Below, one piece after another: positions 1 through 64,000 of a stretch of DNA of 64,000 bases. The position numbers were made by a program, and so were the translations under genes. Under the pieces are notes generated by a model that was given only the letters and a program-made list of their open reading frames with translations, made no database searches and was not told where the DNA came from. The first letter of the stretch is position 1; each line of letters opens with the position of its first letter. Source of the stretch: Oscillospiraceae bacterium (lineage in GTDB: Bacteria; Bacillota; Clostridia; Oscillospirales; Acutalibacteraceae); assembly GCA_910574995.1 (NCBI GenBank), contig CAJTCS010000011.1:1-64000 (forward strand), read 5' to 3'.

Positions 1-26
1 ATATCCATGCGGCGGTTTTTCCTTAT

Positions 27-108
27 TTGTCCATCAGAAACTCCAATGGACAAGCCAGGACGAACACCCCGCCGACCATTGTGATCGTCGGTGTGGGGTT
101 CGCCTGGC
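27..108. other. two adjacent hairpins 3' of tRNA-Ala
   Basis: Two inverted repeats lie head to tail just past the 3' end of the tRNA. The first (27-53) has 8-bp arms, TTGTCCAT and ATGGACAA. The second (54-108) is a long, nearly complete stem whose outer arms are GCCAGG and CCTGGC and whose inner arms are CCGAC and GTCGG. Neither is followed by a clear T-run on the tRNA strand, so calling this a simple terminator is uncertain. It could be a tRNA 3' trailer structure or an intergenic repeat. Confidence 0.4.
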
Positions 109-115
109 TCTCTTT

Positions 116-191
116 TGGTGGACCCGAAGGGGATCGAACCCTCGACCTCCGCGTTGCGAACGCGGCGCTCTCCCAGCTGAGCCACGAGCCC
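116..191 (-). tRNA. tRNA-Ala (anticodon CGC)
   Basis: Read on the minus strand this folds as a full 76-nt cloverleaf with an encoded CCA end. The anticodon stem CCGCG/CGCGG encloses the 7-nt loop TTCGCAA, giving anticodon CGC (codon GCG, alanine). The acceptor stem contains G3:U70, the identity element of alanine tRNA, which independently supports the assignment. The T arm carries GGTTCGATCC. It stands alone, with no other tRNA or rRNA gene beside it. Confidence 0.96.
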
Positions 192-331
192 AAATATCAA
201 ACTATAATTAAAATATCAACTTATTAAAAGTTTATTTGCACTTTGGGTATCGACCCAAGTGCTAGCCATATTGAGATACATCCCCAACAGTATGGATATC
301 TTTACCGCTATTTAGTATACCACAGGAAAAG

Positions 332-373
332 AAAAAAGTAAAGGGGGATTTTTCTTTTCCCCTTTACTTTTTT
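332..373. terminator. bidirectional terminator-like hairpin
   Basis: A perfect 15-bp inverted repeat (AAAAAAGTAAAGGGG with its complement) encloses a short AT-rich loop. The A-run on one side and T-run on the other let it work as an intrinsic terminator on either strand. It separates the tRNA region from the IS200-type element. Between 192 and 331 I see only AT-rich sequence that should hold the tRNA promoter; no clear consensus stands out. Confidence 0.6.
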
Positions 374-379
374 GGCTTG

Positions 380-1115
380 AAAAAGTCAACCACTGGCTCT
401 GCCAGTGGAGATAAAAAAGCTTTAGCTATGGACAAAAAAGGAACTCCCCGATAGATTAAAGTTAAGGTCTGCCAACCTAACTAAAAATATCGAGGAGGTC
501 TTTTCCATGACAGAGAAAGACATAAACAGTTTAGAACATACAAAGTGGAGATGTCAATACCACATAGTGTTTGCGCCAAAGTATCGAAGGCAAGTAATAT
601 ACCGAGAGATTAAAGCGGACATAGGAGAAATACTGAGGAGGTTAGGCCAACAAAAGGGTATAGAAATAATAGAAGCGAATGCGTGTCCAGACCACATTCA
701 CATGCTGATCAGTATACCGCCCAAATATAGCGTATCTCAAATCATGGGGTATCTCAAAGGAAAAAGCAGTCTCATGATATTCGATAGGCATGCAAATTTG
801 AAGTACAAGTATGGCAATCGACACTTTTGGGCAAGAGGTTACTACGTTGACACAGTGGGAAAGAACAAAAAGCAGATACAGGAGTACATTAAGCACCAAT
901 TGGAAGAAGATCAGATTGCCGATCAAATGAGCCTCAAAGAATACATAGACCCGTTTACGGGTAGCAAGGAATCCAAGGCATAAAACAATACCCCTTTAGG
1001 GGTTGCCCGAAACAGCAATGCAGTTGGCAGACCTTTTCGGGACCCCTTTAGGGGTTTTGTCCGTATTATGCCCTTCTAGGGCTATTCATGCCTCCGGCTT
1101 TGCCGGAGGTTTTGA
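380..1115 (+). mobile_element. IS200/IS605-family element (tnpA only), ends approximate
   Basis: The element carries a single Y1 transposase gene flanked by subterminal hairpins of matching design. The left one (390-408) has 8-bp stem CCACTGGC with loop TCT; the right one (1091-1109) has 8-bp stem CCTCCGGC with loop TTT. There are no terminal inverted repeats or target duplication, as expected for this family, which moves as single-stranded DNA. A further hairpin (461-481) lies in the tnpA leader. Two copies of CCCCTTTAGGGG (991-1002, 1043-1054) and a long-loop stem lie downstream of tnpA. No tnpB is present. Exact cleavage sites cannot be set from one copy. Confidence 0.8.
507..983 (+). CDS. 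tnpA: IS200-type transposase TnpA (Y1 HUH superfamily)
   Basis: A single-strand DNA transposase that cuts and rejoins the IS ends through a 5'-phosphotyrosine bond. At 158 aa it has the usual family length. The HUH metal-binding motif is at H63-x-H65 (context CPDHIHM), and the likely nucleophile is Y127 in the helix YIKHQ, with Q131 four residues on. The start follows a strong GAGGAGGT ribosome binding site. A hairpin in the leader (461-481) could limit translation, a known control in IS200. All expected catalytic residues are present, so the enzyme looks intact. Confidence 0.95.
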   Translation: MTEKDINSLEHTKWRCQYHIVFAPKYRRQVIYREIKADIGEILRRLGQQKGIEIIEANACPDHIHMLISIPPKYSVSQIMGYLKGKSSLMIFDRHANLKYKYGNRHFWARGYYVDTVGKNKKQIQEYIKHQLEEDQIADQMSLKEYIDPFTGSKESKA

Positions 1116-1133
1116 CTTCATACGTTGCACGGT

Positions 1134-3050
1134 TTACAGCCTGTCGATTTCTTCCAGCCACAGGGTAGCGCAGGCATCACTGGGCATACGGAAATCGCCC
1201 CGCGGGGAGAGTGTGACAGAACCGACTTTGGGGCCGTCTGGTAGGCAAGAGCGTTTGAACTGCTGGGCAAAAAACCGGCGGTAAAATGCAGACAGCCATT
1301 TTTTTACGGTTTCCGGCTGATATTCCCCAGAAAAAGCGCGGCACGCCATGCGGTAAATCTTCCCGGGCCTGAACCCGAAGCGGAGCATATTGTAGAGGAA
1401 AAAGTCGTGCAATTCATAGGGCCCCACCAGCTCCTCTGTTTTTTGGGCAATCTCCCCGTCTTTGGGGGGCAGGAGTTCTGGGCTGACCGGGGTATCCAAT
1501 ACGTCCAACAAGGCCTGGCAGAGCCGCTCTCCCTTGCAGTGCTCCGCTTCATAACGCACCAGGTGCCGCACCAACGTCTTGGGGATGGAAGCGTTTACCC
1601 CATACATGGACATATGGTCGCCGTTATAGGTGGCCCAGCCCAGCGCCAACTCGGACAGGTCCCCTGTGCCGACGACGACGCCTCCCCGCTGGTTGGCCAG
1701 ATCCATCAATACCTGGGTGCGTTCACGGGCCTGGGCGTTTTCAAAGGTCACATCCAGGCTGCCAGCATCCTGGCCGATGTCGGCAAAATGCTGGCGCACG
1801 GCCTTTTCGATGGGGATTTCCTGGAAGCCCACACCTAATTCCTCCGCGATTTTCTGGGCGTTGCTTTTGGTGCGGCTGGTGGTGCCGAAACATGGCATGG
1901 ATACAGCCAGGATACCCTTGCGGCCCAGGCCCAAATGGTCAAAAGCCCGCACGGCCACCAGCAGGGCCAAGGTGGAATCCAGCCCGCCGGACAGGCCCAC
2001 CACCACGCTTTGCCCATGGATGTGCCGCAGCCGTGTGGCAAGCCCTTGGCTCTGCATCGTAAGGATAAGGCGGCAGCGGTCGGAAAGCCAAGCCTTGTCT
2101 TCGGGCACAAAGGGGAGCCGGGCAAAGGCCCGCTGGGGCTGGAAAGCGTCCAAGGTGGCTTGCCGGTATGCAAAGGGGATGCGCACTAGGTCCCCGCTGT
2201 CCTGGGCGCTCCAGGTGCTGGTGCGCAGGCGCTCTTGCATAAGGCGCTCTAGATCGACCTCGGCTACTGTCAGCCCGCTGCTGAACAGGCGGCTTTCCGC
2301 CAATACAGAGCCGTTCTCGGCAATGACGTCATGCCCTGCGAAGACCATGTCCGTGGTAGATTCCCCCGGCCCGGCGTCGGCATAGACATAGGCCCCCAAC
2401 AGGTGGCCAGACCACATTTTTACCAGGTCCCGGCGGTACTCGGCTTTGCCGATTACCTCGTCGCTGCAGGAGAGGTTGAAAAGCACGGTAGCCCCGTTCC
2501 GGGCCAATTTGGCGCTGGGGGGGGCCGCGCCCCATAGATCCTCGCAGACCTCCCCGGCCAGGCACAGGCCTTCTACGTTTTCACAGGGGAACAGCAGCCC
2601 CTTGCCCAGCCATGTACGCTGCCCGGCAAACAGGATCTCCTGGGGGCGGCAAGCGGGGGAAAAGTGGCGCAGTTCGTAAAATTCGCTGTAATTGGGGATG
2701 TTTTCCTTGGCGATAAGCCCCAAAAGCTTGCCCTGGTGGAAAACGGCCCCGCAGTTGTACAGCGCCCCCTGGTGGGCTACCGGCACCCCCACGGCGCAAA
2801 GGATGTCCAGCCCCTTTGTTTGCTCCATCAGTTGGGCCAGGCCCTGCTGGGAAGCGGACAGCAGCGCCCGCTCCCGGAACAAGTCGCCGCAGGTATACCC
2901 GGTGACGGCCAGTTCGGGGAAGCACACAGCCCCGCACCCCGCCCCAGCCGCCTGGCGGATGAGGGCGGCGATGGCCGTAACGTTGGCCTGTACATCTGCT
3001 ACCTTTACCTGAGGGGTGGCGGCCGCCACCCGGAAAAATCCATCCTGCAT
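1134..3050 (-). CDS. nadE: glutamine-dependent NAD+ synthetase
   Basis: This enzyme makes NAD+ from nicotinic acid adenine dinucleotide using ammonia released from glutamine in its own N-terminal domain. The protein is 638 aa, the usual size of the two-domain form. The N-terminal nitrilase-type domain shows the Glu-Lys-Cys triad contexts (FPELAVTGY, KENIPNY, GEVCEDLW). The C-terminal synthetase domain has the PP-loop SGGLDSTLALL. The frame extends 14 codons further upstream, but the ATG at 3050 follows AGGAGGAGA at good spacing and begins the conserved sequence, so it is preferred. A 15-bp hairpin lies just before the ribosome binding site. Confidence 0.95.
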   Translation of the reverse strand: MQDGFFRVAAATPQVKVADVQANVTAIAALIRQAAGAGCGAVCFPELAVTGYTCGDLFRERALLSASQQGLAQLMEQTKGLDILCAVGVPVAHQGALYNCGAVFHQGKLLGLIAKENIPNYSEFYELRHFSPACRPQEILFAGQRTWLGKGLLFPCENVEGLCLAGEVCEDLWGAAPPSAKLARNGATVLFNLSCSDEVIGKAEYRRDLVKMWSGHLLGAYVYADAGPGESTTDMVFAGHDVIAENGSVLAESRLFSSGLTVAEVDLERLMQERLRTSTWSAQDSGDLVRIPFAYRQATLDAFQPQRAFARLPFVPEDKAWLSDRCRLILTMQSQGLATRLRHIHGQSVVVGLSGGLDSTLALLVAVRAFDHLGLGRKGILAVSMPCFGTTSRTKSNAQKIAEELGVGFQEIPIEKAVRQHFADIGQDAGSLDVTFENAQARERTQVLMDLANQRGGVVVGTGDLSELALGWATYNGDHMSMYGVNASIPKTLVRHLVRYEAEHCKGERLCQALLDVLDTPVSPELLPPKDGEIAQKTEELVGPYELHDFFLYNMLRFGFRPGKIYRMACRAFSGEYQPETVKKWLSAFYRRFFAQQFKRSCLPDGPKVGSVTLSPRGDFRMPSDACATLWLEEIDRL

Positions 3051-3066
3051 GGTGTCTCCTCCTGCC

Positions 3067-3100
3067 GTAAGGCTGTGGGGACGTATCCCCACAGCCTTAC
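3067..3100. repeat. perfect 15-bp hairpin in the nadE leader
   Basis: A perfect inverted repeat (arm GTAAGGCTGTGGGGA, 4-nt loop) occupies the gap between the VanW gene and nadE, both on the minus strand. It ends only a few bases before the nadE ribosome binding site. It has no T-run, so it is not a standard terminator. It may shape the mRNA leader, mark a processing site, or bind a protein. Confidence 0.55.
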
Positions 3101-3140
3101 CAATGATTTCAGCTTATAGCGGTCAAACCGGCGGGCCCTG

Positions 3141-4745
3141 TCACCCCTCGGCGCCGCCGGATCCCGGGTCGTCCGAGACGGGCGGCTCGGTGGGCGGGTT
3201 CGGGTCAAAGGTGGGCGGGGCCTCGGTAGGGGGCGTGTCGGGCGTGGGGGTAGGCGTGGGCGTAGGCGCCTCAGAGGGCGTAGCGGTAGGCGTAGGCTCG
3301 GGCGTAGGTTTGGCGCTGGGCTTTACCGTGGGCGAGGGGGAGGGGGAAGGTTCGGTGGTGCCTTCCTCCCGGCTGGTATCGATTTTGCTGGTGTCCGTGC
3401 CTTCGCCAATGGCGTAGATGGGCCCGGTGGGCTCATAGTAGGAAGAGGGCAGGGCTTCGGTGCGCACCACGTTGCCATCCTTATAATAGGTGCGGGAGGC
3501 TTCGGCGGAATAACCGTTGTTGCCCGAGGAACGGCGCACATACCGCCCTTTGGCCAGGGAAGCGTCTACAGTGAAGCTAACCTCCCCCAAGGGCCCGGAG
3601 GAGCCGGTTTGTTCTGAATAGAGGGAGATTTTGTCCCACTCTTTGGGGAAACAGCCATAGAAGCTGACGTACAGGTCAACCCCCTCCATCCAGGCGGAGA
3701 TGTAGACGGGGGTGTCCAAAGGGTTGCGGAACCGGAAGTCGATGTTGCCATAGTCCACGGTGGCGTCCAGGCCAATGGGGCAGTAGGAAGAGGGCATGCT
3801 GTGGCAGTCCCGCTCTACAATCTCCATCCCGGCCAGCAGCGCGGCGTTATACAAGGTGGTAGAGCCCTGGCAGATGCCGCCGCCATACATCTGCACCAGG
3901 ATGCCCCCGTTTATGCCCCCGGCGGGCAGCCAGCCGTTGCTGGGGTCGGTGCTGTCGCCAATGGTGCTGTTGTATGAGAATTCCTGGCCGGGCTCTAGGA
4001 TGGTGCCGTTTACGTGGGAAAGGGCCAGGCGCATGTTGCTGTTGCCGTTCTCCGTATTGGTAGAGGTGGTGGAATAGGTAGAAAGCTGCTTGAAATTCTG
4101 GCTTAAAAATTCCTTTGTCAGCTTGGGCTTGGTCTCCAAAAACGCCGCCTGTATGGCGCCGCCGTTCTTCTGTGACAGCAGCTGCCGCACGCTTTTCAGG
4201 GTTTCGGCCATGTCCACCCGGCTGCCGGCCTGCTCTTGGGAAAAGGAGAACGTACCCGAGCCGCCGTCGAAGCTTTCGATGCCGGCGTCTTTTGCCTGGA
4301 CGTAACAGGCTTTCGCGGCTTCTTGCAGCTTTTGCCGCCCGGCGGGGGACAGGTCTGCCACATAGGGCAGCTCATACTCCTGGGGGGCGCGTTCCTCCAA
4401 CAGCCTGGGAAGCTCCTGTTCCAGCACGTCCTGTATGGTAAAATCCGCCTTTTGCAGCAGTACGGTGTCGTCTTTGAACTTCACAGTGATCTCAATGCCG
4501 GAGACAGACTCCTCCAGGGCGCTGCGGGCAATCTCCGTGGCCTCGGCCAGGGTCTTCCCGCCGATGTTCCGCCCGCCCATGGTGGTCCCCACCGGGAATA
4601 GGGAGGCGTCGTCCGCCTGGGAAGAGGCCAAGGAGGAGAGATCCTCCTGGGGCGGCTTCGAGCAGCCCGCGGCCCCTGCCAGCAAAAGCAGAGACAGCGC
4701 CGCGGCAACCGCCGCTTTTTCCCATATTTTCCTTTTGTTTTCCAT
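3141..4745 (-). CDS. VanW-family lipoprotein with G5-like tail
   Basis: A predicted lipoprotein of 534 aa: a basic N-terminus, a hydrophobic stretch and the lipobox LAGAAGC place it on the outer face of the membrane. The middle (about 215-360) matches the VanW family, including GNSNMRLALSHVNGT and the glycine-rich GGINGGILVQMYGGGICQ region. It is followed by a G5-like beta segment and a long Pro/Thr/Glu-rich tail (about 470-534) with TPTP repeats, probably a flexible wall-spanning linker. VanW proteins have no settled function; cell-wall roles are suspected. I chose the ATG at 4745, which gives better spacing from GAGAGG than the ATG at 4757. Confidence 0.85.
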   Translation of the reverse strand: MENKRKIWEKAAVAAALSLLLLAGAAGCSKPPQEDLSSLASSQADDASLFPVGTTMGGRNIGGKTLAEATEIARSALEESVSGIEITVKFKDDTVLLQKADFTIQDVLEQELPRLLEERAPQEYELPYVADLSPAGRQKLQEAAKACYVQAKDAGIESFDGGSGTFSFSQEQAGSRVDMAETLKSVRQLLSQKNGGAIQAAFLETKPKLTKEFLSQNFKQLSTYSTTSTNTENGNSNMRLALSHVNGTILEPGQEFSYNSTIGDSTDPSNGWLPAGGINGGILVQMYGGGICQGSTTLYNAALLAGMEIVERDCHSMPSSYCPIGLDATVDYGNIDFRFRNPLDTPVYISAWMEGVDLYVSFYGCFPKEWDKISLYSEQTGSSGPLGEVSFTVDASLAKGRYVRRSSGNNGYSAEASRTYYKDGNVVRTEALPSSYYEPTGPIYAIGEGTDTSKIDTSREEGTTEPSPSPSPTVKPSAKPTPEPTPTATPSEAPTPTPTPTPDTPPTEAPPTFDPNPPTEPPVSDDPGSGGAEG

Positions 4746-4936
4746 GCGTTTTCCCATCCTCTCTTGTCTTCTATACCCATATGTCCGTTATCCATAAAAA
4801 AGCGCGCCGCGCTTACCGCGGGCAGGACGCCTGCGCAAAAAAAGCCGTACTGCGCAGGCGGCGAAAAGCGTGTTGGGTTTAGCGTTCCCGCCATCCGGGA
4901 AAAAACCCCTGGCAAGAAATGCGCCGTACAGACTTA

Positions 4937-4965
4937 ATTATACAGGTTTCCCTGTGAAAAGTAAA
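4937..4965 (-). promoter_or_regulatory. predicted promoter for the VanW gene
   Basis: On the minus strand TTTACT and TATAAT are separated by 17 bp. It lies in the 320-bp divergent region between the VanW gene and the glycosyltransferase gene. The same region holds a 10-bp GC-rich hairpin (4828-4860) in the VanW leader. A possible -10 (TACAAT, 5020-5025) for the plus-strand gene has only a weak -35. Confidence 0.6.
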
Positions 4966-5067
4966 CGGGGAAATGGTTTCAATTTTATTAAAAAACTGGA
5001 ATTTTTCCCGGAAATATGTTACAATACCTGTAACCCACTTTATATAACCGAACGAGGTACTGAAACC

Positions 5068-6189
5068 ATGAAGATCATGCTTTTGACAGCCGCCACCGGC
5101 GGCGGCCACCTGCGGGCGGCAAATGCCGTGGAGGAATACATCCGGGACAACACCGGCTACGACGTCATCACGGTGGACACGCTGAAGGCGGTGAACCGCC
5201 TGTTGGACAAGACCGTGTGCGACAGCTACCTGTTCATGGCGAAAAAAGCCCCGGCGCTGTTCGGGCGGCTGTATAAACAGACCAACAAGCAGAACCATTT
5301 TGCAAACCTGGTGCCCAAGCTAAGCGGCCTTTTCAGCAACCTGCTGCTGCCCACCATCGAGGCCTACGGCCCGGACGCCATCATCACCACCCATCCCTTC
5401 GCCACCGAGATGGCGGCGGCCCTCAAGGCGGACGGCCTTGTCTCCGCGCCGCTGATCTGCATCATCACCGACTATGGCGCCCACCGGGCCTATATCGCCC
5501 GGGAGGTGGACGCCTATGTAGTTGCCAGCCAGGACATGCTGCCAGAACTTGCGGCCTTCGGCGTGCCGGAAGGGAAGGTATACCCCTTCGGCATCCCGGT
5601 GCATGGGGTGTTCTTTGACAAAAGCGACAGCGCCATGCTGCTGCGCCAGCTGAATTTCGACCCCCAGGTGCCCACCGTTCTCTTCATGGCAGGCAGCTTC
5701 GGGGTGTCCAACATCATCCGGCTGTACAGGGAACTGGCCGCCACCGCGGTGCCCATGCAGATTATCGTCATCACCGGCCGGAACCGGAGGCTGTACGAGG
5801 CCTTTGAAAAGGAGGTCGCCGCCGGGGCCGGCGCGCCCACCCGCCTGCTGTATTTTACCGACGAGGTGGAGAAGTACATGCACGCCGCCGACCTGCTGGT
5901 GACAAAGCCCGGCGGCCTCACTGTGTCCGAGGCGCTGGCCTGCAACCTGCCCATGGCCGTGTTCGACGCGATCCCCGGCCAGGAGGAGGACAACGCCAAT
6001 TTCCTGAAGACCCACGACATGTGCGTGCGCATCCAGAAAGGCAATTTCGCCCAGGAGATCTCCTCCCTGCTGCAGGAGAAGCGGCGGCTGCAGGCTATGC
6101 GGGAGAACTGCGCCGGGTTCGACAAGTCCCAGTCCATCCCCAACCTGCTGGCCTTAATCGCCCGCCTGGCCGGGAAGGGGGAGGGGTGA
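5068..6189 (+). CDS. MGDG-synthase/UgtP-type glycosyltransferase
   Basis: A GT28-like enzyme (373 aa) of the family that transfers glucose or galactose from the UDP-sugar to diacylglycerol, making membrane glycolipids and the anchor of lipoteichoic acid. The N-terminus LLTAATGGGHLRAANAV is the glycine-rich lipid-acceptor motif of this family. The C-terminal half carries the UDP-sugar site KPGGLTVSEALACNLPM. The ATG follows GAGGT at good spacing; in-frame upstream codons lack family similarity. It overlaps the next gene by 4 nt, so the two are probably co-transcribed. The exact sugar and number of transfers cannot be read from sequence. Confidence 0.87.
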   Translation: MKIMLLTAATGGGHLRAANAVEEYIRDNTGYDVITVDTLKAVNRLLDKTVCDSYLFMAKKAPALFGRLYKQTNKQNHFANLVPKLSGLFSNLLLPTIEAYGPDAIITTHPFATEMAAALKADGLVSAPLICIITDYGAHRAYIAREVDAYVVASQDMLPELAAFGVPEGKVYPFGIPVHGVFFDKSDSAMLLRQLNFDPQVPTVLFMAGSFGVSNIIRLYRELAATAVPMQIIVITGRNRRLYEAFEKEVAAGAGAPTRLLYFTDEVEKYMHAADLLVTKPGGLTVSEALACNLPMAVFDAIPGQEEDNANFLKTHDMCVRIQKGNFAQEISSLLQEKRRLQAMRENCAGFDKSQSIPNLLALIARLAGKGEG

Positions 6190-6899
6190 GCGCCCCCGCC
6201 GCGGGGGAAGGCTACAGGGCCATCTTGGAAGAGCTGGCCGCCCAGGCGGACCCCCAATATAAAAAATTCCACGAAGGGCTTATCCCAGGGGCCAGCATGG
6301 CCTACGGCGTGCGGGTACCGGCCATCCGGGCCCTGGCCAAAAGGGTTATCCGGCAAGACGCGCCGGGCTTTTTGGCGGCAAGCCGGCCGGGTTCGTACGA
6401 AGAGGTGATGCTGCGGGGGATGGTCATTGCCGGGATGGGTCTCCCCATGGCGGAACGCCTGCCCCTGGTAAGGGGGTTCCTGCCCTTGATCGATAATTGG
6501 GCGGTGTGCGACACCTTTTGCAGCAGTTTCAAGCTGAAGCAAGAGGAGGACCGGGCCATGATGTGGGATTTCCTGTTGCCGCTGTTCCATTCTAAGGAGG
6601 AATTCACCGCCCGTTTTGCGGTGGTGATGCTGCTTTCCCATTATGCGACAGAGGACAAGGCCGGCGAGGCCCTGGCCCTGTTAGAGGGCATGGGCCAGCC
6701 CCAGTATTACGTGCGCATGGCGGTAGCCTGGGCCGTGTCGGTCTACTATGTGAAGTTCCCCGGGCCCACGCTGCGGCTGCTGCAAAGGCAGAGCCTGCCC
6801 GCCTTCACCCAGAACAAGAGCATCCAGAAGATACGGGAATCGTACCGGGTGCCAAAGGAGGACAAGCAGCGGCTGCTGCGGTATAAGGCCAAGGGATGA
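6186..6899 (+). CDS. AlkD-like DNA alkylation repair protein
   Basis: A HEAT-repeat-like DNA glycosylase homologue (237 aa) of the AlkD/AlkC family, which removes positively charged alkylated bases. The motif DNWAVCDTF resembles the family's Asn-Trp...Asp catalytic cleft, and a second tryptophan lies in VAWAVSVYY. The start is GTG at 6186, overlapping the stop of the glycosyltransferase gene (GTGA) behind a GGAAGGGGGAGG purine run; an in-frame ATG much further upstream lies inside the neighbour and is rejected. A strong terminator follows. Some family members are not active glycosylases, so activity is inferred. Confidence 0.85.
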   Translation: MSAPAAGEGYRAILEELAAQADPQYKKFHEGLIPGASMAYGVRVPAIRALAKRVIRQDAPGFLAASRPGSYEEVMLRGMVIAGMGLPMAERLPLVRGFLPLIDNWAVCDTFCSSFKLKQEEDRAMMWDFLLPLFHSKEEFTARFAVVMLLSHYATEDKAGEALALLEGMGQPQYYVRMAVAWAVSVYYVKFPGPTLRLLQRQSLPAFTQNKSIQKIRESYRVPKEDKQRLLRYKAKG

Positions 6900-6904
6900 C
6901 AAAG

Positions 6905-6948
6905 AAGGGGCCCGCCACACGCCTATTAGACGCTGGCGGGCCCCTTTT
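6905..6948 (+). terminator. intrinsic terminator after alkD-like gene
   Basis: A 13-bp GC-rich stem (AAGGGGCCCGCCA and complement) is followed by TTTT. It closes the glycosyltransferase/AlkD operon and also lies between convergent genes. Confidence 0.8.
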
Positions 6949-7066
6949 GGTAACAGCCCCTTAGATCCGGGCGCCCATAACGGGAAGGCGCCGCTTGAAA
7001 GCCCTTTTCCCACGTGCCGCCCTTAAGCCCGGCCCCATGGGGGCCTTGTCAGGCATGCGGTTTTTT

Positions 7067-7369
7067 CTATTCCGCCAGCGAGCTGCCTTTCCCGTCCGGG
7101 TCCTGGGAGATATCCTTAGAGCTTTCCAGCCGGCTGCTCCCGGCTGGGCCGTCGTCGTCTCGGCTGCTGTCTGTGTCCAAAGCGGATTCCACCTTCGATT
7201 CCACCTTGCTTACGGCGCCGCTTACGCTGCTGCCCGCCTGGGACATAGCGGAGGATACGGTGCTGCCCGCTTTGCCGTCCCCGCAGGCGGCCAGCGCCAG
7301 CAGCGTCAGGGCGCACAGGGCCAGTGCCAGGATCTTAGGGAGTTTCTTTGTATCATGCTTTGCTGTCAT
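7067..7369 (-). CDS. small Ser-rich lipoprotein, unknown function
   Basis: A 100-aa predicted lipoprotein: charged start, hydrophobic core and lipobox LALAACGDG. The rest is low complexity, rich in Ser, Asp and Gly with repeats of VSSAMSQAGSSVSGAVSKVES type, and has no recognisable domain. Such short proteins may be surface tethers or remnants. The ATG at 7369 follows AAAGGG; the longer frame upstream begins with residues that do not fit a signal peptide. It is transcribed away from the sugar kinase gene and faces the terminator after the AlkD-like gene. Confidence 0.65.
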   Translation of the reverse strand: MTAKHDTKKLPKILALALCALTLLALAACGDGKAGSTVSSAMSQAGSSVSGAVSKVESKVESALDTDSSRDDDGPAGSSRLESSKDISQDPDGKGSSLAE

Positions 7370-7560
7370 GGTCAAAACCCTTTCTGTACAGAGATTCTTG
7401 CTGTGCAAATGGTGCAAACACGTCTTAATATGGGCGTTCCGGCCCCAGTTATACATGGGCCGCCTGTTTTTTTCATGTTTTCCCGGCATTGCCCCGGGGC
7501 CTGTGGAATTATGCAAACTGATAGGATATCGTAAGAATACTGTAAGGATGTGAATTTATT

Positions 7561-8481
7561 ATGATATATACGGTAACGCTGAACCCGGCCCTGGACCTGT
7601 GCGTCCCGGCGGGGGCTATTGTGCCGGGCGGGGTGAACCGCTGCGGCCAGGGGGTGTTCCGGGCTGGCGGCAAGGGGATAAACGTTTCCCGGGCGCTTAC
7701 CTCCCTGGGGGTGGGGAACCGGGCCCTGGCCATTGCCGCTGGCTTTACCGGGCGGGAAGCGGCCGCCCGGCTGGAGGCGGCGGGCTGCCCGGCGGATTTC
7801 CTGTTCCTGGCTTCCGGCTGTACCCGCGTCAATTATAAGGCGGCGCACCCGGATGGCAGTGTGACCGAACTGAACGGGGAGGGGCCCCCTGTGCCCCTTT
7901 CGGCGGTAAGCCGGCTGGGGGGGAAGCTCTCTGCCCTGGGCCCGGGGGACGGCCTTGTGCTGGCGGGCAGCGTACCGGCCTCTCTGCCTGCGGACGTGTA
8001 CGCGCGGCTTCTGGCCTTTGCCAAAGAAGGGGTGCGAACGGTGGTGGATACCACGGGCGAAGCCTTGTTGGCGGCATTGGCGGCGCGGCCTTTCCTCATC
8101 AAGCCCAACCTGGAAGAGCTGGGCGGGGTTTCCGGCGCGCCGGTATCGGGGATAGGGGAGGCGGCGGCCTGCGCCCAGCGGCTGTGCGCCATGGGCGCGC
8201 AGAACGTGGTGGTCTCCATGGGGGAGCGGGGCGCGCTTCTGGTAGACGCCCGGGGCAGGCGCTTTTTCTGCCGCGCCGCCAAAGGCAGGGCCGTTTCCGC
8301 CGTTGGGGCGGGGGATTCCCTGGTGGCAGGCTTCCTCTATGGCCTTGGCCAGGGCGGCGTAGAAGAGGCCTTGCGCTGGGGGGTGGCGGCGGGCTGCGCC
8401 ACGGCCTTTTCCGGGGATATATGCGCCGGGGCCCAGGCCCGCGCTTTATACTGCCAGGTGGGGCCCGCCCGCCCGCTGTGA
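7561..8481 (+). CDS. PfkB-family hexose-phosphate kinase (1-phosphofructokinase type)
   Basis: A 306-aa ribokinase-fold kinase of the FruK/LacC group, which phosphorylates fructose-1-phosphate or tagatose-6-phosphate. It starts with the signature MIYTVTLNPALD. It has the substrate-loop motif GGKGINVSRAL and, near the C-terminus, VGAGDSLVAGF containing the catalytic Asp and the ATP-site GAGD. The ATG follows AAGGATG at good spacing. No PTS transporter or DeoR-type regulator adjoins it, which is unusual for fruK. The fructose-1-phosphate assignment therefore rests on family similarity only. Confidence 0.85.
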   Translation: MIYTVTLNPALDLCVPAGAIVPGGVNRCGQGVFRAGGKGINVSRALTSLGVGNRALAIAAGFTGREAAARLEAAGCPADFLFLASGCTRVNYKAAHPDGSVTELNGEGPPVPLSAVSRLGGKLSALGPGDGLVLAGSVPASLPADVYARLLAFAKEGVRTVVDTTGEALLAALAARPFLIKPNLEELGGVSGAPVSGIGEAAACAQRLCAMGAQNVVVSMGERGALLVDARGRRFFCRAAKGRAVSAVGAGDSLVAGFLYGLGQGGVEEALRWGVAAGCATAFSGDICAGAQARALYCQVGPARPL

Positions 8482-8511
8482 AAATTGCCAAAAAATATAT
8501 CCCCAGGCAGG

Positions 8512-8540
8512 TTGACAGGGGGCAGGTTTCCTCGTACAAT
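8512..8540 (+). promoter_or_regulatory. predicted promoter for the xpaC-telA pair
   Basis: A consensus TTGACA and TACAAT are separated by 17 bp, about 130 bp before the XpaC-like gene. Confidence 0.75.
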
Positions 8541-8666
8541 AAATATGGGGCAACAGGGCCCCTCTTTGTGGAAAAGGAGCAAATGGAAAAGCTTAGGAAA
8601 AGCGCCGCATATTTTATATAAAGAAAGGAAAGGCCCTGCGCCTGCGTGGGGCCGGGTGGGTCACGC

Positions 8667-9776
8667 ATGAACAAAAACGGTAACAGGCCTTTAGAGGAGG
8701 AGTTCCGTGCCTCCCAGGTATATAAAACACTGACAGGCGCCGGGGCGGGCAAGCTGGCCGACAGCGTGGGCAAGGCCGTGGCGGGGATTGAAGGCGCCAT
8801 AAACGGCTTTACCACAGGGATGGCGGGCCAGCCGGGGCAAGGGCCGGCCCGGCCCTATTATAAGAATTACCAGCAGGGGCCCGGGCCCGTCCCGCCGCCC
8901 CGCCCTACCAACAAGGTCCCCCCCCAGTACCGCCAGCAGGCCGCGTACCGGCAGCCCCCGCCCCAAACCCGGCAGACGGCCCAGCGGCCCATACCCCCCG
9001 CCCCGGCGGCGTACCCGCCCCCCCAGGGGCAGGGGGCCCGCAGGCCCGCGGGCGTGACCCCGGCCCCGCCGCCCCAGATGCCGCCCATGAAGCTGGTGTA
9101 TAAGGGCAGCCCCGCCAAGTTCTATATCACGGGGGCCGCGGCTGTGCTGTATTCCCAGCTGTTCCCTTTATATGACCTGGCGCATTTCGGGGTGTTCGCC
9201 CTGGTGCTGGTGCTGGTGTTCCTGGGCTCTGCGGCGCTGTTCAAAGGGAAGAAGCAGTTCGTGCCCATCGAGCCGGAAAAGCCGAAGGAAGAGCCCAAGC
9301 CTCAGCCGAAAGAGGAGGAGAAGCCCTCCCGCACGGGGAACCCGGAGGTGGATAAGCTGATTGACGAGGGCAACGGCTATCTGAAGAAGCTGCGGGCCGC
9401 CAACGACGCTATCCCGGACGAAGCCCTGTCGGAAGACATAGACCGCATGGAGCGGGCCTCGGCGGACATTTTCCACTATATTGCCGACCACCCCCAGAAG
9501 GCCCCCCAGATACGGAAATTCATGAACTATTACCTGCCCACCACACTGAAGCTGCTGAACAGCTACGAGCGGCTGTCGAAGCAGTCGGTGAAAGGGGAGA
9601 ACATCACCTCCACCATGTTCAATATCGCGGGGATGATGCATACGGTGGCCGACGCCTTTGAAAAACAGCTGGATTCCCTGTTTACCGACGAGGCCATGGA
9701 CATCTCGGCGGACATCACCGTGTTCGAGTCCATGCTGAAGCAAGAGGGGTTTGTGGAGGGGAAAGGGAAGCTGTAG
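8667..9776 (+). CDS. XpaC-family protein (5-bromo-4-chloroindolyl phosphate hydrolysis family)
   Basis: A 369-aa protein with three parts. The N-terminal region (about 50-140) is dominated by Pro, Gln and Arg and probably disordered. A short hydrophobic stretch (about 155-190) looks like a membrane hairpin. The C-terminal helical domain (about 220-369) matches the XpaC family, including NPEVDKLIDEGNGYLKKL and the YYLPTTLKLLNSYERL segment. The family name comes from an old phenotype; the biochemical role is not established. It is usually next to telA, as here. The ATG at 8667 is preferred over one seven codons upstream; its ribosome binding site is weak (GGGTGGG). Confidence 0.82.
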   Translation: MNKNGNRPLEEEFRASQVYKTLTGAGAGKLADSVGKAVAGIEGAINGFTTGMAGQPGQGPARPYYKNYQQGPGPVPPPRPTNKVPPQYRQQAAYRQPPPQTRQTAQRPIPPAPAAYPPPQGQGARRPAGVTPAPPPQMPPMKLVYKGSPAKFYITGAAAVLYSQLFPLYDLAHFGVFALVLVLVFLGSAALFKGKKQFVPIEPEKPKEEPKPQPKEEEKPSRTGNPEVDKLIDEGNGYLKKLRAANDAIPDEALSEDIDRMERASADIFHYIADHPQKAPQIRKFMNYYLPTTLKLLNSYERLSKQSVKGENITSTMFNIAGMMHTVADAFEKQLDSLFTDEAMDISADITVFESMLKQEGFVEGKGKL

Positions 9777-9790
9777 GGCGCCGCCAATAA

Positions 9791-9812
9791 GCCCCGCATG
9801 GCAATGCGGGGC
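9791..9812. repeat. intercistronic hairpin between xpaC-like gene and telA
   Basis: A perfect 9-bp stem (GCCCCGCAT, loop GGCA) without a T-run lies between the two co-directional genes. It probably affects mRNA stability or relative expression rather than ending transcription. Confidence 0.5.
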
Positions 9813-9871
9813 ATGGCCATATCGTTTTGCGGCCAGGCTGTTTTGCAAGTAAAAACCAGGAGGGACAGAAC

Positions 9872-11044
9872 ATGGAAAACGAAAGGAAGCTGACATTGGA
9901 ACAGGAAGCCCCCGGCATCCCCACCCTGACGCTGGAGGGTTCTGAGCCGCCGGCGCTTACGCTGGAGCCCGAGGCCCCGCCCGAAGAGGAAAAGGCCCAG
10001 CCCACAACGCTGGACGAGAGCGTCCTTACGCCGGAGGAGCAGAAGGTGGTGGACGAGTTTTCTGAAAAGATCGACCTGAGCAACAGCACCATGGTGCTGC
10101 AATACGGCGCGGCGGCACAGAAGAAGATCGCCTCCTTTTCCGACACGGCCCTGAACAATGTGCGTACCAAGGACTTGGGCGAGGTGGGGGAGCAGATCTC
10201 CAGCCTGGTGGTAGAGCTGAAGGGGTTTGATATCGACGAGGAGGAGAAAAAGGGTTTTTTCGGCTTCTTCAAGAATACGGGCAACAAAATAACCGCCATG
10301 AAGGCCCGGTATGATTCCGCCGAGGTGAACGTGAACAAGATCGCCGCCGCGTTGGAGGCCCACCAGGTGCAGCTGATGAAAGACGTGGTGATGCTGGACA
10401 AGCTGTATGAGATGAACCTGAACTACCACAAAGAGCTTTCCATGTACATCATCGCGGGTAAAAAGAAGCTGGAAAAAGAACGTTCCACCACGCTGGTGGA
10501 ACTGAAGGCCAAGGCCCAGCGCACAGGCCTGGCAGAGGACGCCCAGGCCGCCAATGATTTTGCCCAGCTGTGCGACAATTTTGAGAAGAAGCTGCACGAC
10601 CTGGAACTGACCCGCATGGTCAGCGTACAGATGTCCCCCCAGATCCGCCTGGTGCAGAACAACGACAAGATTATGACGGACAAGATACAGTCTACCCTGG
10701 TGAACACCATCCCCCTGTGGAAGAGCCAGATGGTGCTGGCCCTGGGCGTGGCCCATTCCGAGCAGGCTGTGCGGGCCCAGCGGGAAGTCTCCAACATGAC
10801 CAACGAGCTGCTGCGCAAGAACGCGGAGAAGCTGAAGATGAGCACCATCGAGACGGCCCGGGAATCGGAACGGGGCGTGGTGGACATGGAAACCCTGCGC
10901 TATACCAACCAGTCCTTGATCCAGACGCTGGACGAGGTGGTAAAGATCCAGGACGAGGGGCGTGCCCGCCGCCGTGCCGCCGAGGCGGAGATCGGCCGTT
11001 TGGAGGGCGAGCTGAAGCAGAAGCTGCTGGACATCCACACCTAA
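9872..11044 (+). CDS. TelA family protein (toxic anion resistance family)
   Basis: A 390-aa soluble, helix-rich protein of the TelA/KlaA family. An acidic, Pro-rich N-terminus with repeated LTLE units (about 1-55) precedes the conserved coiled domain. Recognisable core segments include KGFFGFFKNTGNK, the YHKELSMYIIAGKKKLE helix, and WKSQMVLALGVAHSEQAV. Family members were linked to tellurite resistance on plasmids, but chromosomal copies pair with XpaC and may act in envelope stress. The start has a strong AGGAGGG site. No ter-type genes lie nearby. Confidence 0.88.
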   Translation: MENERKLTLEQEAPGIPTLTLEGSEPPALTLEPEAPPEEEKAQPTTLDESVLTPEEQKVVDEFSEKIDLSNSTMVLQYGAAAQKKIASFSDTALNNVRTKDLGEVGEQISSLVVELKGFDIDEEEKKGFFGFFKNTGNKITAMKARYDSAEVNVNKIAAALEAHQVQLMKDVVMLDKLYEMNLNYHKELSMYIIAGKKKLEKERSTTLVELKAKAQRTGLAEDAQAANDFAQLCDNFEKKLHDLELTRMVSVQMSPQIRLVQNNDKIMTDKIQSTLVNTIPLWKSQMVLALGVAHSEQAVRAQREVSNMTNELLRKNAEKLKMSTIETARESERGVVDMETLRYTNQSLIQTLDEVVKIQDEGRARRRAAEAEIGRLEGELKQKLLDIHT

Positions 11045-11061
11045 AAAGCGGGTGCGCCGCC

Positions 11062-11160
11062 CCCCGGCCCGTTGTTTTGACTTTGTCAAAACAGTGGAAA
11101 GCGGGCTGCCGGTAGGGCAGCCGCTTTCCACGGGGCCGCGCGGCGGCCGACGGGCCGGGG
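11062..11160. repeat. 99-nt cloverleaf-shaped nested palindrome
   Basis: An 11-bp closing stem (11062-11072 with 11150-11160, arm CCCCGGCCCGT) encloses three hairpins packed almost without spacers. Arm 1 is 11073-11093 (TGTTTTGAC, loop TTT). Arm 2 is 11094-11131 (GTGGAAAGCGG plus an inner CTGCC stem). Arm 3 is 11134-11148 (GGCCGC, loop GCG). Only two G residues lie between arms 2 and 3 and one G after arm 3. It lies in the telA 3' region, is not a tRNA, and codes for nothing I can see. Confidence 0.7.
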
Positions 11161-11180
11161 ATCTGCCAGGATGGCAGGCG

Positions 11181-11230
11181 AAGGTTTTTGAAGATCCTTA
11201 AGGGACTTTTTCCTCAAAAAAGTCCCTTAA
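11181..11230. repeat. hairpin repeat family copy 1, terminator-like
   Basis: An AAGGTTTTTGAAGATCC lead precedes a perfect 14-bp stem (11198-11230, arm TTAAGGGACTTTTT). Two related copies occur at 34252-34301 and 35920-35967. The internal T-run suggests a terminator for the telA operon. A small CTGCCA/TGGCAG hairpin lies just before it (11163-11177). Confidence 0.65.
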
Positions 11231-11249
11231 GCCGCCGGAGGCGACCAGG

Positions 11250-12215
11250 ATGCGGGAAGAATTGATGGAAAAGCTGCGGCGCCTTACGCCGGAGGAAGAA
11301 CGGCTGCTGGCCGGCGGGCAGGCGCCGCATGCTTGCCAGCGGGGATTCACGGTGGATACGGAAAAGCTCCTCGGCCAGGGCCGCATGCTGGCTGCGCGCC
11401 CCCATACCCGCTTTGTGGGGTTCCCCGCCCATTCCCACAACTACATGGAGGCCATGTACATGTGCCAGGGGCAGACCATACACCGGGTGGACGGTGGCCC
11501 GCCCCTTACCCTGCGGGCTGGGGAGCTGCTTTTCCTTAACCAGCACGCGCGGCACCAGGTGGAACGGGCTGGGGAGGCCGATATCGGTGTGGACTTTGTG
11601 GTCCTTCCCCAGTTTTTCGACCATGCTTTGAGGCTTATCGGCACAGACAATGTCCTGGGGGGATTCCTCTTGGGCGGGCTGCGCCGGGGCGGCGGGGGGA
11701 TCCGCTACTTACATTTCCGGGTAGCGGGCGCCGCCCAGGTACAGAACCTGGTGGAGAACCTGGTGTATAGCGCCGTGTTCCTCCAGGCAAACGCCCGGCG
11801 CATCGACCAGGCCACCATGGGGCTGCTGCTTTTGCAGCTTCTCAACCATGTGGAAGACCTGTCCCTTGGGGGGGAGGTACAAGGGGGCGGCGTGGTGCTG
11901 GCAGCCCTGCGGGAGATTGAGGAAGACTACCGCCGGGCCGACTTGGGCCGCCTGGCAGAGGAACGCCATGTATCCTTATCCTACCTGAGCTCGGCTATAC
12001 GCCAGGCAACCGGCAGGACCTTTAAAGAGCTGCTGCTGGAAAAACGCCTGGCAAAGGCGGCCCAGCTGCTGCGGGAGGGCCGCCTTCCGGTAGAGGAGGT
12101 CCTGCGCGCGGTGGGGTATGAGAATTCCAGTTATTTTTACCGGCGCTTCCGGGAGCGTTTCGGGGTATCCCCCCGGGATTACCGGGAACAGGGAAATGGA
12201 CTGGAACAGAGGTAA
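11250..12215 (+). CDS. AraC-family transcriptional regulator with cupin domain
   Basis: A 321-aa regulator. The N-terminal half (about 45-140) is a cupin-like sensor domain with HSHNYMEAMYMCQG and the DGGPPLTLRAGELLFLNQ segment. The C-terminal 100 residues carry two helix-turn-helix motifs, ending in the AraC signature YENSSYFYRRFRERFGVSPRDYR. Such proteins usually respond to a sugar or small ligand. No sugar operon adjoins it on this strand, so the target is unknown. The ATG follows GGAGG. A terminator-like hairpin precedes it, so it is probably transcribed alone. Confidence 0.9.
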   Translation: MREELMEKLRRLTPEEERLLAGGQAPHACQRGFTVDTEKLLGQGRMLAARPHTRFVGFPAHSHNYMEAMYMCQGQTIHRVDGGPPLTLRAGELLFLNQHARHQVERAGEADIGVDFVVLPQFFDHALRLIGTDNVLGGFLLGGLRRGGGGIRYLHFRVAGAAQVQNLVENLVYSAVFLQANARRIDQATMGLLLLQLLNHVEDLSLGGEVQGGGVVLAALREIEEDYRRADLGRLAEERHVSLSYLSSAIRQATGRTFKELLLEKRLAKAAQLLREGRLPVEEVLRAVGYENSSYFYRRFRERFGVSPRDYREQGNGLEQR

Positions 12216-12254
12216 GGGCGCATTTTCTTTTTGAGAATGTGCCTTTGCTTTTTT
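12214..12254 (+). terminator. intrinsic terminator after araC-type gene
   Basis: An imperfect stem overlapping the stop codon (AAGGGCGCATTTTC pairing with GAGAATGTGCCTT) is followed by a run of T. Confidence 0.65.
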
Positions 12255-12347
12255 GCTTTGGACAGGGCGCGTCATCTTTTAGATAGAGGACATGTGTCCT
12301 TGCGAAAATTTTCATAGGGCGGCAAGTGGGAAAAAGAGAAAAAGCTA

Positions 12348-12376
12348 TTGCACTTTACGGAAGTTTATACTAAAAT
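12348..12376 (+). promoter_or_regulatory. predicted promoter of the c-di-GMP/phosphorelay operon
   Basis: TTGCAC and TAAAAT are separated by 17 bp, 110 bp before the GTG start of the response regulator gene. The AT-rich segment stands out against its GC-rich surroundings. Confidence 0.6.
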
Positions 12377-12485
12377 AGAGGATGAAAAGGTAGTGCAGTC
12401 TGCTTTTTTTGTATGAAATCGAACCGTTTTTGTACTTTCCGGTTTCTGGATAGGAAACGTTTTTTAGAGAGGATGCTGCTTTCAA

Positions 12486-14594
12486 GTGAGCAATATAAGA
12501 AAACAAAAGATCCTGATCGTGGATGATTCGGAAATGAACCGCTCGATTTTAGTGGATATGCTGGAGAACGAATACGAAACGCTGGAGGCGGAGGACGGGC
12601 TGCAGGCAGTGGCTGTCCTGCAGAACCACAGCGCGGAGATTTCCCTGGTGCTTTTGGACATCGTGATGCCCAAGCTGGACGGCTTCGGCGTGCTGGAGGT
12701 GATGAGCCAGCGCCGTTGGATCGAGGCCACGCCGGTCATCATGATCTCGGCGGAGAACAACCCCTCCCGGATCGACCAGGCCTTTGAAATGGGCATCACC
12801 GACTTTATCAGCCGGCCTTTTGACGCCCAGATCGTCCACCGCCGTGTGAAAAACACCATTTTACTGTATGCCAAGCAGAAGGATCTGGAAAACCTGGTGG
12901 CCGAGCAGATTTACGAGAAGCAGCAGAACAGCGCCCTGATGGTGGATATCCTCAGCCATATTGTGGAGTTCCGCAACGGCGAAAGCGGCATGCACGTCCT
13001 CCATGTGCGCACGCTGACAGAACTGCTGCTGCGCCGCCTGATGGAAAAAACCGACCGCTACGGCCTTACCAGCGACGACGTGGCCTCCATGGGCATGGCC
13101 TCGGCCCTGCATGATATTGGCAAGATATCCATAGATGAAAAGATCCTCAATAAGCCAGGCAAGCTGACCCAAGAGGAATTCGCCATCATGAAGACCCACT
13201 CGATTATCGGCGCCCAGATGCTGGAGAGCCTGCCGGTTTACCAAGGGGAGCGGGTGGTAAAGTTTGCCTATGCCATCTGCCGCTGGCACCACGAGCGGTA
13301 TGACGGCCGCGGCTACCCCGACGGCCTGAAGGGCGACGAGATCCCCATTGCGGCGCAGACCGTGGCGCTGGCGGACGTGTACGACGCCCTGACCAGCAAG
13401 CGGGTGTATAAGCCGCCCTTTACCCACGAAAAGGCCGTGGAGATGATCGTGAACGGGGAGTGCGGCACGTTCAACCCCCTGCTGCTGGAATGCCTGGCTG
13501 ATATTGCCGACAGCCTGCAGGAAGAGATGGCGCCCAAGGAACATACCGGCCCCAGCAAGGCGGAGCTGGAAAGCGTGATGCAGGATATGTCCCGGCATCA
13601 AGAGCTAAGCGCCTCGAACCGGACGCTGCAGCTGCTGGAGCACGAGCGCATGAAGTACAGCTTCTTTGCCGCCATGAGCAAGGAGGTGCAGTTCGAGTAT
13701 ACGGTCTCGCCGCCCATGGTCTCCCTGAACTCTTTCGGGGCCAAGTGGCTGGGGCTGGAGGACGTGATCATGGACCCCCTCCACGACCAGCGGGTGCGGG
13801 GCCTGGCAGACGAAAGCGACTGGAGAACCATGCTGGATATGCTGGAGCACACCACCCCAGACCACCCGGTGGTCAGCTATGAATGCCGGCTGATGCACGA
13901 AAACAAGCCCCGGTGGTTCCGCTTCATCATGCAGACCGTTTGGGAGGGCGACGAGCCCCCCCAGATGACCGGCACCATCGGCAAGGCCGTGGATATCCAT
14001 GAGATGCGCACCAACCTGGAGTCCCTAGAGCGTATGGCTTCCTATGACGGGCTGACGGACCTGTTGAACCTGACCAGCGCCCGCAAGCAGATTGAGGCCC
14101 GCATGAAGACCCACCCGGACAGCAACTTTGCCCTGGCTTTCTTTGACCTGGACCATTTCAAGGACGCCAACAACACGTACGGCCACGCTTTTGGCAACCA
14201 CGTGCTGGCCCATGTGGCGGATTTGCTGCGGCAGAACGTCCGCGGCGGCGATATCGCGGCCCGCGTGGGCGGGGACGAGTTCATCATCTTCCTGGAATAC
14301 CAGCAGGAGCTGGAGGCCATCATCCGCCGTATCTACGGGTCCATCAGCGGCGGGGATTTCCAGGGCTTCACCATTTCTATGAGCATGGGCGTGGCCGCCA
14401 CCGAGTTGGTAGAGCCTGTGTTTAATTCCCTGTTGAAGGCGGCCGACCAGGCCTTGTACGCGGTGAAGCAGTCTGGCCGCGGCCGCTTCCAGTTTTACGA
14501 CAGGTCCCTGCGCAGCCTGGAGACGGCGGGGGACAGCTATGCCGACCAGTCCCTTAGCCCCATTGAGAGCCAGGAGGAAGAAGGCCAGGCCTGA
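12486..14594 (+). CDS. response regulator with HD-GYP and GGDEF domains
   Basis: A 702-aa signalling protein. Residues 1-125 are a receiver domain with acidic pocket D13-D14, phosphoacceptor D58 (LLDIVMP) and K-loop region SRPFD. Residues about 150-345 are an HD-GYP c-di-GMP phosphodiesterase with HD at 209-210 and GYP at 276-278. Residues about 390-505 resemble a PAS-type sensor. Residues about 515-685 are a diguanylate cyclase with intact GGDEF (595-599) and an RxxD inhibitory site (586-589). Both making and breaking activities therefore look competent in one chain, with phosphorylation as the likely switch. The GTG start follows GAGAGGATG. Confidence 0.9.
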   Translation: MSNIRKQKILIVDDSEMNRSILVDMLENEYETLEAEDGLQAVAVLQNHSAEISLVLLDIVMPKLDGFGVLEVMSQRRWIEATPVIMISAENNPSRIDQAFEMGITDFISRPFDAQIVHRRVKNTILLYAKQKDLENLVAEQIYEKQQNSALMVDILSHIVEFRNGESGMHVLHVRTLTELLLRRLMEKTDRYGLTSDDVASMGMASALHDIGKISIDEKILNKPGKLTQEEFAIMKTHSIIGAQMLESLPVYQGERVVKFAYAICRWHHERYDGRGYPDGLKGDEIPIAAQTVALADVYDALTSKRVYKPPFTHEKAVEMIVNGECGTFNPLLLECLADIADSLQEEMAPKEHTGPSKAELESVMQDMSRHQELSASNRTLQLLEHERMKYSFFAAMSKEVQFEYTVSPPMVSLNSFGAKWLGLEDVIMDPLHDQRVRGLADESDWRTMLDMLEHTTPDHPVVSYECRLMHENKPRWFRFIMQTVWEGDEPPQMTGTIGKAVDIHEMRTNLESLERMASYDGLTDLLNLTSARKQIEARMKTHPDSNFALAFFDLDHFKDANNTYGHAFGNHVLAHVADLLRQNVRGGDIAARVGGDEFIIFLEYQQELEAIIRRIYGSISGGDFQGFTISMSMGVAATELVEPVFNSLLKAADQALYAVKQSGRGRFQFYDRSLRSLETAGDSYADQSLSPIESQEEEGQA

Positions 14595-14699
14595 AACGCC
14601 TGGGGGAGGAAGAGGAAAACCAGAAATGCTGTTTGGCCTGATATAGAGTAAAACCCATTTCCCCTGCGCGGGGTCCATTTAAGAGAGGAGCGTATCCCC

Positions 14700-15062
14700 A
14701 TGACTTTGCAAGAGTGCTATGCCGCTTTGGGCGGGAATTATGAAGAGGTGCGGGGCCGCCTGCCCAGCGACAAGTTTATCCAGAAGTTCGTGTTAAAGTT
14801 CTTGGACGACAAAAGCTATGCCTTGCTTTTGGATTCCCTGGCTGCCGGGGACTATGAAGAAGCTTTCCGGGCGTCCCACACCATCAAGGGCATGTGCCAG
14901 AACCTGGGCTTCACCGTCTTGCAAGAGTCCAGCTCTAGCCTGACAGAGGCCCTGCGCGGCGGCCCCAGCCCAGAGGCCGGGCCCCTGGCAGAGCAGGTTA
15001 AGAAAGACTATGAAAGGACTGTGGCTGCCATCCGCAGCTTCCAGGAGGGGCTGTCTACATGA
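14700..15062 (+). CDS. Hpt-domain phosphotransfer protein
   Basis: A 120-aa four-helix histidine phosphotransfer protein. The phosphorylated histidine is H60 in SHTIKGMCQNLG, the classic Hpt signature. It should pass phosphoryl groups between the receiver domains of the hybrid kinase encoded next and the HD-GYP/GGDEF response regulator encoded before. Its stop overlaps the kinase start (ATGA). The ribosome binding site is AGAGAGGAG. Confidence 0.92.
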   Translation: MTLQECYAALGGNYEEVRGRLPSDKFIQKFVLKFLDDKSYALLLDSLAAGDYEEAFRASHTIKGMCQNLGFTVLQESSSSLTEALRGGPSPEAGPLAEQVKKDYERTVAAIRSFQEGLST

Positions 15063-17650
15063 GAAACCACACCATGCGCTTTTTGCAGGTCAGCCTGGCC
15101 TTGGTGGTGCTGTTATGTGTGGTTGTCTTCAGTTTCCTCGCCTACTATATGAATGTCCAAAGCTCGGCTACCATCAGCGAGATCGGCACGATTTATATGT
15201 CCGGCCTCAACGAGCGTATCTCCATGCACTTTGAGACCACCATAGACTACAACCTATCCCAGATTGAGGGCATCATTAGCAATTTCCCACCTGAAAGCGC
15301 CGATTATGACACGCTGGCGGCGTCTATGGGCGCCAACGCCCATGAAAGGGGGTTCTCCAGCCTGGCGCTATATTCGGCGGACGGCGATTTCGAGATGCTG
15401 TATGGGGACCCGGTCCGGGTGACAGACCCCCAGCCGTTCCTGCATTCCCTGCAAAACTCTGAAAAAAAGGTGGCTGTGGGCACCAACAGCCAGGAGGAGA
15501 ACGTGGTGCTCATCGGGGTGCACACCCGTTATGAGATGAAAAGCGGCGAGGAGTGCATTGCCCTGGTGGCAAGCCTGCCGGTGGACTATTTCAAACGGAT
15601 TCTGGCCTTGGATGCCACAGACACGGGTTCCTTGGTATATTCCCATGTTATCCGTAAGGACGGCACGTTCGTCATCCATAGCTCGGACGCCTACCGGGGC
15701 AACTATTTTGACCGGCTGCGGGACTTGTATGGAAGCCAGAGTACGGAGGAGGCCGAGCGGCATATCCAGGACCTGTATGAGGCTATGCACCGCAACGAAC
15801 CCTATTCGGCGGTTTACCATCTGCCTGGAGAGCGCAGGCACCTATACTGTACCTCTTTGCCCAATTCCGAATGGTACCTGGTTACGGCCATGCCCTACGG
15901 CGCCCTGGACGAGGCCGTAAGCGGCCTGGGCGGCGCCTGGACAGGCCTGGTGCTGGGCAGCTGCGCCATTATCCTGATTGTGCTGATGGCCATTTTCCTG
16001 TACTATTTCCGGCTTACCCGCCGCCAGATGGCCGCCCTGGACGAGGCCCGGAAGACCTCGGAAAATGCGCTGAACCTAGCGGTAGAATCGCAAAGGGCCG
16101 CAGAGCAGGCCAACAAGGCCAAAAGCGAGTTCCTGTCCAATATGAGCCACGATATCCGCACCCCCATGAACGCCATTGTGGGCATGACGGCTATCGCCAC
16201 CGCCAACATGGACAACCACCAGCAGGTGCAGAACTGCCTGAAGAAGATATCCCTCTCCAGCCAGCACCTGTTGGGGCTGATCAACGACGTGCTGGATATG
16301 TCCAAGATTGAAAGCGGCAAGATGAGCCTGAACATAGACCAGGTCTCTTTGCGGGAGGTGATGGACAGCATTGTCAGCATCGTCCAGCCGCAGATACGCG
16401 CGAAGCATCAGAACTTCAACGTCTCTACCTATGATATCTACGCGGAGAATGTCTGCTGCGACAGCGTCCGGCTGAACCAGGTGCTGCTGAATTTCCTTTC
16501 CAACGCCATCAAGTTTACCCCAGAGGGCGGTTCCATCGACATTACCCTGCGGGAGATTGAGTCGCCCAAGGGGGAGGGCTATGTGCGCATCTTGCTGCAG
16601 GTGAAGGATACTGGCATGGGCATGTCGGAGGAATTCAAAGCGAAGGTATTCGATTCCTTTACGCGGGAGGACAACACCCGCATCCACCGCACCGAGGGCA
16701 CGGGCCTGGGCATGGCCATCACCAAGTATATTGTGGACGCCATGGGCGGCACGATCGAGGTGGAGAGCCAGCAGGGCGTGGGGACAGAGTTCAACGTGAC
16801 GCTGGACATGGAAATCGCCGATGTGGCCGAGGTGGACATGGTGCTGCCGCCCTGGAACATGCTGGTGGTGGATGACGACCGCCAGCTGTGTGAAAGCACA
16901 GTGGGGGCGCTGCTGTCCATCGGCATCAAGGCCGACTGGGCCCTTTCCGGCGAGGAGGCCCTGCGGATGGTTCAGGCGCGGAAGAAGAAGCGGGAGGATT
17001 ACCGGGTTATTCTGTTAGACTGGAAGCTGCCAGACATGGACGGCATTGCCACAGCCAAGGCAATCCGCAACCAGCTGGGGGAGGACATGCCTATACTGCT
17101 CATCTCCGCCTACGATTGGGGCGAGATCGAAGAGGAAGCGCGGGCGGCTGGCATCAACGGCTTTATATCCAAGCCCTTGTTCAAGTCCACCCTTTTCTAT
17201 GGCCTGCGGAAGTTTGCCGGCGAGGAGGAGGAAAACCCGGCCCCGAAGGCGGAGGAACGGACGGATTTCAGCGGCAGGCATATCCTGTTGGCAGAGGACA
17301 ACGACCTGAACTGGGAGATTGCCGAAGAGTTGCTGTCGGACCTGGGCTTACAGCTGGACCGGGCGGAAAACGGCAAACAGTGCGTCGATATGCTGACAGC
17401 CGCCCAGCCAGGCCATTACAGCGCCGTCCTGATGGACATCCGCATGCCGGTGATGACCGGCTATGAAGCCGCCAGGGCAATACGCGCCCTGGACCATCCG
17501 GACAAGGATATCCCCATCATCGCCATGACGGCGGACGCTTTTTCGGAAGATATCAAACGCTGCCTGGACTGCGGCATGAACGCCCACGTGGCAAAGCCCA
17601 TCGACATACGGGAGATTGCCCGGCTGTTGGAAAAATATATGAAGCCATAG
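15059..17650 (+). CDS. hybrid sensor histidine kinase (two C-terminal receiver domains)
   Basis: An 863-aa membrane kinase. Transmembrane segments at about 8-31 and 293-317 bracket an extracytoplasmic sensor region of Cache type (about 35-285). Then follow HisKA with H364 (NMSHDIRTPMN), a HATPase domain with N-box NAIKF and G-boxes DTGMGM and GTGLGMAI, and two receivers with phosphoacceptors D654 (LLDWKLP) and D793 (LMDIRMP). With the adjacent Hpt protein it forms a multi-step phosphorelay probably controlling c-di-GMP. The ligand is unknown; nothing nearby hints at it. Confidence 0.93.
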   Translation: MRNHTMRFLQVSLALVVLLCVVVFSFLAYYMNVQSSATISEIGTIYMSGLNERISMHFETTIDYNLSQIEGIISNFPPESADYDTLAASMGANAHERGFSSLALYSADGDFEMLYGDPVRVTDPQPFLHSLQNSEKKVAVGTNSQEENVVLIGVHTRYEMKSGEECIALVASLPVDYFKRILALDATDTGSLVYSHVIRKDGTFVIHSSDAYRGNYFDRLRDLYGSQSTEEAERHIQDLYEAMHRNEPYSAVYHLPGERRHLYCTSLPNSEWYLVTAMPYGALDEAVSGLGGAWTGLVLGSCAIILIVLMAIFLYYFRLTRRQMAALDEARKTSENALNLAVESQRAAEQANKAKSEFLSNMSHDIRTPMNAIVGMTAIATANMDNHQQVQNCLKKISLSSQHLLGLINDVLDMSKIESGKMSLNIDQVSLREVMDSIVSIVQPQIRAKHQNFNVSTYDIYAENVCCDSVRLNQVLLNFLSNAIKFTPEGGSIDITLREIESPKGEGYVRILLQVKDTGMGMSEEFKAKVFDSFTREDNTRIHRTEGTGLGMAITKYIVDAMGGTIEVESQQGVGTEFNVTLDMEIADVAEVDMVLPPWNMLVVDDDRQLCESTVGALLSIGIKADWALSGEEALRMVQARKKKREDYRVILLDWKLPDMDGIATAKAIRNQLGEDMPILLISAYDWGEIEEEARAAGINGFISKPLFKSTLFYGLRKFAGEEEENPAPKAEERTDFSGRHILLAEDNDLNWEIAEELLSDLGLQLDRAENGKQCVDMLTAAQPGHYSAVLMDIRMPVMTGYEAARAIRALDHPDKDIPIIAMTADAFSEDIKRCLDCGMNAHVAKPIDIREIARLLEKYMKP

Positions 17651-17661
17651 TGTCAAACAAG

Positions 17662-17691
17662 AAAGCGCCTGCATTCCGCGGGCGCTTTTTT
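17662..17691 (+). terminator. intrinsic terminator after hybrid kinase gene
   Basis: An AAAGCGCC/GGCGCTTT stem followed by a T-run, just past the stop codon. Confidence 0.8.
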
Positions 17692-17793
17692 AGTTGGAGG
17701 CGACCTTTGGCGGGCGGAAGCGGTTATGGCATGCATTTCGCCCAGGCAAAGCGGCACCTTACCCCCGCAGGCGCGCAGATGGGGCAAAAGCCC

Positions 17794-17822
17794 TTGTAAT
17801 GCCCGGCGGGATGGGCTATACT
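17794..17822 (+). promoter_or_regulatory. predicted promoter of the LytTR-DUF3021 pair
   Basis: TTGTAA and TATACT separated by 17 bp, 42 bp before the LytTR start. Confidence 0.65.
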
Positions 17823-17863
17823 GGCAGCGTGGCCACAAGACGTTTACAAAGGGGGAGTGGAGG

Positions 17864-18301
17864 ATGAAAATAACCATCCAGGAAGACCCATCCCTGCCCG
17901 AGACCGAGGTGCTCATCCGGTGCAGGCAGGCGGACAGGCGTATACAAAAGCTGCTGGCATCCTTGCAGATATGGGACAAGAAGGTGGCAGGGGCCCGGGC
18001 GGGGCAGACCTACCTGTTAGAGCCGGAAAAGATTCTGTATCTGGACACAGTGGACAAGAAGACGTTCCTGTACACTGCGCAAGAGGTATATGAAACGCCC
18101 CTGCGCCTGTATGAGCTGGAGGAGCGGCTGGCCCCCGCGGGGTTTTTCCGGGCCAGCAAGTCGGCCATTGTCAATTTCAATGCCATCCGGTCCCTGCGGC
18201 CAGACCTGGGCGGCAGGCTGCGGCTTACCCTGCGCAACGGCGAGGCTGTATACGTCTCCAGGCAGTACGCGGCAGGGCTGAAGAAGAGATTAGGGCTATG
18301 A
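17864..18301 (+). CDS. LytTR-type DNA-binding regulator without receiver domain
   Basis: A 145-aa regulator. The C-terminal LytTR domain (about 45-145) has the typical segments EKILYLDTVDKKTFLYT, FFRASKSAIVNFNAI and the final YVSRQYAAGLKKRLG. The N-terminal 40 residues are not a receiver. It is 16 bp from a DUF3021 membrane protein gene. Such pairs are known as LytTR regulatory systems (HdrRM and BrsRM of Streptococcus mutans), in which the membrane partner restrains the regulator. Targets here are unknown; autoregulation is likely by analogy. The ATG follows GGGAGTGGAGG. Confidence 0.9.
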   Translation: MKITIQEDPSLPETEVLIRCRQADRRIQKLLASLQIWDKKVAGARAGQTYLLEPEKILYLDTVDKKTFLYTAQEVYETPLRLYELEERLAPAGFFRASKSAIVNFNAIRSLRPDLGGRLRLTLRNGEAVYVSRQYAAGLKKRLGL

Positions 18302-18317
18302 CAAGGAGGAAAGTAGC

Positions 18318-18779
18318 ATGGGGAAATTCTTGAAACTTGTAGGGGAGATTAAAACATGGGGCTGCCTAAGCTTCACCGGGGCCCTTTGCATTTACACCCT
18401 TATCGACACTTTTTGGGGGGATGGCACAATTGCCTGCGCCACCGTTTACCAGCTGTTGGCACTGTGCGGCATCATCACGGTGCTGCAATATATCTTTTTC
18501 TCTGGGCAAGTGCTGAAAAAGCCCAGCTACTATGTGCGCATGGCCCTGTTCTGTGTGCCGGCCTTTGTGGTGTGCGGGGCTTTCGCCTGGGCTTTCGGCT
18601 GGTTCCCCATGGAAAACCTGGGGGCTTGGGGGCTGTTTGTGCTGATCTTTTTCGTGATCTTTGCGGTGTTCTGCCTGGGGTTTGAGATATATTTCCGCAT
18701 CTTGGGCAAAAAGTATGACGCTGCCCTGGGCCGCATCCAACAGGCAGGGGCCCGTATGGGGAGCGGGAAGGCTGACTGA
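18318..18779 (+). CDS. DUF3021 membrane protein (partner of LytTR regulator)
   Basis: A 153-aa protein with four predicted membrane segments (about 14-32, 42-62, 74-94, 105-128) and a basic cytoplasmic tail. Length, topology and position right after a LytTR gene match DUF3021, whose studied members act as inhibitors of the cognate regulator. The ribosome binding site is AAGGAGG. I infer the same role here. Confidence 0.85.
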   Translation: MGKFLKLVGEIKTWGCLSFTGALCIYTLIDTFWGDGTIACATVYQLLALCGIITVLQYIFFSGQVLKKPSYYVRMALFCVPAFVVCGAFAWAFGWFPMENLGAWGLFVLIFFVIFAVFCLGFEIYFRILGKKYDAALGRIQQAGARMGSGKAD

Positions 18780-18846
18780 GCGGAAGCGACCGGAGGGGCC
18801 GGTTTGCGGGTTTTGGCGGCCCGCGGCTGGCTTGTCAAAATATGGC

Positions 18847-18875
18847 TTGCGCTGGCCGCGGGCCCATGGTATAAT
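18847..18875 (+). promoter_or_regulatory. predicted promoter of the NimA-like/SprT-like pair
   Basis: TTGCGC and a perfect TATAAT separated by 17 bp, about 83 bp upstream of the start codon. Confidence 0.7.
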
Positions 18876-18957
18876 GGATGCGTACAAAGATTCGATTGGG
18901 GCCCCAAGGAAAATACTAAAAGAAAGGGCGGTACAGGGTACAGGAGGGGCATGCTTC

Positions 18958-19728
18958 ATGGCTTTTTTGTACCCCCCTTTGTACCGTATGGTGGATATCA
19001 TGGAGAAGATTGGGAGGATACGCACCCTTGCTTCTATTGTGCCCAAGGAGTATGAGGTCATCAGCCTGGAGGGCCGCATGTTTGCCGGGACAGACGCTTT
19101 CCGCTTCCCCGGCAATGTCCACGACCTGCGCTGCATGGAGTGCCTGCTCATCCCGGAGGAGTGGGAATGGACCGAGCGCATGGTGGTGAAAGACCCGGAT
19201 TATCAAAAGCTGCCAGAGAAGAGCCCCACCAAATACCATGCCATCCATGGGGAGGCGGCCCGGCTGAAGGTGGAGGAGATCTGTTCCCGCCATGAAACGG
19301 GCTGCCTTACCCTCTTTGATGGGGAGTGGCCCTATGCCATCCCTATTAACCACGCCTATAAGGATGGCAAATTGTACATGCATTGCAGCAAAAAAGGCAA
19401 AAAGCTAGGGCTCGTCCGGCAAAACCCAAAGGCAACCTATATGCTTTACGGTACGTCGGAAGAGGTGCCCAAGGGCGTGCGCAGCTGCCACCTGCCCTAT
19501 GAGAGCATCGTTTTCTACGGCTCTGTACGCATTTGCCAAGATCCAGAGGAAAAGGAAGAGGCCATACGGGAGCTTACCGACCACTATGGCACGCCTTACC
19601 AGCATGGCTTTGCAGATATGATCGAGGTTTTGGTGCTGGACGTACACCACGCCACCGCCCGTACAGGGCGCTTCAAGCCGGCTTCCCAGCGGGACCTGTA
19701 CTATTTTGTGCCGGGGAAGGACGCCTGA
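18958..19728 (+). CDS. pyridoxamine 5'-phosphate oxidase-family flavoprotein (NimA-like)
   Basis: A 256-aa protein. The C-terminal part (about 100-250) is a split-barrel FMN-binding domain of the kind seen in nitroimidazole-resistance proteins, with GCLTLFDGEWPYAIPINH and KLYMHCSKKGKKLGLVRQNP. The N-terminal 95 residues form an extra region with no recognised domain. Members often reduce small molecules with flavin; the substrate is unknown. The ATG at 18958 follows AGGAGG at 10 nt; an internal in-frame ATG (MEKIGRIRTL) is a possible alternative. The stop overlaps the next start (TGATG). Confidence 0.8.
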   Translation: MAFLYPPLYRMVDIMEKIGRIRTLASIVPKEYEVISLEGRMFAGTDAFRFPGNVHDLRCMECLLIPEEWEWTERMVVKDPDYQKLPEKSPTKYHAIHGEAARLKVEEICSRHETGCLTLFDGEWPYAIPINHAYKDGKLYMHCSKKGKKLGLVRQNPKATYMLYGTSEEVPKGVRSCHLPYESIVFYGSVRICQDPEEKEEAIRELTDHYGTPYQHGFADMIEVLVLDVHHATARTGRFKPASQRDLYYFVPGKDA

Positions 19729-20216
19729 TGGCCCAGGAATGGCTGGACAACATGCTGGCAGACGCCTGTGTACAGCTGCTGGCCCTGGGCGTCCCGGTCT
19801 CGCCCCATATCCGGCAGGGGGTGGAGGTGAATACCCGGGTCCAGCGGCGGCTGGGCTGCTGTATCTTCCAGGAGGGGGCGTATACCATCCAGGTATCCTC
19901 CCGCATCCTGGATGACTTGCCCCTTTTATGGGAGACGCTGCTTCACGAGCTGCTGCACACCTGCCCAGGCTGCGGCAACCACGGGGAAAAGTGGAAAGCC
20001 CATGCCCAGAAGGTGAACCAGGCCCTGGGCACCCGCATCCAGCGCACAGTGAAGCTGGACGGCGCCCCCCAGCCCCTGCGCCGGGAAGAAGACAAGTACC
20101 TGCTGCGGTGCGAGGATTGCGGCAAGGAGATCAGGCGGATGCGCATGAGCAAGGTGGTGAAAGCCCCTTGGCGCTACCGCTGCCTGTGCGGCGGCAAGTT
20201 GAAACGCGTGCGGTGA
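19728..20216 (+). CDS. SprT-like zinc metalloprotease-fold protein
   Basis: A 162-aa protein of the SprT-like family. The zinc motif HELLHTCPGCGNHGEKW contains HExxH-type ligands and the downstream His. The C-terminal part has a zinc ribbon with CEDCG and CLCGG cysteine pairs. Eukaryotic relatives (Spartan) cut DNA-protein crosslinks, but bacterial members are not well characterised. It overlaps the preceding flavoprotein gene by one base, suggesting translational coupling. It has no signal peptide. Confidence 0.85.
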   Translation: MAQEWLDNMLADACVQLLALGVPVSPHIRQGVEVNTRVQRRLGCCIFQEGAYTIQVSSRILDDLPLLWETLLHELLHTCPGCGNHGEKWKAHAQKVNQALGTRIQRTVKLDGAPQPLRREEDKYLLRCEDCGKEIRRMRMSKVVKAPWRYRCLCGGKLKRVR

Positions 20217-20325
20217 AAGGGATGTGGGAGGTTTTTGGCAGTTAATTCTTAAAAAGAAATATATCCCCGGGGTTTTCCGTATAATAAGGTTTATAAATCT
20301 TGAAACAGAAAAGGAACCATACGCT

Positions 20326-20820
20326 ATGGAAGGAATCGTACAAGCCCTGGTGGCGTTTTTCAGCCAAACGATCCCAGGGGAGCTGACCGTTTTTTTGCTT
20401 TCGCTGATGCCTATCATCGAGCTGCGGGGGGGCATCCTGGCGGCAAAGCTGCTGCAGGTGGAGATATGGCCCGCGTTTTTCATCTGCCTGGTGGGCACCA
20501 TTTTGCCCACGCCCTTTATTTTGCTGTTCATCAACAAGATTTTTGGCTGGATGCGCAATACCCGCCTGGTCAGGCTGGTGGACCGCATGGAGGAGAAAGG
20601 CCGCAGCAAGTTCGACAAGATCAACCGGTATAAGACATTGGGCCTGCTCATCTTTGTGGCCATCCCCCTGCCCGGTACCGGGGCCTGGACAGGCTCTTTG
20701 GCGGCGGCGTTGATGAAGATGGACTTCAAGTCCGCCATGGTTTCCGTCGTCGGGGGCACGTTCATCGCGGACGTCATCATGTGCGCGTTGTCCTATGGCC
20801 TGCTGGGCCTGGTGCTGTAA
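20326..20820 (+). CDS. small multidrug export family membrane protein
   Basis: A 164-aa membrane protein matching the Sm_multidrug_ex family. Hydrophobic segments flank the conserved SLMPIIELRGGI and FVAIPLPGTGAWTGSLAA motifs, the latter a re-entrant-like Pro/Gly loop. Despite the name, transport of drugs by this family is poorly supported. The ATG follows AAAGGAA; a longer frame upstream begins in AT-rich promoter-like DNA. The next gene begins directly after its stop, so the pair is co-transcribed. Confidence 0.82.
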   Translation: MEGIVQALVAFFSQTIPGELTVFLLSLMPIIELRGGILAAKLLQVEIWPAFFICLVGTILPTPFILLFINKIFGWMRNTRLVRLVDRMEEKGRSKFDKINRYKTLGLLIFVAIPLPGTGAWTGSLAAALMKMDFKSAMVSVVGGTFIADVIMCALSYGLLGLVL

Positions 20821-22050
20821 ATGGAGCGGGTGCGGCTGGCCATTGTAGGGGCCGGGGCCGCGGGCTTGATGGCAGCCTATGCCGCCGCTAGGCGGCTGCC
20901 CCCAGGCAGCGTGGCTTTGCTGGAGGGGAACCCCAAGCCGGGGAAAAAGCTGCTGGCCACGGGCAACGGCCGCTGCAACCTGACCAATACCCACATGGGC
21001 CCCGCCCATTACCATGGGGACGTGGAAGCCGCCGGCGGGATGCTGGCTGGGGATTCGGTGGGGCGGGTGCTGGGGGCTTTCTCCCGGCTGGGGGTGCTTA
21101 CCCGCACGGATGAAGAAGGCCGGGTGTACCCATACAGTTTGCAGGCCTCTGCTGTGCTGCGGGCTTTGTGGCAGGGATGTGAAGAGCAGGGCGTTTCCTT
21201 GCTGTGCGGATTCGAAACAACAGCTGCCCAGCCCCATAAGGGGGGCTTCCTCCTGTCCTCAAAGGCGGGGGGCAGGCTGTGGGCGGGCAGGTGCGTTTTG
21301 GCCTGTGGCGGCATGGCTTCCCCCAGGCACAGCTGCGGGGAAAAGGGCTATGGCCTGGCCCAAAGCCTGGGGCATACAATAACCGAGCTGCGGCCCTCCC
21401 TTACGCCGTTAAGCTGCCCCCGAAAGGACGCCGCGCCTTTGAAAGGCATGCGCTGCAAGGCCAGGGCAGCTTTATGGGCGGCGGGCCGGGAAGTGTGGGC
21501 CGAAAGCGGCGAGGTGCTTTTTGGGGACGGGACGGTTTCGGGCATCTGCATTTTCCAGCTGTCCGCCCGGCTGGGGGGCCGGCAGGGCGAGGTGGTGTTA
21601 GACCTGGCCCAGGATTTTACGGCCCAGGGGTTGACGGCGTATTTTACCAGCCTGCAGCGGGAGCGCCCCGCCCTTTTGGCACGGGAGCTGTTCTCCGGGG
21701 TGCTGAACTTGCGGGTGGGGCAGCACCTGGCAAAGCAGCTGGGGTTCGTAGGGGAGAGGCCCCTGGGAAGCCTTTCCTCGGGGGAACTGCGCCGGGCGGC
21801 CGGGATGGCCAAAGGCTGGCGGTTGCCAGTGGGGCCCTGTACCTCTTGGGAGGGCGCCCAGGTGACGGCGGGCGGCGTGCCCCTTGCGGAGGTGGACTGC
21901 CGTACCATGGGCTCAAAAAAACAGCCCGGCCTGTACCTGGCCGGGGAAATGCTGGACCTGGACGGGGACTGCGGCGGCTATAACTTGCACTGGGCCTGGC
22001 TGACCGGCCTGGCCGCCGGGGCCGCCGCCGCTGGGGCGTCGATCACATAG
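20821..22050 (+). CDS. BaiN/HI0933-family FAD-dependent oxidoreductase
   Basis: A 409-aa flavoprotein of the HI0933/YhiN family. The N-terminal dinucleotide fold is IVGAGAAGLMAAYAAA, and KKLLATGNGRCNLTN is the family signature. The C-terminus has the second FAD motif LAGEMLDLDGDCGGYNLHWAW. Some gut members (BaiN) were implicated in bile-acid reduction, but most are of unknown substrate, and there is no bai cluster here. The ATG immediately follows the previous stop without its own good ribosome binding site, so translation is probably coupled. Confidence 0.87.
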   Translation: MERVRLAIVGAGAAGLMAAYAAARRLPPGSVALLEGNPKPGKKLLATGNGRCNLTNTHMGPAHYHGDVEAAGGMLAGDSVGRVLGAFSRLGVLTRTDEEGRVYPYSLQASAVLRALWQGCEEQGVSLLCGFETTAAQPHKGGFLLSSKAGGRLWAGRCVLACGGMASPRHSCGEKGYGLAQSLGHTITELRPSLTPLSCPRKDAAPLKGMRCKARAALWAAGREVWAESGEVLFGDGTVSGICIFQLSARLGGRQGEVVLDLAQDFTAQGLTAYFTSLQRERPALLARELFSGVLNLRVGQHLAKQLGFVGERPLGSLSSGELRRAAGMAKGWRLPVGPCTSWEGAQVTAGGVPLAEVDCRTMGSKKQPGLYLAGEMLDLDGDCGGYNLHWAWLTGLAAGAAAAGASIT

Positions 22051-22066
22051 AGAAAAGAGGGGGACT

Positions 22067-23656
22067 ATGCTGCGAATATCCGGCCTGCACCTTCCGCTGG
22101 ATTATACCGCCCAAGACCTGCGCCAGGCGGCCGCCAAAAAACTGCGGGCCCCTGCCAGCGCCCTGGGCCCAGTCCAGCTTGCCAAACGTTCGGTAGACGC
22201 CCGGAAGAAGGGCCAGGTGCATTTTGTCTGCACAGTGGAGGTACAGGCAGAGGGGGAAGCCAGGCTGCTGGGCCGGGCCCGGGACAGTTCCGTCCAGAAA
22301 GCCCAGCCCTACCGGTATGCCCTTCCCCCAGCAAAGCCGCCCGGCCAGCGCCCGGTGGTCATCGGCCTGGGGCCGGCGGGGCTGTTCGCCGCCCTTTTGC
22401 TGGCCCAGTGCGGCCAGCGGCCTTTGGTATTAGAGCGGGGGCTGCCCGTGGAAGAGCGGAAGCACTCGGTAGAACGCTTTTGGCAGGCAGGGGCGCTGGA
22501 CCCTGAATGCAACATACAATTCGGGGAGGGCGGGGCCGGGGCTTTCTCCGACGGCAAGCTGACCACCGGCACCGGGGATGGGCGCATCCGCAAGGTGCTG
22601 GAAGAGCTGGTAAAGGCTGGGGCCCCACAGGAGATCCTGACCGACGCCAAGCCCCACATCGGCACAGACCGCCTGCCTGGTGTGGTCCGGGCCATCCGGG
22701 AGCAGATTGTGGCGCTGGGAGGGGAGGTGCGTTTCTCGGCCCGGGTGGAAAGCTTCACAATCCGCCAGGGGCGGCTGTCTGGGATAACGGTGGCCAGCCG
22801 GGGCCGCCCAGAGGATATCCCCTGCGGGCAGGCCATCCTGGCTGTGGGCCACAGCGCCCGGGACATTTTCAGCCTGCTCCACCGGGCAGGGCTGCCCATG
22901 GAGCCCAAGGCTTTTTCCCTGGGCGCCCGCATCGAACACCCCGCCGCCCTTATCGACAAGGCCCAGTACGGGGCTTTTGCCGGGCATCCGGCCCTGGGCG
23001 CGGCGGATTACAAGCTTTCTTGCCAGCTGGCCAACGGCCGGGGGGTGTACACCTTCTGCATGTGCCCGGGGGGCACGGTGACGGGCGCCGCTTCCGAGCT
23101 GGGGGGCGTGGTTACCAACGGCATGAGCCCCTGGGCCCGGGACGGGGGAAACAGCAATGCCGCCTTGCTGGTCGGGGTCAGCCCCGCCGATTTTGGGGGC
23201 AGCGGCCCTTTGGCCGGGGTATCCCTCCAACAGGGGATTGAACAGGCGGCGTTCCAGGCTGCGGGCTCGTCCTATTGCGCCCCGGCCCAGCGGGTGGCGG
23301 ATCTGCTGGAAAACCGCCCCACACGGGCTTTTGCCGGCGTAACGCCCACATACCGCCCTGGTGTAATGCCCGGAAGCCTTGCCTGCTGCCTGCCTTCCTA
23401 TATCGTGGAATCCCTGCGGGAAGCCCTGCCAATTTTGGGCCGCAGGCTTCAGGGGTTCGACTGGGGGGACGCGGCGCTTACCGGGCCGGAGACCCGCAGC
23501 TCTTCCCCTGTGCGCATCCTCCGGGACGCTTCCTTCCAGTCCCCCCTGGCCCGTGGGCTATACCCCTGCGGGGAGGGCGCGGGTTATGCGGGGGGCATCG
23601 TGTCCGCCGCCGTAGACGGGCTGCGCTGTGCCGAGGCCTTGTTGGCCCCGCCCTAA
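22067..23656 (+). CDS. FAD-dependent dehydrogenase (COG2509 type)
   Basis: A 529-aa flavoprotein. An N-terminal region of about 95 residues precedes the FAD fold VIGLGPAGLFAALLLA. The motif FGEGGAGAFSDGKLTTG and the C-terminal YPCGEGAGYAGGIVSAAVDG are typical of this family, whose substrate is unknown. The ribosome binding site is GAGGGGG. It lies 16 bp after the BaiN-like gene, making a flavoenzyme tandem. Confidence 0.85.
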   Translation: MLRISGLHLPLDYTAQDLRQAAAKKLRAPASALGPVQLAKRSVDARKKGQVHFVCTVEVQAEGEARLLGRARDSSVQKAQPYRYALPPAKPPGQRPVVIGLGPAGLFAALLLAQCGQRPLVLERGLPVEERKHSVERFWQAGALDPECNIQFGEGGAGAFSDGKLTTGTGDGRIRKVLEELVKAGAPQEILTDAKPHIGTDRLPGVVRAIREQIVALGGEVRFSARVESFTIRQGRLSGITVASRGRPEDIPCGQAILAVGHSARDIFSLLHRAGLPMEPKAFSLGARIEHPAALIDKAQYGAFAGHPALGAADYKLSCQLANGRGVYTFCMCPGGTVTGAASELGGVVTNGMSPWARDGGNSNAALLVGVSPADFGGSGPLAGVSLQQGIEQAAFQAAGSSYCAPAQRVADLLENRPTRAFAGVTPTYRPGVMPGSLACCLPSYIVESLREALPILGRRLQGFDWGDAALTGPETRSSSPVRILRDASFQSPLARGLYPCGEGAGYAGGIVSAAVDGLRCAEALLAPP

Positions 23657-23687
23657 GCCGGCGGCGGTACCGGAAGGCCCACAGAAA

Positions 23688-23721
23688 AAAGGGCCCGGCG
23701 TTTTGCCTGGCCCTTCCCTTT
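23688..23721. terminator. terminator between convergent genes
   Basis: An AAGGGCC/GGCCCTT stem with inner GGC/GCC pairs, followed by CCCTTTTT on the plus strand. Confidence 0.75.
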
Positions 23722-23726
23722 TTGCA

Positions 23727-24434
23727 TTATTCCCCTTCCCCCAGCCCCAGGGCCGAATCGATGGGTAAGGATATTACCACGCCCTGGGCTTTGCTGCGCA
23801 TGCCGCAGGCCTCGTTTATGGCTTTCATGATGGGCAGCTTGTGCTCTTTGTCAGCAATGATGAGCACAAGCTCTTTTTCCTCTTGCACGTTCAGCCCCCA
23901 AAAGCTCACAGCCTCTTCGCTGCCAGTGATGTGGCGGCTGTGCAGGACAGAGCCCCCCGCCGCCCCCGCCGCCCGGGCGGCGTCCATCAGCTCTTCACTG
24001 TAGCCTTGGTTCACCACGGCCGCGATGAGCATATGCTTGCAGTCTGTCATGGTGTTTTCTTCCTTTCTCCCGGCAGCCGCCAGGTCCTCCCCGGCCATAG
24101 GCTGCAGCATCTTGAATATCAGGGCGTTGGCCCCGGAAAGGGGCATGGTACAGGCAATGCCGCTGCCGGGCAGGCCCAGCTTCAGGCTGGTATGCAGCTT
24201 TTTCAGCATTTTGTCCGCAAAGCATGTGGGCATGGCGCTTACCAGAAGGCTTTTGTCTGTGCTGCCCAGCCCCAGGATATCCATCATCTCGCTGGAGGCT
24301 GTGCCCACGGCGTGCAGGCGGAACAGCAGGGGCATCCCCGCCTCCCGCAGCATCCCCTCGGCCCTGGTGGCCAGCTTGGGGGCGGAGATCAGCAATAAGA
24401 CGCGCAGGGAAAAGCCCTTTTCTATTGGATTCAT
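23727..24434 (-). CDS. PII-like protein with two related domains, partner of DUF1538
   Basis: A 235-aa protein in two parts joined by an Ala/Glu/Lys linker near residue 120. The C-terminal half (about 130-230) resembles P-II signal proteins: a beta start HMLIAAVVNQGYSEELMDAARAAGA, a loop with HSRHITGSEEAVSF, and EKELVLIIADKEHKLPIMKAI. The N-terminal half (about 8-110) shows a similar core (SLRVLLLISAPKLATRAEGMLREAG). It follows the DUF1538 membrane protein gene on the same strand by 33 bp, an arrangement recalling GlnK-AmtB. The ATG at 24434 is favoured over a TTG three codons upstream. Confidence 0.72.
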   Translation of the reverse strand: MNPIEKGFSLRVLLLISAPKLATRAEGMLREAGMPLLFRLHAVGTASSEMMDILGLGSTDKSLLVSAMPTCFADKMLKKLHTSLKLGLPGSGIACTMPLSGANALIFKMLQPMAGEDLAAAGRKEENTMTDCKHMLIAAVVNQGYSEELMDAARAAGAAGGSVLHSRHITGSEEAVSFWGLNVQEEKELVLIIADKEHKLPIMKAINEACGMRSKAQGVVISLPIDSALGLGEGE

Positions 24435-24467
24435 CTTCCGCAACCTATCCTTTCTCCCGCCAAAGGG

Positions 24468-25994
24468 TTACTCGTCCTCCAGCTCTACGATGTCGTCATT
24501 GTCATCTGGCATAATCATAGCAGGTTTCGCGCTCTTTTGCAACTGCCCCAGCTTGATTTTATACTGTATCCCCATAATCTGTACCGCAATCAGCGGCGTA
24601 AGCGCCACCAGGGCAATGGCCCCAAAGGCCTCTGTCATAATGTTGCCGCCCAGGCTGTGGCAGGCGCCGATACACAAGGGCAGCAGGAAGGTGGAGGTCA
24701 TAGGGCCGCTGGCCACGCCGCCCGAGTCGAAGGCGATGCCTACGAAGATTTTCGGCACAAAGCGGGACATGGCCAGGGCCACGATATACCCGGGTATCAC
24801 AATATATTGGATAGGGATGCCTGTAAGCACCCGCAGCATAGACAGCCCCACGCTGGCAGACACGCCCAGGGACAGGCAGCGGTTCATCGAGGCCGCCGAG
24901 ACCGTGCCGTTGGTTACGGACTGTACCTGGTGGTTCAGCACCTGGATGGCGGGCTCGGCCTTTACGATGAAGTAGCCGATAAGCATGCCCACCGGCACCA
25001 AGATCTCTTTCCGGCCAGACCCGGCCAACTGGCTGCCCAGCATAGTGCCCACCGGGGCAAAGCCCACGTTCACCCCGCACAGGAACAGCACCAGCCCGGC
25101 ATATGTATACACGAAGCCCATAAAGATGCGCTTGCGCTGCCGGGGCTGGTAACGGCGGGTAAGCAGCTGGAACACCAGGCACATGGCCAGGATGGGCAAC
25201 AGGGAGATAAGCACCTCTTTGCCATAGCGGGGCATCTCAAAAGCGAACTCCTGGGCTACGTCCTGCATGGTGCCCACCCAGGCCACCTCGGAAGCCGCGT
25301 AAACCGCCTCTTGGGGGTTGTAGAACAGTCCCAGCAGCATCACGGCCAGCACGGGCCCCACGCTGGAAAGGGCCACCAGGCCGAAGCTGTCGCTGGAAGC
25401 GTTCTTGTCGGTACGGATGGAGGAAAGGCCCACGCCCATGGCCATGATGAAGGGCACGGTAATGGGGCCGGTGGTCACGCCGCCGGAATCGAAAGCAACA
25501 GAAAGGAACTCTTTGGGCACAAACAGGGACAAAAGCAGCAGCCCGGCATACAGGCCCATCAGCAGCAGGGAAAGGTCGATCTTGAAAAGGATGCGCAGCA
25601 CCGCCAAGGCCAGGAAGACGCCCACGCCTACGGCCACCGTGGCGATGAGGGTGGCGTTGGGGATGGAGGGCACCTGGTTGGAAAGCACCTGCAGGTCTGG
25701 TTCCGCCAGGGTAATCAGGGCGCCCATCAGTAGGCTGACAGGCAGCAGCACCCGGATCTTTTTCGATTTGGCCGCTTCTATGCCGATGCCTTCGCCCAAA
25801 GGGCTCATGGCCATTTCCGCGCCCAGCTGGAACATGCCCATGCCCACGATGAGCATCACCGCCCCCACGAAGAACATGAGGACCGTGCCGGTGTCCATGG
25901 GCACCAGGAAGATGCTGAGCGCCAGCACGATGCCCGTGATGGGCAGCACGGACGAGAGGGACTCCAAGATGTTTTCCTTTAGCTTTGGGTTCAT
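24468..25994 (-). CDS. DUF1538 family membrane protein, two-repeat transporter-like
   Basis: A 508-aa integral membrane protein with about 12 hydrophobic segments arranged as two homologous halves. Each half contains a matching AFDSGGV(T/A)(T/S)GP(I/M)T motif and an EP(D/A)(L/I)QVL(S/N)(N/H)QV motif. The acidic C-terminal tail (about 485-508) is cytoplasmic in character. The repeat layout and polar intramembrane motifs suggest a transporter or channel; the substrate is unknown. The gene has a strong AAGGAGG site and its own consensus promoter at 26135-26163. Confidence 0.88.
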   Translation of the reverse strand: MNPKLKENILESLSSVLPITGIVLALSIFLVPMDTGTVLMFFVGAVMLIVGMGMFQLGAEMAMSPLGEGIGIEAAKSKKIRVLLPVSLLMGALITLAEPDLQVLSNQVPSIPNATLIATVAVGVGVFLALAVLRILFKIDLSLLLMGLYAGLLLLSLFVPKEFLSVAFDSGGVTTGPITVPFIMAMGVGLSSIRTDKNASSDSFGLVALSSVGPVLAVMLLGLFYNPQEAVYAASEVAWVGTMQDVAQEFAFEMPRYGKEVLISLLPILAMCLVFQLLTRRYQPRQRKRIFMGFVYTYAGLVLFLCGVNVGFAPVGTMLGSQLAGSGRKEILVPVGMLIGYFIVKAEPAIQVLNHQVQSVTNGTVSAASMNRCLSLGVSASVGLSMLRVLTGIPIQYIVIPGYIVALAMSRFVPKIFVGIAFDSGGVASGPMTSTFLLPLCIGACHSLGGNIMTEAFGAIALVALTPLIAVQIMGIQYKIKLGQLQKSAKPAMIMPDDNDDIVELEDE

Positions 25995-26134
25995 GCGCGC
26001 CTCCTTCTGCTGTTGGTATCGGGGATATCTGGCAAGGCGTGTGCCTTGGCGTGTATAAAAACGTACCGCTTCAGGGGCGCCGCGCCGCCTTTTGCTGGGG
26101 AAGCCTCCTTGAAGCGGGAAGTATAACTATACTT

Positions 26135-26163
26135 ATTCTACCCATTTATGATAAAACTGTCAA
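26135..26163 (-). promoter_or_regulatory. consensus promoter of the DUF1538/PII-like operon
   Basis: On the minus strand TTGACA and TAGAAT are separated by exactly 17 bp, about 140 bp upstream of the DUF1538 start codon. Confidence 0.8.
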
Positions 26164-26348
26164 TCACTATCAAGGAAATGGGCGGCGCAAACAAAACGCA
26201 GGAGGTGGAAACCGGCGTGTATGCGCAGCTGCCGCGGAAACTGCGCCAGGACCACGGGTATAACCAGCTGGACGCGCTGCTGGTGCTGAAGGACATCCTG
26301 GGGGGCCTTGCGCCCTCTGATACGGCGTCTGGCCGTACTGGTTTGTAG
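26148..26348 (+). CDS. small uncertain ORF
   Basis: An open frame of 66 codons with the GC-rich third positions typical of this genome over most of its length. It lacks a usable ribosome binding site, and its ATG lies inside the divergent promoter of the DUF1538 gene. An internal ATG at 26178 is preceded by AAGGAA too closely. I recognise no domain. It may be a short real protein, a decayed gene end, or chance. A terminator follows at 26373. Confidence 0.3.
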   Translation: MIKLSITIKEMGGANKTQEVETGVYAQLPRKLRQDHGYNQLDALLVLKDILGGLAPSDTASGRTGL

Positions 26349-26372
26349 CTAGATTGGCAGTTTATCCAAAAA

Positions 26373-26418
26373 GCCGGGTGTTTTTCCTGTTTTGGGAGAA
26401 ACAACCCGGCCCTTTTTT
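26373..26418 (+). terminator. intrinsic terminator before rex
   Basis: A GCCGGGT/ACCCGGC stem with an extended inner stem, followed by CCTTTTTT. It isolates rex from upstream transcription, and its presence argues that something is transcribed from the 26.15-26.35 kb interval. Confidence 0.75.
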
Positions 26419-26608
26419 GCAAAATAGCCTTGCTTTCAGAGAAGATATAGAGTAAAATAAAAACGTAGGTTTGAAAAATTGCCAAAAAACGGGCCGGGAC
26501 CCTTGGGAAATCTAGGGTTTCTGGATAGGCGGGGGCCAGGACATCCAGGGCGCGGCAAGTTGCACAAATCCAATCGGTTCTTTTATATCGATATATCAAC
26601 ACTTACAA

Positions 26609-26645
26609 TTTACTTTCCCCGCCGGGTGTGTTAAAATATTATCAA
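26609..26645 (+). promoter_or_regulatory. rex promoter with overlapping Rex operator
   Basis: TTTACT and TAAAAT are 17 bp apart (26609-26637). A near-palindrome, GTGTTAA-AATA-TTATCAA (26628-26645), covers the -10 and matches the clostridial Rex box TTGTTAA-N4-TTAACAA at 12 of 14 fixed positions. This predicts autorepression of rex and NADH-dependent control of rex-adhE. A 12-bp palindrome (TATATCGATATA, 26584-26595) lies just upstream. Confidence 0.7.
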
Positions 26646-26666
26646 AGTCTGGAAAGGGGTGAGCAG

Positions 26667-27308
26667 ATGCCCAGCCGGTCCGTATCGAAACAGACCCTTC
26701 AAAGGCTGCCGGCTTTTCTGCACTATCTGAAAAGCCGGCCGGAGGGCCCCTCCCGGTACATCTCGGCAACGGCGATAGCAGAGGCGCTGGGCCTGAACGA
26801 CGTGGTGGTGCGCAAAGACCTGGCCTCGGTAAGCAGCTCGGGCAGGCCCAAGGTGGGCTATGTGCGCGAAGAGCTCATCGGGGAGCTGGAACGCTTTTTG
26901 GGGTATGACAACACCCAGGACGCCATCCTGGTGGGGGCGGGAAAGCTGGGGAAGGCGCTGCTTTCCTACGACGTTTTTCCCCAGTACGGGCTGAACATCC
27001 TGGCGGGTTTTGACACAGACCCCCGGGTGGCGGGCACAGAGGCGGGCGGGAAAAAAATCTTGCCCATGGAGAAGCTGGAAAGCCTGTGCAGGCGCATGGG
27101 GGTGCGCATCGGCATCATCACAGTGCCGGGCGAACAGGCCCAGGGCGTGTGCGACCGGCTAATCGCAAGCGGCGTCTTAGCGGTATGGAACTTTGCCAAC
27201 GTCCACCTCAGCGTCCCCCAGGGGGTGCTGGTGCAAAACGAAAATATGGCTGTTTCCCTTGCCATACTTTCCAACCACTTAAAAGAAAGATCCGGCACGA
27301 CAAAATAA
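26667..27308 (+). CDS. rex: redox-sensing transcriptional repressor Rex
   Basis: A 213-aa repressor that leaves its operators when NADH is high. The N-terminal winged helix (about 1-80) has the signature RLPAFLHYL...ISATAIAEALGLNDVVVRKDLA. The Rossmann domain has AILVGAGKLGKALLSY and TDP segments, followed by the dimer-swapping C-terminal helix. The ATG follows AAAGGGGTG. adhE begins within about 25 bp, so both genes probably lie on one transcript under the Rex box upstream of rex. Confidence 0.95.
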   Translation: MPSRSVSKQTLQRLPAFLHYLKSRPEGPSRYISATAIAEALGLNDVVVRKDLASVSSSGRPKVGYVREELIGELERFLGYDNTQDAILVGAGKLGKALLSYDVFPQYGLNILAGFDTDPRVAGTEAGGKKILPMEKLESLCRRMGVRIGIITVPGEQAQGVCDRLIASGVLAVWNFANVHLSVPQGVLVQNENMAVSLAILSNHLKERSGTTK

Positions 27309-27330
27309 TCAGCAAAGGATGAGTGATCAC

Positions 27331-29937
27331 ATGGAAACGAAGACAGCGTTTGAAATCGTGGAGAACACGGAAACCTTCGAGCGGATGCTTGCCCGGGTGC
27401 GCGAGGCGCAGAAGGTGTACGCCACCTACACCCAAGAGCAGGTGGACGAGATTTTCCGTGCCGCCGCCATGGCCGCCAACTTCCAGCGCATCCCGCTGGC
27501 CCGCATGGCTGTAGAAGAGACCGGCATGGGCGTGGTGGAGGACAAGGTTATTAAGAACCACTATGCCGCCGAGTATATCTACAACACGTATAAGAACACC
27601 AAGACCTGCGGCGTCATTGAGGAAGACCCGGCTTTCGGCGTCAAGAAGATCGCCGAGCCCATCGGCGTGATCGCGGCGGTCATCCCTACCACCAACCCCA
27701 CCTCTACCGCTATCTTCAAGACGCTGCTGGCGCTGAAGTCCCGCAACGGCATCATCATCAGCCCCCACCCCCGCGCCAAGAAGTGCACCATCGAGGCCGC
27801 CAAGGTAGTGCTGGAGGCCGCCGTGAAGGCCGGCGCGCCCGAGGGCCTCTTCGGCTGGATCGACGTGCCTTCTTTGGAACTGACCAACAAGGTCATGGCT
27901 GAAGCGGACATCATCCTGGCCACCGGCGGCCCCGGCATGGTCACCGCCGCTTATTCCTCCGGCACCCCGGCCCTGGGCGTGGGCGCGGGCAACACCCCCG
28001 CCATTATCGACGACACCGCCGACGTGGTATTGGCCGTGAACTCCATCATTCACTCCAAAACCTTTGACAACGGCATGATCTGCGCTTCCGAGCAGTCCGT
28101 CATCGTGCTGGAGGGCGTATACGACCAGGTGAAGGCCGAGTTCCAGAAGCGCGGCTGTTACTTCCTGAACCCCGCCGAGACGGAAAAGGTGCGCAAGACT
28201 ATCATCATCAACGGCGCCTTGAACGCCAAGATCGTGGGGCAGAAGGCCCACACCATCGCGGCCCTGGCTGGCGTGGAAGTGCCCGAGAGCACCAAGATCA
28301 TCATCGGCGAGGTGGAGAGCGTGGAGATCTCCGAGGAATTCGCCCACGAGAAGCTGTCCCCTGTGCTGGCCATGTACAAGGCCGCGGACTTTGACGACGC
28401 GGTGGCCAAGGCGGAGCAGCTGGTGGCCGACGGCGGCTATGGCCATACGGCCTCCCTGTATATCCACACGGCCGAGAAGGAGAAGATGGCCAGGCACCAG
28501 GCGGCCATGAAGACTTGCCGTATTTTGGTGAACACCCCCTCCTCCCAGGGCGGTATCGGCGACCTGTATAATTTCAAGCTGATCCCCTCTTTGACGCTGG
28601 GCTGCGGCTCTTGGGGCGGCAACTCCGTTTCTGAGAACGTGGGCGTGAAGCATCTGATCAATATCAAGACAGTGGCCGAGAGGAGAGAGAATATGCTGTG
28701 GTTCCGTGTGCCTGAGAAGGTCTATTTCAAGAAGGGCTGCATGCCTTTGGCTTTGGACGAGCTGAAGGTTGAATATGGCAAGAAGAAAGCATTCATTGTC
28801 ACCGATACGTTCCTGTACCAGAACGGGTACACCAAGCCCATCACCGACAAGCTGGACGAGATGAACATCCAGTATTCCTGTTTCTGGAACGTGCAGCCAG
28901 ACCCCACCCTGGCCAACGCCCTGGAGGGCGTGCAGCAGATCCGCGCTTTCGAGCCCGACGTGATCATTGCCCTGGGCGGCGGCTCTGCCATGGACGCAGC
29001 CAAGATTATGTGGGTGCTGTATGAGCATCCGGACGCCGATTTCGCTTCCATGTCCATGGACTTCATGGATATCCGCAAGCGTATCTATAAGTTCCCCAAG
29101 ATGGGCGAGAAAGCCATGTTCGTGGCCATCCCCACCTCCGCCGGCACCGGTTCCGAGGTCACGCCCTTCGCCATCATCACCGACGAGAAGACCGGCACCA
29201 AGTGGCCCATTGCCGACTATGAGCTGCTGCCCAACATGGCCATTGTGGATGTGGACAACATGATGAACGCCCCCAAGGGCCTGACCAGCGCCTCCGGCAT
29301 CGACGTGATGACCCACGCTATCGAGGCATATGTGTCCATCATGGCCACACCTTTCACCGACGGCCTGGCCCTGCAAGCCATTAAGGCGGTGTTCGACTAC
29401 CTGCCCTCTGCGTATGCAAACGGCGCCAACGACCCCATTGCCCGCGAGAAGATGGCCGAGGCCAGCTGTATGGCCGGCATGGCCTTTGCCAACGCTTTCC
29501 TGGGCGTGAACCATTCTATGGCCCATAAGCTGGGCGCTTACCACCACCTGCCCCATGGCGTGGCCAACGCGGTCATCCTCACCGAGGTTATCCGCTACAA
29601 CGCCGCCGACGTGCCCACCAAGATGGGTACCTTCTCCCAGTACCAGTACCCCCATGCCAAAGAGCGGTATGTAGAAGCCGCCAAGTTTGCCGGCATCCAG
29701 GGCAAGAACGACGATGAGATCTTCGAGAACTTCATTGCCGCTTTGGAAGACCTGAAGGAGAAGATCGGCATCAAGAAGACCATCAAGGATTACGGCGTTG
29801 ACGAGAAATACTTCCTGGATACCCTGGACGAGATGGTAGAGAATGCCTTTAACGACCAGTGCACCGGCGCGAACCCCCGCTACCCGCTGATGAGCGAGAT
29901 CAAGGAGATCTACCTGAAGTGCTACTACGGTAAATAA
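27331..29937 (+). CDS. adhE: bifunctional aldehyde/alcohol dehydrogenase AdhE
   Basis: Converts acetyl-CoA to acetaldehyde and then ethanol, regenerating two NAD+. The protein is about 868 aa, full family length. The N-terminal acylating aldehyde dehydrogenase domain contains the catalytic cysteine in FDNGMICASEQS and the CoA/NAD region IPTTNPTSTAIFK. The C-terminal iron-dependent alcohol dehydrogenase (from about 455) has GGGSAMDAAK, GTGSEVTPFAIITD and the iron-binding HSMAHKLGAYHHLPHG. AdhE forms spirosomes in other species. The ATG at 27331 is better spaced from AAAGG than the one four codons earlier. It follows rex directly. Confidence 0.97.
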   Translation: METKTAFEIVENTETFERMLARVREAQKVYATYTQEQVDEIFRAAAMAANFQRIPLARMAVEETGMGVVEDKVIKNHYAAEYIYNTYKNTKTCGVIEEDPAFGVKKIAEPIGVIAAVIPTTNPTSTAIFKTLLALKSRNGIIISPHPRAKKCTIEAAKVVLEAAVKAGAPEGLFGWIDVPSLELTNKVMAEADIILATGGPGMVTAAYSSGTPALGVGAGNTPAIIDDTADVVLAVNSIIHSKTFDNGMICASEQSVIVLEGVYDQVKAEFQKRGCYFLNPAETEKVRKTIIINGALNAKIVGQKAHTIAALAGVEVPESTKIIIGEVESVEISEEFAHEKLSPVLAMYKAADFDDAVAKAEQLVADGGYGHTASLYIHTAEKEKMARHQAAMKTCRILVNTPSSQGGIGDLYNFKLIPSLTLGCGSWGGNSVSENVGVKHLINIKTVAERRENMLWFRVPEKVYFKKGCMPLALDELKVEYGKKKAFIVTDTFLYQNGYTKPITDKLDEMNIQYSCFWNVQPDPTLANALEGVQQIRAFEPDVIIALGGGSAMDAAKIMWVLYEHPDADFASMSMDFMDIRKRIYKFPKMGEKAMFVAIPTSAGTGSEVTPFAIITDEKTGTKWPIADYELLPNMAIVDVDNMMNAPKGLTSASGIDVMTHAIEAYVSIMATPFTDGLALQAIKAVFDYLPSAYANGANDPIAREKMAEASCMAGMAFANAFLGVNHSMAHKLGAYHHLPHGVANAVILTEVIRYNAADVPTKMGTFSQYQYPHAKERYVEAAKFAGIQGKNDDEIFENFIAALEDLKEKIGIKKTIKDYGVDEKYFLDTLDEMVENAFNDQCTGANPRYPLMSEIKEIYLKCYYGK

Positions 29938-29939
29938 GA

Positions 29940-29972
29940 GGGGGCCAACATCCCTTCCCTTTGGCGGCCCCC
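29940..29972. repeat. GC-rich hairpin after adhE
   Basis: A GGGGGCC/GGCCCCC stem with a 19-nt loop right after the adhE stop, without a T-run. It may protect the 3' end or attenuate read-through to the next gene. Confidence 0.4.
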
Positions 29973-30047
29973 CTCGGGCCGGGCCTTGGCCCTTTCCCGG
30001 GGCGGGGGCGCTTCCCACAAATCAAGAAAGGAAGATGAGCATATACT

Positions 30048-30800
30048 ATGAAACTGGAAAAGGTAATCGCAGTCCGCACCTCCAAGACTATTTACCGTGA
30101 CGGGGATCACGTTGTCAAGGTATTTGACCAGGGCTATTCCAAGTCCGATATTTTGAACGAAGCCTTGAACATCGCCCGCGTAGAGGAGACCGGCCTCCCC
30201 ATCCCGGGCGTCGAGGCCGTCACCATGGTAGACGGCAAGTGGGCCATTGTCACCGATTTTGTCGAGGGCAAGACCTTAGCCCGCCTCATGTCCGAAGACC
30301 ATGAGAACTACGCCCAGTATATGGAACGCCTGGTGGACATCCAGCTGGAGATGCACGCTACCCCCGCCCCGGCCATGCTGAACAAGTTGCAGGACAAGAT
30401 GAAGCGCAAGATTTCCCAGACTGGCCTGGACGCCACCACCCGTTACGAGCTGGACGCCCGCCTTCATGGCATGCCCAAGCACAACAAGCTGTGCCACGGC
30501 GATTTCAACCCCTCTAACGTGGTAATCAAGCCTGACGGCAGCTACGCCATCCTGGACTGGGCCCACGCCACCCAGGGCAACGCCAGCGCCGACGCGGCCC
30601 GCACCTATCTGCTGTTCTGGCTGGGCGGCGATATCGAAGGCGCCGAGATGTACCTGGATCTCTTCTGCAAGAAGAGCGACACCGCCAAGCAGTATGTGCA
30701 GAAGTGGCTTCCCATCGTAGCCGCCTCCCAGTCTGTAAAGGGCAAAGAAGAGGAAAAAGAATTCCTTATGCACTGGGTCAACGTGGTGGAATACGAATAA
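30048..30800 (+). CDS. aminoglycoside phosphotransferase-fold kinase, substrate unknown
   Basis: A 250-aa protein of the APH/choline-kinase fold. The N-terminal lobe has VVKVF (ATP-binding Lys) and a Glu downstream. The C-terminal lobe has the catalytic loop LCHGDFNPSNVV and the metal-binding AILDWAHA. It probably phosphorylates a small hydroxyl compound; antibiotic resistance is possible but not suggested by context. The ribosome binding site is GAAAGGAAG. It is flanked by the adhE and hydrogenase-sensor genes; no functional link to either is evident. Confidence 0.8.
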   Translation: MKLEKVIAVRTSKTIYRDGDHVVKVFDQGYSKSDILNEALNIARVEETGLPIPGVEAVTMVDGKWAIVTDFVEGKTLARLMSEDHENYAQYMERLVDIQLEMHATPAPAMLNKLQDKMKRKISQTGLDATTRYELDARLHGMPKHNKLCHGDFNPSNVVIKPDGSYAILDWAHATQGNASADAARTYLLFWLGGDIEGAEMYLDLFCKKSDTAKQYVQKWLPIVAASQSVKGKEEEKEFLMHWVNVVEYE

Positions 30801-30880
30801 GCGGCGTGCCGGCAGCGTGCCGCTGCACCCACGACGCGGGGACGCTCGTTAGCACTCGCTGGCTGGTGGGGGTTTTTCGC

Positions 30881-30899
30881 CGCGCGAAGCGTTCGCGCG
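30881..30899. repeat. GC hairpin in the gap before the 2Fe-2S gene
   Basis: A perfect 8-bp stem CGCGCGAA with loop GCG. A second hairpin, GTTTTC/GAAAAC, lies at 30958-30972, nearer the next start. The 220-bp gap holds no gene that I can see and no convincing promoter. Confidence 0.5.
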
Positions 30900-31020
30900 C
30901 TCACATGAGCCGGCGCGTGCCCAACGTGCTCCCGATATGTGCTGGGGAAAGGACGGCGTTTTCTGAGAAAACAGATAAATATAACTAGTTCGGCGCTTAG
31001 CCGGGAAAGGAAGCATTATT

Positions 31021-31263
31021 ATGAAATGTACCATTTGCATCGGCAGTTCCTGCCACCTGAAGGGTTCCCGCCAGATTGTAGAGCAGCTGCAATACCTGGT
31101 AAAAGAAAACCACCTGGAAGACAAGGTAGAGCTGGGCGGCACTTTCTGCATGGGCAACTGCGTCAACGGCGTGAACGTGACCCTGGATGACAAGCTGTAT
31201 TCCCTCTCTCCCGAGACCACCAAGGATTTCTTCGATAAGGAGATCCTGGCAAAGGTGCAATAA
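31021..31263 (+). CDS. thioredoxin-fold [2Fe-2S] ferredoxin-like protein
   Basis: An 80-aa protein resembling the NuoE/HydC-type thioredoxin-like ferredoxin. Four cysteines are placed as C-x4-C near the N-terminus (CIGSSC) and C-x3-C in the middle (FCMGNC), the ligand pattern of that 2Fe-2S fold. It probably carries electrons to or from the sensory hydrogenase encoded next. The ribosome binding site is AAAGGAAG. A similar gene precedes hydS in Ruminococcus albus, to my knowledge. Confidence 0.82.
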   Translation: MKCTICIGSSCHLKGSRQIVEQLQYLVKENHLEDKVELGGTFCMGNCVNGVNVTLDDKLYSLSPETTKDFFDKEILAKVQ

Positions 31264-31351
31264 TAAAACTTTAGGCGGCTCCATCTGTGTGTAACATAGG
31301 TGGAGTTTGTCTGCCCTGCCAGCCTGACTAAGGAAAGAAAGGGTTGTTTTC

Positions 31352-33025
31352 ATGGCTGAATATCTGAAACTGAAGAAATCCAACTGCGTAAACTGTTATA
31401 AATGTATCCGGCATTGCCCGGTAAAATCCATCAAGTTCTCCTCAGACCAGGCCCATATCGTCTCAGACGAATGCATCCTTTGCGGCCAGTGTTTTGTGGT
31501 GTGCCCCCAGAACGCCAAAGAGGTGCGGGGGGACGTGGTGAAAGCCCTGGAACTGATGAAGAAGGGGCCGGTTATTGCCAGCGTGGCGCCTTCTTTTGTG
31601 GCCAATTACCCGGGGGCTACCATTGCCACTATGGAGGAAGCCCTGAAAAGGCTGGGCTTCACGGCTGCTTATGAGACGGCGGAAGGGGCCTCCATCGTCA
31701 AGACGCAATATGAGAAAATGGTGGCGGACGCCCGGCAGGACGTGATCATCTCCTCCTGCTGCCATTCGGTGAACCTGTTGCTGGAGAAGTATTACCCCGA
31801 GGTGCTGCCCTACCTGGCTACGGTAGTATCGCCTATGCAGGCCCATTGCCGGAAGATCAAGGCAGAGAACCCCGGCGCGTCCACTGTGTTTATCGGGCCC
31901 TGCATCTCCAAAAAAGCGGAAGCGGAGTCCTATCCTGGGGACGTGGACTGTGTGCTGACCTTTGAAGAGCTGACCGAATGGATGGCCCAAGAGAAGGTTT
32001 CGGTAGGGCAGGGGGAAGACGCCCTGGAGGAAAGCCGCGCGCGCTTGTTCCCCACCAGCGGCGGCATCCTGCGCACCATGGAGAAGGATTCGCCGGAGTA
32101 CAGCTATTTGGCGATAGACGGCATTGAGAATTGCCTGCAGGCTTTGGAGGACATCAAGGCCGGGCGCATGCATAAGTGCTTCATTGAGATGTCCATCTGT
32201 GCCGGCAGCTGTATCAGCGGCCCTGCCATGGAGCATGCCGCGCGCCGCCCCGTCTCCGACTACATAGCGGTAGACCGTTATGCCGGCAAGAAAGACTTCC
32301 TGTTGGCACAGCCCGAGGAAAAAGACCTGATAAAGGACCACAAGTTCATCGGCTTGCACCGGCAGATGCCCGGCCAGAGCGATATCGAGGAGATCCTGCA
32401 TAAAATGGGCAAACACTCCCCCGAGCAGGAACTGAACTGCGGGGCCTGCGGCTATAATACCTGCCGCGAGAAAGCCGTGGCCGTATATTTGGGCAAGGCA
32501 AACATCAACATGTGCCTGCCGTTCCTCAAGGACAAGGCCGAGTCTTTCTCCGACACCATTATCAACAATACCCCCAACGGCATCATCGTGCTGAACGAGC
32601 AGCTGGAGGTACAGCAGATCAACGCCGCCGCCTGCCATATTATGAACATCCGTTACGCCTCTGACGTGCTGGGCGACCAGGTCATCCGCATCCTGGACCC
32701 GAAGGTCTTCCTGGACGTAATGCAAAGCGGGCAGGCCGTGCGGGACGAGAAGGTATACCTTGCGGAATATAAGCGGTATGTAGAGCAGAGCGTGGTGTAT
32801 GACAAAAGCTACCGCATCATCATCTGCATCATGCGGGATATCACCGACGAGGAACGCCAGCGCCAGCGCAAGGAAGAGATCAGCCAATCCACCATCGAAG
32901 TGACCGACAAGGTCATTGAGAAGCAGATGCGCGTTGTGCAGGAGATCGCCTCTTTGTTGGGCGAGACCACTGCCGAGACAAAGATCGCGCTTACTAACTT
33001 AAAGGACTCGTTGAAAGATGAATAA
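31352..33025 (+). CDS. putative H2-sensing [FeFe]-hydrogenase with PAS domain (HydS-like)
   Basis: A 557-aa multi-domain protein. Residues 12-51 bind two 4Fe-4S clusters (C12, C15, C18, C22; C41, C44, C47, C51). Residues about 70-320 are an H-cluster domain with altered signatures: ISSCCHSV (C136, C137), GPCISKKAE (C184) and MSICAGSC (C283, C287). C363, C366, C371 and C388 form another Fe-S module. A PAS domain (about 400-500) and a C-terminal helix follow. This matches group C sensory hydrogenases, which signal H2 or redox state rather than make H2 fast. Its stop overlaps the PP2C gene by 8 nt, pointing to the phosphatase-linked subgroup. Confidence 0.88.
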   Translation: MAEYLKLKKSNCVNCYKCIRHCPVKSIKFSSDQAHIVSDECILCGQCFVVCPQNAKEVRGDVVKALELMKKGPVIASVAPSFVANYPGATIATMEEALKRLGFTAAYETAEGASIVKTQYEKMVADARQDVIISSCCHSVNLLLEKYYPEVLPYLATVVSPMQAHCRKIKAENPGASTVFIGPCISKKAEAESYPGDVDCVLTFEELTEWMAQEKVSVGQGEDALEESRARLFPTSGGILRTMEKDSPEYSYLAIDGIENCLQALEDIKAGRMHKCFIEMSICAGSCISGPAMEHAARRPVSDYIAVDRYAGKKDFLLAQPEEKDLIKDHKFIGLHRQMPGQSDIEEILHKMGKHSPEQELNCGACGYNTCREKAVAVYLGKANINMCLPFLKDKAESFSDTIINNTPNGIIVLNEQLEVQQINAAACHIMNIRYASDVLGDQVIRILDPKVFLDVMQSGQAVRDEKVYLAEYKRYVEQSVVYDKSYRIIICIMRDITDEERQRQRKEEISQSTIEVTDKVIEKQMRVVQEIASLLGETTAETKIALTNLKDSLKDE

Positions 33026-34190
33026 CCTGTGCAGCGATATCGGATATACCAGCGTGAACAAATGGGGCGAGCAGCTTTGCGGCGATCGGGTGGAGATCGT
33101 CGAGCAGGGCGAAAACTCCTCCGTTATCGTGCTGGCGGACGGCATGGGCAGCGGCGTGAAGGCCAACATCCTGTCGTCCCTCACTTCTAAGATCATCTCG
33201 ACTATGATGGCGGCAAATATGTCTATTGAAGACTGCGTTTCCACCATCGCGGCTACCCTGCCCGTGTGCCAGGTGCGCCAGGTGGCCTATTCCACGTTCA
33301 CAATCATCCACATCATCGAGAACGAGGAAGCGGAAATTATCCAGTATGACAACCCCTTGCTGATCTTGCTGCGGGACGGGAAGTTCGTAGAGATCCCCAA
33401 GACCGGCAACGAGATAGAGGGAAAGATGATTTACCGTTCCCGCATCAAGCTGCAGGAAAACGACTTCCTCTTCACCATGAGCGACGGCACTATCCATGCG
33501 GGTGTGGGGCAATCCTTGAACTTTGGCTGGCAGCGGCCCCAGATCATCGAGTTTTTAGAGATGATGTATGACCCATCTTACACGGCCAAAACCTACAGCA
33601 CTTTGCTGGTAGAGGAATGCAACCACCTGTACGGCGGGCATCCCGGGGACGACACCACTTGCTGCTGCGTGAAGATCCGTAACCGCCAGCAGGTAAACCT
33701 GATGCTCGGCCCCCCTTCGGACCGTAAGGACGTGAACAAGATGCAGGCCCTTTTCCATTCGAAAGAGGGCAAGCACATCGTCTGCGGCGGCACCACCTCT
33801 ACCATTACCTCGGAATACCTGAAAAAGCCCATGATAGCCGACCTGGACTATTTAGACCCCGAGATTCCCCCCACAGCGAAGATCGAGGGCGTAGACCTGG
33901 TGACAGAGGGCGTCATCACCATCAGCAAGGTGGTGGAGTATGCCAAGGATTTCCTCCAGGACAACGAATCCTATAAGGATTGGGGCTATAAGCGCGACGG
34001 CGCTTCGCTGATAGCCCGGATGCTCTTCGAGGAAGCCACGGATATCAATTTCTTTGTGGGCCGGGCGGTGAACCCAGCCCACCAGAACCCCAACCTGCCC
34101 ATCAGCTTCAATATTAAGATGCGGCTGGTGGAAGAGCTGAGCGAAAGCCTGCGGGCCATGGGAAAGCGCATAAAGGTAAGCTACTTCTAA
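33018..34190 (+). CDS. SpoIIE/PP2C-family serine/threonine phosphatase
   Basis: A 390-aa protein whose first 220 residues form a PP2C-type phosphatase domain: CGDRVEI, VLADGMGSGVKAN, FTMSDGTIHAG and HPGDDTTCCCVKI supply the metal-binding aspartates. The last 170 residues have no domain that I recognise. It is translationally coupled to the sensory hydrogenase gene, so it is the probable output module: H2 or redox state read by the H-cluster could alter dephosphorylation of an unknown protein. No kinase or anti-sigma partner lies next to it. Confidence 0.87.
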   Translation: MNNLCSDIGYTSVNKWGEQLCGDRVEIVEQGENSSVIVLADGMGSGVKANILSSLTSKIISTMMAANMSIEDCVSTIAATLPVCQVRQVAYSTFTIIHIIENEEAEIIQYDNPLLILLRDGKFVEIPKTGNEIEGKMIYRSRIKLQENDFLFTMSDGTIHAGVGQSLNFGWQRPQIIEFLEMMYDPSYTAKTYSTLLVEECNHLYGGHPGDDTTCCCVKIRNRQQVNLMLGPPSDRKDVNKMQALFHSKEGKHIVCGGTTSTITSEYLKKPMIADLDYLDPEIPPTAKIEGVDLVTEGVITISKVVEYAKDFLQDNESYKDWGYKRDGASLIARMLFEEATDINFFVGRAVNPAHQNPNLPISFNIKMRLVEELSESLRAMGKRIKVSYF

Positions 34191-34251
34191 AAGCCCCGGC
34201 TTCCCCCAGCCCGGCGGGCAGGCAGTTTGTACGCGGCGCACAGTACGGCGG

Positions 34252-34301
34252 CGTAAAAGTTTTGGGTTTCCAAAGGGTGCTTTTCCCAAAACACCCTTTG
34301 G
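34252..34301. repeat. hairpin repeat family copy 2
   Basis: An AAAAGTTTTGGGTTT lead precedes stem CCAAAGGGTG (34270-34301) with an inner TTTT/AAAA stem. It is related in layout to the copies at 11181 and 35920, and lies between the phosphatase and group-B-like hydrogenase genes. Confidence 0.55.
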
Positions 34302-34365
34302 CTACCTGTGGCAAAAGCCCGCCAATGTTTGCAAAACAGCTAACCCCTGAAAGGAGAATGGGATT

Positions 34366-35808
34366 ATGCCAGCAAGACCCGGACAACCGGAATGGAAATT
34401 TGATACGAAAGTGCAGTATATAAAATATAAGGTGCTGCGCGAGGTGGCCCGGTGTGCCTTTGAAGACAGGCTGCTTGCCACCTATACCGAGATACCCAAG
34501 CTCATTGTCAAGGATAAGCCCACCATGCGCTGCTGTATCTACAAAGAGCGCGCCATTGTGGAGGAACGTATCCGGCTGGCTATGGGCGGAAACAAGGACA
34601 ACCCCAACGTAATCGAGGTCATCGACATAGCCTGCGATGAATGCCCCAAAAGCGGCTACAACGTCAGCTCGGCCTGCCGGGGCTGCCTGGCCCACAGGTG
34701 CGCGGACGTGTGCCCCCGGGGCGCCATCAGCTTTGACGAGCACCAGAAAGCCCACATCGACAAATCAAAATGCGTAGACTGCGGCCGCTGCGCCCAGGTT
34801 TGCCCATACAGCGCCATTGTCAACGAAAAACGCCCCTGCGAAAAAGCCTGCAAGGTGAAAGCCATCAGCATGGCCGAGGGCGGCGAGGCTGCTATCAATA
34901 ACGACGCCTGCATTTCCTGCGGCGCTTGCGCCTATATGTGCCCCTTCGGCGCCATTGTGGATAAATCCTTTATCCTGGACGTGGTGAAGCTTATTAAGGA
35001 GAGTGAGAACAACACCAAGTATAAGCTGTATGCCGTCATTGCCCCATCTATATCCAGCCAGTTTACCTATGCCAAGCTGGGCCAGGTGATTTCCGGCATT
35101 AAAGAGCTGGGCTTCTTCCATGTGGTAGAGGCGGCTCTGGGGGCGGATATGGTAGCCTATGCCGAGTCTAAGGAATTGGCGGAAAAAGGCTTTTTAACCA
35201 GCTCGTGCTGCCCGGCTTTTGTGGACTATGTGGAGAAGGCTTTCCCCCAGATGAAAGAGCATGTCTCCCACAACCTGTCCCCGGCGGCCACTATTGCCAA
35301 GTATATTAAGGAGACCACGCCAGGCGCTAAGATTGTGTTCATCGGCCCCTGCACCGCCAAAAAGATGGAATTCCAAAAAGAAGGCCTGCGGGATATCATT
35401 GACTCGACCATCACCTTTGAAGAGTTGCAGGCCCTGTTTGACAGCCGGGACATCGACCTGAAAGAGCTGCCCGAGGATGTGCTGGACAACGCTTCTTATT
35501 ATGGCCGCATCTTTGCCCGCAGCGGCGGCCTCAGCGACGCGGTGGCCCAGGGCCTGAAGGAGCAGGATATCGAGTTTGACTTGAAAGCTGTCCCCTGCGA
35601 CGGTATCGAAGCCTGCCGCGTGGCGCTTTTGAAAGCCTCGAAAGGCCTGTTGCCAGGCAACTTCATCGAGGGTATGGCCTGCGTGGGCGGATGCATTGGC
35701 GGCGCGGGCTGCCTGACCCACGGGGAGAAGAATAAGGCTGATGTAGACAAATACGGCAAGGAAGCCTACGAGAAGACGATTTCCGACGCTATCGGGATGT
35801 TCAAATAA
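34366..35808 (+). CDS. monomeric [FeFe]-hydrogenase, group B type
   Basis: A 480-aa iron-sulfur protein likely to interconvert protons and H2 with ferredoxin. Many N-terminal cysteines bind 4Fe-4S clusters (C104, C107, C112, C116; C136, C139, C142, C146; C182, C185, C188, C192, with further Cys near 90, 158 and 162). The H-cluster domain has all three signatures: TSSCCPAF (C281, C282), GPCTAKKMEF (C329) and EGMACVGGC (C439, C443). The TSCCPAF form marks group B rather than classical group A. The ribosome binding site is AAAGGAG. No maturation genes (hydEFG) are in the window. Confidence 0.9.
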   Translation: MPARPGQPEWKFDTKVQYIKYKVLREVARCAFEDRLLATYTEIPKLIVKDKPTMRCCIYKERAIVEERIRLAMGGNKDNPNVIEVIDIACDECPKSGYNVSSACRGCLAHRCADVCPRGAISFDEHQKAHIDKSKCVDCGRCAQVCPYSAIVNEKRPCEKACKVKAISMAEGGEAAINNDACISCGACAYMCPFGAIVDKSFILDVVKLIKESENNTKYKLYAVIAPSISSQFTYAKLGQVISGIKELGFFHVVEAALGADMVAYAESKELAEKGFLTSSCCPAFVDYVEKAFPQMKEHVSHNLSPAATIAKYIKETTPGAKIVFIGPCTAKKMEFQKEGLRDIIDSTITFEELQALFDSRDIDLKELPEDVLDNASYYGRIFARSGGLSDAVAQGLKEQDIEFDLKAVPCDGIEACRVALLKASKGLLPGNFIEGMACVGGCIGGAGCLTHGEKNKADVDKYGKEAYEKTISDAIGMFK

Positions 35809-35919
35809 CGCGGCACGGCGCTGTACCCCTGCCCGCGTAAACAGCAGGGAAGTGCCCGCCTTGCCCTTGCCAGAGGGCGCCCGTGTTTATAAGCCGCATG
35901 GGAAACGCGGGCAAAGATG

Positions 35920-35967
35920 AAGTTTTGAGGTTTTTTTAAGGGGCTTTTTACAAAAAAAGCCCCTTAA
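35920..35967. repeat. hairpin repeat family copy 3
   Basis: A GAAGTTTTGAGG lead precedes a perfect 14-bp stem TTAAGGGGCTTTTT (35936-35967), closely similar to copy 1. A separate GGCGCTT/AAGCGCC hairpin follows at 35972-35989. The 205-bp gap between the hydrogenase and alcohol dehydrogenase genes holds no gene that I can see. Confidence 0.65.
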
Positions 35968-36013
35968 AGTTGGCGCTTTCCCAAGCGCCCCTCAACCAAA
36001 AAGGAGAAGAGCC

Positions 36014-37027
36014 ATGAAAGCAGCATTTTTTTTAGGCAACCAGACCTTTCAGGTGCAAGAGCTGGAAATCCCCCACGCCCAGGCGGGAGAGGTGGTCATC
36101 CGCAACGAAGCCTGCGGCGTGTGCGGCACAGATGTACATATCTACCACGGGGAAGCCGGCTCTGCCGAGGTGGCCCCGCCTGTTGTACTGGGCCACGAGT
36201 ATGCCGGGGAAGTGGTGGAGGTGGGGGAGGGCGTAACGGCCCTGGCCCCCGGCGACCATGTGACCGTAGACCCTAACATCTATTGTGGGGCCTGTGCGTA
36301 CTGCCGCAACGGCAAAAAGCAGCTGTGCGAGGCTATGCAGGCCATTGGCGTAACCCGGGACGGGGGCTTTTCCCAGTACAGTGTAGTCCCCGCCGCCCAG
36401 GCATTTAAGCTGGCCCCAGGGCTGCCCTATGAGTGGGGCGCTATGGCCGAGCCCGTGGCCTGTTGCCTCCATGGCGTCGACCTGGCAGGCATCCGCCCAG
36501 GCGACACGGTATGCGTGGTGGGCGGCGGCGCCATTGGGCTGATTATGTTACAGCTGGCGAAGCTTTCTGGGGCGGCCCGGCTGGTGGTCAGCGAACCAAA
36601 CGCCCAGCGCCGGGAAGCGGCCCTGCGGCTGGGGGCCGACGCGGCGATAGACCCCACGGACGCGGCCAGCCGCAAGCCCATGGAAGGCCAGGCACATGTG
36701 GTCATCGAGTGTGTGGGCAATACCCCGGCTGTGCAAAGCGCCTTTGATTTTGCCAAGAAGGGGGCTACCATCGTGCTGTTCAGCGTGCCCAAGGTAGACG
36801 GCGCTTTCCAGCTGCCCCTGTTCGACGTATATAAGAAGGAACTGACCATCAAGGGCTCTTTTGTCAACCCGGATACCCACGACCGGGCCGTGCAGCTGCT
36901 GAACGCGGGCAAACTGGATTTCGGGCCCATCATTACCCACAGCTTCCCCCTGGACCAGATGGCGGAGGCCATTGCCGCCCAAATGGGCAGCGAGTCCATC
37001 AAGGTGGTGGTGAAGCCCCACGCCTAA
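36014..37027 (+). CDS. zinc-dependent medium-chain alcohol/polyol dehydrogenase
   Basis: A 337-aa member of the MDR superfamily. The catalytic zinc region has CGVCGTDVH and GHEYAGEVVEVG. The structural zinc loop is CGACAYCRNGKKQLC. The nucleotide-binding fold has VVGGGAIGLIMLQLA. Family resemblance is to polyol and threonine-type dehydrogenases; the substrate cannot be named. The ribosome binding site is AAGGAGAAGAG. It appears to be transcribed alone, between a hairpin repeat and a terminator. Confidence 0.87.
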   Translation: MKAAFFLGNQTFQVQELEIPHAQAGEVVIRNEACGVCGTDVHIYHGEAGSAEVAPPVVLGHEYAGEVVEVGEGVTALAPGDHVTVDPNIYCGACAYCRNGKKQLCEAMQAIGVTRDGGFSQYSVVPAAQAFKLAPGLPYEWGAMAEPVACCLHGVDLAGIRPGDTVCVVGGGAIGLIMLQLAKLSGAARLVVSEPNAQRREAALRLGADAAIDPTDAASRKPMEGQAHVVIECVGNTPAVQSAFDFAKKGATIVLFSVPKVDGAFQLPLFDVYKKELTIKGSFVNPDTHDRAVQLLNAGKLDFGPIITHSFPLDQMAEAIAAQMGSESIKVVVKPHA

Positions 37028-37059
37028 TGGGGCGGATTAGAAAAATAGATAGGAAAAAA

Positions 37060-37095
37060 GAGGGCGCCGCTTGTAGACGGGGCCCTCCTTTTTTA
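37060..37095 (+). terminator. intrinsic terminator after alcohol dehydrogenase gene
   Basis: A GAGGGCGCC/GGGGCCCTC stem followed by CTTTTTT. It also faces the convergent HD-domain gene. Confidence 0.7.
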
Positions 37096-37203
37096 TTTGA
37101 CTGCGCGCCCCATAAGGCTTTGCTTCTGGGCCTTCGCCGCTATAGTTAACGCGGTTCAAAAGGGGCGTGCCGATTTTAAAGCGCGTTTACGATATCCTGC
37201 CAC

Positions 37204-37878
37204 TTACAGCAGGCGGGTGTTGTTGATAATAAGCTCGAACTGCAGGCCCAGGGTTTGGGCAGCCTTGCGGCATAGGACCATGCGGTCTAGGAAAATCTCA
37301 AAATATTCCATCACCGGGCATATATCCGTGTCGATGGTAATATTAAATATACAGGCCTTGCTTTCCGGGCGGATATCCACCTGCATCCCCACCACGGCAT
37401 AATTCACCCGGTCATGGATATCCGTCTCTAGGACAGCGTCCTTCCGCACCCGTGTGCGGCGTACATCGCTTTTGTCCGAGAGGATCAGCGCCGCCGCTAC
37501 CGGGTTCACCGGATAGGCTGTTTTTTCGTCGTGGTGGCCAATGGCCGAGCAGATGGCCGCGACTTCTTCCGGGGGCATCTGCAGCTTGTTCAGCAGGGTA
37601 AAGGCCATCAGCGCGCCGCTGTGGGCATGGTCGGCCCGGTTCACCGTGTTGCCAATATCGTGCATATACCCCGCAATGGCCGCCAACTCGCAGGTGCGCT
37701 GGGGATAGCCCAATGCCTCTAAAATCTGCCGGGCATAATGGCTGCTGCGTTTGGCATGGGCGGGGCCATGCTCGGTGATGCCAATGGCCCCCAGGCAGGC
37801 GTTGCCGCTTTCGATATAACAGCGTATCTCCGGGTCTGCGAAGATATCTTCAGGGGAAAGGGAGCGGTACTGCGCCAT
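37204..37878 (-). CDS. HD-domain phosphohydrolase
   Basis: A 224-aa HD-superfamily protein. Metal ligands appear as EHGPAHAKRSSHYA, the central MHDIGN and the later GHHDE, the usual H...HD...H order. Residues 165-224 form a C-terminal extension without a recognised domain. Members hydrolyse nucleotides or cyclic nucleotides; the substrate is unknown. The ATG at 37878 gives better spacing from AAAGG than the one at 37890. It follows the M20 peptidase gene on the same strand by about 30 bp, so the two are probably co-transcribed. Confidence 0.83.
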   Translation of the reverse strand: MAQYRSLSPEDIFADPEIRCYIESGNACLGAIGITEHGPAHAKRSSHYARQILEALGYPQRTCELAAIAGYMHDIGNTVNRADHAHSGALMAFTLLNKLQMPPEEVAAICSAIGHHDEKTAYPVNPVAAALILSDKSDVRRTRVRKDAVLETDIHDRVNYAVVGMQVDIRPESKACIFNITIDTDICPVMEYFEIFLDRMVLCRKAAQTLGLQFELIINNTRLL

Positions 37879-37910
37879 AGGCGTGCACATCCTTTCTGTG
37901 GATACGTTTT

Positions 37911-39287
37911 TTAGTCTGCCGTGTACATCCGGTACATGGCTTCCAGGCAGATTTGGGCGTGCAGCTTGAAGCGTTCCAGGTCGATGCGCTCGTTCACGTC
38001 GTGGGCATGGCTGTCCGGGCCGCCCTTGAAGCCAGGCCCAAAGGCCACGCCCCGTCCCTGCATGGTGCGGGCATAGGTGCCGCCGCCCATAGAGAAGATT
38101 TCGCATTCCTCTCCGGTCACATCTTTATATGCGCCGGAAAGCAGCGTGACCAGCTGGCTTTCCTTGGGCAGGTACAGGGGCACAGAGTTGGACAGCAGGG
38201 TATAGGTAAGGCCGGCGTAGGGCGCGGTTTCCTTTTCCAGGGTGGCGGAAATCTCCCCGCCGTCTAAGGTGGCGGGATAGCGGATGTCCACGGTCAGGCT
38301 GCAGGCGTTTTTGTCTACATGCACCAGCCCCAGGTTGAAGGTCAAAGGGCCGCTGGGCTCGTCGCTTAGCTTCACCCCCATGGGCCCGCCGTCGTGGCTC
38401 ATACCGATCTTCTCGTGGGCAAAGCGGAAGAATGTACCGGCCCTTTCGCCGAATACGCCATACAGCAGCTCGATGAGGCAAGAGGCGGCGTTCACGCCGT
38501 TCCAGGGGGTAGAGGCGTGGGCCGCCTGGCCAACGGCCAAAATGGAAGCGCCGTCTTCCGTGCGGGCTACCTCAAACCCAGTCTTGGCAGACCCGGCCGC
38601 CTGGCACAGCCGGTCATATTCTTCCTGGGTGCAGGCCACCTGGCAGGAGGCCTTGGCGGGCACGGCGTTGACCACGGTACCGGCTGAAAAGCTTTTTACT
38701 ACAGGGGAATCGTTCTTGCCGGTAACAGTGAAATTGATGCCGCCTTTTTCGCAGTGGCAGATGCCGTACTCGGCGTCAGGGGTAAAGCCCATGTCAGGCA
38801 GCTGTTCTTGGGCAAAGTAGTGGGGCATGTCATCCATGCCGATCTCCTCTCCAGAGCCAAAGATGACCCGCAGCTTGCGCTTGCCCTGTACGCCCGCGTC
38901 CCGCAGGGCCCGCAGGCAGTGCAAAGCCACAATGGCCGCGCCTTTGTTGTCGGCAACGCCCCGGCCATATGCCATGCCGTCCTGGATGGCCATGGTAAAG
39001 GGGTCGCCGTCCCAGCCCTCCCCGGCGGGCACTACGTCCAGGTGGGCCATAACCACGGCGTTGCCCTCGCCCTGGCCGATTTCCGCGTGGGCGGCGTAAT
39101 ATCCCACGTTTTGGGTCTTCAGCCCATAGCCCTGGGCCATGCCCAGCACGGCGTCGATGGCCTTGGCGCACTCGTCCCCAAAGGGGTGGGGGCCTTCGGC
39201 GGGCTTTGCTACAGAGGGTATCGCCACGGCTTTCCGTAGGTCCTCCAGGATGTCGTCCCAATAGGCTAGGATCTTTTCACCAAACAT
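37911..39287 (-). CDS. M20-family dipeptidase (PepV/Sapep type)
   Basis: A 458-aa zinc peptidase that cleaves dipeptides. Metal and catalytic motifs are VVMAHLDVVPAGEGW, YGRGVADNKGA, FGSGEEIGMDD and, near the C-terminus, FSMGGGTYARTM. The insertion of a lid domain (about 190-310) is typical of PepV. The ATG at 39287 is preferred (AAAGGA at 8-9 nt); ATG 39293 is six bases upstream. It is intracellular, with no signal peptide, and serves amino-acid nutrition. Confidence 0.9.
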   Translation of the reverse strand: MFGEKILAYWDDILEDLRKAVAIPSVAKPAEGPHPFGDECAKAIDAVLGMAQGYGLKTQNVGYYAAHAEIGQGEGNAVVMAHLDVVPAGEGWDGDPFTMAIQDGMAYGRGVADNKGAAIVALHCLRALRDAGVQGKRKLRVIFGSGEEIGMDDMPHYFAQEQLPDMGFTPDAEYGICHCEKGGINFTVTGKNDSPVVKSFSAGTVVNAVPAKASCQVACTQEEYDRLCQAAGSAKTGFEVARTEDGASILAVGQAAHASTPWNGVNAASCLIELLYGVFGERAGTFFRFAHEKIGMSHDGGPMGVKLSDEPSGPLTFNLGLVHVDKNACSLTVDIRYPATLDGGEISATLEKETAPYAGLTYTLLSNSVPLYLPKESQLVTLLSGAYKDVTGEECEIFSMGGGTYARTMQGRGVAFGPGFKGGPDSHAHDVNERIDLERFKLHAQICLEAMYRMYTAD

Positions 39288-39406
39288 ATGCATGTTCCTT
39301 TCTTCTGTACGTGTATTATAGGAAAATCTACCCTTATAACGATACGGCATTTTGCCCGCAAAGTCAAGGGGGCTGCTGCCCTTTTGCATAATGGAAAGGA
39401 GCCCAC

Positions 39407-40018
39407 ATGATCAACTACATTTGGTTCGGTATGATCTGCGCCGGGGTGGTGTGCGCCTGCGTCACCGGGCGGCTGGGGGAGCTCTCCGCCGCCGTGATGG
39501 GCGGGGCCCAGGGCGCGGTAGAGCTTTCCCTGTCTTTGCTGGGCAGCATGTGCGCCTGGCTGGGGTTTTTGCGGATTGCCGAAGAGGGCGGGCTTACGGC
39601 CCTGCTGGCCCGGGGCTTTTCCCCCTTTATCGATAGGCTTTTCCCCGAATACCGGGGGGACAGGGAGATACAAGGGAAGATCTGTATGAACCTTTCCGCC
39701 AATTTCCTGGGCCTGGGCAACGCGGCCACGCCTTTGGGCATTGCGGCCATGCGGGCCATGCAGGAACGCAGCCCCCATAAGGACACGCCCACCAAGGGCA
39801 TGGTGCTGTTCGTGGTGTTTAACACAGCGTCTATCCAGCTTTTGCCGGTGAACATGGCCGCCATGCGGGAGGCCTGTGGCAGCGCCCAGCCCTTCGGTAT
39901 TTTGCCCGAGATATGGCTTACATCCCTGGGGGCCCTGGTGGTGGCGGTGCTCTTCTGCAAAATGATGGAACGCCGGGCGCCGCCGCCCCGCCCGGGGCCA
40001 TATAACGGTACGGCTTGA
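39407..40018 (+). CDS. spmA: spore maturation protein A
   Basis: A 203-aa membrane protein. The NLSANFLGLGNAATPLGIAAMRAM motif and the overall topology match SpmA, needed with SpmB for full spore-core dehydration and heat resistance. It contains gate-like segments related to nucleoside transporters. The ribosome binding site is GGAAAGGAG. spmB follows 78 bp later. Together with the spoIIA operon and the M23 protein it marks the organism as a spore former. Confidence 0.92.
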   Translation: MINYIWFGMICAGVVCACVTGRLGELSAAVMGGAQGAVELSLSLLGSMCAWLGFLRIAEEGGLTALLARGFSPFIDRLFPEYRGDREIQGKICMNLSANFLGLGNAATPLGIAAMRAMQERSPHKDTPTKGMVLFVVFNTASIQLLPVNMAAMREACGSAQPFGILPEIWLTSLGALVVAVLFCKMMERRAPPPRPGPYNGTA

Positions 40019-40096
40019 GCCTAGTGTTTTCCGCTTGCCCGGCTATGGCGCTGGGGAAGGGGGAAGCGGGAAGACCGCAGGAAAGGGGTGTGGAGG

Positions 40097-40615
40097 ATGG
40101 AACAGGCCAGTGCGGCGGCCCTGCCCGTGATTTTGTGCGTGATTTTACTCTTCGGCTTTTTCCGGGGCGTGGACGTGTTCGACGCGTTCCTTGCCGGGGC
40201 GAAAGAGGGGCTGCGCACCACGCTGGGGATCTTGCCCACGCTGATCGGGTTGATGCTGGCTGTGGCCGTGGTGCGGGATTCCGGCCTTTTGGATATCCTG
40301 TGCGGCCTGGCCCGGCCCCTGGCAGAGGCTGTGGGCGTCCAGCCAGAACTGCTGCCCCTGGCAGTGCTGCGGCCCATATCGGGCAGCGGCTCTTCCGCCT
40401 ATACCCTGTCGCTGCTGGAGGAGTTTGGCCCGGACAGCGGGGCCGGCCGCATGGCTTCCGTGCTGGCGGCCTCTACCGAGACCACCTTCTATGCCATCAC
40501 CGTCTATTTTGGGTCCTGCGGTATAAAAAAGCTGTCATATTCCGTGCCCGCCGGGCTTTTGGGGGACGCCGCCGCCCTGGCTTTTACGGTCCTCACGGTC
40601 CAGCTGTTTTCGTAA
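40097..40615 (+). CDS. spmB: spore maturation protein B
   Basis: A 172-aa membrane protein paralogous to SpmA, with the gate-like LRPISGSGSSAYTLSLLEEFGPDS motif and ASTETTFYAITVYFGSCGIKK. The ATG at 40097 is preferred over an in-frame GTG three codons upstream because AAAGGGG is then at normal spacing. A strong terminator follows. Confidence 0.92.
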   Translation: MEQASAAALPVILCVILLFGFFRGVDVFDAFLAGAKEGLRTTLGILPTLIGLMLAVAVVRDSGLLDILCGLARPLAEAVGVQPELLPLAVLRPISGSGSSAYTLSLLEEFGPDSGAGRMASVLAASTETTFYAITVYFGSCGIKKLSYSVPAGLLGDAAALAFTVLTVQLFS

Positions 40616-40646
40616 AGGGCTGCCCCGCACCCCCGGCGCTTCCCGG

Positions 40647-40690
40647 CAAGGCCCATCGCCTGTTTTGGCGATGGGCCTTGCTTCTTTTTC
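40647..40690 (+). terminator. intrinsic terminator after spmB
   Basis: A perfect 14-bp stem (CAAGGCCCATCGCC, loop TGTTTT) followed by CTTCTTTTT. Confidence 0.88.
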
Positions 40691-40735
40691 CCATCCGGGA
40701 TATAATGGAGGGCGGGAAAAGAGGAGGGGATTTTT

Positions 40736-41455
40736 ATGAAAGAAAACCGTGGCTGTTTTTACCGGGGCGCCCGGGACGGGACGCCCATTGCCCTGGGGTA
40801 TTTTGCCGTGGCCTTCACCCTGGGGATCGCCGCGAAAAACGCCGGCTTCTCTGCCGTACAAGCTATGGTGGAAAGCCTGACCAACAACGCCTCTGCCGGG
40901 GAATACGCGGTGTTCTCCCTGGTGGCCGCAGGCGCGGGCTATTGGGAGGTGGCTGTGATGACCTTGGTGGCCAATGCCCGCTATTTGCTGATGAGCTGTT
41001 CGTTAAGCCAGAAGCTGGCGCTGGACACGCCCCTGCTTCATAGGCTGCTGGTGGCATATGACGTGACCGACGAGATTTTCGGGATCTCCATCGCGTACCC
41101 TGGGCGGTTGAACCCTTGGTACACCTACGGGGCCATGGCAGTGGCTATCCCCGGCTGGGGGCTGGGGACGCTTTTAGGGGTCATGGTGGGCAACGTGCTG
41201 CCCTTGCGGCTGGCCAGCGCCATGGGCGTGGGTTTATATGGGATGTTCCTGGCCATCATCGTGCCCCCTGCCAAAAAAGACCGGGTAGTGCTGGGGCTGG
41301 TGCTTCTCAGCTTTGCGGCCAGCTATGCCGCCTCCCGTTGGTCCCTGTTGGCCGGGGCGCCCCCCGGCGTCAAGACCATTGTGCTGACAGTAGCCATTTC
41401 CTTGGGGGCGGCGGTGCTCTTCCCCGCGGATGGAAAGGGGGAGGCCCAGGCATGA
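40736..41455 (+). CDS. azlC: AzlC-family branched-chain amino acid exporter, large subunit
   Basis: A 239-aa membrane protein of the AzlC family, which with AzlD exports branched-chain amino acids. The conserved start region RGARDGTPIALGYFAVAFTLGI and the mid-membrane NARYLLMSCSLSQKL are typical. About eight hydrophobic segments are visible. The ribosome binding site is GAGGAGGGG. Its stop overlaps the azlD start (ATGA). No Lrp-type regulator is next to it. Confidence 0.9.
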   Translation: MKENRGCFYRGARDGTPIALGYFAVAFTLGIAAKNAGFSAVQAMVESLTNNASAGEYAVFSLVAAGAGYWEVAVMTLVANARYLLMSCSLSQKLALDTPLLHRLLVAYDVTDEIFGISIAYPGRLNPWYTYGAMAVAIPGWGLGTLLGVMVGNVLPLRLASAMGVGLYGMFLAIIVPPAKKDRVVLGLVLLSFAASYAASRWSLLAGAPPGVKTIVLTVAISLGAAVLFPADGKGEAQA

Positions 41456-41757
41456 AAAACATCTGGCTGTATATTCTGGTTTCCGCGGGCGTTTCGTATT
41501 TGATCCGCGCCACGCCCTTGGTACTCATCCGCCGGGAGATTACCAGCCGCACCCTACGCTCGTTCTTGTACTACGTGCCCTATGTCACCCTGTCCGTCAT
41601 GACCTTCCCTGCCATCCTAGAGGCCACGCAAAGCCCTCTTGCCGGGGCCTTGGCCCTGTGTACAGGGGCCGTGCTGGCCTGGCGGGGCAAAAGCCTGCTG
41701 TGGGTGGCGGCCTCTTGCTGCCTGGTGGTGTTTGTGGCAGAGCTGGCGCTGGTATAG
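41452..41757 (+). CDS. azlD: AzlD-family branched-chain amino acid exporter, small subunit
   Basis: A 101-aa membrane protein with four hydrophobic segments, matching AzlD (SYLIRATPLVLI near the N-terminus, FLYYVPYVTLSVMTFPAIL in the middle). It overlaps azlC by 4 nt, consistent with translational coupling and a 1:1 complex. Confidence 0.9.
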   Translation: MKNIWLYILVSAGVSYLIRATPLVLIRREITSRTLRSFLYYVPYVTLSVMTFPAILEATQSPLAGALALCTGAVLAWRGKSLLWVAASCCLVVFVAELALV

Positions 41758-41916
41758 GCTGGGGCGGCGCCGTTATGGGATTGGATAAAATAGACTAAAA
41801 AATAAAGATGGAAGCGGAAAACAAGGGCCAGGTATCCTGCGCGGCCCTGCATAAAACATTTCCTGGCAGTCCAAACTACCTGTGACCGAATTTATCCCGA
41901 AAGGAATGGAACTGCC

Positions 41917-42753
41917 ATGAATGGAAGACGTTTTTCAGAAGATAAGGCAAGGCGCAACGGCTTTTACCTGGCGCTGGCGGTGTGCCTGGTGGCGGTAGGC
42001 ATTGCGGCCTGGAGCACCTATGACGCGGTGCATGGCTACATCAGCCCCCAGGAAACGGACACGGATGCCAGCCTTATCCAACAGCAGGAGCAGGACGTGC
42101 GCAGCGGCCAACAGGATGTGGACCCGGAGGCCCCCCGCGCCACAGCCAGCCCGGCCCCCAAGGTATCCTCTAAGGCTTCCTCCGCGGCTTCTGCGGGCAC
42201 GAAAGCCGGGGCCAGCGCCGCCAGCGGCGTGAACGCCGCAGACGCCGCCAACGCGGCCCCCACCAAGAGCCCAGAGCCCACCCCAGCCCCAGAAGAAAGC
42301 GAAGCCCCCGTGCCTGCCACAGCCCCTCTGTATGAGATCAGCACAGAGCTGCTGTACCCGGTGGCCTCGAAGGAGGTGGGGAAGGCCTACAGCTCTGGCG
42401 CGCCTGTCTATTCAGAAACCATGAAAGATTGGCGCATCCACACAGGCTGCGATCTGGCCGCGGAAAGCGGGGAACAGGTGGTTGCCTGCGCAAACGGTAT
42501 TGTAAAAGAGACCTATACGGACAGCATGCTGGGCAATGTGGTGGTCATCGAGCACGGGGACTATGTGTTCTCCTATTGCGGCCTGGGCGAGGATTTCCAG
42601 GTCCAGCCTGAAGACGTGGTTTCCAAGGGCCAGGCCATCGGCGCTGTGGCCGCCGTGCCCAGCGAGGCGGCCCAGCAGCCACACCTGCACCTGGAAGTGC
42701 GCCGGGACGGGGCCTGTATGGACCCCCAGGGCGTGCTGGACGGGACGAACTAG
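41917..42753 (+). CDS. M23 (LytM) family peptidase, SpoIIQ-like
   Basis: A 278-aa protein with one N-terminal membrane anchor (about 14-34), an Ala/Ser/Pro-rich linker (about 70-135) and a C-terminal LytM domain. Zinc ligands H175 and D179 (HTGCD) and H258 of HLHLEV are present, with H256 also in place. The position usually occupied by the second active-site His (Y-x-H-L) reads YCGL, with Cys at 221. Architecture and size resemble SpoIIQ, the forespore protein that docks the engulfing mother cell; this is inference. The ribosome binding site is AAAGGAATGG. Confidence 0.8.
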   Translation: MNGRRFSEDKARRNGFYLALAVCLVAVGIAAWSTYDAVHGYISPQETDTDASLIQQQEQDVRSGQQDVDPEAPRATASPAPKVSSKASSAASAGTKAGASAASGVNAADAANAAPTKSPEPTPAPEESEAPVPATAPLYEISTELLYPVASKEVGKAYSSGAPVYSETMKDWRIHTGCDLAAESGEQVVACANGIVKETYTDSMLGNVVVIEHGDYVFSYCGLGEDFQVQPEDVVSKGQAIGAVAAVPSEAAQQPHLHLEVRRDGACMDPQGVLDGTN

Positions 42754-42786
42754 GTCCCTCTGGCAATACAATGGGATATACAGGCA

Positions 42787-42826
42787 GGGGAGGGGCTGGT
42801 TGCCGCTGGGCAGCCGGCCCCTCCCC
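42787..42826 (+). terminator. terminator-like hairpin after M23 gene
   Basis: A long GC stem (outer arms GGGGAGGGGC and GCCCCTCCCC, inner TGCC/GGCA) lies shortly after the stop. The T-rich tail is weak (GCTTTGTG). Confidence 0.6.
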
Positions 42827-42847
42827 GCTTTGTGTGAACAGGCCCTA

Positions 42848-43008
42848 GGGCCCGTTTGAAAAATCGCAAACACCGTCTTTTTGCCCAAAACGGGCGTTTC
42901 CTGTGTTGGAAATCCTCGAAAACCGAAAGGTTTTCTTGCGGTTTCCGCCTTGAAACCGCTCCGTTTTGAATAAAAATTCCGGCGCTTTCTCTATTTTCAA
43001 ACAAGCCC
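42848..43008. mobile_element. MITE-like element with TA flanks
   Basis: A 161-bp non-coding segment bounded by imperfect terminal inverted repeats: GGGCCCGTTTGAAAAAT at the left, and GGGCTTGTTTGAAAAT read inward from the right. Both ends abut TA, consistent with a 2-bp target duplication. Inside are two further hairpins (GAAAACC at 42918-42935; GCGGTTTC at 42938-42959). There is no ORF. It fits a miniature element mobilised by an IS630- or IS5-like transposase encoded elsewhere, and it fills the gap between the M23 and GH4 genes. Confidence 0.65.
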
Positions 43009-43121
43009 TAGCCGGGGGGGAAAAATTTTCCCTGCCCCCTTGCCCTTTCCCAGGGGCTGTGGTATCCTGTAGGAAACGGCAAGGATATTATGCCCTGCCA
43101 CAGGAAAGGAAGAGACCCGGT

Positions 43122-44444
43122 ATGTTGAAGATAACTTTTATGGGGGCGGGCAGCACGGTGTTCGCCCGGAATGTTTTAGGGGACAGCATGTGCAGCGAAG
43201 TCCTGCGGGAAGCGGAGTTTGCCCTGTATGACATCGACGGCACGCGCCTGGCGGAAAGCGCCGAGATTTTGGGGGCCATGAACAAGACCCTGGGGGGCCA
43301 CGGGAAAATCACCACCTATCTGGGGGTAGAGAACCGGAAGGAAGCCCTGCGGGGGGCCAGCTTCGTGGTGAACGCCATCCAGGTGGGGCTGTACGACCCC
43401 TGTACCATCATCGATTTCGAGGTGCCCAAGAAGTACGGCCTGCGCCAAACCATCGGCGACACCCTGGGCATTGGCGGCATTATGCGGGCCCTGCGCACCA
43501 TCCCGGTGATGGAGGGCTTTGCCCGGGACATGGAAGAGGTGTGCCCAGACGCCTGGTTCCTGAATTATACTAACCCCATGGCCATGCTTTCCGGCTATAT
43601 GCAGCGGTATACGGGCGTGAAGACTGTGGGCCTGTGCCACAGCGTGCAGGTGTGCAGCGAGGGGCTTCTGAAGGCCCTGGGCATGGAGGACAAGCTGGAG
43701 GGCCGCCGGGAATTGATTGCGGGCATCAACCATATGGGCTGGCTGCTGGAGCTGCGGGACAAGGAAGGCCGCGACCTGTACCCAGAGGTCCGCCGCCGGG
43801 CCAAAGAGAAGAACGCCTTGGAACAGCATAAGGACATGGTGCGTTTCGATTACATCGACAAGTTTGGCTATTACTGTACCGAATCCAGCGAACACAACGC
43901 GGAATACAACATGTTCTATATCAAGTCCAAATACCCCCAGCTTATCGACCGCTTCCAGATCCCCCTGGACGAATACCCCCGGCGCTGCGTAGAGCAGATT
44001 GAGGGCTGGGCAAAAGAACGGGACGGGCTGCGGGAGAAAGGGGAGCTGGGCCACGAGCGTTCCCGGGAATACGCCTCGTACATCATGGAATCCATCCTGG
44101 CTGGCGAACCGTATAAGATCGGCGGCAATGTGCTTAACGCCGGCGGGTTGATTGAGAACCTGCCCTGGGACGCCTGCGTAGAGGTGCCCTGCCTGGTGGA
44201 CAACATGGGCGTACACCCCTGCCATGTGGGCCGCCTGCCTGTGCAGTGCGCCGCCATGAACATGACCAATATCAACGTGCAGCTGCTAACCATCGAAGCC
44301 GCTGTGACCCGGAAAAAAGAGCACATATACCAGGCCGCCATGTTGGACCCCCACACCGGCAGCGAACTGGACATCGATACCATTGTGAAAATGGTGGACG
44401 ACCTGATCGCTACCCACGGGGATTGGTTGCCCCAGTACCGCTGA
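43122..44444 (+). CDS. GH4-family glycosidase (alpha-galactosidase type)
   Basis: A 440-aa NAD- and Mn-dependent glycosidase of family 4, which works by oxidation-elimination rather than by classic acid/base hydrolysis. The NAD site is FMGAGSTVFARNVL. Metal ligands are C172 (LCHS) and H204 (GINHMGW). NYTNPMAM is the family signature. Sequence context favours alpha-galactosidase (MelA-like) over 6-phospho-beta-glucosidase, but this is not certain. The ATG follows AGGAAAGGAAG. It is transcribed alone, just downstream of the MITE-like element; no transporter is adjacent. Confidence 0.88.
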   Translation: MLKITFMGAGSTVFARNVLGDSMCSEVLREAEFALYDIDGTRLAESAEILGAMNKTLGGHGKITTYLGVENRKEALRGASFVVNAIQVGLYDPCTIIDFEVPKKYGLRQTIGDTLGIGGIMRALRTIPVMEGFARDMEEVCPDAWFLNYTNPMAMLSGYMQRYTGVKTVGLCHSVQVCSEGLLKALGMEDKLEGRRELIAGINHMGWLLELRDKEGRDLYPEVRRRAKEKNALEQHKDMVRFDYIDKFGYYCTESSEHNAEYNMFYIKSKYPQLIDRFQIPLDEYPRRCVEQIEGWAKERDGLREKGELGHERSREYASYIMESILAGEPYKIGGNVLNAGGLIENLPWDACVEVPCLVDNMGVHPCHVGRLPVQCAAMNMTNINVQLLTIEAAVTRKKEHIYQAAMLDPHTGSELDIDTIVKMVDDLIATHGDWLPQYR

Positions 44445-44463
44445 AAAACCGCAAATAAAAGGG

Positions 44464-44498
44464 CCGCCCCCCTGGGCTTTCCAGGAGGGGCGGTTTTT
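44464..44498. terminator. bidirectional terminator between GH4 and DUF6106-like genes
   Basis: A GC stem (CCGCCCC, inner CCTGG/CCAGG) followed by TTTTT on the plus strand and preceded by AAATAAAA, so it can act on both strands. Confidence 0.8.
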
Positions 44499-44563
44499 AT
44501 GGCCTTTTCCCTGTGCTATGCTATGGGGCTTGTAAAGCCCCGTTGTACCCGGCGCGCCCCGGC

Positions 44564-45097
44564 TTACGCCTCAAGCTCCCGGCGCAGGCTGCGGGGCAGG
44601 AACTTCTTCACAGCCTCCAGGAATTCCTCGCTGGGGTCAAACACCAGCAGGGTTTTGCCGGTTTTGCCGCCCTGTACGGCCAGGAACCAGGCGCCTTGCC
44701 CGTCGTGCTGGCGGCAGGCCATCAGCCGGGTGTCAAAGTGTGCGGCAGCCAGGCGCTGGGCATGCTCTTGATACAGGCCCATGCCCTCGCAGCCGTCCAG
44801 CTCGAAAGCGGCCAGGCGCTTCCGGCTGGCCTTGTGGATGATCTTGTCTACGGTGACATACCCGTTGGTCAGGCTGTATTCGAATTCCAGCAGTTGGGTG
44901 CACAGCAGTTTATAGCCGCCCCAGCAGATGCCGGCGGTGAGCAGGACGGACAGCTGGGGGAAGAGCAAAATATACAGGCACACATACATGCCCAGTGCCA
45001 TGAAGGCTGCCGCCCCCAGCACGATGCCCCCGCAAACCAGCAGGTCCTTTGGCCCCAGCCTTTTTTTGACCAGGCACTCTACATATACGTCTCCCAT
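44564..45097 (-). CDS. conserved membrane protein (DUF6106-like)
   Basis: A 177-aa protein. The N-terminus MGDVYVECLVKKRLGPKD is highly characteristic of a conserved Clostridia family that I recall as DUF6106. Two hydrophobic segments (about 20-42 and 45-65) anchor it; the rest is a soluble alpha/beta domain. Function is unknown. The ribosome binding site is GGGAG. It stands alone between two terminator regions. The family name is from memory and should be treated as tentative. Confidence 0.7.
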   Translation of the reverse strand: MGDVYVECLVKKRLGPKDLLVCGGIVLGAAAFMALGMYVCLYILLFPQLSVLLTAGICWGGYKLLCTQLLEFEYSLTNGYVTVDKIIHKASRKRLAAFELDGCEGMGLYQEHAQRLAAAHFDTRLMACRQHDGQGAWFLAVQGGKTGKTLLVFDPSEEFLEAVKKFLPRSLRRELEA

Positions 45098-45281
45098 TGT
45101 GAAAGCTCCCTTCCAAAAATATCCATGGCGGCAGAGGTAATCCTACCAATAAGTATAACACAGGAACGCCTAACGGGCAAGGGCCGTTTTCCAGGGCAGG
45201 GCGCCTCCCAGCCCTGCCCTTGGCCCCATCCGGCGCTTTTTAAAAACAACGGGCCTGGGTATTTCCCAGGCGGCACATTGG

Positions 45282-45310
45282 TTGACAAAACCTGGGCCAT
45301 ACTATAAAAT
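45282..45310 (+). promoter_or_regulatory. predicted promoter of the fabH-like gene
   Basis: A perfect TTGACA with TAAAAT at 17 bp (or TATAAA at 15 bp). The 280-bp gap before the gene also contains a GGGCAGGGCG/CAGCCCTGCCC palindromic stretch near 45196-45222. Confidence 0.75.
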
Positions 45311-45377
45311 AAGGATAAAGCTTTTCCAGGCCCTGCAGGCAGGGCGGCGGCAAAAAAACGTGACGGGGGATATCAAC

Positions 45378-46343
45378 ATGAGCTTTGAGATTTTGGGTAC
45401 AGGCAGCTTTGTGCCACAGCGGGTGGTGGACAACGGGGAGATTTCCCAGATGGTGGAGACCTCTGACGAGTGGATTGTAAAGCGGGTGGGCGTGAAAGAG
45501 CGCCGTGTGTGCACCACGGAGACGGTGACGGACTTGGGCGTGGAGGCCAGCCGCCAGGCGCTGGCGGACGCGGGCGTACAGCCCGGGGACCTGGACCTGA
45601 TCATTGGCGCCACCATCAGCGCGGACACCATTTCCCCGGGGTTGGCCGGCATGGTGCAGAACCGCCTGGGGGCCAGCTGCCCAGCCTTTGACATGAACGT
45701 GGCCTGCCCAGGCTTCCTTTTTGCCCTGGACGTGGCGGCGGGGTTTTTCGCCCGGAAAACCGTGAAGAAGGTGCTGGTGGTCAGCGCCGAGCGCATGAGC
45801 GGCCTGGTGGACTGGGCCGACCGCAGCACCTGCTGCATTTTTGGCGACGGGGCCGGGGCGGCGGTGCTGGGGCCGGGGGAGGGGTACTTGGCTTCCGAGC
45901 TGCATACACAGGGGAGCGACGATATCATCTCCATCCCCACCTGGTGGGGCAATTCCCCCTTTTACCAGCACGAATTGCCCAAAAACAAGGTGAACATGGA
46001 AGGCCAGGCCACCTATAAGTTCGCCGTCACTTCTATGGTGTCGGATATCCGCTCTGTCATGGAGAAGGCAGGCATTACCGGGGAACAGGTACGGGCGGTC
46101 ATCCCCCACCAGGCCAACTACCGCATCATCAACGAGGCCCGCCGGCGCCTGCCAGAGATTGCCCCGGAAAAGTTCCAGATGAATATCGAAACGTACGGCA
46201 ATACGTCCTCTGCCAGCGAGCCTATCCTGTTGGACCAGGTGGCCCGGGAAGGGCTTTTGAGGGCCGGGGATTATGTGGTGCTTTCCGCTTTTGGGGGCGG
46301 GCTGTCCAGCGCCTCTTGTGTTATACGCTGGACGCGCCCGTAA
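45378..46343 (+). CDS. fabH: 3-oxoacyl-ACP synthase III (FabH family)
   Basis: A 321-aa condensing enzyme that starts fatty-acid synthesis by joining acetyl-CoA and malonyl-ACP. The catalytic triad is complete: C110 in NVACPGF, H244 in IPHQAN, N275 in YGNTSSAS. It is not in a fab gene cluster and has its own promoter, so a second role (a starter unit for a special lipid or metabolite) is possible. The ATG follows GGGGGA; upstream in-frame codons lie in the promoter. Confidence 0.9.
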   Translation: MSFEILGTGSFVPQRVVDNGEISQMVETSDEWIVKRVGVKERRVCTTETVTDLGVEASRQALADAGVQPGDLDLIIGATISADTISPGLAGMVQNRLGASCPAFDMNVACPGFLFALDVAAGFFARKTVKKVLVVSAERMSGLVDWADRSTCCIFGDGAGAAVLGPGEGYLASELHTQGSDDIISIPTWWGNSPFYQHELPKNKVNMEGQATYKFAVTSMVSDIRSVMEKAGITGEQVRAVIPHQANYRIINEARRRLPEIAPEKFQMNIETYGNTSSASEPILLDQVAREGLLRAGDYVVLSAFGGGLSSASCVIRWTRP

Positions 46344-46371
46344 AGGCGGGGATAGGCAAGGCGGGCTGTAG

Positions 46372-46434
46372 CGCCCCTTTAAAAAAGGGGCGATGGGAAA
46401 AGCGGGAGCCGGGCGGCATGGCCCGGCTCCCGCT
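46372..46434. terminator. two hairpins between convergent fabH-like and dtxR-type genes
   Basis: The first stem (46372-46392) is CGCCCCTTT with its complement around AAA. The second (46401-46434) is a perfect 14-bp stem, AGCGGGAGCCGGGC. They end transcription from both sides; T-runs are short. Confidence 0.65.
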
Positions 46435-46451
46435 GGCTTATGGGGACGCCC

Positions 46452-46817
46452 TTACAAGCCTACGTGCTTGCGGATGGCCTGGAAGGTTTCTTCGCTGATG
46501 ACGTGCTCGATGCGGCATGCGTCTTCGGCGGCTGTTTCCGGGTCTACGCCCAAAGATTCCAGCCATTGGGTAAACAGGATATGCCGCTGGTACACACTGC
46601 CGGCAATGCGCTGCCCCTCTTCCGTAAGGGTGATAAAGCCATCCTTGTCCATGACAATGCAGCCCCGTTCCCGCAGGTGCTTCATGGCCACGCTGACGCT
46701 GGGCTTGCTGAACTCCATTTCAGCGGCAATGTCGATAGAGCGTACCGAACCGTTGCGCTGCTTAAGGATCAAGATGGTCTCCAGGTAATTTTCCGCTGAT
46801 TCCTGTATCTTCTTCAA
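46452..46817 (-). CDS. DtxR/MntR-family metal-dependent regulator
   Basis: A 121-aa regulator. The N-terminal winged helix (NYLETILILKQRNGSVRSIDIAAEM...KPSVSVAMKHL) and dimerisation region (about 75-121, with SLGVDPETAAEDACRIEHVISEET) match the MntR/TroR branch of the DtxR family. It lacks the SH3-like third domain, as MntR does. It should bind DNA when loaded with Mn2+ or Fe2+. The start is TTG, 10 nt after GGAGG. The boxes in the feo operon 5 kb away are plausible targets. Confidence 0.9.
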   Translation of the reverse strand: MKKIQESAENYLETILILKQRNGSVRSIDIAAEMEFSKPSVSVAMKHLRERGCIVMDKDGFITLTEEGQRIAGSVYQRHILFTQWLESLGVDPETAAEDACRIEHVISEETFQAIRKHVGL

Positions 46818-46928
46818 AAAGCTATACCTCCAGGGATGGCCGGCTCTCGGCGGCCAAAAGACAGGCCTGTGGTCTTCCGGGAAGCCCCAGCCCCACGCGG
46901 GGGAGGCCCCGGGCTTTCCTTCCCCATT

Positions 46929-46957
46929 ATTATACCGGGTTTCAGCAGGATTTGCAA
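46929..46957 (-). promoter_or_regulatory. predicted promoter of the dtxR-type gene
   Basis: On the minus strand TTGCAA and TATAAT are separated by 17 bp, about 110 bp before the TTG start. The divergent GT51 gene may use TTGAAA-17-TTATAA near 47000. Confidence 0.65.
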
Positions 46958-47105
46958 GAGGGGGCGCCTTTCACTTTTGTCACCTATGAAAGGGTTTTGA
47001 AAGAAATGGAAAGCAATTTTTATAAAACCCCTCGGGGGATTCGCAAGAAGCGGCTGGTAAGATAATACCAGGAACGGGGGATGCCCCAGGAAAGGAGCGG
47101 TGGCT

Positions 47106-47816
47106 GTGAAAGCACTGCGTTTTATAAGGAATATCCTGCTGGCGGTGGTATTGGCGGCGGCGTGCTGCGCGGGCGCGGTGGCCCTGCGGGGATACCAGCT
47201 GTACACCCAGGCGCTGGAGGAACGACCCCTATACCAACGGGTGGCCCAGGTGCGGGGCCAAGAGGGCTTTACCCCCCTGTCCAGCCTGCCAGACCTGTAT
47301 AAGGAGGCGGTGGTGGCGGTGGAGGACCACCGGTTCTACACCCACGGCGGGGTAGATTTCCTGGCTGTCGGCCGGGCCCTGTGGAACGACCTGTGCAGCT
47401 TGTCCTTCAAAGAGGGCGGCAGCACCATTACCCAACAGCTGGCCAAGAACCTGTGCTTTTCCCAGGAAAAGGAGCTGACCCGCAAGGTGGCCGAGGTGTT
47501 CATGGCCTGGGACCTGGAATCGGGCTATACGAAAGAGGAGATATTAGAGCTGTACGTAAACTGCATTTATTTTGGAAGCGGGTGCTATTCGGTGGGGGAG
47601 GCCAGCCAGGCTTACTTTGGCAAAGAGCCCCGGGACATGGACGCCCAGGAATGTACCCTGTTGGCGGGCGTGCCCAACGCCCCCTCTGTATACGACCCTA
47701 CCGTCAACCCAGACCTGGCCTCCCAGCGCCAGCGCCAGGTGGTCTCCTCCATGGTGGAGTACGACTATCTGACCCCATACGAGGCCGACGAACTGATGGG
47801 GCTTCCAGCGGCCTAA
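47106..47816 (+). CDS. monofunctional peptidoglycan glycosyltransferase (GT51)
   Basis: A 236-aa enzyme that polymerises lipid II into glycan strands at the outer membrane face. One N-terminal transmembrane segment (about 8-28) is followed by the GT51 domain. Motifs present are EDHRFYTHGGVD with the catalytic Glu, GGSTITQQLAKNL, RKVAEVFMAWDLE and KEEILELYVNCIYFG. There is no transpeptidase domain. The GTG at 47106 is preferred over one two codons earlier on spacing from AAGGAG. Confidence 0.92.
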   Translation: MKALRFIRNILLAVVLAAACCAGAVALRGYQLYTQALEERPLYQRVAQVRGQEGFTPLSSLPDLYKEAVVAVEDHRFYTHGGVDFLAVGRALWNDLCSLSFKEGGSTITQQLAKNLCFSQEKELTRKVAEVFMAWDLESGYTKEEILELYVNCIYFGSGCYSVGEASQAYFGKEPRDMDAQECTLLAGVPNAPSVYDPTVNPDLASQRQRQVVSSMVEYDYLTPYEADELMGLPAA

Positions 47817-47826
47817 AAGGCCCTCT

Positions 47827-48972
47827 TTATTCTGCCTTTTCCCCAGGCTGGAAAGAGACGGCCAGGCCGTTGACCTCCACGCCTTCGTCGGCCCGGATGA
47901 GGATATACTTTTTGCCGTCGATTACCCGGGTCTCCACCAGGTGGCCATAGTCCGCCTCTACCTTGATAGTGACGTTGGGGGTGCGCAGCTGGGTCCCCTT
48001 CTGGTCCACCAGGTTTTTGGGGCTAAGGGCTTGCTGGCCGAAGCTTTCCTCATAATGCTGGGCAAAGGCTTCAATCTTCTCCTCCGGCACCTCGCAAGAG
48101 CGCAGCACCTGGGAGAGGGTGCTTTTCGAAACGGCCAAGGGTTCGGGGTCCTTGCGGGACTTGTGGTCTTCTACCATTTCCCGCAGCCGGTCTGCCACGC
48201 CTTGTACCACGTCATAGCTGCAGGCCTCTTCCAGGCTTTCCGCAAGGACGCCCCGGAAGGTCTCTTGCTGCTGGGCAGCGGGCATGGGGGGCTCTATATG
48301 GAATAGGCCGTCGATGAATTCCGGATGGTTGTCCTCGGTCTTGCGGGTATAATACAGGGCGCTGTACAGGTTGGCGCAGCGGTCGTCAAAGGCGGGGAAG
48401 AGGAAGCCCAGCTCTGGCGGGGCCACCAGCCGGTCTATCCCCCGGTTCTGGAACATGCTGTCCGGGACGTTATAGCTGAGGGCTGGCTTTGTCTCCTTGA
48501 TGGGGCAGATGCTGCACAGTATGTACGAGTACACCTCGTTAGAGCTGTCTGGCAGGCTGCCGCCGTCTTTGGCCTGGTAGGGGATGTCGTAGCTGTCATG
48601 GGCCAGCAGGATCAGGTAGGGGCACTCCATGGCGATGCTTTCGATGACCCGCTGGTAAAAGGCGGTGATGACGCCTTCGTCCCTCAAGGCGGAATCCCGC
48701 AAGGCCATCAGCAGGCGGTGCTCGTCGCTGTCTACCACTTGCTGGGTGGAGAAGACCAGGTCGGTCAGGTTCTTCCCCAGGCCCCCCGACAGGGTGCGCT
48801 TTAATATGCCCAGGATGTTCTCCGTCTCTTCCTGGGGGGTAGAGGCAAAGGACTGCCCGAACTGGGAGGTAATCTCCCCTTGGGTGTTCACATAACAGCC
48901 GTGTACCTGGGTGATGGTGCTTTTCTCTGGTTTGAAGCGCCGGCGTATTTCGGCAATCTCTTTTTCGTTCAT
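47827..48972 (-). CDS. DUF4317 family protein
   Basis: A 381-aa soluble protein. The start MNEKEIAEIRRRFKPEKSTI and the internal YILCSICPIKETKPAL match the DUF4317 family, common in Clostridia and without known function. No catalytic motif or membrane segment is evident. The ribosome binding site is AAAGGAAAG. It converges with the GT51 gene, with only 10 bp between their stops. Confidence 0.85.
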   Translation of the reverse strand: MNEKEIAEIRRRFKPEKSTITQVHGCYVNTQGEITSQFGQSFASTPQEETENILGILKRTLSGGLGKNLTDLVFSTQQVVDSDEHRLLMALRDSALRDEGVITAFYQRVIESIAMECPYLILLAHDSYDIPYQAKDGGSLPDSSNEVYSYILCSICPIKETKPALSYNVPDSMFQNRGIDRLVAPPELGFLFPAFDDRCANLYSALYYTRKTEDNHPEFIDGLFHIEPPMPAAQQQETFRGVLAESLEEACSYDVVQGVADRLREMVEDHKSRKDPEPLAVSKSTLSQVLRSCEVPEEKIEAFAQHYEESFGQQALSPKNLVDQKGTQLRTPNVTIKVEADYGHLVETRVIDGKKYILIRADEGVEVNGLAVSFQPGEKAE

Positions 48973-49077
48973 GGTGCTTTCCTTTCTGTCCGGTTGGATT
49001 TTAGTACACCCCATTGTACCGCAGATTTTGCAAAAGCGCAAGCCCGGCCGCCCCAGGGGCCGGGCCGCGGACGCGAA

Positions 49078-49109
49078 AAGGGGGCCGTACCCACAGGTAC
49101 AGCCCCCTT
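49078..49109 (-). terminator. terminator of the feo operon
   Basis: A stem with arms AAGGGGGC and GCCCCCTT and inner GTACC/GGTAC, followed by TTTT on the minus strand, about 30 bp after the last feo-associated gene. Confidence 0.75.
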
Positions 49110-49139
49110 AGGGAGGAAGTGTTCCGTATACGCAATTTT

Positions 49140-49307
49140 TTATGTGTCTTTCCTCTTGGCAGGGTGGCAAAGGCCGCTGTTGGGGCAGCCTCCGCAGCCG
49201 CAAGAGCACCCGCCCCGGCGGTGCTTCCGGTTATATAGGCCCCGCGCGACGATGGCCAGGAACACCGCCGCGACAATGGCCCCCACGATGATGGTGGGAA
49301 GGTTCAT
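49140..49307 (-). CDS. FeoB-associated Cys-rich membrane protein
   Basis: A 55-aa protein. One membrane segment (about 4-22) is followed by a basic stretch and the cysteine cluster GGCSCGCGGC...LCH. Such proteins follow feoB in many Firmicutes and probably assist Fe2+ handling. It has a strong GAAAGGAGG ribosome binding site and lies about 117 bp downstream of feoB on the same strand. Confidence 0.88.
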   Translation of the reverse strand: MNLPTIIVGAIVAAVFLAIVARGLYNRKHRRGGCSCGCGGCPNSGLCHPAKRKDT

Positions 49308-49424
49308 AAGCCAAACCTCCTTTCGCGTGTCGTTTCCAGTATACCATAAAATGTACCGGGATGCTATCCCCCCTTGCCGGGCACGGCCCGCAAAGGGGGC
49401 GTATGTTTGCTTTGTGGGCAGGCC

Positions 49425-51578
49425 CTAAGACGCGGCCCGGGCATGCGGGCGGGGGCTGTGGTACGGGTTGGGCCGGAACAGCAGGAACAGCACGGCTGCC
49501 AGGGCCAGGAAAGCAAGGGCCGTGCCAACGCCGAACCCGCCGCCGGTGAAGAGGGAGCCCAGCTGGTACACAAGGAAGGAAGCCACATAGGCCAGGCCGC
49601 ACATGTACCCGATGGCGCCCAGGGTCCATTTCCAGTTGTTCATCTCCCGCTTGATAGCGCCCATGGCCGCAAAACAGGGTGCACACAGCAGGTTGAAGAC
49701 CATGAAGCTGTAAGCGGACAGGGCCGTGTAGTGGGTGGCAACGTTCACCAGCAGGTCGGGGTCGTCTTCGGCCACCTCCTCGCCGATGTGGAACAGCACA
49801 CCAAAGGTGGATACCACGTTCTCTTTCGCAATAAGCCCGGTAAAGGTGGCCACAGTAGACTGCCAGTCCCCAAAGCCCAGGGGGGCAAAGACAAAGGCAA
49901 TGGCCGTGCCGATGGAAGCCAGCAGAGAACTGTTGTTGTCGTCCACCATGCCGAAGGCGCCGTTTGTGAAGCCAAAGCCCTGCAGGAACCAAAGCACCAC
50001 GGAGGAAGCCAGGATTACAGTGCCGGCCCGCTTGATAAAGGACCAGCCCCGTTCCCAGGTGGCCCGCAGCACGTTGTTAACGGCAGGCACATGGTAGGCG
50101 GGCAGCTCCATGACAAAGGGGGCGGGATCTCCGGCAAACAGCTTGGTTTTCTTCAGGATAATGCCGGAGAGGACAATGGCCGCAATGCCGATGAAATAAG
50201 CGGACACAGCCACAAAGCCGCTGCCCCCGAAAAGCGCCCCGGCAAACAGGGCGATGATGGGCATCTTCGCGCCGCAGGGCACAAAGCAGGTGGTCATGAT
50301 GGTCATGCGGCGGTCGCGTTCGTTTTCAATGGTGCGGGAGGCCATCACCCCCGGCACGCCGCAGCCAGAGCCAATGAGCATGGGGATGAAGCTTTTGCCA
50401 GACAGGCCGAATTTGCGGAAGACGCGGTCCATGATGAACGCCACCCGGGCCATATAGCCCACGTCCTCCAATATAGACAGCATAAGGAACAGGACCAGCA
50501 TCTGGGGCACAAAGCCTAGCACAGCGCCCACACCGGCCACGATGCCGTCGGCTACCAGGCCTGTCAGCCATTCGGCACAGCCCCAGCCCTCCAGCAGGGC
50601 GCGGGCCCCCTCTTGCAGCCACTCGGCGCCCAGCACGTCGTTGGTCCAGTCGGTAAGGAACGAGCCAAAGGGCCCCATGGCCACCCAGTATACCAGGAAC
50701 ATGGCAGCCGCGAAAATGGGCAGGGCCAGGACGCGGTTGGTCACAACACGGTCTATCTTGTCAGAGGTGGAGAGGCTGTAGGCGGCGGCTTTCTTGTTCA
50801 CCGCCTTGCCCACCACCTGGTTGATGTACGCATACCGCTGGTTGGTGACAATGCTTTCCCCGTCATCGTCCAGCTCCTTTTCGCAGTCCTTTATATGCTC
50901 CTCCAGGTGGGCCCGCAGGGCGCTGTCCAGGTGCAGCTCCTCCAGCACCTTCTCGTCCCGCTCGAACAATTTGATGGCGTACCAGCGCAGATACCGCTCC
51001 TCTACCATGCCCTGGATGGATTCCTCCATGTGGGCGATGGCGTGCTCCACGCTGCCGGTGAACACATGGGGCAGCTCCCCCGATTGGGCCGCTTGGGCAG
51101 CGGCCACAGCTTTCTGGGCAGCCTCCAGGCCGCCCTCCCCCCTCAGGGCGCTCATCCCCACCACAGGGCAGCCCAGGGCGTGGCCCAGCTTTTGCAGGTC
51201 TATCTGATCCCCGTTCTTCTGCACTAGGTCTAGCATGTTCACGGCCACCACCACCGGGATGCCTAACTCGATCAGCTGGGTGGTCAGGTACAGGTTCCGT
51301 TCGATGTTGGTCCCGTCCACAATGTTCAAAATGGCGTCCGGCTTCTGGTTCACCAGATAGCCGCGGGCTACCACTTCTTCCAGGGTATAGGGTGAGAGGG
51401 AGTAAATGCCCGGCAGGTCCTGTATGACCACGTCCTTTGCGCCTTTCAGCCGCCCTTCCTTTTTCTCCACAGTGACGCCGGGCCAGTTGCCCACATATTG
51501 GCTGGAGCCCGTCAGGGCGTTGAACAGCGTGGTTTTGCCGCAGTTCGGGTTGCCAGCCAGCGCGATTTTGATGTCCAT
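49425..51578 (-). CDS. feoB: ferrous iron transport protein B
   Basis: A 717-aa Fe2+ transporter. The cytosolic G-protein domain has G1 GNPNCGKTTLFN, G2-region GVTVEKKEG, G3 DLPGIYSLSP and G4 NMLD. The membrane part has two Gate segments; the first contains GCGVPGVMASRTIENERDRR and the Cys-bearing CFVPCGAKMP motif implicated in iron passage. The ribosome binding site is GAAAGGGG. It lies in one operon after two feoA genes. A GTTAG-N6-CTAAC box sits just before its ribosome binding site. Confidence 0.96.
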   Translation of the reverse strand: MDIKIALAGNPNCGKTTLFNALTGSSQYVGNWPGVTVEKKEGRLKGAKDVVIQDLPGIYSLSPYTLEEVVARGYLVNQKPDAILNIVDGTNIERNLYLTTQLIELGIPVVVAVNMLDLVQKNGDQIDLQKLGHALGCPVVGMSALRGEGGLEAAQKAVAAAQAAQSGELPHVFTGSVEHAIAHMEESIQGMVEERYLRWYAIKLFERDEKVLEELHLDSALRAHLEEHIKDCEKELDDDGESIVTNQRYAYINQVVGKAVNKKAAAYSLSTSDKIDRVVTNRVLALPIFAAAMFLVYWVAMGPFGSFLTDWTNDVLGAEWLQEGARALLEGWGCAEWLTGLVADGIVAGVGAVLGFVPQMLVLFLMLSILEDVGYMARVAFIMDRVFRKFGLSGKSFIPMLIGSGCGVPGVMASRTIENERDRRMTIMTTCFVPCGAKMPIIALFAGALFGGSGFVAVSAYFIGIAAIVLSGIILKKTKLFAGDPAPFVMELPAYHVPAVNNVLRATWERGWSFIKRAGTVILASSVVLWFLQGFGFTNGAFGMVDDNNSSLLASIGTAIAFVFAPLGFGDWQSTVATFTGLIAKENVVSTFGVLFHIGEEVAEDDPDLLVNVATHYTALSAYSFMVFNLLCAPCFAAMGAIKREMNNWKWTLGAIGYMCGLAYVASFLVYQLGSLFTGGGFGVGTALAFLALAAVLFLLFRPNPYHSPRPHARAAS

Positions 51579-51607
51579 ATGTAGATACCCCTTTCCGTTT
51601 CTAAAAT

Positions 51608-51623
51608 GTTAGTTATAGCTAAC
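51608..51623. promoter_or_regulatory. metal-regulator-type box between feoA and feoB
   Basis: GTTAG-TTATAG-CTAAC, the same 5-6-5 inverted repeat seen twice upstream of the first feoA. Its position inside the operon suggests extra control, or a second transcription start for feoB. Confidence 0.6.
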
Positions 51624-51638
51624 CTTTGCCGTAAAGAA

Positions 51639-51860
51639 TCATTGGACCTCCACCATTTCCGCATCGGCCTTGCGCACAGAAAGCTCGTACCCCCGGACGT
51701 TCAGCTCCATAGGATCCCCCAGCGGGGCCACTTTTCTCACATGCAGCAGCGTCCCTTTTGTAATGCCCATATCCATGATGCGCCGCTTTACGGCGCCTTC
51801 GCCGTGTAGCTTTACAACCTGGACGGTATCGCCAACACGGGCCTCTTTCAAAGTTTTCAT
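51639..51860 (-). CDS. feoA: ferrous iron transport protein A (second copy)
   Basis: A 73-aa SH3-like domain protein: TLKEARVGDTVQVVKLHGEGAVKRRIMDMGITKGTLLHV is the FeoA pattern. It probably docks on FeoB and modulates its activity. The ATG follows GGAGGATGG. It is the second of two adjacent feoA genes, which differ considerably from each other. Confidence 0.93.
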   Translation of the reverse strand: MKTLKEARVGDTVQVVKLHGEGAVKRRIMDMGITKGTLLHVRKVAPLGDPMELNVRGYELSVRKADAEMVEVQ

Positions 51861-51879
51861 GTTGCCATCCTCCCTTTTT

Positions 51880-52092
51880 TTAAACAAAAATACGGTTTGC
51901 CATGGACTTATCCAGGGCAATGCGGCTGCCCATTACTTGCAGGACCAAGCTGCCCCCCAGGCCGCTGACCACTGTTACCGGGCTGTCTACCACGAATCCC
52001 AGCTCTGCCAAGTGTTGGCGGACCCCGTCTTGCCCGGTTATCTTGCGTATCACAGCCGGTTCGCCGGGCTTTGCCATTGTTAAAGGTACCAT
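51880..52092 (-). CDS. feoA: ferrous iron transport protein A (first copy)
   Basis: A 70-aa FeoA-type protein with IRKITGQDGVRQHLAELGFVVDSPVTVVS and the closing GSRIALDKSMANRIFV. It is the first gene of the operon, behind AAGGAGGA. Two FeoA proteins with one FeoB is a common Firmicute arrangement. Confidence 0.92.
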   Translation of the reverse strand: MVPLTMAKPGEPAVIRKITGQDGVRQHLAELGFVVDSPVTVVSGLGGSLVLQVMGSRIALDKSMANRIFV

Positions 52093-52109
52093 GTGGATCC
52101 TCCTTATAA

Positions 52110-52165
52110 GTTAGCTTTCACTAATTCTGCAGGTTTGTAAAAAGGTTAGAAATCACTAACCTTTT
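52110..52165. promoter_or_regulatory. two operator-like inverted repeats upstream of feoA
   Basis: Site 1 (52110-52125) is GTTAG-CTTTCA-CTAAT. Site 2 (52140-52165) has perfect 10-bp arms AAAAGGTTAG and CTAACCTTTT around AAATCA. With the site at 51608 they share GTTAG-N6-CTAAC. They lie downstream of the promoter, where a bound repressor would block transcription. The motif resembles DtxR-family boxes. Confidence 0.7.
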
Positions 52166-52176
52166 GGACAGTTAAC

Positions 52177-52205
52177 AGTTTACCATGGCTAACTGCGTTT
52201 GTCAA
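52177..52205 (-). promoter_or_regulatory. predicted promoter of the feo operon
   Basis: On the minus strand TTGACA and TAAACT are separated by 17 bp. Another half-site, GGCTAAC, sits in the spacer. Confidence 0.75.
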
Positions 52206-52265
52206 CCCCCGCCCCATACTTTTTTCCAGTATATGCCGCTTTTTCTTGGCAGGGGGCGCGCAAAA

Positions 52266-52290
52266 AAGGGCAGGCATTCTGCCCGCCCTT
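52266..52290 (-). terminator. terminator of the perR-rubrerythrin operon
   Basis: On the minus strand a GGGC-rich stem (AAGGGCGGGCA pairing with TGCCTGCCCTT) is followed by TTTTTT. Confidence 0.8.
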
Positions 52291-52298
52291 TTCCCAGC

Positions 52299-52517
52299 CT
52301 ATTTTTTCCCGAACAGCCCGCCAATGAAATCGCCGGCTTTGTCCAAATCCAATTTCGCTTTTACAGCCTCGGCTACCTGCCTTAACTGCTCCTGGGGCAG
52401 GTCGATACCCAGAAGCTTTTCCGCAGTGGCAATGGGATCGTTGAAAAACTGCCCCTGCAGGTCTTTGTCGCTTTTCAGCTTGTCTAAAAGCGATTCGATA
52501 TGCGCCTTGATATCCAT
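52299..52517 (-). CDS. small protein coupled to rubrerythrin, unknown function
   Basis: A 72-aa, helix-rich protein. Residues about 4-55 (ESLLDKLKSDKDLQGQF...LLGIDLPQEQLRQVAEAV) recall conserved Clostridia proteins of unknown function and, loosely, Nif11-type leader helices. The end is GDFIGGLFGKK. The ATG overlaps the rubrerythrin stop (TAATG), so it is translated by coupling. No maturation enzymes of a peptide pathway lie nearby, so a leader role is doubtful. Confidence 0.7.
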   Translation of the reverse strand: MDIKAHIESLLDKLKSDKDLQGQFFNDPIATAEKLLGIDLPQEQLRQVAEAVKAKLDLDKAGDFIGGLFGKK

Positions 52518-53059
52518 TATCCGAAATACCGCTCTAACAGGCCCTTGAAAGCCTTGCCGTGGCGGGCCTCGTCGCGGGCCATCTCGTGTACGGTGTCATG
52601 GATGGCGTCCAGGCCCAGCTCCTTGGCCTTTTTGGCGATGCCCATCTTGCCGGCAGTAGCGCCGTTCTCTGCGTCTACGCGCATCTGCAGGTTCTTTTTG
52701 GTGCTGTCGGTAACCACCTCGCCCAGCAGCTCGGCAAACTTGGCGGCATGCTCAGCCTCTTCCCAGGCGGCTTTCTCCCAATACAGGCCAATCTCCGGGT
52801 AGCCCTCCCGATGGGCCACACGGGCCATGGCCAGGTACATGCCCACTTCCGTGCACTCGCCCTGGAAATTCTCCCGCAGGCCCTGCAGCACCTCTTCGTC
52901 AACGCCCTTGGCTACGCCCACCACGTGCTCAGCAGCCCAGGTCATCTCGCCGGCCTGCTCGGTGAACTTTGCGGCGGGCGCGCCGCAGACAGGGCACTTT
53001 TCGGGGGCGGAATCCCCTTCGTGTACATAACCGCAGACCTGGCAAACAAATTTTTTCAT
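52517..53059 (-). CDS. reverse rubrerythrin (peroxide/oxygen reductase)
   Basis: A 180-aa non-haem iron protein. The rubredoxin-like iron site ([10 protein letters not shown]...CPVCG) is at the N-terminus, before the ferritin-like di-iron domain ([52 protein letters not shown]). That order defines reverse rubrerythrins, which reduce H2O2 and O2 in clostridia and are PerR-controlled there. Here perR lies directly upstream in the same operon. The ribosome binding site is AGGAGG. Confidence 0.93.
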
Positions 53060-53124
53060 GGTAACATTCCTCCTGGTTTTTTGATTTATCCAAAAGCGCG
53101 GGCACAGTGTGCGCCGGCCTTTTG

Positions 53125-53550
53125 TCAAGTGGATGGGTCTTTTTTCCCCTGCGTGGTTTCCCCTTCCAGGCACTGGGGGCACAGCCCATGGAAGACCACA
53201 TGGGCACTTTGGACCTGGCACCCATTCTGGTGGGAAAGCGCGGCCAAGCTGGCCTGGTCTGGCAGCCCGCCGGACATATCGGCCACTGCGCCGCACCGGG
53301 AACACACCAGGTGGGCATGGGGGGCCAGCCGCCCGTCAAAGCGTTCATGGCCGTTTATGGGCCCCAGGCTTATGGCCTGGCCTGCCTCGCAGAGAGTATG
53401 CAGGTTCCGGTATACAGTCCCCAGGCTGAGGCCAGGGTACTGGGGCTTCAGCTGGGCGTATATCCAGTCAGCAGAGGGATGGGCCGCGGTAGCCTGCAAT
53501 GCCTTTAAGATAGCTACACGCTTGTGGCTGAAATTCCTTTTTCGATCCAT
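53125..53550 (-). CDS. perR: PerR-type Fur-family peroxide regulator
   Basis: A 141-aa Fur-family repressor. The metal site fits PerR rather than Fur: H24 (HPSAD), D72 (RFDG), H78 and H80 (PHAH) and D91. The structural zinc site is C83, C86, C124 and C127. Iron-catalysed oxidation of the His ligands would release DNA and induce the rubrerythrin gene 65 bp downstream. The ATG follows AGGAGGGG. Regulator and target share one transcript, implying autoregulation. Confidence 0.9.
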
Positions 53551-53580
53551 ACCAGCCCCTCCTCTGCTTGTCTGGGGACA

Positions 53581-53609
53581 AGTATACCACACTTTCCAAA
53601 TTTTGTAAA
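53581..53609 (-). promoter_or_regulatory. predicted promoter of the perR-rubrerythrin operon
   Basis: On the minus strand TTTACA and TATACT are separated by 17 bp. Upstream (53605-53640) is very AT-rich and could hold a PerR box, though no clear 7-1-7 repeat is visible. Confidence 0.7.
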
Positions 53610-53650
53610 TAGGAATCATTTTTATTTTTAAAAAATATTTTCAACAACAA

Positions 53651-53682
53651 GACAGGCCTGCCCGAAACGGGGCAAGCCTGTC
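53651..53682 (-). terminator. terminator of the trkA-type operon
   Basis: A stem with arms GACAGGC and GCCTGTC plus inner GCCC/GGGC pairs, followed by TTGTTGTTG on the minus strand. Confidence 0.65.
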
Positions 53683-53738
53683 TCTCACGTTTATAGTATG
53701 GGCTGGGAAAGGGCGCGCCAATCACCATCCCGCTTTTT

Positions 53739-54401
53739 TTACCGGGTCTCGGATAGCGTACGGCGCAAGGCCTTCTTGCTTTTTTCCTCGCTAACGGCCA
53801 CCAGCTCGTCCCCAGGGGCCAGCGCCGTGCTGCCATTGGGGATGATAAGCTGCCCGCCGCGGATTATGGAAATCACCAAAGACCCCTTGGGGACCTTCAT
53901 ATCCATCAGGGGCGCCCCCGCCCAGGCCGTGTCCTCTGGCAGGGTCATCGAGCAGATCTCACCCTTGCCTTGGTTCAGGCTGGCAATCAGGTGCAAATGC
54001 GCGCTGTCAGCCGCCTGTTCAATCATTTTGGTAAGGATGTCGGTGCTGCTTACCACATTATGGATGCCCAGCGCCCGGAAAGTCTCTGTGTTGCGGGGGT
54101 CGTTTACCCGCACGATAACCTTCCCCGCATGGAAATAGTTCTGTGCCAGCTGGGCCGCCACCAGGTTGTCCTGGTCAACCCCGGTCACCACCATGACGCA
54201 GTCCGCGTCCTGGGCCCCGGCAGCCTCCAGAAGCTCTACACGGGTGCCGTCCCCCGGGTATACGGCGGCGTCCAGGTCGTCCGCCAGCTGGGCGCACCGG
54301 GCCCGATCCTTTTCGATAAGCCCCACCGTGTGCCGGCGCTCCAGCAGGGCCCGGGCCAGGTTCCACCCGGCCTTGCCGCCGCCGATAATCAACATGCGCA
54401 T
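53739..54401 (-). CDS. TrkA-family potassium regulator (KTN-TrkA_C), copy 2
   Basis: A 220-aa soluble protein with an NAD-binding RCK/KTN domain (MLIIGGGKAGWNLARALLERRHTVGLIEKD, about 1-130) and a TrkA_C domain (about 140-215). Such proteins gate K+ channels or transporters in response to nucleotides. It follows a second TrkA-type gene by 13 bp. No TrkH/KtrB membrane subunit is in the operon. The ribosome binding site is AAAGGGGG. Confidence 0.88.
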   Translation of the reverse strand: MRMLIIGGGKAGWNLARALLERRHTVGLIEKDRARCAQLADDLDAAVYPGDGTRVELLEAAGAQDADCVMVVTGVDQDNLVAAQLAQNYFHAGKVIVRVNDPRNTETFRALGIHNVVSSTDILTKMIEQAADSAHLHLIASLNQGKGEICSMTLPEDTAWAGAPLMDMKVPKGSLVISIIRGGQLIIPNGSTALAPGDELVAVSEEKSKKALRRTLSETR

Positions 54402-54414
54402 ACCGCCGCCCCCT

Positions 54415-55038
54415 TTAATCGATCATGCGGCTGTACACCGCCATGTCCCCCTCCTCCAGGGGCAGCTCTGCCCCCAGCTCCCGCAGGAGGAACCGCCCGT
54501 CTGCCCGGACAATGCCCAGCAGCCCGTCGCCAGGGCGGGCCTCCAGCTGGGCCGTCGTGCGCCCCGCCCATTTCTTCTCCAGGGGGCGGGCTTCCAGTGC
54601 CACGGTGGAAGCGCCAAAGGATACTTGCCGGCTTTGCCAGGGGCTGGTCAGCACGGAAACCAGCTTGTCCGCAGCCATGTTGGTAGGGCATACCGACAAA
54701 AGCCCCAAGCCCTGGAACACGCTTTCCCGTTCCGGGTCGGAGATGCGGGACGCCACTTTCTGGATGCCGAACACGTTTTTGGCCATTTGCCCCACGGTAA
54801 TATTCAGGTTGTCGTCCGATGTGGCCACCACCACCGCGTCACAGCTCTCAATACCCGCTTCCCGCAGGCTGTTCAAGTCCATGGGGAACCCCAGGGAAGT
54901 AACGCCCTGGAAGTCTGGGCTGAGAAGGGCCAGGTTTTCAGCGTTTTCGTCGATCAGGACCACATCGTGGCCCAGCTGGTCCAACAGCTCCGCCGTGCGC
55001 CTGCCCAACAGCCCGCCCCCTACGATCATCACATTCAT
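54415..55038 (-). CDS. TrkA-family potassium regulator (KTN-TrkA_C), copy 1
   Basis: A 207-aa protein with the same KTN plus TrkA_C layout (MNVMIVGGGLLGRRTAELLDQLGHDVVLIDEN at the start; VVVATSDDNLNITVGQMAKN). It differs clearly from its neighbour, suggesting a hetero-oligomeric ring like CeoB/CeoC. Its start lies 6 bp after the stop of the SH3 lipoprotein gene with a weak ribosome binding site, so it is probably coupled. Confidence 0.86.
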   Translation of the reverse strand: MNVMIVGGGLLGRRTAELLDQLGHDVVLIDENAENLALLSPDFQGVTSLGFPMDLNSLREAGIESCDAVVVATSDDNLNITVGQMAKNVFGIQKVASRISDPERESVFQGLGLLSVCPTNMAADKLVSVLTSPWQSRQVSFGASTVALEARPLEKKWAGRTTAQLEARPGDGLLGIVRADGRFLLRELGAELPLEEGDMAVYSRMID

Positions 55039-55044
55039 ATGGCT

Positions 55045-55581
55045 TTATTCCCCGTCTTCAGAGTCCAGCTTCCCGCCTTGGGAAGAGCCGGGGCCCTGGC
55101 CCTCTGTCTTAGAGGCGGCGCTTCCGGTGGGGGAGCTGGCGGGGGCGTCTTGCCCATCTTCTTGGGCGCCAGCTTTCAGCCGGTTGTATTCCTCCAGGGA
55201 TACCTCCTGTACAGACACATACTCGGCGGACACATAGGCGGTTTTCCCCTCATAGGAGACCTGGTACCAGCCGTTTTTTTCGTCCTCTATCAACAGGGCT
55301 AACAGGTCGCCGTTGCCGGCCAGGCCCAGCACTTCCCCATCTGTCGAGGCCTCCGCCCTTACGTTTAGGCCATCGTCCGCCTTCACCTTCACGGCTTTAG
55401 CCGTTTGGGCAACAGGAGGGGTAGCGGTGGGGGCCAACGTGGCCGGCGCCACCGAGCCCACAACGCCGCTGCTGGTATTGCTGCCTGCCGGTCCGTCTTC
55501 CTTCTCGCCGCAGGCGGCCAGTAAGGGCATAGTCAAGCACAGGGCCAAGGCCAGCGCCATCCATTTTTTAGGGTTTTTCAT
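55045..55581 (-). CDS. SH3-domain lipoprotein
   Basis: A 178-aa predicted lipoprotein: signal MKNPKKWMALALALCLTMPLLAAC with the lipobox LLAAC, a Ser/Pro/Ala linker, an SH3b domain (about 65-130, with DDGLNVRAEASTDGEVLG and GWYQVSYEGKTAYV), and a Gly/Ser-rich tail. SH3b domains often bind cell wall. It is the first gene of the operon with the two TrkA-type genes, an unusual mix. The ATG at 55581 fits the signal peptide better than a GTG three codons earlier. Confidence 0.83.
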   Translation of the reverse strand: MKNPKKWMALALALCLTMPLLAACGEKEDGPAGSNTSSGVVGSVAPATLAPTATPPVAQTAKAVKVKADDGLNVRAEASTDGEVLGLAGNGDLLALLIEDEKNGWYQVSYEGKTAYVSAEYVSVQEVSLEEYNRLKAGAQEDGQDAPASSPTGSAASKTEGQGPGSSQGGKLDSEDGE

Positions 55582-55633
55582 TGATACCACTCTCCCTTTC
55601 TCAAAGAGCCGGATCTCTTATATAAGTGTCTCT

Positions 55634-55662
55634 ATTGTAGCATAATTCCCGGAAAAGTCCAA
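55634..55662 (-). promoter_or_regulatory. predicted promoter of the SH3-trkA operon
   Basis: On the minus strand TTGGAC and TACAAT are separated by 17 bp. From 55665 to 55835 I see no gene or other clear signal. Confidence 0.65.
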
Positions 55663-55837
55663 TGCTTTTTTGCGTTTTTTAAGGGATATGTGGGATTTCC
55701 CCTGGAAAACCGCTTTGTTTTGAGAGGGCAAGGACCTCTTTTGGTATTAGACGCCTGGGGGGTGGGGTGGGCAACCGTGGTGAAAGATATTCACATGTCC
55801 CTGTACGGCAAGCTGGAAGGATCTATAAAAAGAAACA

Positions 55838-55859
55838 GAAAAACCACGGTTGGCCGTGG
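55838..55859 (-). terminator. terminator of the small-paralog array
   Basis: On the minus strand a CCACGG/CCGTGG stem with loop CCAA is followed by TTTTTCTG. It lies 55 bp after the last array gene. Confidence 0.75.
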
Positions 55860-55913
55860 CTTCTCTGCTTTTTATGAGGATGTATTGTTGGAATACTTGC
55901 ACTCGAAATGGGA

Positions 55914-56129
55914 TTACTGGGCCAGCATAAAGGCGTTCATGGCCCTGTGGGACAAGGGCATGGTCACACCGCTGACGTTTACATAGAACACGTCGGAGGT
56001 ATGCCTGGCCGGGGCAAATTCCTGGAAAGCCCTGGCCTGGCAGCGAGCGGCGCGGGCAGCCTTGCGCTGCTGGCGGGCGGCCTGGTTCTGCATGCTGGCG
56101 GTGAAGATGGTCTCTGCTTTCCTGCTCAT
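55914..56129 (-). CDS. small array protein 5 (Y-V-N-V motif family)
   Basis: A 71-aa protein of unknown function, last of five tandem related genes. The N-terminal half is basic and Ala/Gln/Arg-rich (ARQQRKAARAARCQARAF), probably a helix. Then comes FYVNVSGVTMPLS, the array's C-terminal motif, with a 10-residue extension ending MNAFMLAQ that its paralogs lack. It is nearly identical to the next upstream gene over its first 36 residues, so it is a recent duplicate. A strong AAAGGAG ribosome binding site supports translation. There is no signal peptide or membrane segment. Confidence 0.75.
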   Translation of the reverse strand: MSRKAETIFTASMQNQAARQQRKAARAARCQARAFQEFAPARHTSDVFYVNVSGVTMPLSHRAMNAFMLAQ

Positions 56130-56205
56130 GTTCCATATCTCCTTTACTTTGAAAGTATCCCGATGTATTTATGAAATCCTGAAAAATTCCCTTCCGGCCC
56201 GTTTT

Positions 56206-56391
56206 TTAGCGGGACAAGGGCATGGCCACGCCGTTGACATTTACATAAAACGCATTGGCGCTCAGGTTGCTCTCGGCGTAGGACTGGAAAGCCCTGGCCT
56301 GGCGGCGGGCGGCGCGGGCAGCCTTGCGCTGCTGGCGGGCGGTCTGGTTCTGGATGCTGGCGGTAAAGATGGTTTCTGCTTTTCTGCTCAT
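56206..56391 (-). CDS. small array protein 4 (Y-V-N-V motif family)
   Basis: A 61-aa protein. It begins MSRKAETIFTAS, continues with a basic Ala/Arg-rich helix (RQQRKAARAARRQARAF) and ends FYVNVNGVAMPLSR. It is closely related to array protein 5 and, more distantly, to array protein 1. The ribosome binding site is AAAGGAGC. The predicted product is strongly basic and soluble. I do not recognise the family. Confidence 0.75.
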   Translation of the reverse strand: MSRKAETIFTASIQNQTARQQRKAARAARRQARAFQSYAESNLSANAFYVNVNGVAMPLSR

Positions 56392-56448
56392 GGTTATACG
56401 CTCCTTTTCAAATAAAACAGGTGGTTTTTAGGTTGGGAAGCCTGGCTT

Positions 56449-56622
56449 TTAGGCCATGGCCGTGGGAAGGATGAAGCCATTGATGTTCTGGTAAGAGATG
56501 CCCGTGTCGGCAAACTCCCCGGCAAAACGCTCGAAAGCGGTGGCCTGGCGGCCCAGGTGGTAGTTGCGCTCGTCCTCGCGCTTTTCTTCGGCCCTCTCAA
56601 TACGGTTAAAAAAGTTTTTCAT
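56449..56622 (-). CDS. small array protein 3 (Y-Q-N-I motif subfamily)
   Basis: A 57-aa protein. A charged N-terminal helix (RIERAEEKREDERN) is followed by ATAFERFAGEFADTG and the C-terminal motif SYQNINGFILP. It forms a pair with array protein 2, sharing 11 residues in a row (ATAFERFAGEF) plus the end. The motif lines up with YVNVNG-x-x-MP of the other three members, so all five appear related. The ribosome binding site is AAGGGAGCG. Confidence 0.75.
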   Translation of the reverse strand: MKNFFNRIERAEEKREDERNYHLGRQATAFERFAGEFADTGISYQNINGFILPTAMA

Positions 56623-56666
56623 ATTTTATATCGCTCCCTTCTCGGTTGGAAACGGTTGGCGCTTTC

Positions 56667-56846
56667 TTATGCAGTGACAACGGGCAGGATAAAGCCGTTG
56701 ATGTTCTGGTAAGAGACGGTGGTGTCGGCAAACTCCCCGGCGAAACGCTCGAAAGCGGTGGCGCGGCGGCTGAGAAGCCGGTAGTCGTTCTTTTCCTTGG
56801 CGCTCTTCTTCTCGGTCATCTTCTTGGTTTCAAAAGTGTTTTTCAT
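56667..56846 (-). CDS. small array protein 2 (Y-Q-N-I motif subfamily)
   Basis: A 59-aa protein with a Lys/Glu-rich N-terminal half (KKMTEKKSAKEKN), then ATAFERFAGEFADTT and SYQNINGFILPVVTA. It is the sister of array protein 3. The ribosome binding site is GAGAGGTAAG. Function is unknown; the conserved part is the last 30 residues, while the N-terminal half varies freely. Confidence 0.75.
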   Translation of the reverse strand: MKNTFETKKMTEKKSAKEKNDYRLLSRRATAFERFAGEFADTTVSYQNINGFILPVVTA

Positions 56847-56899
56847 ATTTTCTTACCTCTCAATCCAAACGTACTGTCGTGGTTTCCCTGTCCCGGGCT

Positions 56900-57088
56900 T
56901 TATGCGCGGCTGACAGGCATCGTGATACCGTTTACATTTACATAACAAACATTCTGGTTGGCCATCTCCCTTGCCTGCCGGTCAAACTCGGAGGCGATAC
57001 GGGTTGCCATGCGGGCAGCCTTCCTTTTTTCATGCGCCGCATTGTTCATCTTTCTGGAGGTGTAAACGGTTTCTACCTTTTTGCTCAT
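56900..57088 (-). CDS. small array protein 1 (Y-V-N-V motif family)
   Basis: A 62-aa protein, first gene of the array and nearest the promoter. It starts MSKKVETVYTSRKMNN, has a basic helix (HEKRKAARMATRIASEF) and ends CYVNVNGITMPVSRA. It groups with array proteins 4 and 5. The ribosome binding site is AAAGGGG, 66 bp downstream of the -10 of the promoter at 57155-57183. A frame extending 50 codons upstream runs through the promoter and is rejected. Confidence 0.78.
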   Translation of the reverse strand: MSKKVETVYTSRKMNNAAHEKRKAARMATRIASEFDRQAREMANQNVCYVNVNGITMPVSRA

Positions 57089-57154
57089 GAGAACTACCCC
57101 TTTCTGGTTTCTTGTGTTGTGTTGGCGTTTTCTTTTCTTCACCTTACGTGCTAT

Positions 57155-57251
57155 ATTATAAACCGCGTTTATAAATTTGTCAAGGGTTTTTATAAAGTTT
57201 TTTCCAAAAAATTTAGAGAAGTTTATAAACACCAAAAACACCCTTTATAAA
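57155..57251 (-). promoter_or_regulatory. promoter and operator cluster of the small-paralog array
   Basis: On the minus strand a perfect TTGACA and TATAAT are 17 bp apart (57155-57183). A perfect palindrome, TTATAAAC-CGC-GTTTATAA (57156-57174), covers the -10 and most of the spacer, a LacI-type CG-centred operator. TTTATAAA recurs at 57168, 57189, 57222 and 57244, with intervals 21, 33 and 22 bp, close to whole helical turns. A LacI-type gene follows upstream. Confidence 0.75.
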
Positions 57252-57324
57252 CGCCCGGTTTTATTTATTTAGCACGATAAACCGCCGCTGTGCTTCCCGT
57301 GCAGGCCCCTTTAGGGGCGGCATA

Positions 57325-57351
57325 AAAGAAAAAACCGCGCACATTGCGCGG
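57325..57351 (-). terminator. terminator of the lacI-type gene
   Basis: On the minus strand a CCGCGC/GCGCGG stem is followed by TTTTTTCTTTT. Nearby, CCCCTTTAGGGG (57306-57317) repeats a palindrome also found twice in the IS200-type element. Confidence 0.8.
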
Positions 57352-57417
57352 CCTTCAGCCAAATCTTTTTCCTAAATATATATGGTATGCTGCCTGGCTG
57401 CCAGGAAAGCGGGCCTT

Positions 57418-58488
57418 TTACCCTTGGTTCAGGTCCCGCACGCTGTCCCGCTCCACCAGTTCGGTAGGCAGCTCCAGCTTCAGGCAGGGGTCCTGGAAGC
57501 CCAGCTTCCGTAGGCGGTGGAGGTTCTGCAACATGATTACGCACTCGCGGCCCATTAAATGGCGGTAGTTCTTGATGCTGGTGATATTGGGCTCGACCAT
57601 GGTGCAGATAGAGCGGTTGTCAAAGCCGATTACGGAAATATCTTCCGGCACCCGGTAGCCGCAGCGTTCCAGCGCCTTGATGGTACGCCAAGCCTGACGG
57701 TCGTTTTCCGCCAGGAAAGCCGTGGGAAGCTGGGGCGCAGCCCGCAGCAGGTTTTCCAGCCGGTCGGGGTCGTATAGGTCATCCCCGGCGCCCGCCTGGA
57801 AATAATACTCCCGCTTGTCCGGCAGCTCATAGGTGCGCAGCGCCTGGTGGAAGCACCGGCGGCGTTCCAGCTGGCTGTCGTGGTCCCAGCCGCTGTATAC
57901 ATATCCTACCTCCCGATGGCCTTTTTCTTTTAAATGGCGTACGGCGCTGTACACACCCTGTTCGTTGTTGATAGACACGCTGCTAATGCGCACCTCCGGC
58001 CGGTACGAGTCTACCAGCACGCAGGGGACGTCCAGGCTGCGGATGTCGTCCAGGATATCTTCATTCACGTTGCTTGTCTGGATGACGGCGCCTATGGCGT
58101 CTCCGCCGCTTTGCACCAGGCGGCGTAGGTTGGCGTTGCCATGGCAGCTCATGTGCAGCACCATCAGGTTATAGCCGTGCTCCCGGGCCTCCATCTCCGC
58201 CCCTTCTAAAACGGCGGGGTAAAAGGCAAAACGGTCGTCCGATTCATCGCTGCTGGTATAAATCAGATAGGCGATGGACTGGCGGCCCCGGCGGGCGGCC
58301 TCGGGGGGGGCTTCTTTTTGTGCGGAAGGCAGGCATCCCTCGCAGCACATGTTCTCGCAGCCCAGCTCTTGTATTTTTTCCAAGAGGGAATGGCGCAGGG
58401 AATCGCTGATGCCAGGCTTGTTGTTCAGCACCAGCGAGATGGTGGCGGGGGAGACCCCCAGCTTTTTGGCTAACTCTTTGGCTTTCAT
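57418..58488 (-). CDS. LacI-family transcriptional regulator
   Basis: A 356-aa repressor or activator. The N-terminal helix-turn-helix MKAKELAKKLGVSPATISLVLNNKPGIS is standard. The linker is unusual: it carries a Cys-rich stretch (CENMCCEGC) before the periplasmic-binding-protein-like core (about 75-356), which ends with the IGFDNRSICTMVEPNITSI region. The ligand is unknown; no sugar genes adjoin. TTTATAAA sites occur both in its own promoter and in that of the small-paralog array. The ATG at 58488 (GGGGTG at 7 nt) is favoured over a GTG three codons upstream. Confidence 0.88.
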   Translation of the reverse strand: MKAKELAKKLGVSPATISLVLNNKPGISDSLRHSLLEKIQELGCENMCCEGCLPSAQKEAPPEAARRGRQSIAYLIYTSSDESDDRFAFYPAVLEGAEMEAREHGYNLMVLHMSCHGNANLRRLVQSGGDAIGAVIQTSNVNEDILDDIRSLDVPCVLVDSYRPEVRISSVSINNEQGVYSAVRHLKEKGHREVGYVYSGWDHDSQLERRRCFHQALRTYELPDKREYYFQAGAGDDLYDPDRLENLLRAAPQLPTAFLAENDRQAWRTIKALERCGYRVPEDISVIGFDNRSICTMVEPNITSIKNYRHLMGRECVIMLQNLHRLRKLGFQDPCLKLELPTELVERDSVRDLNQG

Positions 58489-58508
58489 ACACGACACCCC
58501 GGCGCGTT

Positions 58509-58553
58509 TTTATAAACTTTATAAAGTATACGCCTTTTTACCGGGAAATGCAA
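58509..58553 (-). promoter_or_regulatory. promoter and operator-like repeats of the lacI-type gene
   Basis: On the minus strand TTGCAT and TATACT are 17 bp apart (58525-58553). Two TTTATAAA copies (58509-58516 and 58518-58525) follow the -10 at once. The second is within CTTTATAAAG, a perfect palindrome. This predicts autoregulation. Confidence 0.7.
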
Positions 58554-58642
58554 GGGCAAAAGGGGGATCCGCCGTAGAAAATCCATACAAATTTTTGAAA
58601 GATTGGTCAAAAAATCTTGCAGCCGCGGCAAACCGCCGCCTT

Positions 58643-59344
58643 TCACCCGAATTGCTGCCGCATATAGGCCAACAGCTTTTTCTCCCTGCGGCTGACCTGT
58701 ACCTGGGTCATGCCCAGCAGGGCGGCGGTTTCGGCCTGGGTCTTGCGCTGGTAATAGCGGTACGAGATTAGCAGCCTGTCCCGTTCCTCCAGGCCCTCCA
58801 GGATGGCCCGCAAGGTAAGCTGCTCGGTCATCTTCTCCTCTGGGGCCTCTACCGGGATCTCCAGCTGCCCGCCTTCCTCGCCGCCGGTAAGGGACAGGGG
58901 GGAGCGGCAGGCCCCCAGGGCCAGGGCCGCTTTTTCCGGGGAAACCCCCAGCCGCTGCGCCACCTCGCTTACGCCGGGGCTTTGGCCTGTCTGCTCCCGC
59001 AACTCTTCTGCGGCGGCCTGGGCTTTTTTACCCAGGTCCCGCAGGCCCCGGGAGACGCGTAAAGCCCCGCCGTCCCGGAAAAGCCGGCGCACCTCCCCCA
59101 GGATTACCGGCACGGCATAGGTGGAAAACCGCACGCCCCGGCTGTAGTCGAAATTTTCCGCCGCCTTCAGCAGCCCCAGGCACCCAGCCTGGAACAGGTC
59201 TTCATATTCAACGCCTTTCCCCTGGAAGCGCCGGGCGCACAGGTGGGCCAGCCCCAGGTTTTCCTCCACCACCAGCCCAACATCCCGGGGCCCCTCTGGG
59301 GGAGGGGCCGGCGGCAGGGCCCTGGCCTCACTCTTTGGGCGCAA
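58643..59344 (-). CDS. sigF: sporulation sigma factor SigF
   Basis: About 233 aa. Sigma region 2 is present (ENLGLAHLCARRF, EYEDLFQAGCLGLLKAAENFDYSRGVRFSTYAVPVILGEVRR), then region 3 and region 4 (LEERDRLLISYRYYQRKTQAETAALLGMTQVQVSRREKKLL). It directs early forespore transcription. It is third in the spoIIA operon, which fixes the identity. The start is doubtful: the frame opens with a TTG at 59344 without a good ribosome binding site, overlapping spoIIAB, and the N-terminus is shorter than in Bacillus SigF. Confidence 0.9.
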   Translation of the reverse strand: MRPKSEARALPPAPPPEGPRDVGLVVEENLGLAHLCARRFQGKGVEYEDLFQAGCLGLLKAAENFDYSRGVRFSTYAVPVILGEVRRLFRDGGALRVSRGLRDLGKKAQAAAEELREQTGQSPGVSEVAQRLGVSPEKAALALGACRSPLSLTGGEEGGQLEIPVEAPEEKMTEQLTLRAILEGLEERDRLLISYRYYQRKTQAETAALLGMTQVQVSRREKKLLAYMRQQFG

Positions 59345-59759
59345 AGTATTTGGTCAGGGTCACGCTGGTGCCCTTGCCCACGGCAGAGGTCACCCGCACG
59401 CTGTCGCAAAAGCTTTGCATCACGGCAAAGCCCAGGCCGGCCCGTTCCTCGCCGCCGGTGGTGAACAAGGGCTCCATGGCCTGGCCAATGTCCGGGATGC
59501 CGCAGCCCTTGTCCCGCACCCGTACCACGGCCTTGCCCCCTTCGAAAATCTTGGCCGTTATGTATACGGTGCCCATGCGGTCTTTATAGCCGTGGACGAT
59601 AGCGTTGGTCACAGCCTCGGATACGGCGGTTTTCATGTCGGTCAGGTCGGCCACGGTGGGGTCCAGCTGGGAGAGGAAGGCCGCCGTGGCGGCCCGGCCA
59701 AAGCTTTCGTTTACCGAATTGGAGGAGAAGCTGATTTGCGCCTGGTTCACCGCCTTCAT
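59328..59759 (-). CDS. spoIIAB: anti-sigma F factor SpoIIAB
   Basis: A 143-aa GHKL-family kinase and anti-sigma factor that holds SigF inactive and phosphorylates SpoIIAA. The ATP-site motifs are EAVTNAIVHGY (N-box), VRDKGCGIPDI and GLGFAVMQSF. The ATG at 59759 overlaps the spoIIAA stop (TGATG), 8 nt after AAAGGAGG. A GTG one codon earlier is possible. Confidence 0.95.
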   Translation of the reverse strand: MKAVNQAQISFSSNSVNESFGRAATAAFLSQLDPTVADLTDMKTAVSEAVTNAIVHGYKDRMGTVYITAKIFEGGKAVVRVRDKGCGIPDIGQAMEPLFTTGGEERAGLGFAVMQSFCDSVRVTSAVGKGTSVTLTKYFAPKE

Positions 59760-60076
59760 CACCCCGCCCTCCTTTCAATGGCCGCCACGCTGGCAATGCC
59801 TGCCAGGTCCACCATCTTGGCCAGGTTCTGGCTTAACCCGCACAGCGTTACGTGCCCCCGCCAGAATCCGCACAGCCGTACGCGCCCCAGCACCAGCCCG
59901 ATGCCCGAGCTGTCCATGAAAGGCACGCCGGAGAAGTCCAGCCGCAGGCAGTAGGGCCGCAGCTTTTGGGCGGTGTCGTCAATGGCCTCCCGCATCTCCC
60001 GGGCGCTGTGGTGGTCGATCTCCCCGAACAGACGGGCAGTCAGCACGCCCTCTTTATAGCTTAATTGTACCCGCAT
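59759..60076 (-). CDS. spoIIAA: anti-sigma F factor antagonist SpoIIAA
   Basis: A 105-aa STAS-domain protein that, when dephosphorylated, frees SigF from SpoIIAB. The phosphorylated serine lies in FMDSSGIGLVLGR. The ATG at 60076 has AAAGG at 8-9 nt; ATG 60085 is three codons upstream but directly abuts the ribosome binding site. It heads the spoIIA operon. I see no clear sigma-H-type promoter in the short gap before it. Confidence 0.95.
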   Translation of the reverse strand: MRVQLSYKEGVLTARLFGEIDHHSAREMREAIDDTAQKLRPYCLRLDFSGVPFMDSSGIGLVLGRVRLCGFWRGHVTLCGLSQNLAKMVDLAGIASVAAIERRAG

Positions 60077-60132
60077 TTTCTTCATCCTTTCTTTTCAAGG
60101 CCAGGCCCAGGCCGCGGCGGGCCCCGCAGAAA

Positions 60133-60170
60133 AAGCGCGGGAAAAGGGTGTAAAGCCTTCTCCCGCGCTT
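60133..60170 (-). terminator. terminator between folC and the spoIIA operon
   Basis: A 10-bp stem AAGCGCGGGA with inner AAGG/CCTT, followed on the minus strand by TTTTTCTG. It ends the valS-folC transcript. Confidence 0.8.
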
Positions 60171-60230
60171 CTTTTAGCCCTTTATGGGGCCAGTATAGCA
60201 GGTTTAGTATATTTTTTTTGCAGAAGCGTG

Positions 60231-61532
60231 TCACACGGCCTGTAAATTCTCCATTTTCCCTTTCAGCTGCCCCCGGATCTCGCTGGCCAGGTAGAACGAC
60301 CCGCATACGATGAGCGCATCCTCCTGGGACATGTCCCGCATGGCTGCGGCCAGCGCCTCGCCGCAGGTCTGGGCGGCGCGCACGTCCCGGCAAAAGGGCC
60401 GGGCGCGCTCTGCCAGCTCCCCGGCGGGCAGGGCCCTGCCCCAGTTGGGCGTAACGGCGACGATCCTGTCGAAAAGCGGCGCCACCGCTTCCAGGAACCC
60501 CCGGCTGTCCTTGTCCGCCATAATGCCCATAACGGCAATCTTCCGTTGGGGCACAAAACGCGTTAGGGCGTCCCGCAGGGCCAGGGCGCAGCCGGGGTTG
60601 TGCCCGCCGTCCAGCAGGCACAGGGGGCTTTCTGTGATGACCTCCATCCGTGCCGGTATAAAAGCTTTCCGGAAGCCCTCTTTAAGGGCTTCGTCTGGAA
60701 TGGCAAAGCCCCGCCCCCGCAGTATCTGGATAATCTCCAAGGCCGTAGCCGCGTTTTTGACCTGGTGCTCCCCCAAAAAAGGGGTGTGCAAGCCCCCGGA
60801 AAAGCCATTTGCAACCAGGTCTGTGCCAAAGATGCTGGCATTGCCTGCCTGTATGCTGTCCAGGTCTGGCATAAAAAGCGCGGCGCCTTGCCGGCGGCAC
60901 ACCTCTTGTATCTGCCCGACAACCCCCGGCTGCTGTTCTGGGTACAGGGCCACCCGCCCGCCGGGCTTGATGATGCCTGCCTTTTCAGCGGTGATCTGCT
61001 CCAGGGTGTCCCCCAAAATGGCGGTATGGTCAAAGGAGATGGACATAATGGCCGCGGCCTCAGGCGTTTTGATGATATTGGTAGCGTCGGTAACGCCCCC
61101 CAGGCCCACCTCCAGTACCACGATATCGCAGCGTTTCCGGGCAAACCAGCCGAAAGCCAGGGCTGTGATGCACTCGAATTCCGTGATATACTGCCCCTGG
61201 CTGTCCATCTCCTCTATATGGGGCCAAATGCGCCCCACTTCTTCGGCCAGCTCCTCTTCGGGTATCATTTCCCCATTTACCTGGAACCGCTCCCGGAAGT
61301 CCAGCACATAGGGGGAGATATATTTCCCAACCGTATACCCGCTTTCCTGCAAAACGCTGGCTGTCAGGGTACAGGCGGTGCCTTTGCCGTTGGTGCCCGC
61401 CACGTGCACAAATTTCAGCTTGTCTTGGGGGTCCCCCAGCCTGTGCATCAGGGCGGTTATATTTTGCAGCCCCGGCTTTATGCCGAACAGCAGCCGGCTG
61501 TCTATCTTCTCTTTCGCTTCCTGGTAGGTCAT
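60231..61532 (-). CDS. folC: bifunctional folylpolyglutamate/dihydrofolate synthase
   Basis: A 433-aa Mur-ligase-like enzyme that adds glutamate to folates. The P-loop is VAGTNGKGTACTL, the folate and Mg region is ISPYVLDFRERFQVNG, and LLDGGHNPGC is the C-terminal domain signature. The ATG follows GAAAGGAGC. It lies downstream of valS, as in many Firmicutes. Confidence 0.94.
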   Translation of the reverse strand: MTYQEAKEKIDSRLLFGIKPGLQNITALMHRLGDPQDKLKFVHVAGTNGKGTACTLTASVLQESGYTVGKYISPYVLDFRERFQVNGEMIPEEELAEEVGRIWPHIEEMDSQGQYITEFECITALAFGWFARKRCDIVVLEVGLGGVTDATNIIKTPEAAAIMSISFDHTAILGDTLEQITAEKAGIIKPGGRVALYPEQQPGVVGQIQEVCRRQGAALFMPDLDSIQAGNASIFGTDLVANGFSGGLHTPFLGEHQVKNAATALEIIQILRGRGFAIPDEALKEGFRKAFIPARMEVITESPLCLLDGGHNPGCALALRDALTRFVPQRKIAVMGIMADKDSRGFLEAVAPLFDRIVAVTPNWGRALPAGELAERARPFCRDVRAAQTCGEALAAAMRDMSQEDALIVCGSFYLASEIRGQLKGKMENLQAV

Positions 61533-61574
61533 AGGTTTGCTCCTTTCGGGCAGCCGCCAGGTAAGGCAAGGCCA

Positions 61575-61623
61575 GGCCCGCAAACACGGGGGCGGCCTTT
61601 GGGCGCCCCCGTGTTCGCGGGCC
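61575..61623. repeat. large hairpin between valS and folC
   Basis: A near-perfect stem of about 19 bp (outer GGCCCGC, inner AACACGGGGGCG, one mismatch) with a 9-nt loop, but without a T-run. It may stabilise the valS 3' end or reduce read-through into folC. Confidence 0.6.
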
Positions 61624-61648
61624 CCAGGCTGGGGCGCCGCCTATATAT

Positions 61649-64000
61649 TTATTGGAAAGCCCGCAGGGAATCCTCGATCATCCGCACCTTTTCCCGCAGC
61701 TTGTCCCCGTTTGCCTTTACCCCGTCGATGACCTTCTGGGGGGCCTTGCTTAGGAAGGTTTCGTTTGCCAGCTTGGCGTGGACGGTATCCAGCTGCTTCT
61801 GGGCGCTTTCCAACTCTTTTGTCAGGCGGGCCACCTCGGCGGCCCTGTCCACCAGGTCGTCCATGGGCAGGTAGCCCCGGCAGGCGGCGGTCACAACTGT
61901 AACGGCGCCCTCCATGCCGTCGAACTTTTCACCGGTCTCCACGCCGCTGCAATAGGCCAGCCGGGCGATAGCGGCTTTCTCCGTCTCGAAAGCGGCGGGG
62001 CACTGGGTTTCAATATACAGGTGCGCTTTCTTGGAAGGGGGCACGTTCATCTCGCTGCGGCGGGTGCGCAGGCCGGTAATCAGCTCCATCACCTTCTGCA
62101 TCTCCGCCTCTTCCTCGGGGAAGCACAGGCTTTCCTCATATACGGGCCATGGGGCCACGATCAGCGCCTCGCCCTCATGGGGCAGGCTTTGCCAAATCTC
62201 CTCCGTGATAAACGGCATGAAGGGATGCAGCAGCTTCAGGGTGTTGCCCAGCACCCACACCAGCACCTGGCGGGCCGCCTGCGCGTCGGCCTCATCCCCG
62301 CTGTTCATGCGGATCTTTGCCAGCTCGATGGTCCAGTCGCAGAAATCGTCCCACAGGAAATCGTACAGCTTGGACACGGCCACGCCGATCTCGAATTTCT
62401 CCAGGTTCTCCGTAACCTCCTTAGCCACAGAGTTAAAGCGGCTGACAATCCACTTGTCCTCCAGGGTCAGGGTTCCCGGCAGCTGGCAGGGCACGTCCTT
62501 CCCGTCGATGTTCATGTGGATGAACCGGGCCGCGTTCCATATCTTATTGGCAAAGTTCCGGCTGGCCTCTACCTTTTCCGTGGAGAAGCGCATGTCATTC
62601 CCGGGGCTGTTGCCGCTGATCAGGGTCAGGCGCAGGGCGTCGGCCCCATATTGGTCGATGACCTGCACCGGGTCCACGCCGTTGCCCAACGACTTCGACA
62701 TCTTCCGCCCCTGGGCGTCCCGCACCAGGCCATGGAAGAACACGGTGTCAAAGGGGATGTCCCCCATCTGCTCCAGGCCGGAGAAAATCATCCGGGCCAC
62801 CCAGAAGAAGATGATGTCATAGGCTGTCACCAGGGTATTGGTGGGGTAGAAATACGAAAGCTCCTCCGTTTTCTCGGGCCAGCCCAAAGTGGAGAAGGGC
62901 CACAGCGCCGAGGAGAACCAGGTATCCAGGGTGTCCTCGTCTTGCCGCAGGCGCTTGCCGCCGCACTTGGGGCAGGCGTCCACGTCTGTCTCGCTGACGA
63001 TGGTCTCGCCGCAGCCCTCGCAATACCAGGCCGGGATGCGGTGCCCCCACCAGATCTGCCGGGAAATGCACCAGTCCTTGATGTTTTCCATCCAGTTATA
63101 ATAGACCTTCTCCATGCGCTCGGGGATGACTTTGATTTTTTTCTCCCGCACCACGTCGATAGCGGGCTTTGCCAAGGGCTCCATTTTTACGAACCATTGG
63201 GTGGAGATGCGGGGCTCTACCACGGTGTGGCATCGCTGGCAGGTGCCCACATTGTGGGTCAAGGGCTCTGTCTTGATAAGGAAGCCGCCCGCTTCCAAAT
63301 CCTTGACGATCTGTTCCCGGGCTTCCAGCCCCGCCATCCCGGCATACCTGCCGCCGTTTTCGTTGATGGAGCCGTCCTCGTCCATTACGTTGACAATGGG
63401 CAGGCCGTGGCGCTTGCCCACCTCGAAGTCGTTGGGGTCGTGGGCCGGGGTAATCTTCACCACGCCGGTGCCGAAGTCCATCTCCACATACTCGTCCGCT
63501 ACAATGGGGATCTCCTTGCCCACCAGGGGCAGGACCACGTTTTTGCCGATCAGGTGCTTATACCGCCCGTCTTCCGGGTGCACGGCCACGGCCGTGTCGC
63601 CCAGCATGGTTTCCGGGCGGGTGGTCGCCAATTCGATATACCCGCTGCCGTCGGCCAGGGGATAGCGCAAATGCCAGAAAGAGCCTGTCCGCTCTTCAAA
63701 AATCACCTCCGCGTCCGAAAGGGCGGTGCGGCAGTGGGGGCACCAGTTGACCATGCGCTCGCCCCGGTAGACCAGGCCCTTCTCATACAGCTTCACGAAC
63801 ACGTGGCGCACGGCTTTCGAGCACCCCTCGTCCATGGTAAACCGCCTGCGGTCCCAGTCGCAGGAGGAACCCAAAAGCTTCAGCTGCTCGATGATGCGGC
63901 CCCCGAACTTCTCGTTCCAGGCCCAGGCCCGCTCCATAAAGCCATCCCGGCCCAGGTCCGCCTTGGTAACGCCTTCTTTGGCCATGGCTTCCACAATCTT
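61649..64000 (-). CDS. valS: valyl-tRNA synthetase, 5' end outside window
   Basis: Charges tRNA-Val with valine. The 783 codons present cover the C-terminal most of the protein; the frame is open through the right edge, and the N-terminal HIGH motif lies outside. Visible parts are the editing domain (ATTRPETMLGDTAVAVHPED, TPAHDPNDFEVGKRHGLP), the zinc-like Cys clusters, KMSKSLGNGVDP, the anticodon-binding domain (DDFCDWTIELAK) and a C-terminal coiled coil (about the last 65 residues). It is complete at its 3' end and not a pseudogene. Confidence 0.97.
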   Translation of the reverse strand, partial: KIVEAMAKEGVTKADLGRDGFMERAWAWNEKFGGRIIEQLKLLGSSCDWDRRRFTMDEGCSKAVRHVFVKLYEKGLVYRGERMVNWCPHCRTALSDAEVIFEERTGSFWHLRYPLADGSGYIELATTRPETMLGDTAVAVHPEDGRYKHLIGKNVVLPLVGKEIPIVADEYVEMDFGTGVVKITPAHDPNDFEVGKRHGLPIVNVMDEDGSINENGGRYAGMAGLEAREQIVKDLEAGGFLIKTEPLTHNVGTCQRCHTVVEPRISTQWFVKMEPLAKPAIDVVREKKIKVIPERMEKVYYNWMENIKDWCISRQIWWGHRIPAWYCEGCGETIVSETDVDACPKCGGKRLRQDEDTLDTWFSSALWPFSTLGWPEKTEELSYFYPTNTLVTAYDIIFFWVARMIFSGLEQMGDIPFDTVFFHGLVRDAQGRKMSKSLGNGVDPVQVIDQYGADALRLTLISGNSPGNDMRFSTEKVEASRNFANKIWNAARFIHMNIDGKDVPCQLPGTLTLEDKWIVSRFNSVAKEVTENLEKFEIGVAVSKLYDFLWDDFCDWTIELAKIRMNSGDEADAQAARQVLVWVLGNTLKLLHPFMPFITEEIWQSLPHEGEALIVAPWPVYEESLCFPEEEAEMQKVMELITGLRTRRSEMNVPPSKKAHLYIETQCPAAFETEKAAIARLAYCSGVETGEKFDGMEGAVTVVTAACRGYLPMDDLVDRAAEVARLTKELESAQKQLDTVHAKLANETFLSKAPQKVIDGVKANGDKLREKVRMIEDSLRAFQ

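Follow-up and report, generated by a model that had tools for sequence, protein, structure and literature searches.

SgrT of E. coli is a small intracellular protein under metabolic control that binds and inhibits a transporter. With regard to transcriptional control, the available part of a survey of the LacI family (PMC4052901) describes nearly 90% of the regulators as local regulators of sugar use and 72% as autoregulated, and the operators as mostly even palindromes with a central CG and usually constant spacing. Here, we describe a locus of an Oscillospiraceae bacterium in which a LacI-family gene adjoins a tandem array of five small genes. The array, its promoter and repeated sites, their recurrence in other species and the co-occurrence with the regulator are all apparent at the sequence level. 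With a probability of roughly 0.55, we read the locus as encoding a LacI-family repressor that would, apart from its own gene, mainly control small proteins binding a common intracellular partner. No paper was found that joins Neglectibacter with small proteins, or that combines the LacI family, an operator and tandem paralogous small proteins.

The array lies at positions 55914-57088 of the window (the whole stretch of 64,000 nucleotides analyzed), where the first-pass annotation had reported five tandem small genes on the minus strand; they are present there as ORFs and form one tandem unit. Gene 1 (type A, 62 aa, 56900-57088) encodes a protein ending in CYVNVNGITMPVSRA and gene 2 (type B, 59 aa, 56667-56846) one ending in SYQNINGFILPVVTA, followed by gene 3 (type B, 57 aa, 56449-56622), gene 4 (type C, 61 aa, 56206-56391) and gene 5 (type C, 71 aa, 55914-56129), whose product has a C-terminus about 10 residues longer. 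All of them are on the minus strand, with spacers of 53, 44, 57 and 76 nt between successive genes from 1 to 5. A good ribosome binding site had been claimed for each gene, and purine-rich sites were indeed found for all five. The end motifs of the proteins also match the earlier description, but the statement that three of the five are shorter than 60 aa has to be corrected to two (59 and 57 aa; the others have 62, 61 and 71 aa).

These genes appear to be coding sequences under purifying selection. The dN/dS ratio was below 1 in 46/46 pairs (0.08-0.43 for type A, 0.12-0.84 for type B and 0.08-0.56 for type C), with the qualification that the pairs are related and non-independent, the genes short, dS near saturation in some pairs, and the ratios given without a significance figure. 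Synonymous-biased change between copies is what the earlier reading would predict and, along with the conserved gene order, it rules out chance ORFs. The five window members align over their length, and the common ancestry proposed for the two motif groups is upheld by a profile-profile match (probability 96%, 47 columns). Their description as an unrecognized family likewise holds, as no convincing match was found in Pfam, NCBIfam, PADLOC or PHROGs. When 46 members were compared with Pfam, NCBIfam and PADLOC, no family matched more than one member (best E values 0.006, 0.021 and 0.005, in that order), and the best E value of the five window proteins against PHROGs was 0.062. The 46-row set A3 does not contain the fourth, divergent G024 gene, a pair of near-copies from G018, a G022 fragment at a contig edge or the G010:C32 and G001:C58 orphans. 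Searches for solved relatives in the PDB gave none up to 10 in one case and a best value of 0.3 in another. AlphaFold, run with 15 rows, predicted a helix at residues 3-45 and strands at 47-52 and 55-60 for type A (gene 1; pLDDT 78, pTM 0.37), and a helix at 2-40 and strands at 44-49 and 52-57 for type B (gene 2; pLDDT 74, pTM 0.35), in both cases with middling confidence. Both modeled types would consist of one long N-terminal helix and a C-terminal beta-hairpin; a Foldseek search with the type B model, itself of middling confidence, returned nothing at E values up to 0.001.

Related arrays recur within the genus. In four other species (G001, G002, G006 and G011), an array with A, one or two B, and C genes lies beside a LacI gene, and the counterpart of gene 1 is its first gene. 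When 60 genomes were searched with a five-row profile of the window proteins (A1), relatives came up in 10, the window's own among them, all belonging to the same genus, and a scan of contigs of named genomes gave three loci, in Bacterium D16-76, an uncultured Clostridia bin and Neglectibacter sp. X58, which are the G001, G002 and G011 loci. In addition, G024 has a more distant five-gene array beside LacI, most proteins of which end in VRLPY, and G014 has a two-gene array beside LacI, with near-alike genes and proteins ending in NGFFVA. G026 also has a two-gene array of near-alike genes, and in G022 the array is split by contig ends; in both of these genomes, adjacency to LacI was deduced across contig ends. 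A 29-row profile (A2) matched 12 of the 29 genomes of the genus and missed the G014 array, which was located via its LacI neighbor and promoter. Both A2 and a further profile, A4, include members from the genus genomes searched, and those matches are by construction. In a sample of 394 genomes of the order, A2 matched three, all within the genus, and in a sample of 300 genomes of the family, A4 matched five, three of them in the genus and two outside it with weak values (0.002 and 0.004), which fall within open frames 349 and 259 residues long and were judged to be chance matches. On present sequence evidence, the family appears confined to its own genus among the genomes searched, with no convincing relative outside it. 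Orphan relatives were observed in the genome from which the window comes (G000:C1, about 2047-2217; L031:1453-1644), in G001 (G001:C58:86690-86860; L168) and in G010 (G010:C32:279453-279614; L143), the last located, as judged by eye, between MFS-like and MATE-like transporter genes.

The proposal of variable N-terminal and conserved C-terminal parts was borne out for members 2 and 3 (21/26 of the last 26 residues identical, 8/31 of the rest) but is reversed in members 4 and 5 (13/26 in the 26 residues before the 10-residue extra tail, 32/35 in the rest). Within arrays, the pairs compared in G024, G026, G014, G021 and G027, and likewise the type B pairs of G011 and the window, are alike at 21-26 of the last 26 residues and at 2-15 of the remaining 24-33, and their C-part codons differ silently between paralogs while the N-parts have diverged. 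The in-register pair of G010 has 17/26 in its C-part; the two other G010 pairs, which are out of register, were not used, and the comparison did not include the fourth G024 gene. Alike C-parts with silent codon differences argue for selection on a common C-terminal function. Copy expansion had been ascribed to dosage need or to diversification against a partner. The alike C-ends, silent codon changes and differing N-parts fit a common partner, whereas members 4 and 5 show the opposite and the A and C proteins of the window have only 11-12 of their last 26 residues in common. Since G001, G002, G006 and G011 keep distinct A, B and C genes in a fixed order, the copies look specialized and not merely additional dose. 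The proteins would most likely act post-translationally, as small modulators or subunits on a common host protein contacted via the C-terminal part, with different jobs for types A, B and C. That they work by binding one common partner is a tentative proposal; the genus-limited spread and the group-specific protein ends suggest that such a partner would be fast-evolving.

Alternatively, the five proteins might be subunits of one hetero-oligomer, a storage or structural assembly required in large amounts, in which the strongly basic A and C types would pair with the less charged B type via helices and hairpins. The A, B, C order that is fixed in the four other species, the net charges of genes 1-5 (K+R minus D+E: +7, +4, -1, +8 and +7), the long helix plus hairpin of both modeled types and the consensus-perfect promoter described below would all suit such an assembly. 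However, the copy number of a given type is not constant, in G014 and G026 just two genes were seen, near-alike to each other, and array-less single-gene relatives exist (L031, L013 and L143), which makes the assembly an unlikely explanation.

The regulator gene lies next to the array (57418-58488, minus strand) and encodes 356 aa, its start (MKAK...) being set by the alignment of 18 orthologs. It contains an N-terminal LacI-type HTH (PF00356, 30.7 bits; cut-off 27) and a periplasmic-binding-protein-like effector domain (PF13377, E value 4.6e-33, 115.1 bits; cut-off 26.5). In the LacI family, the HTH is followed by a hinge helix with the motif YxPNxxAxxL; no such motif stood out in the linker when the 18-ortholog alignment was inspected by eye. 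Where this motif is not evident, 10 of the 18 orthologs have a CxxC in the linker, possibly a metal or redox site.

Several neighbors of the regulator were also noticed. Sigma factor and anti-sigma genes resembling spoIIA (sigF) occupy 58643-60085, directly upstream of the window LacI gene. A link to sporulation is not general, as none of sigF, spoIIAB and spoIIAA was matched in any of the other 17 LacI loci; upstream sequence is shorter than 70 bases at two of these and amounts to 796 bases at one. A thiamine transporter gene is divergent to LacI in 9/18 loci, namely L061 (10312-10920; Pfam Thia_YuaJ, assigned in L061 only) and the loci of G008, G010, G018, G021, G023, G004, G024 and G026. 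No TPP riboswitch reached the Rfam threshold in the five such loci scanned (L053, L056, L060, L061 and L064).

The array promoter (TTGACA-17-TATAAT, 57155-57183, minus strand) matches all 12 consensus bases and is the only 12/12 promoter among six promoter-like sites in the stretch (1.8 +/- 1.3 in shuffles). Terminator-like hairpins are found on the minus strand after the LacI gene, ahead of the array promoter (57330-57356), and at the array end (55833-55870), where near relatives have a similar hairpin after their last gene; the nine terminator-like sites in the stretch are not above chance (5.9 +/- 2.9 in shuffles). With the 12/12 promoter ahead of gene 1 and a hairpin on either side, the array can be regarded as its own transcription unit.

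Five TTTATAA sites overlie this promoter region (57156-57251, minus strand; first bases 57251, 57229, 57196, 57175 and 57162, spacing 22, 33, 21 and 13), and paired TTTATAA sites are present in the LacI gene's own promoter (58510-58525, minus strand). The first-pass annotation had mentioned neither these common sites nor the arrays lying in trans, and the co-occurrence with LacI across the genus had escaped it as well. A search of the whole 3.45 Mb genome for two TTTATAA copies separated by 1-14 bp hit four locations, namely the promoters of the array and of LacI plus two further single places; the reversed-pattern control gave two. The promoter element TTGACANNTTTATAAANNNGGTTTATAAT, at 0-1 mismatch, was detected in 15 of the 29 genus genomes, all 15 with LacI, and its reversed control in none of the 29 at up to three mismatches. 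Sites with 2-3 mismatches (in G016 and G028, and second sites of G023 and G026) head no array of the family; they were excluded from the counts, as was a second G024 site between LacI and the array. All 15 readable array promoters have 3-5 sites, spaced 29-33 (absent in G022), 20-22 and 13; the search pattern itself contains two of the sites and the 13 spacing but neither of the two upstream ones, and in seven arrays adjoining LacI the sites were noticed before the pattern existed. LacI promoters contain 2-3 TTTATAA sites, 8-12 bp apart, in 17/17 orthologs with upstream sequence; for the 18th (G014) the upstream region lies beyond the contig end, as does the array promoter of G025. Pairs are also present at the LacI promoter of G004 and of G008, two LacI genomes where no array was found, with one further place in G008. 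Four of the 11 LacI-less genomes were scanned for pairs and gave 1-3 matches versus 0-7 in the control. Around the orphans L031 and L143, no TTTATAA was found within the 3 kb examined, and there is no close pair at L168.

The LacI gene gave a single match at E values up to 1e-40 in 18 of the 29 genus genomes. Synteny with LacI genes, which the earlier reading had suggested examining, is evident: nine of the 16 arrays adjoin LacI (two of them as deduced across contig ends) and seven lie elsewhere, and arrays occur in 16/18 LacI genomes versus 0/11 without LacI (Fisher 2.3e-6). With the two protein profiles alone, the figures are 15/18 versus 0/11 (Fisher 1.1e-5); both Fisher values ignore kinship and are overstated because the genomes are related. 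As the profiles gave no match to the G014 array, similarly divergent arrays could be missed in LacI-less genomes.

In G010, G018, G019, G021, G023 and G027, two or three small genes form an array that is not beside LacI, and G025 has in-trans small genes at a contig end. The TTTATAA sites of the LacI-adjoining arrays are also present in six of these seven, those whose promoter is readable; five of the six were located via the promoter pattern, and G021 and G025 (the latter without promoter) were first met by protein profile. A4, built from the in-trans arrays, recovers them along with the single G010:C32 gene, which has no sites. The seven genomes form one side of a branch of the LacI tree with support 100/100, so a single relocation, in either direction, suffices. 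Their proteins have RRQxxxxERFxxExAD in common with window type B and a different end, VFQVTxxKxQAMFW, and the profile comparison with the window proteins covers 18 columns at a probability of 53%; the sequence link thus appears modest. Kinship is supported by the same promoter, the array form and the G000:C1 orphan, which is matched by both the window-only profile (3.2e-4) and the in-trans profile (0.003) and is included in neither.

These observations point to LacI as the protein that binds the TTTATAA sites, an assignment we hold with good confidence, and control would quite likely be repression rather than activation. It is also conceivable, if rather improbable, that some other regulator binds the sites and LacI is merely a co-regulated neighbor. 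The spacing at LacI promoters varies from 8 to 12 bp, against the usual constant spacing of the family, and the AT-only sites are unlike the CG-centered operators described as usual in the available part of the survey (PMC4052901), as another regulator would allow; yet the promoter element (0-1 mismatch) is restricted to LacI genomes, is present also for in-trans arrays, and the sites lie on LacI's own promoter in 17/17 cases. Under the preferred reading, the LacI-family repressor would occupy the repeated sites at its own promoter and the array promoter until freed by an effector, probably a small molecule, whereupon the consensus-perfect array promoter would drive a high-dose burst of five small intracellular proteins. 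No enzyme or transporter was seen under the TTTATAA sites here, which is unusual for a local LacI regulator, and the regulator seems, from its predicted sites, to control little besides the array proteins. The small proteins would therefore have to carry the response themselves, and binding to an existing protein would be the simplest way.

The 3' UTR of the array offers a further reading. A C-rich stretch at 55865-55890 (minus strand) contains ATACATCCTCAT, which is common to six genomes including the window, and the seven in-trans genomes have CGTCACTCCC before the terminator; C-rich stretches after the last array gene were also observed in L126, L128 and others, and might possibly serve as a small-RNA seed. 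If the main product were an RNA, with this conserved 3' UTR acting as an sRNA that pairs with the ribosome sites and the proteins being secondary, its recurrence within groups would be accounted for; the proteins, however, look to be under purifying selection, and the element depends on the group (not evident in G024 and G026) and lacks an Rfam match, which makes an RNA product very improbable. Rfam gave one tRNA in the window and otherwise no match there, and nothing in the loci of eight relatives.

Hardly any better is the prospect of a phage-derived or anti-phage element, with proteins from, or acting against, prophages: two relatives do lie in prophages beside endolysin genes (L166 and L167), but PADLOC families match at most 1/46 members (best E value 0.005), the ORF list and family scans showed no recognizable phage genes beside the window array, and a search of 50,697 phage records with a single member came back empty. 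The prophage relatives (L166:8775-8951 in G001 and L167:8571-8723 in G019) are directly upstream of an endolysin/amidase gene, with integrase, holin, amidase and tail families in L166 and baseplate in L167.

In its fullest form, our proposal is a ligand-sensing LacI-family repressor devoted to typed micro-proteins, the C-terminal hairpins of which would co-evolve group-wise with their partner, in a genus-specific, metabolite-triggered switch; we put this forward as a possibility short of an even chance. If true, the candidate regulator, DNA sites and outputs of an orphan small-protein family would all be sequence-defined, making the function of a lineage-specific micro-protein family directly testable. 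Moreover, LacI-family regulons without metabolic genes may then go unnoticed, because their targets are too short for annotation.

Compared by description only, the array proteins resemble gut-bacterial small-protein families in being short and often skipped by annotation, and differ in combining an array arrangement with typed paralogs and a candidate regulator dedicated to them. Like SgrT-type modulators, they would be small intracellular proteins under metabolic control with post-translational action, as proposed here; SgrT is a single gene as opposed to a five-gene array, and the likeness is claimed in mode and not in sequence. The regulator may differ from LacI-family regulators in its linker, where the usual hinge motif is not evident by eye. 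Set against the local regulators of the available part of the LacI survey (PMC4052901), it is alike in its HTH and sugar-binding-type domain, the sites on its own promoter and its few predicted targets, and unlike them in the AT-only repeated putative sites with flexible spacing and in that no enzyme or transporter was seen under the sites. Judged by that part of the survey, the window regulator would fit the autoregulation typical of the LacI family and depart from it in both target and site.
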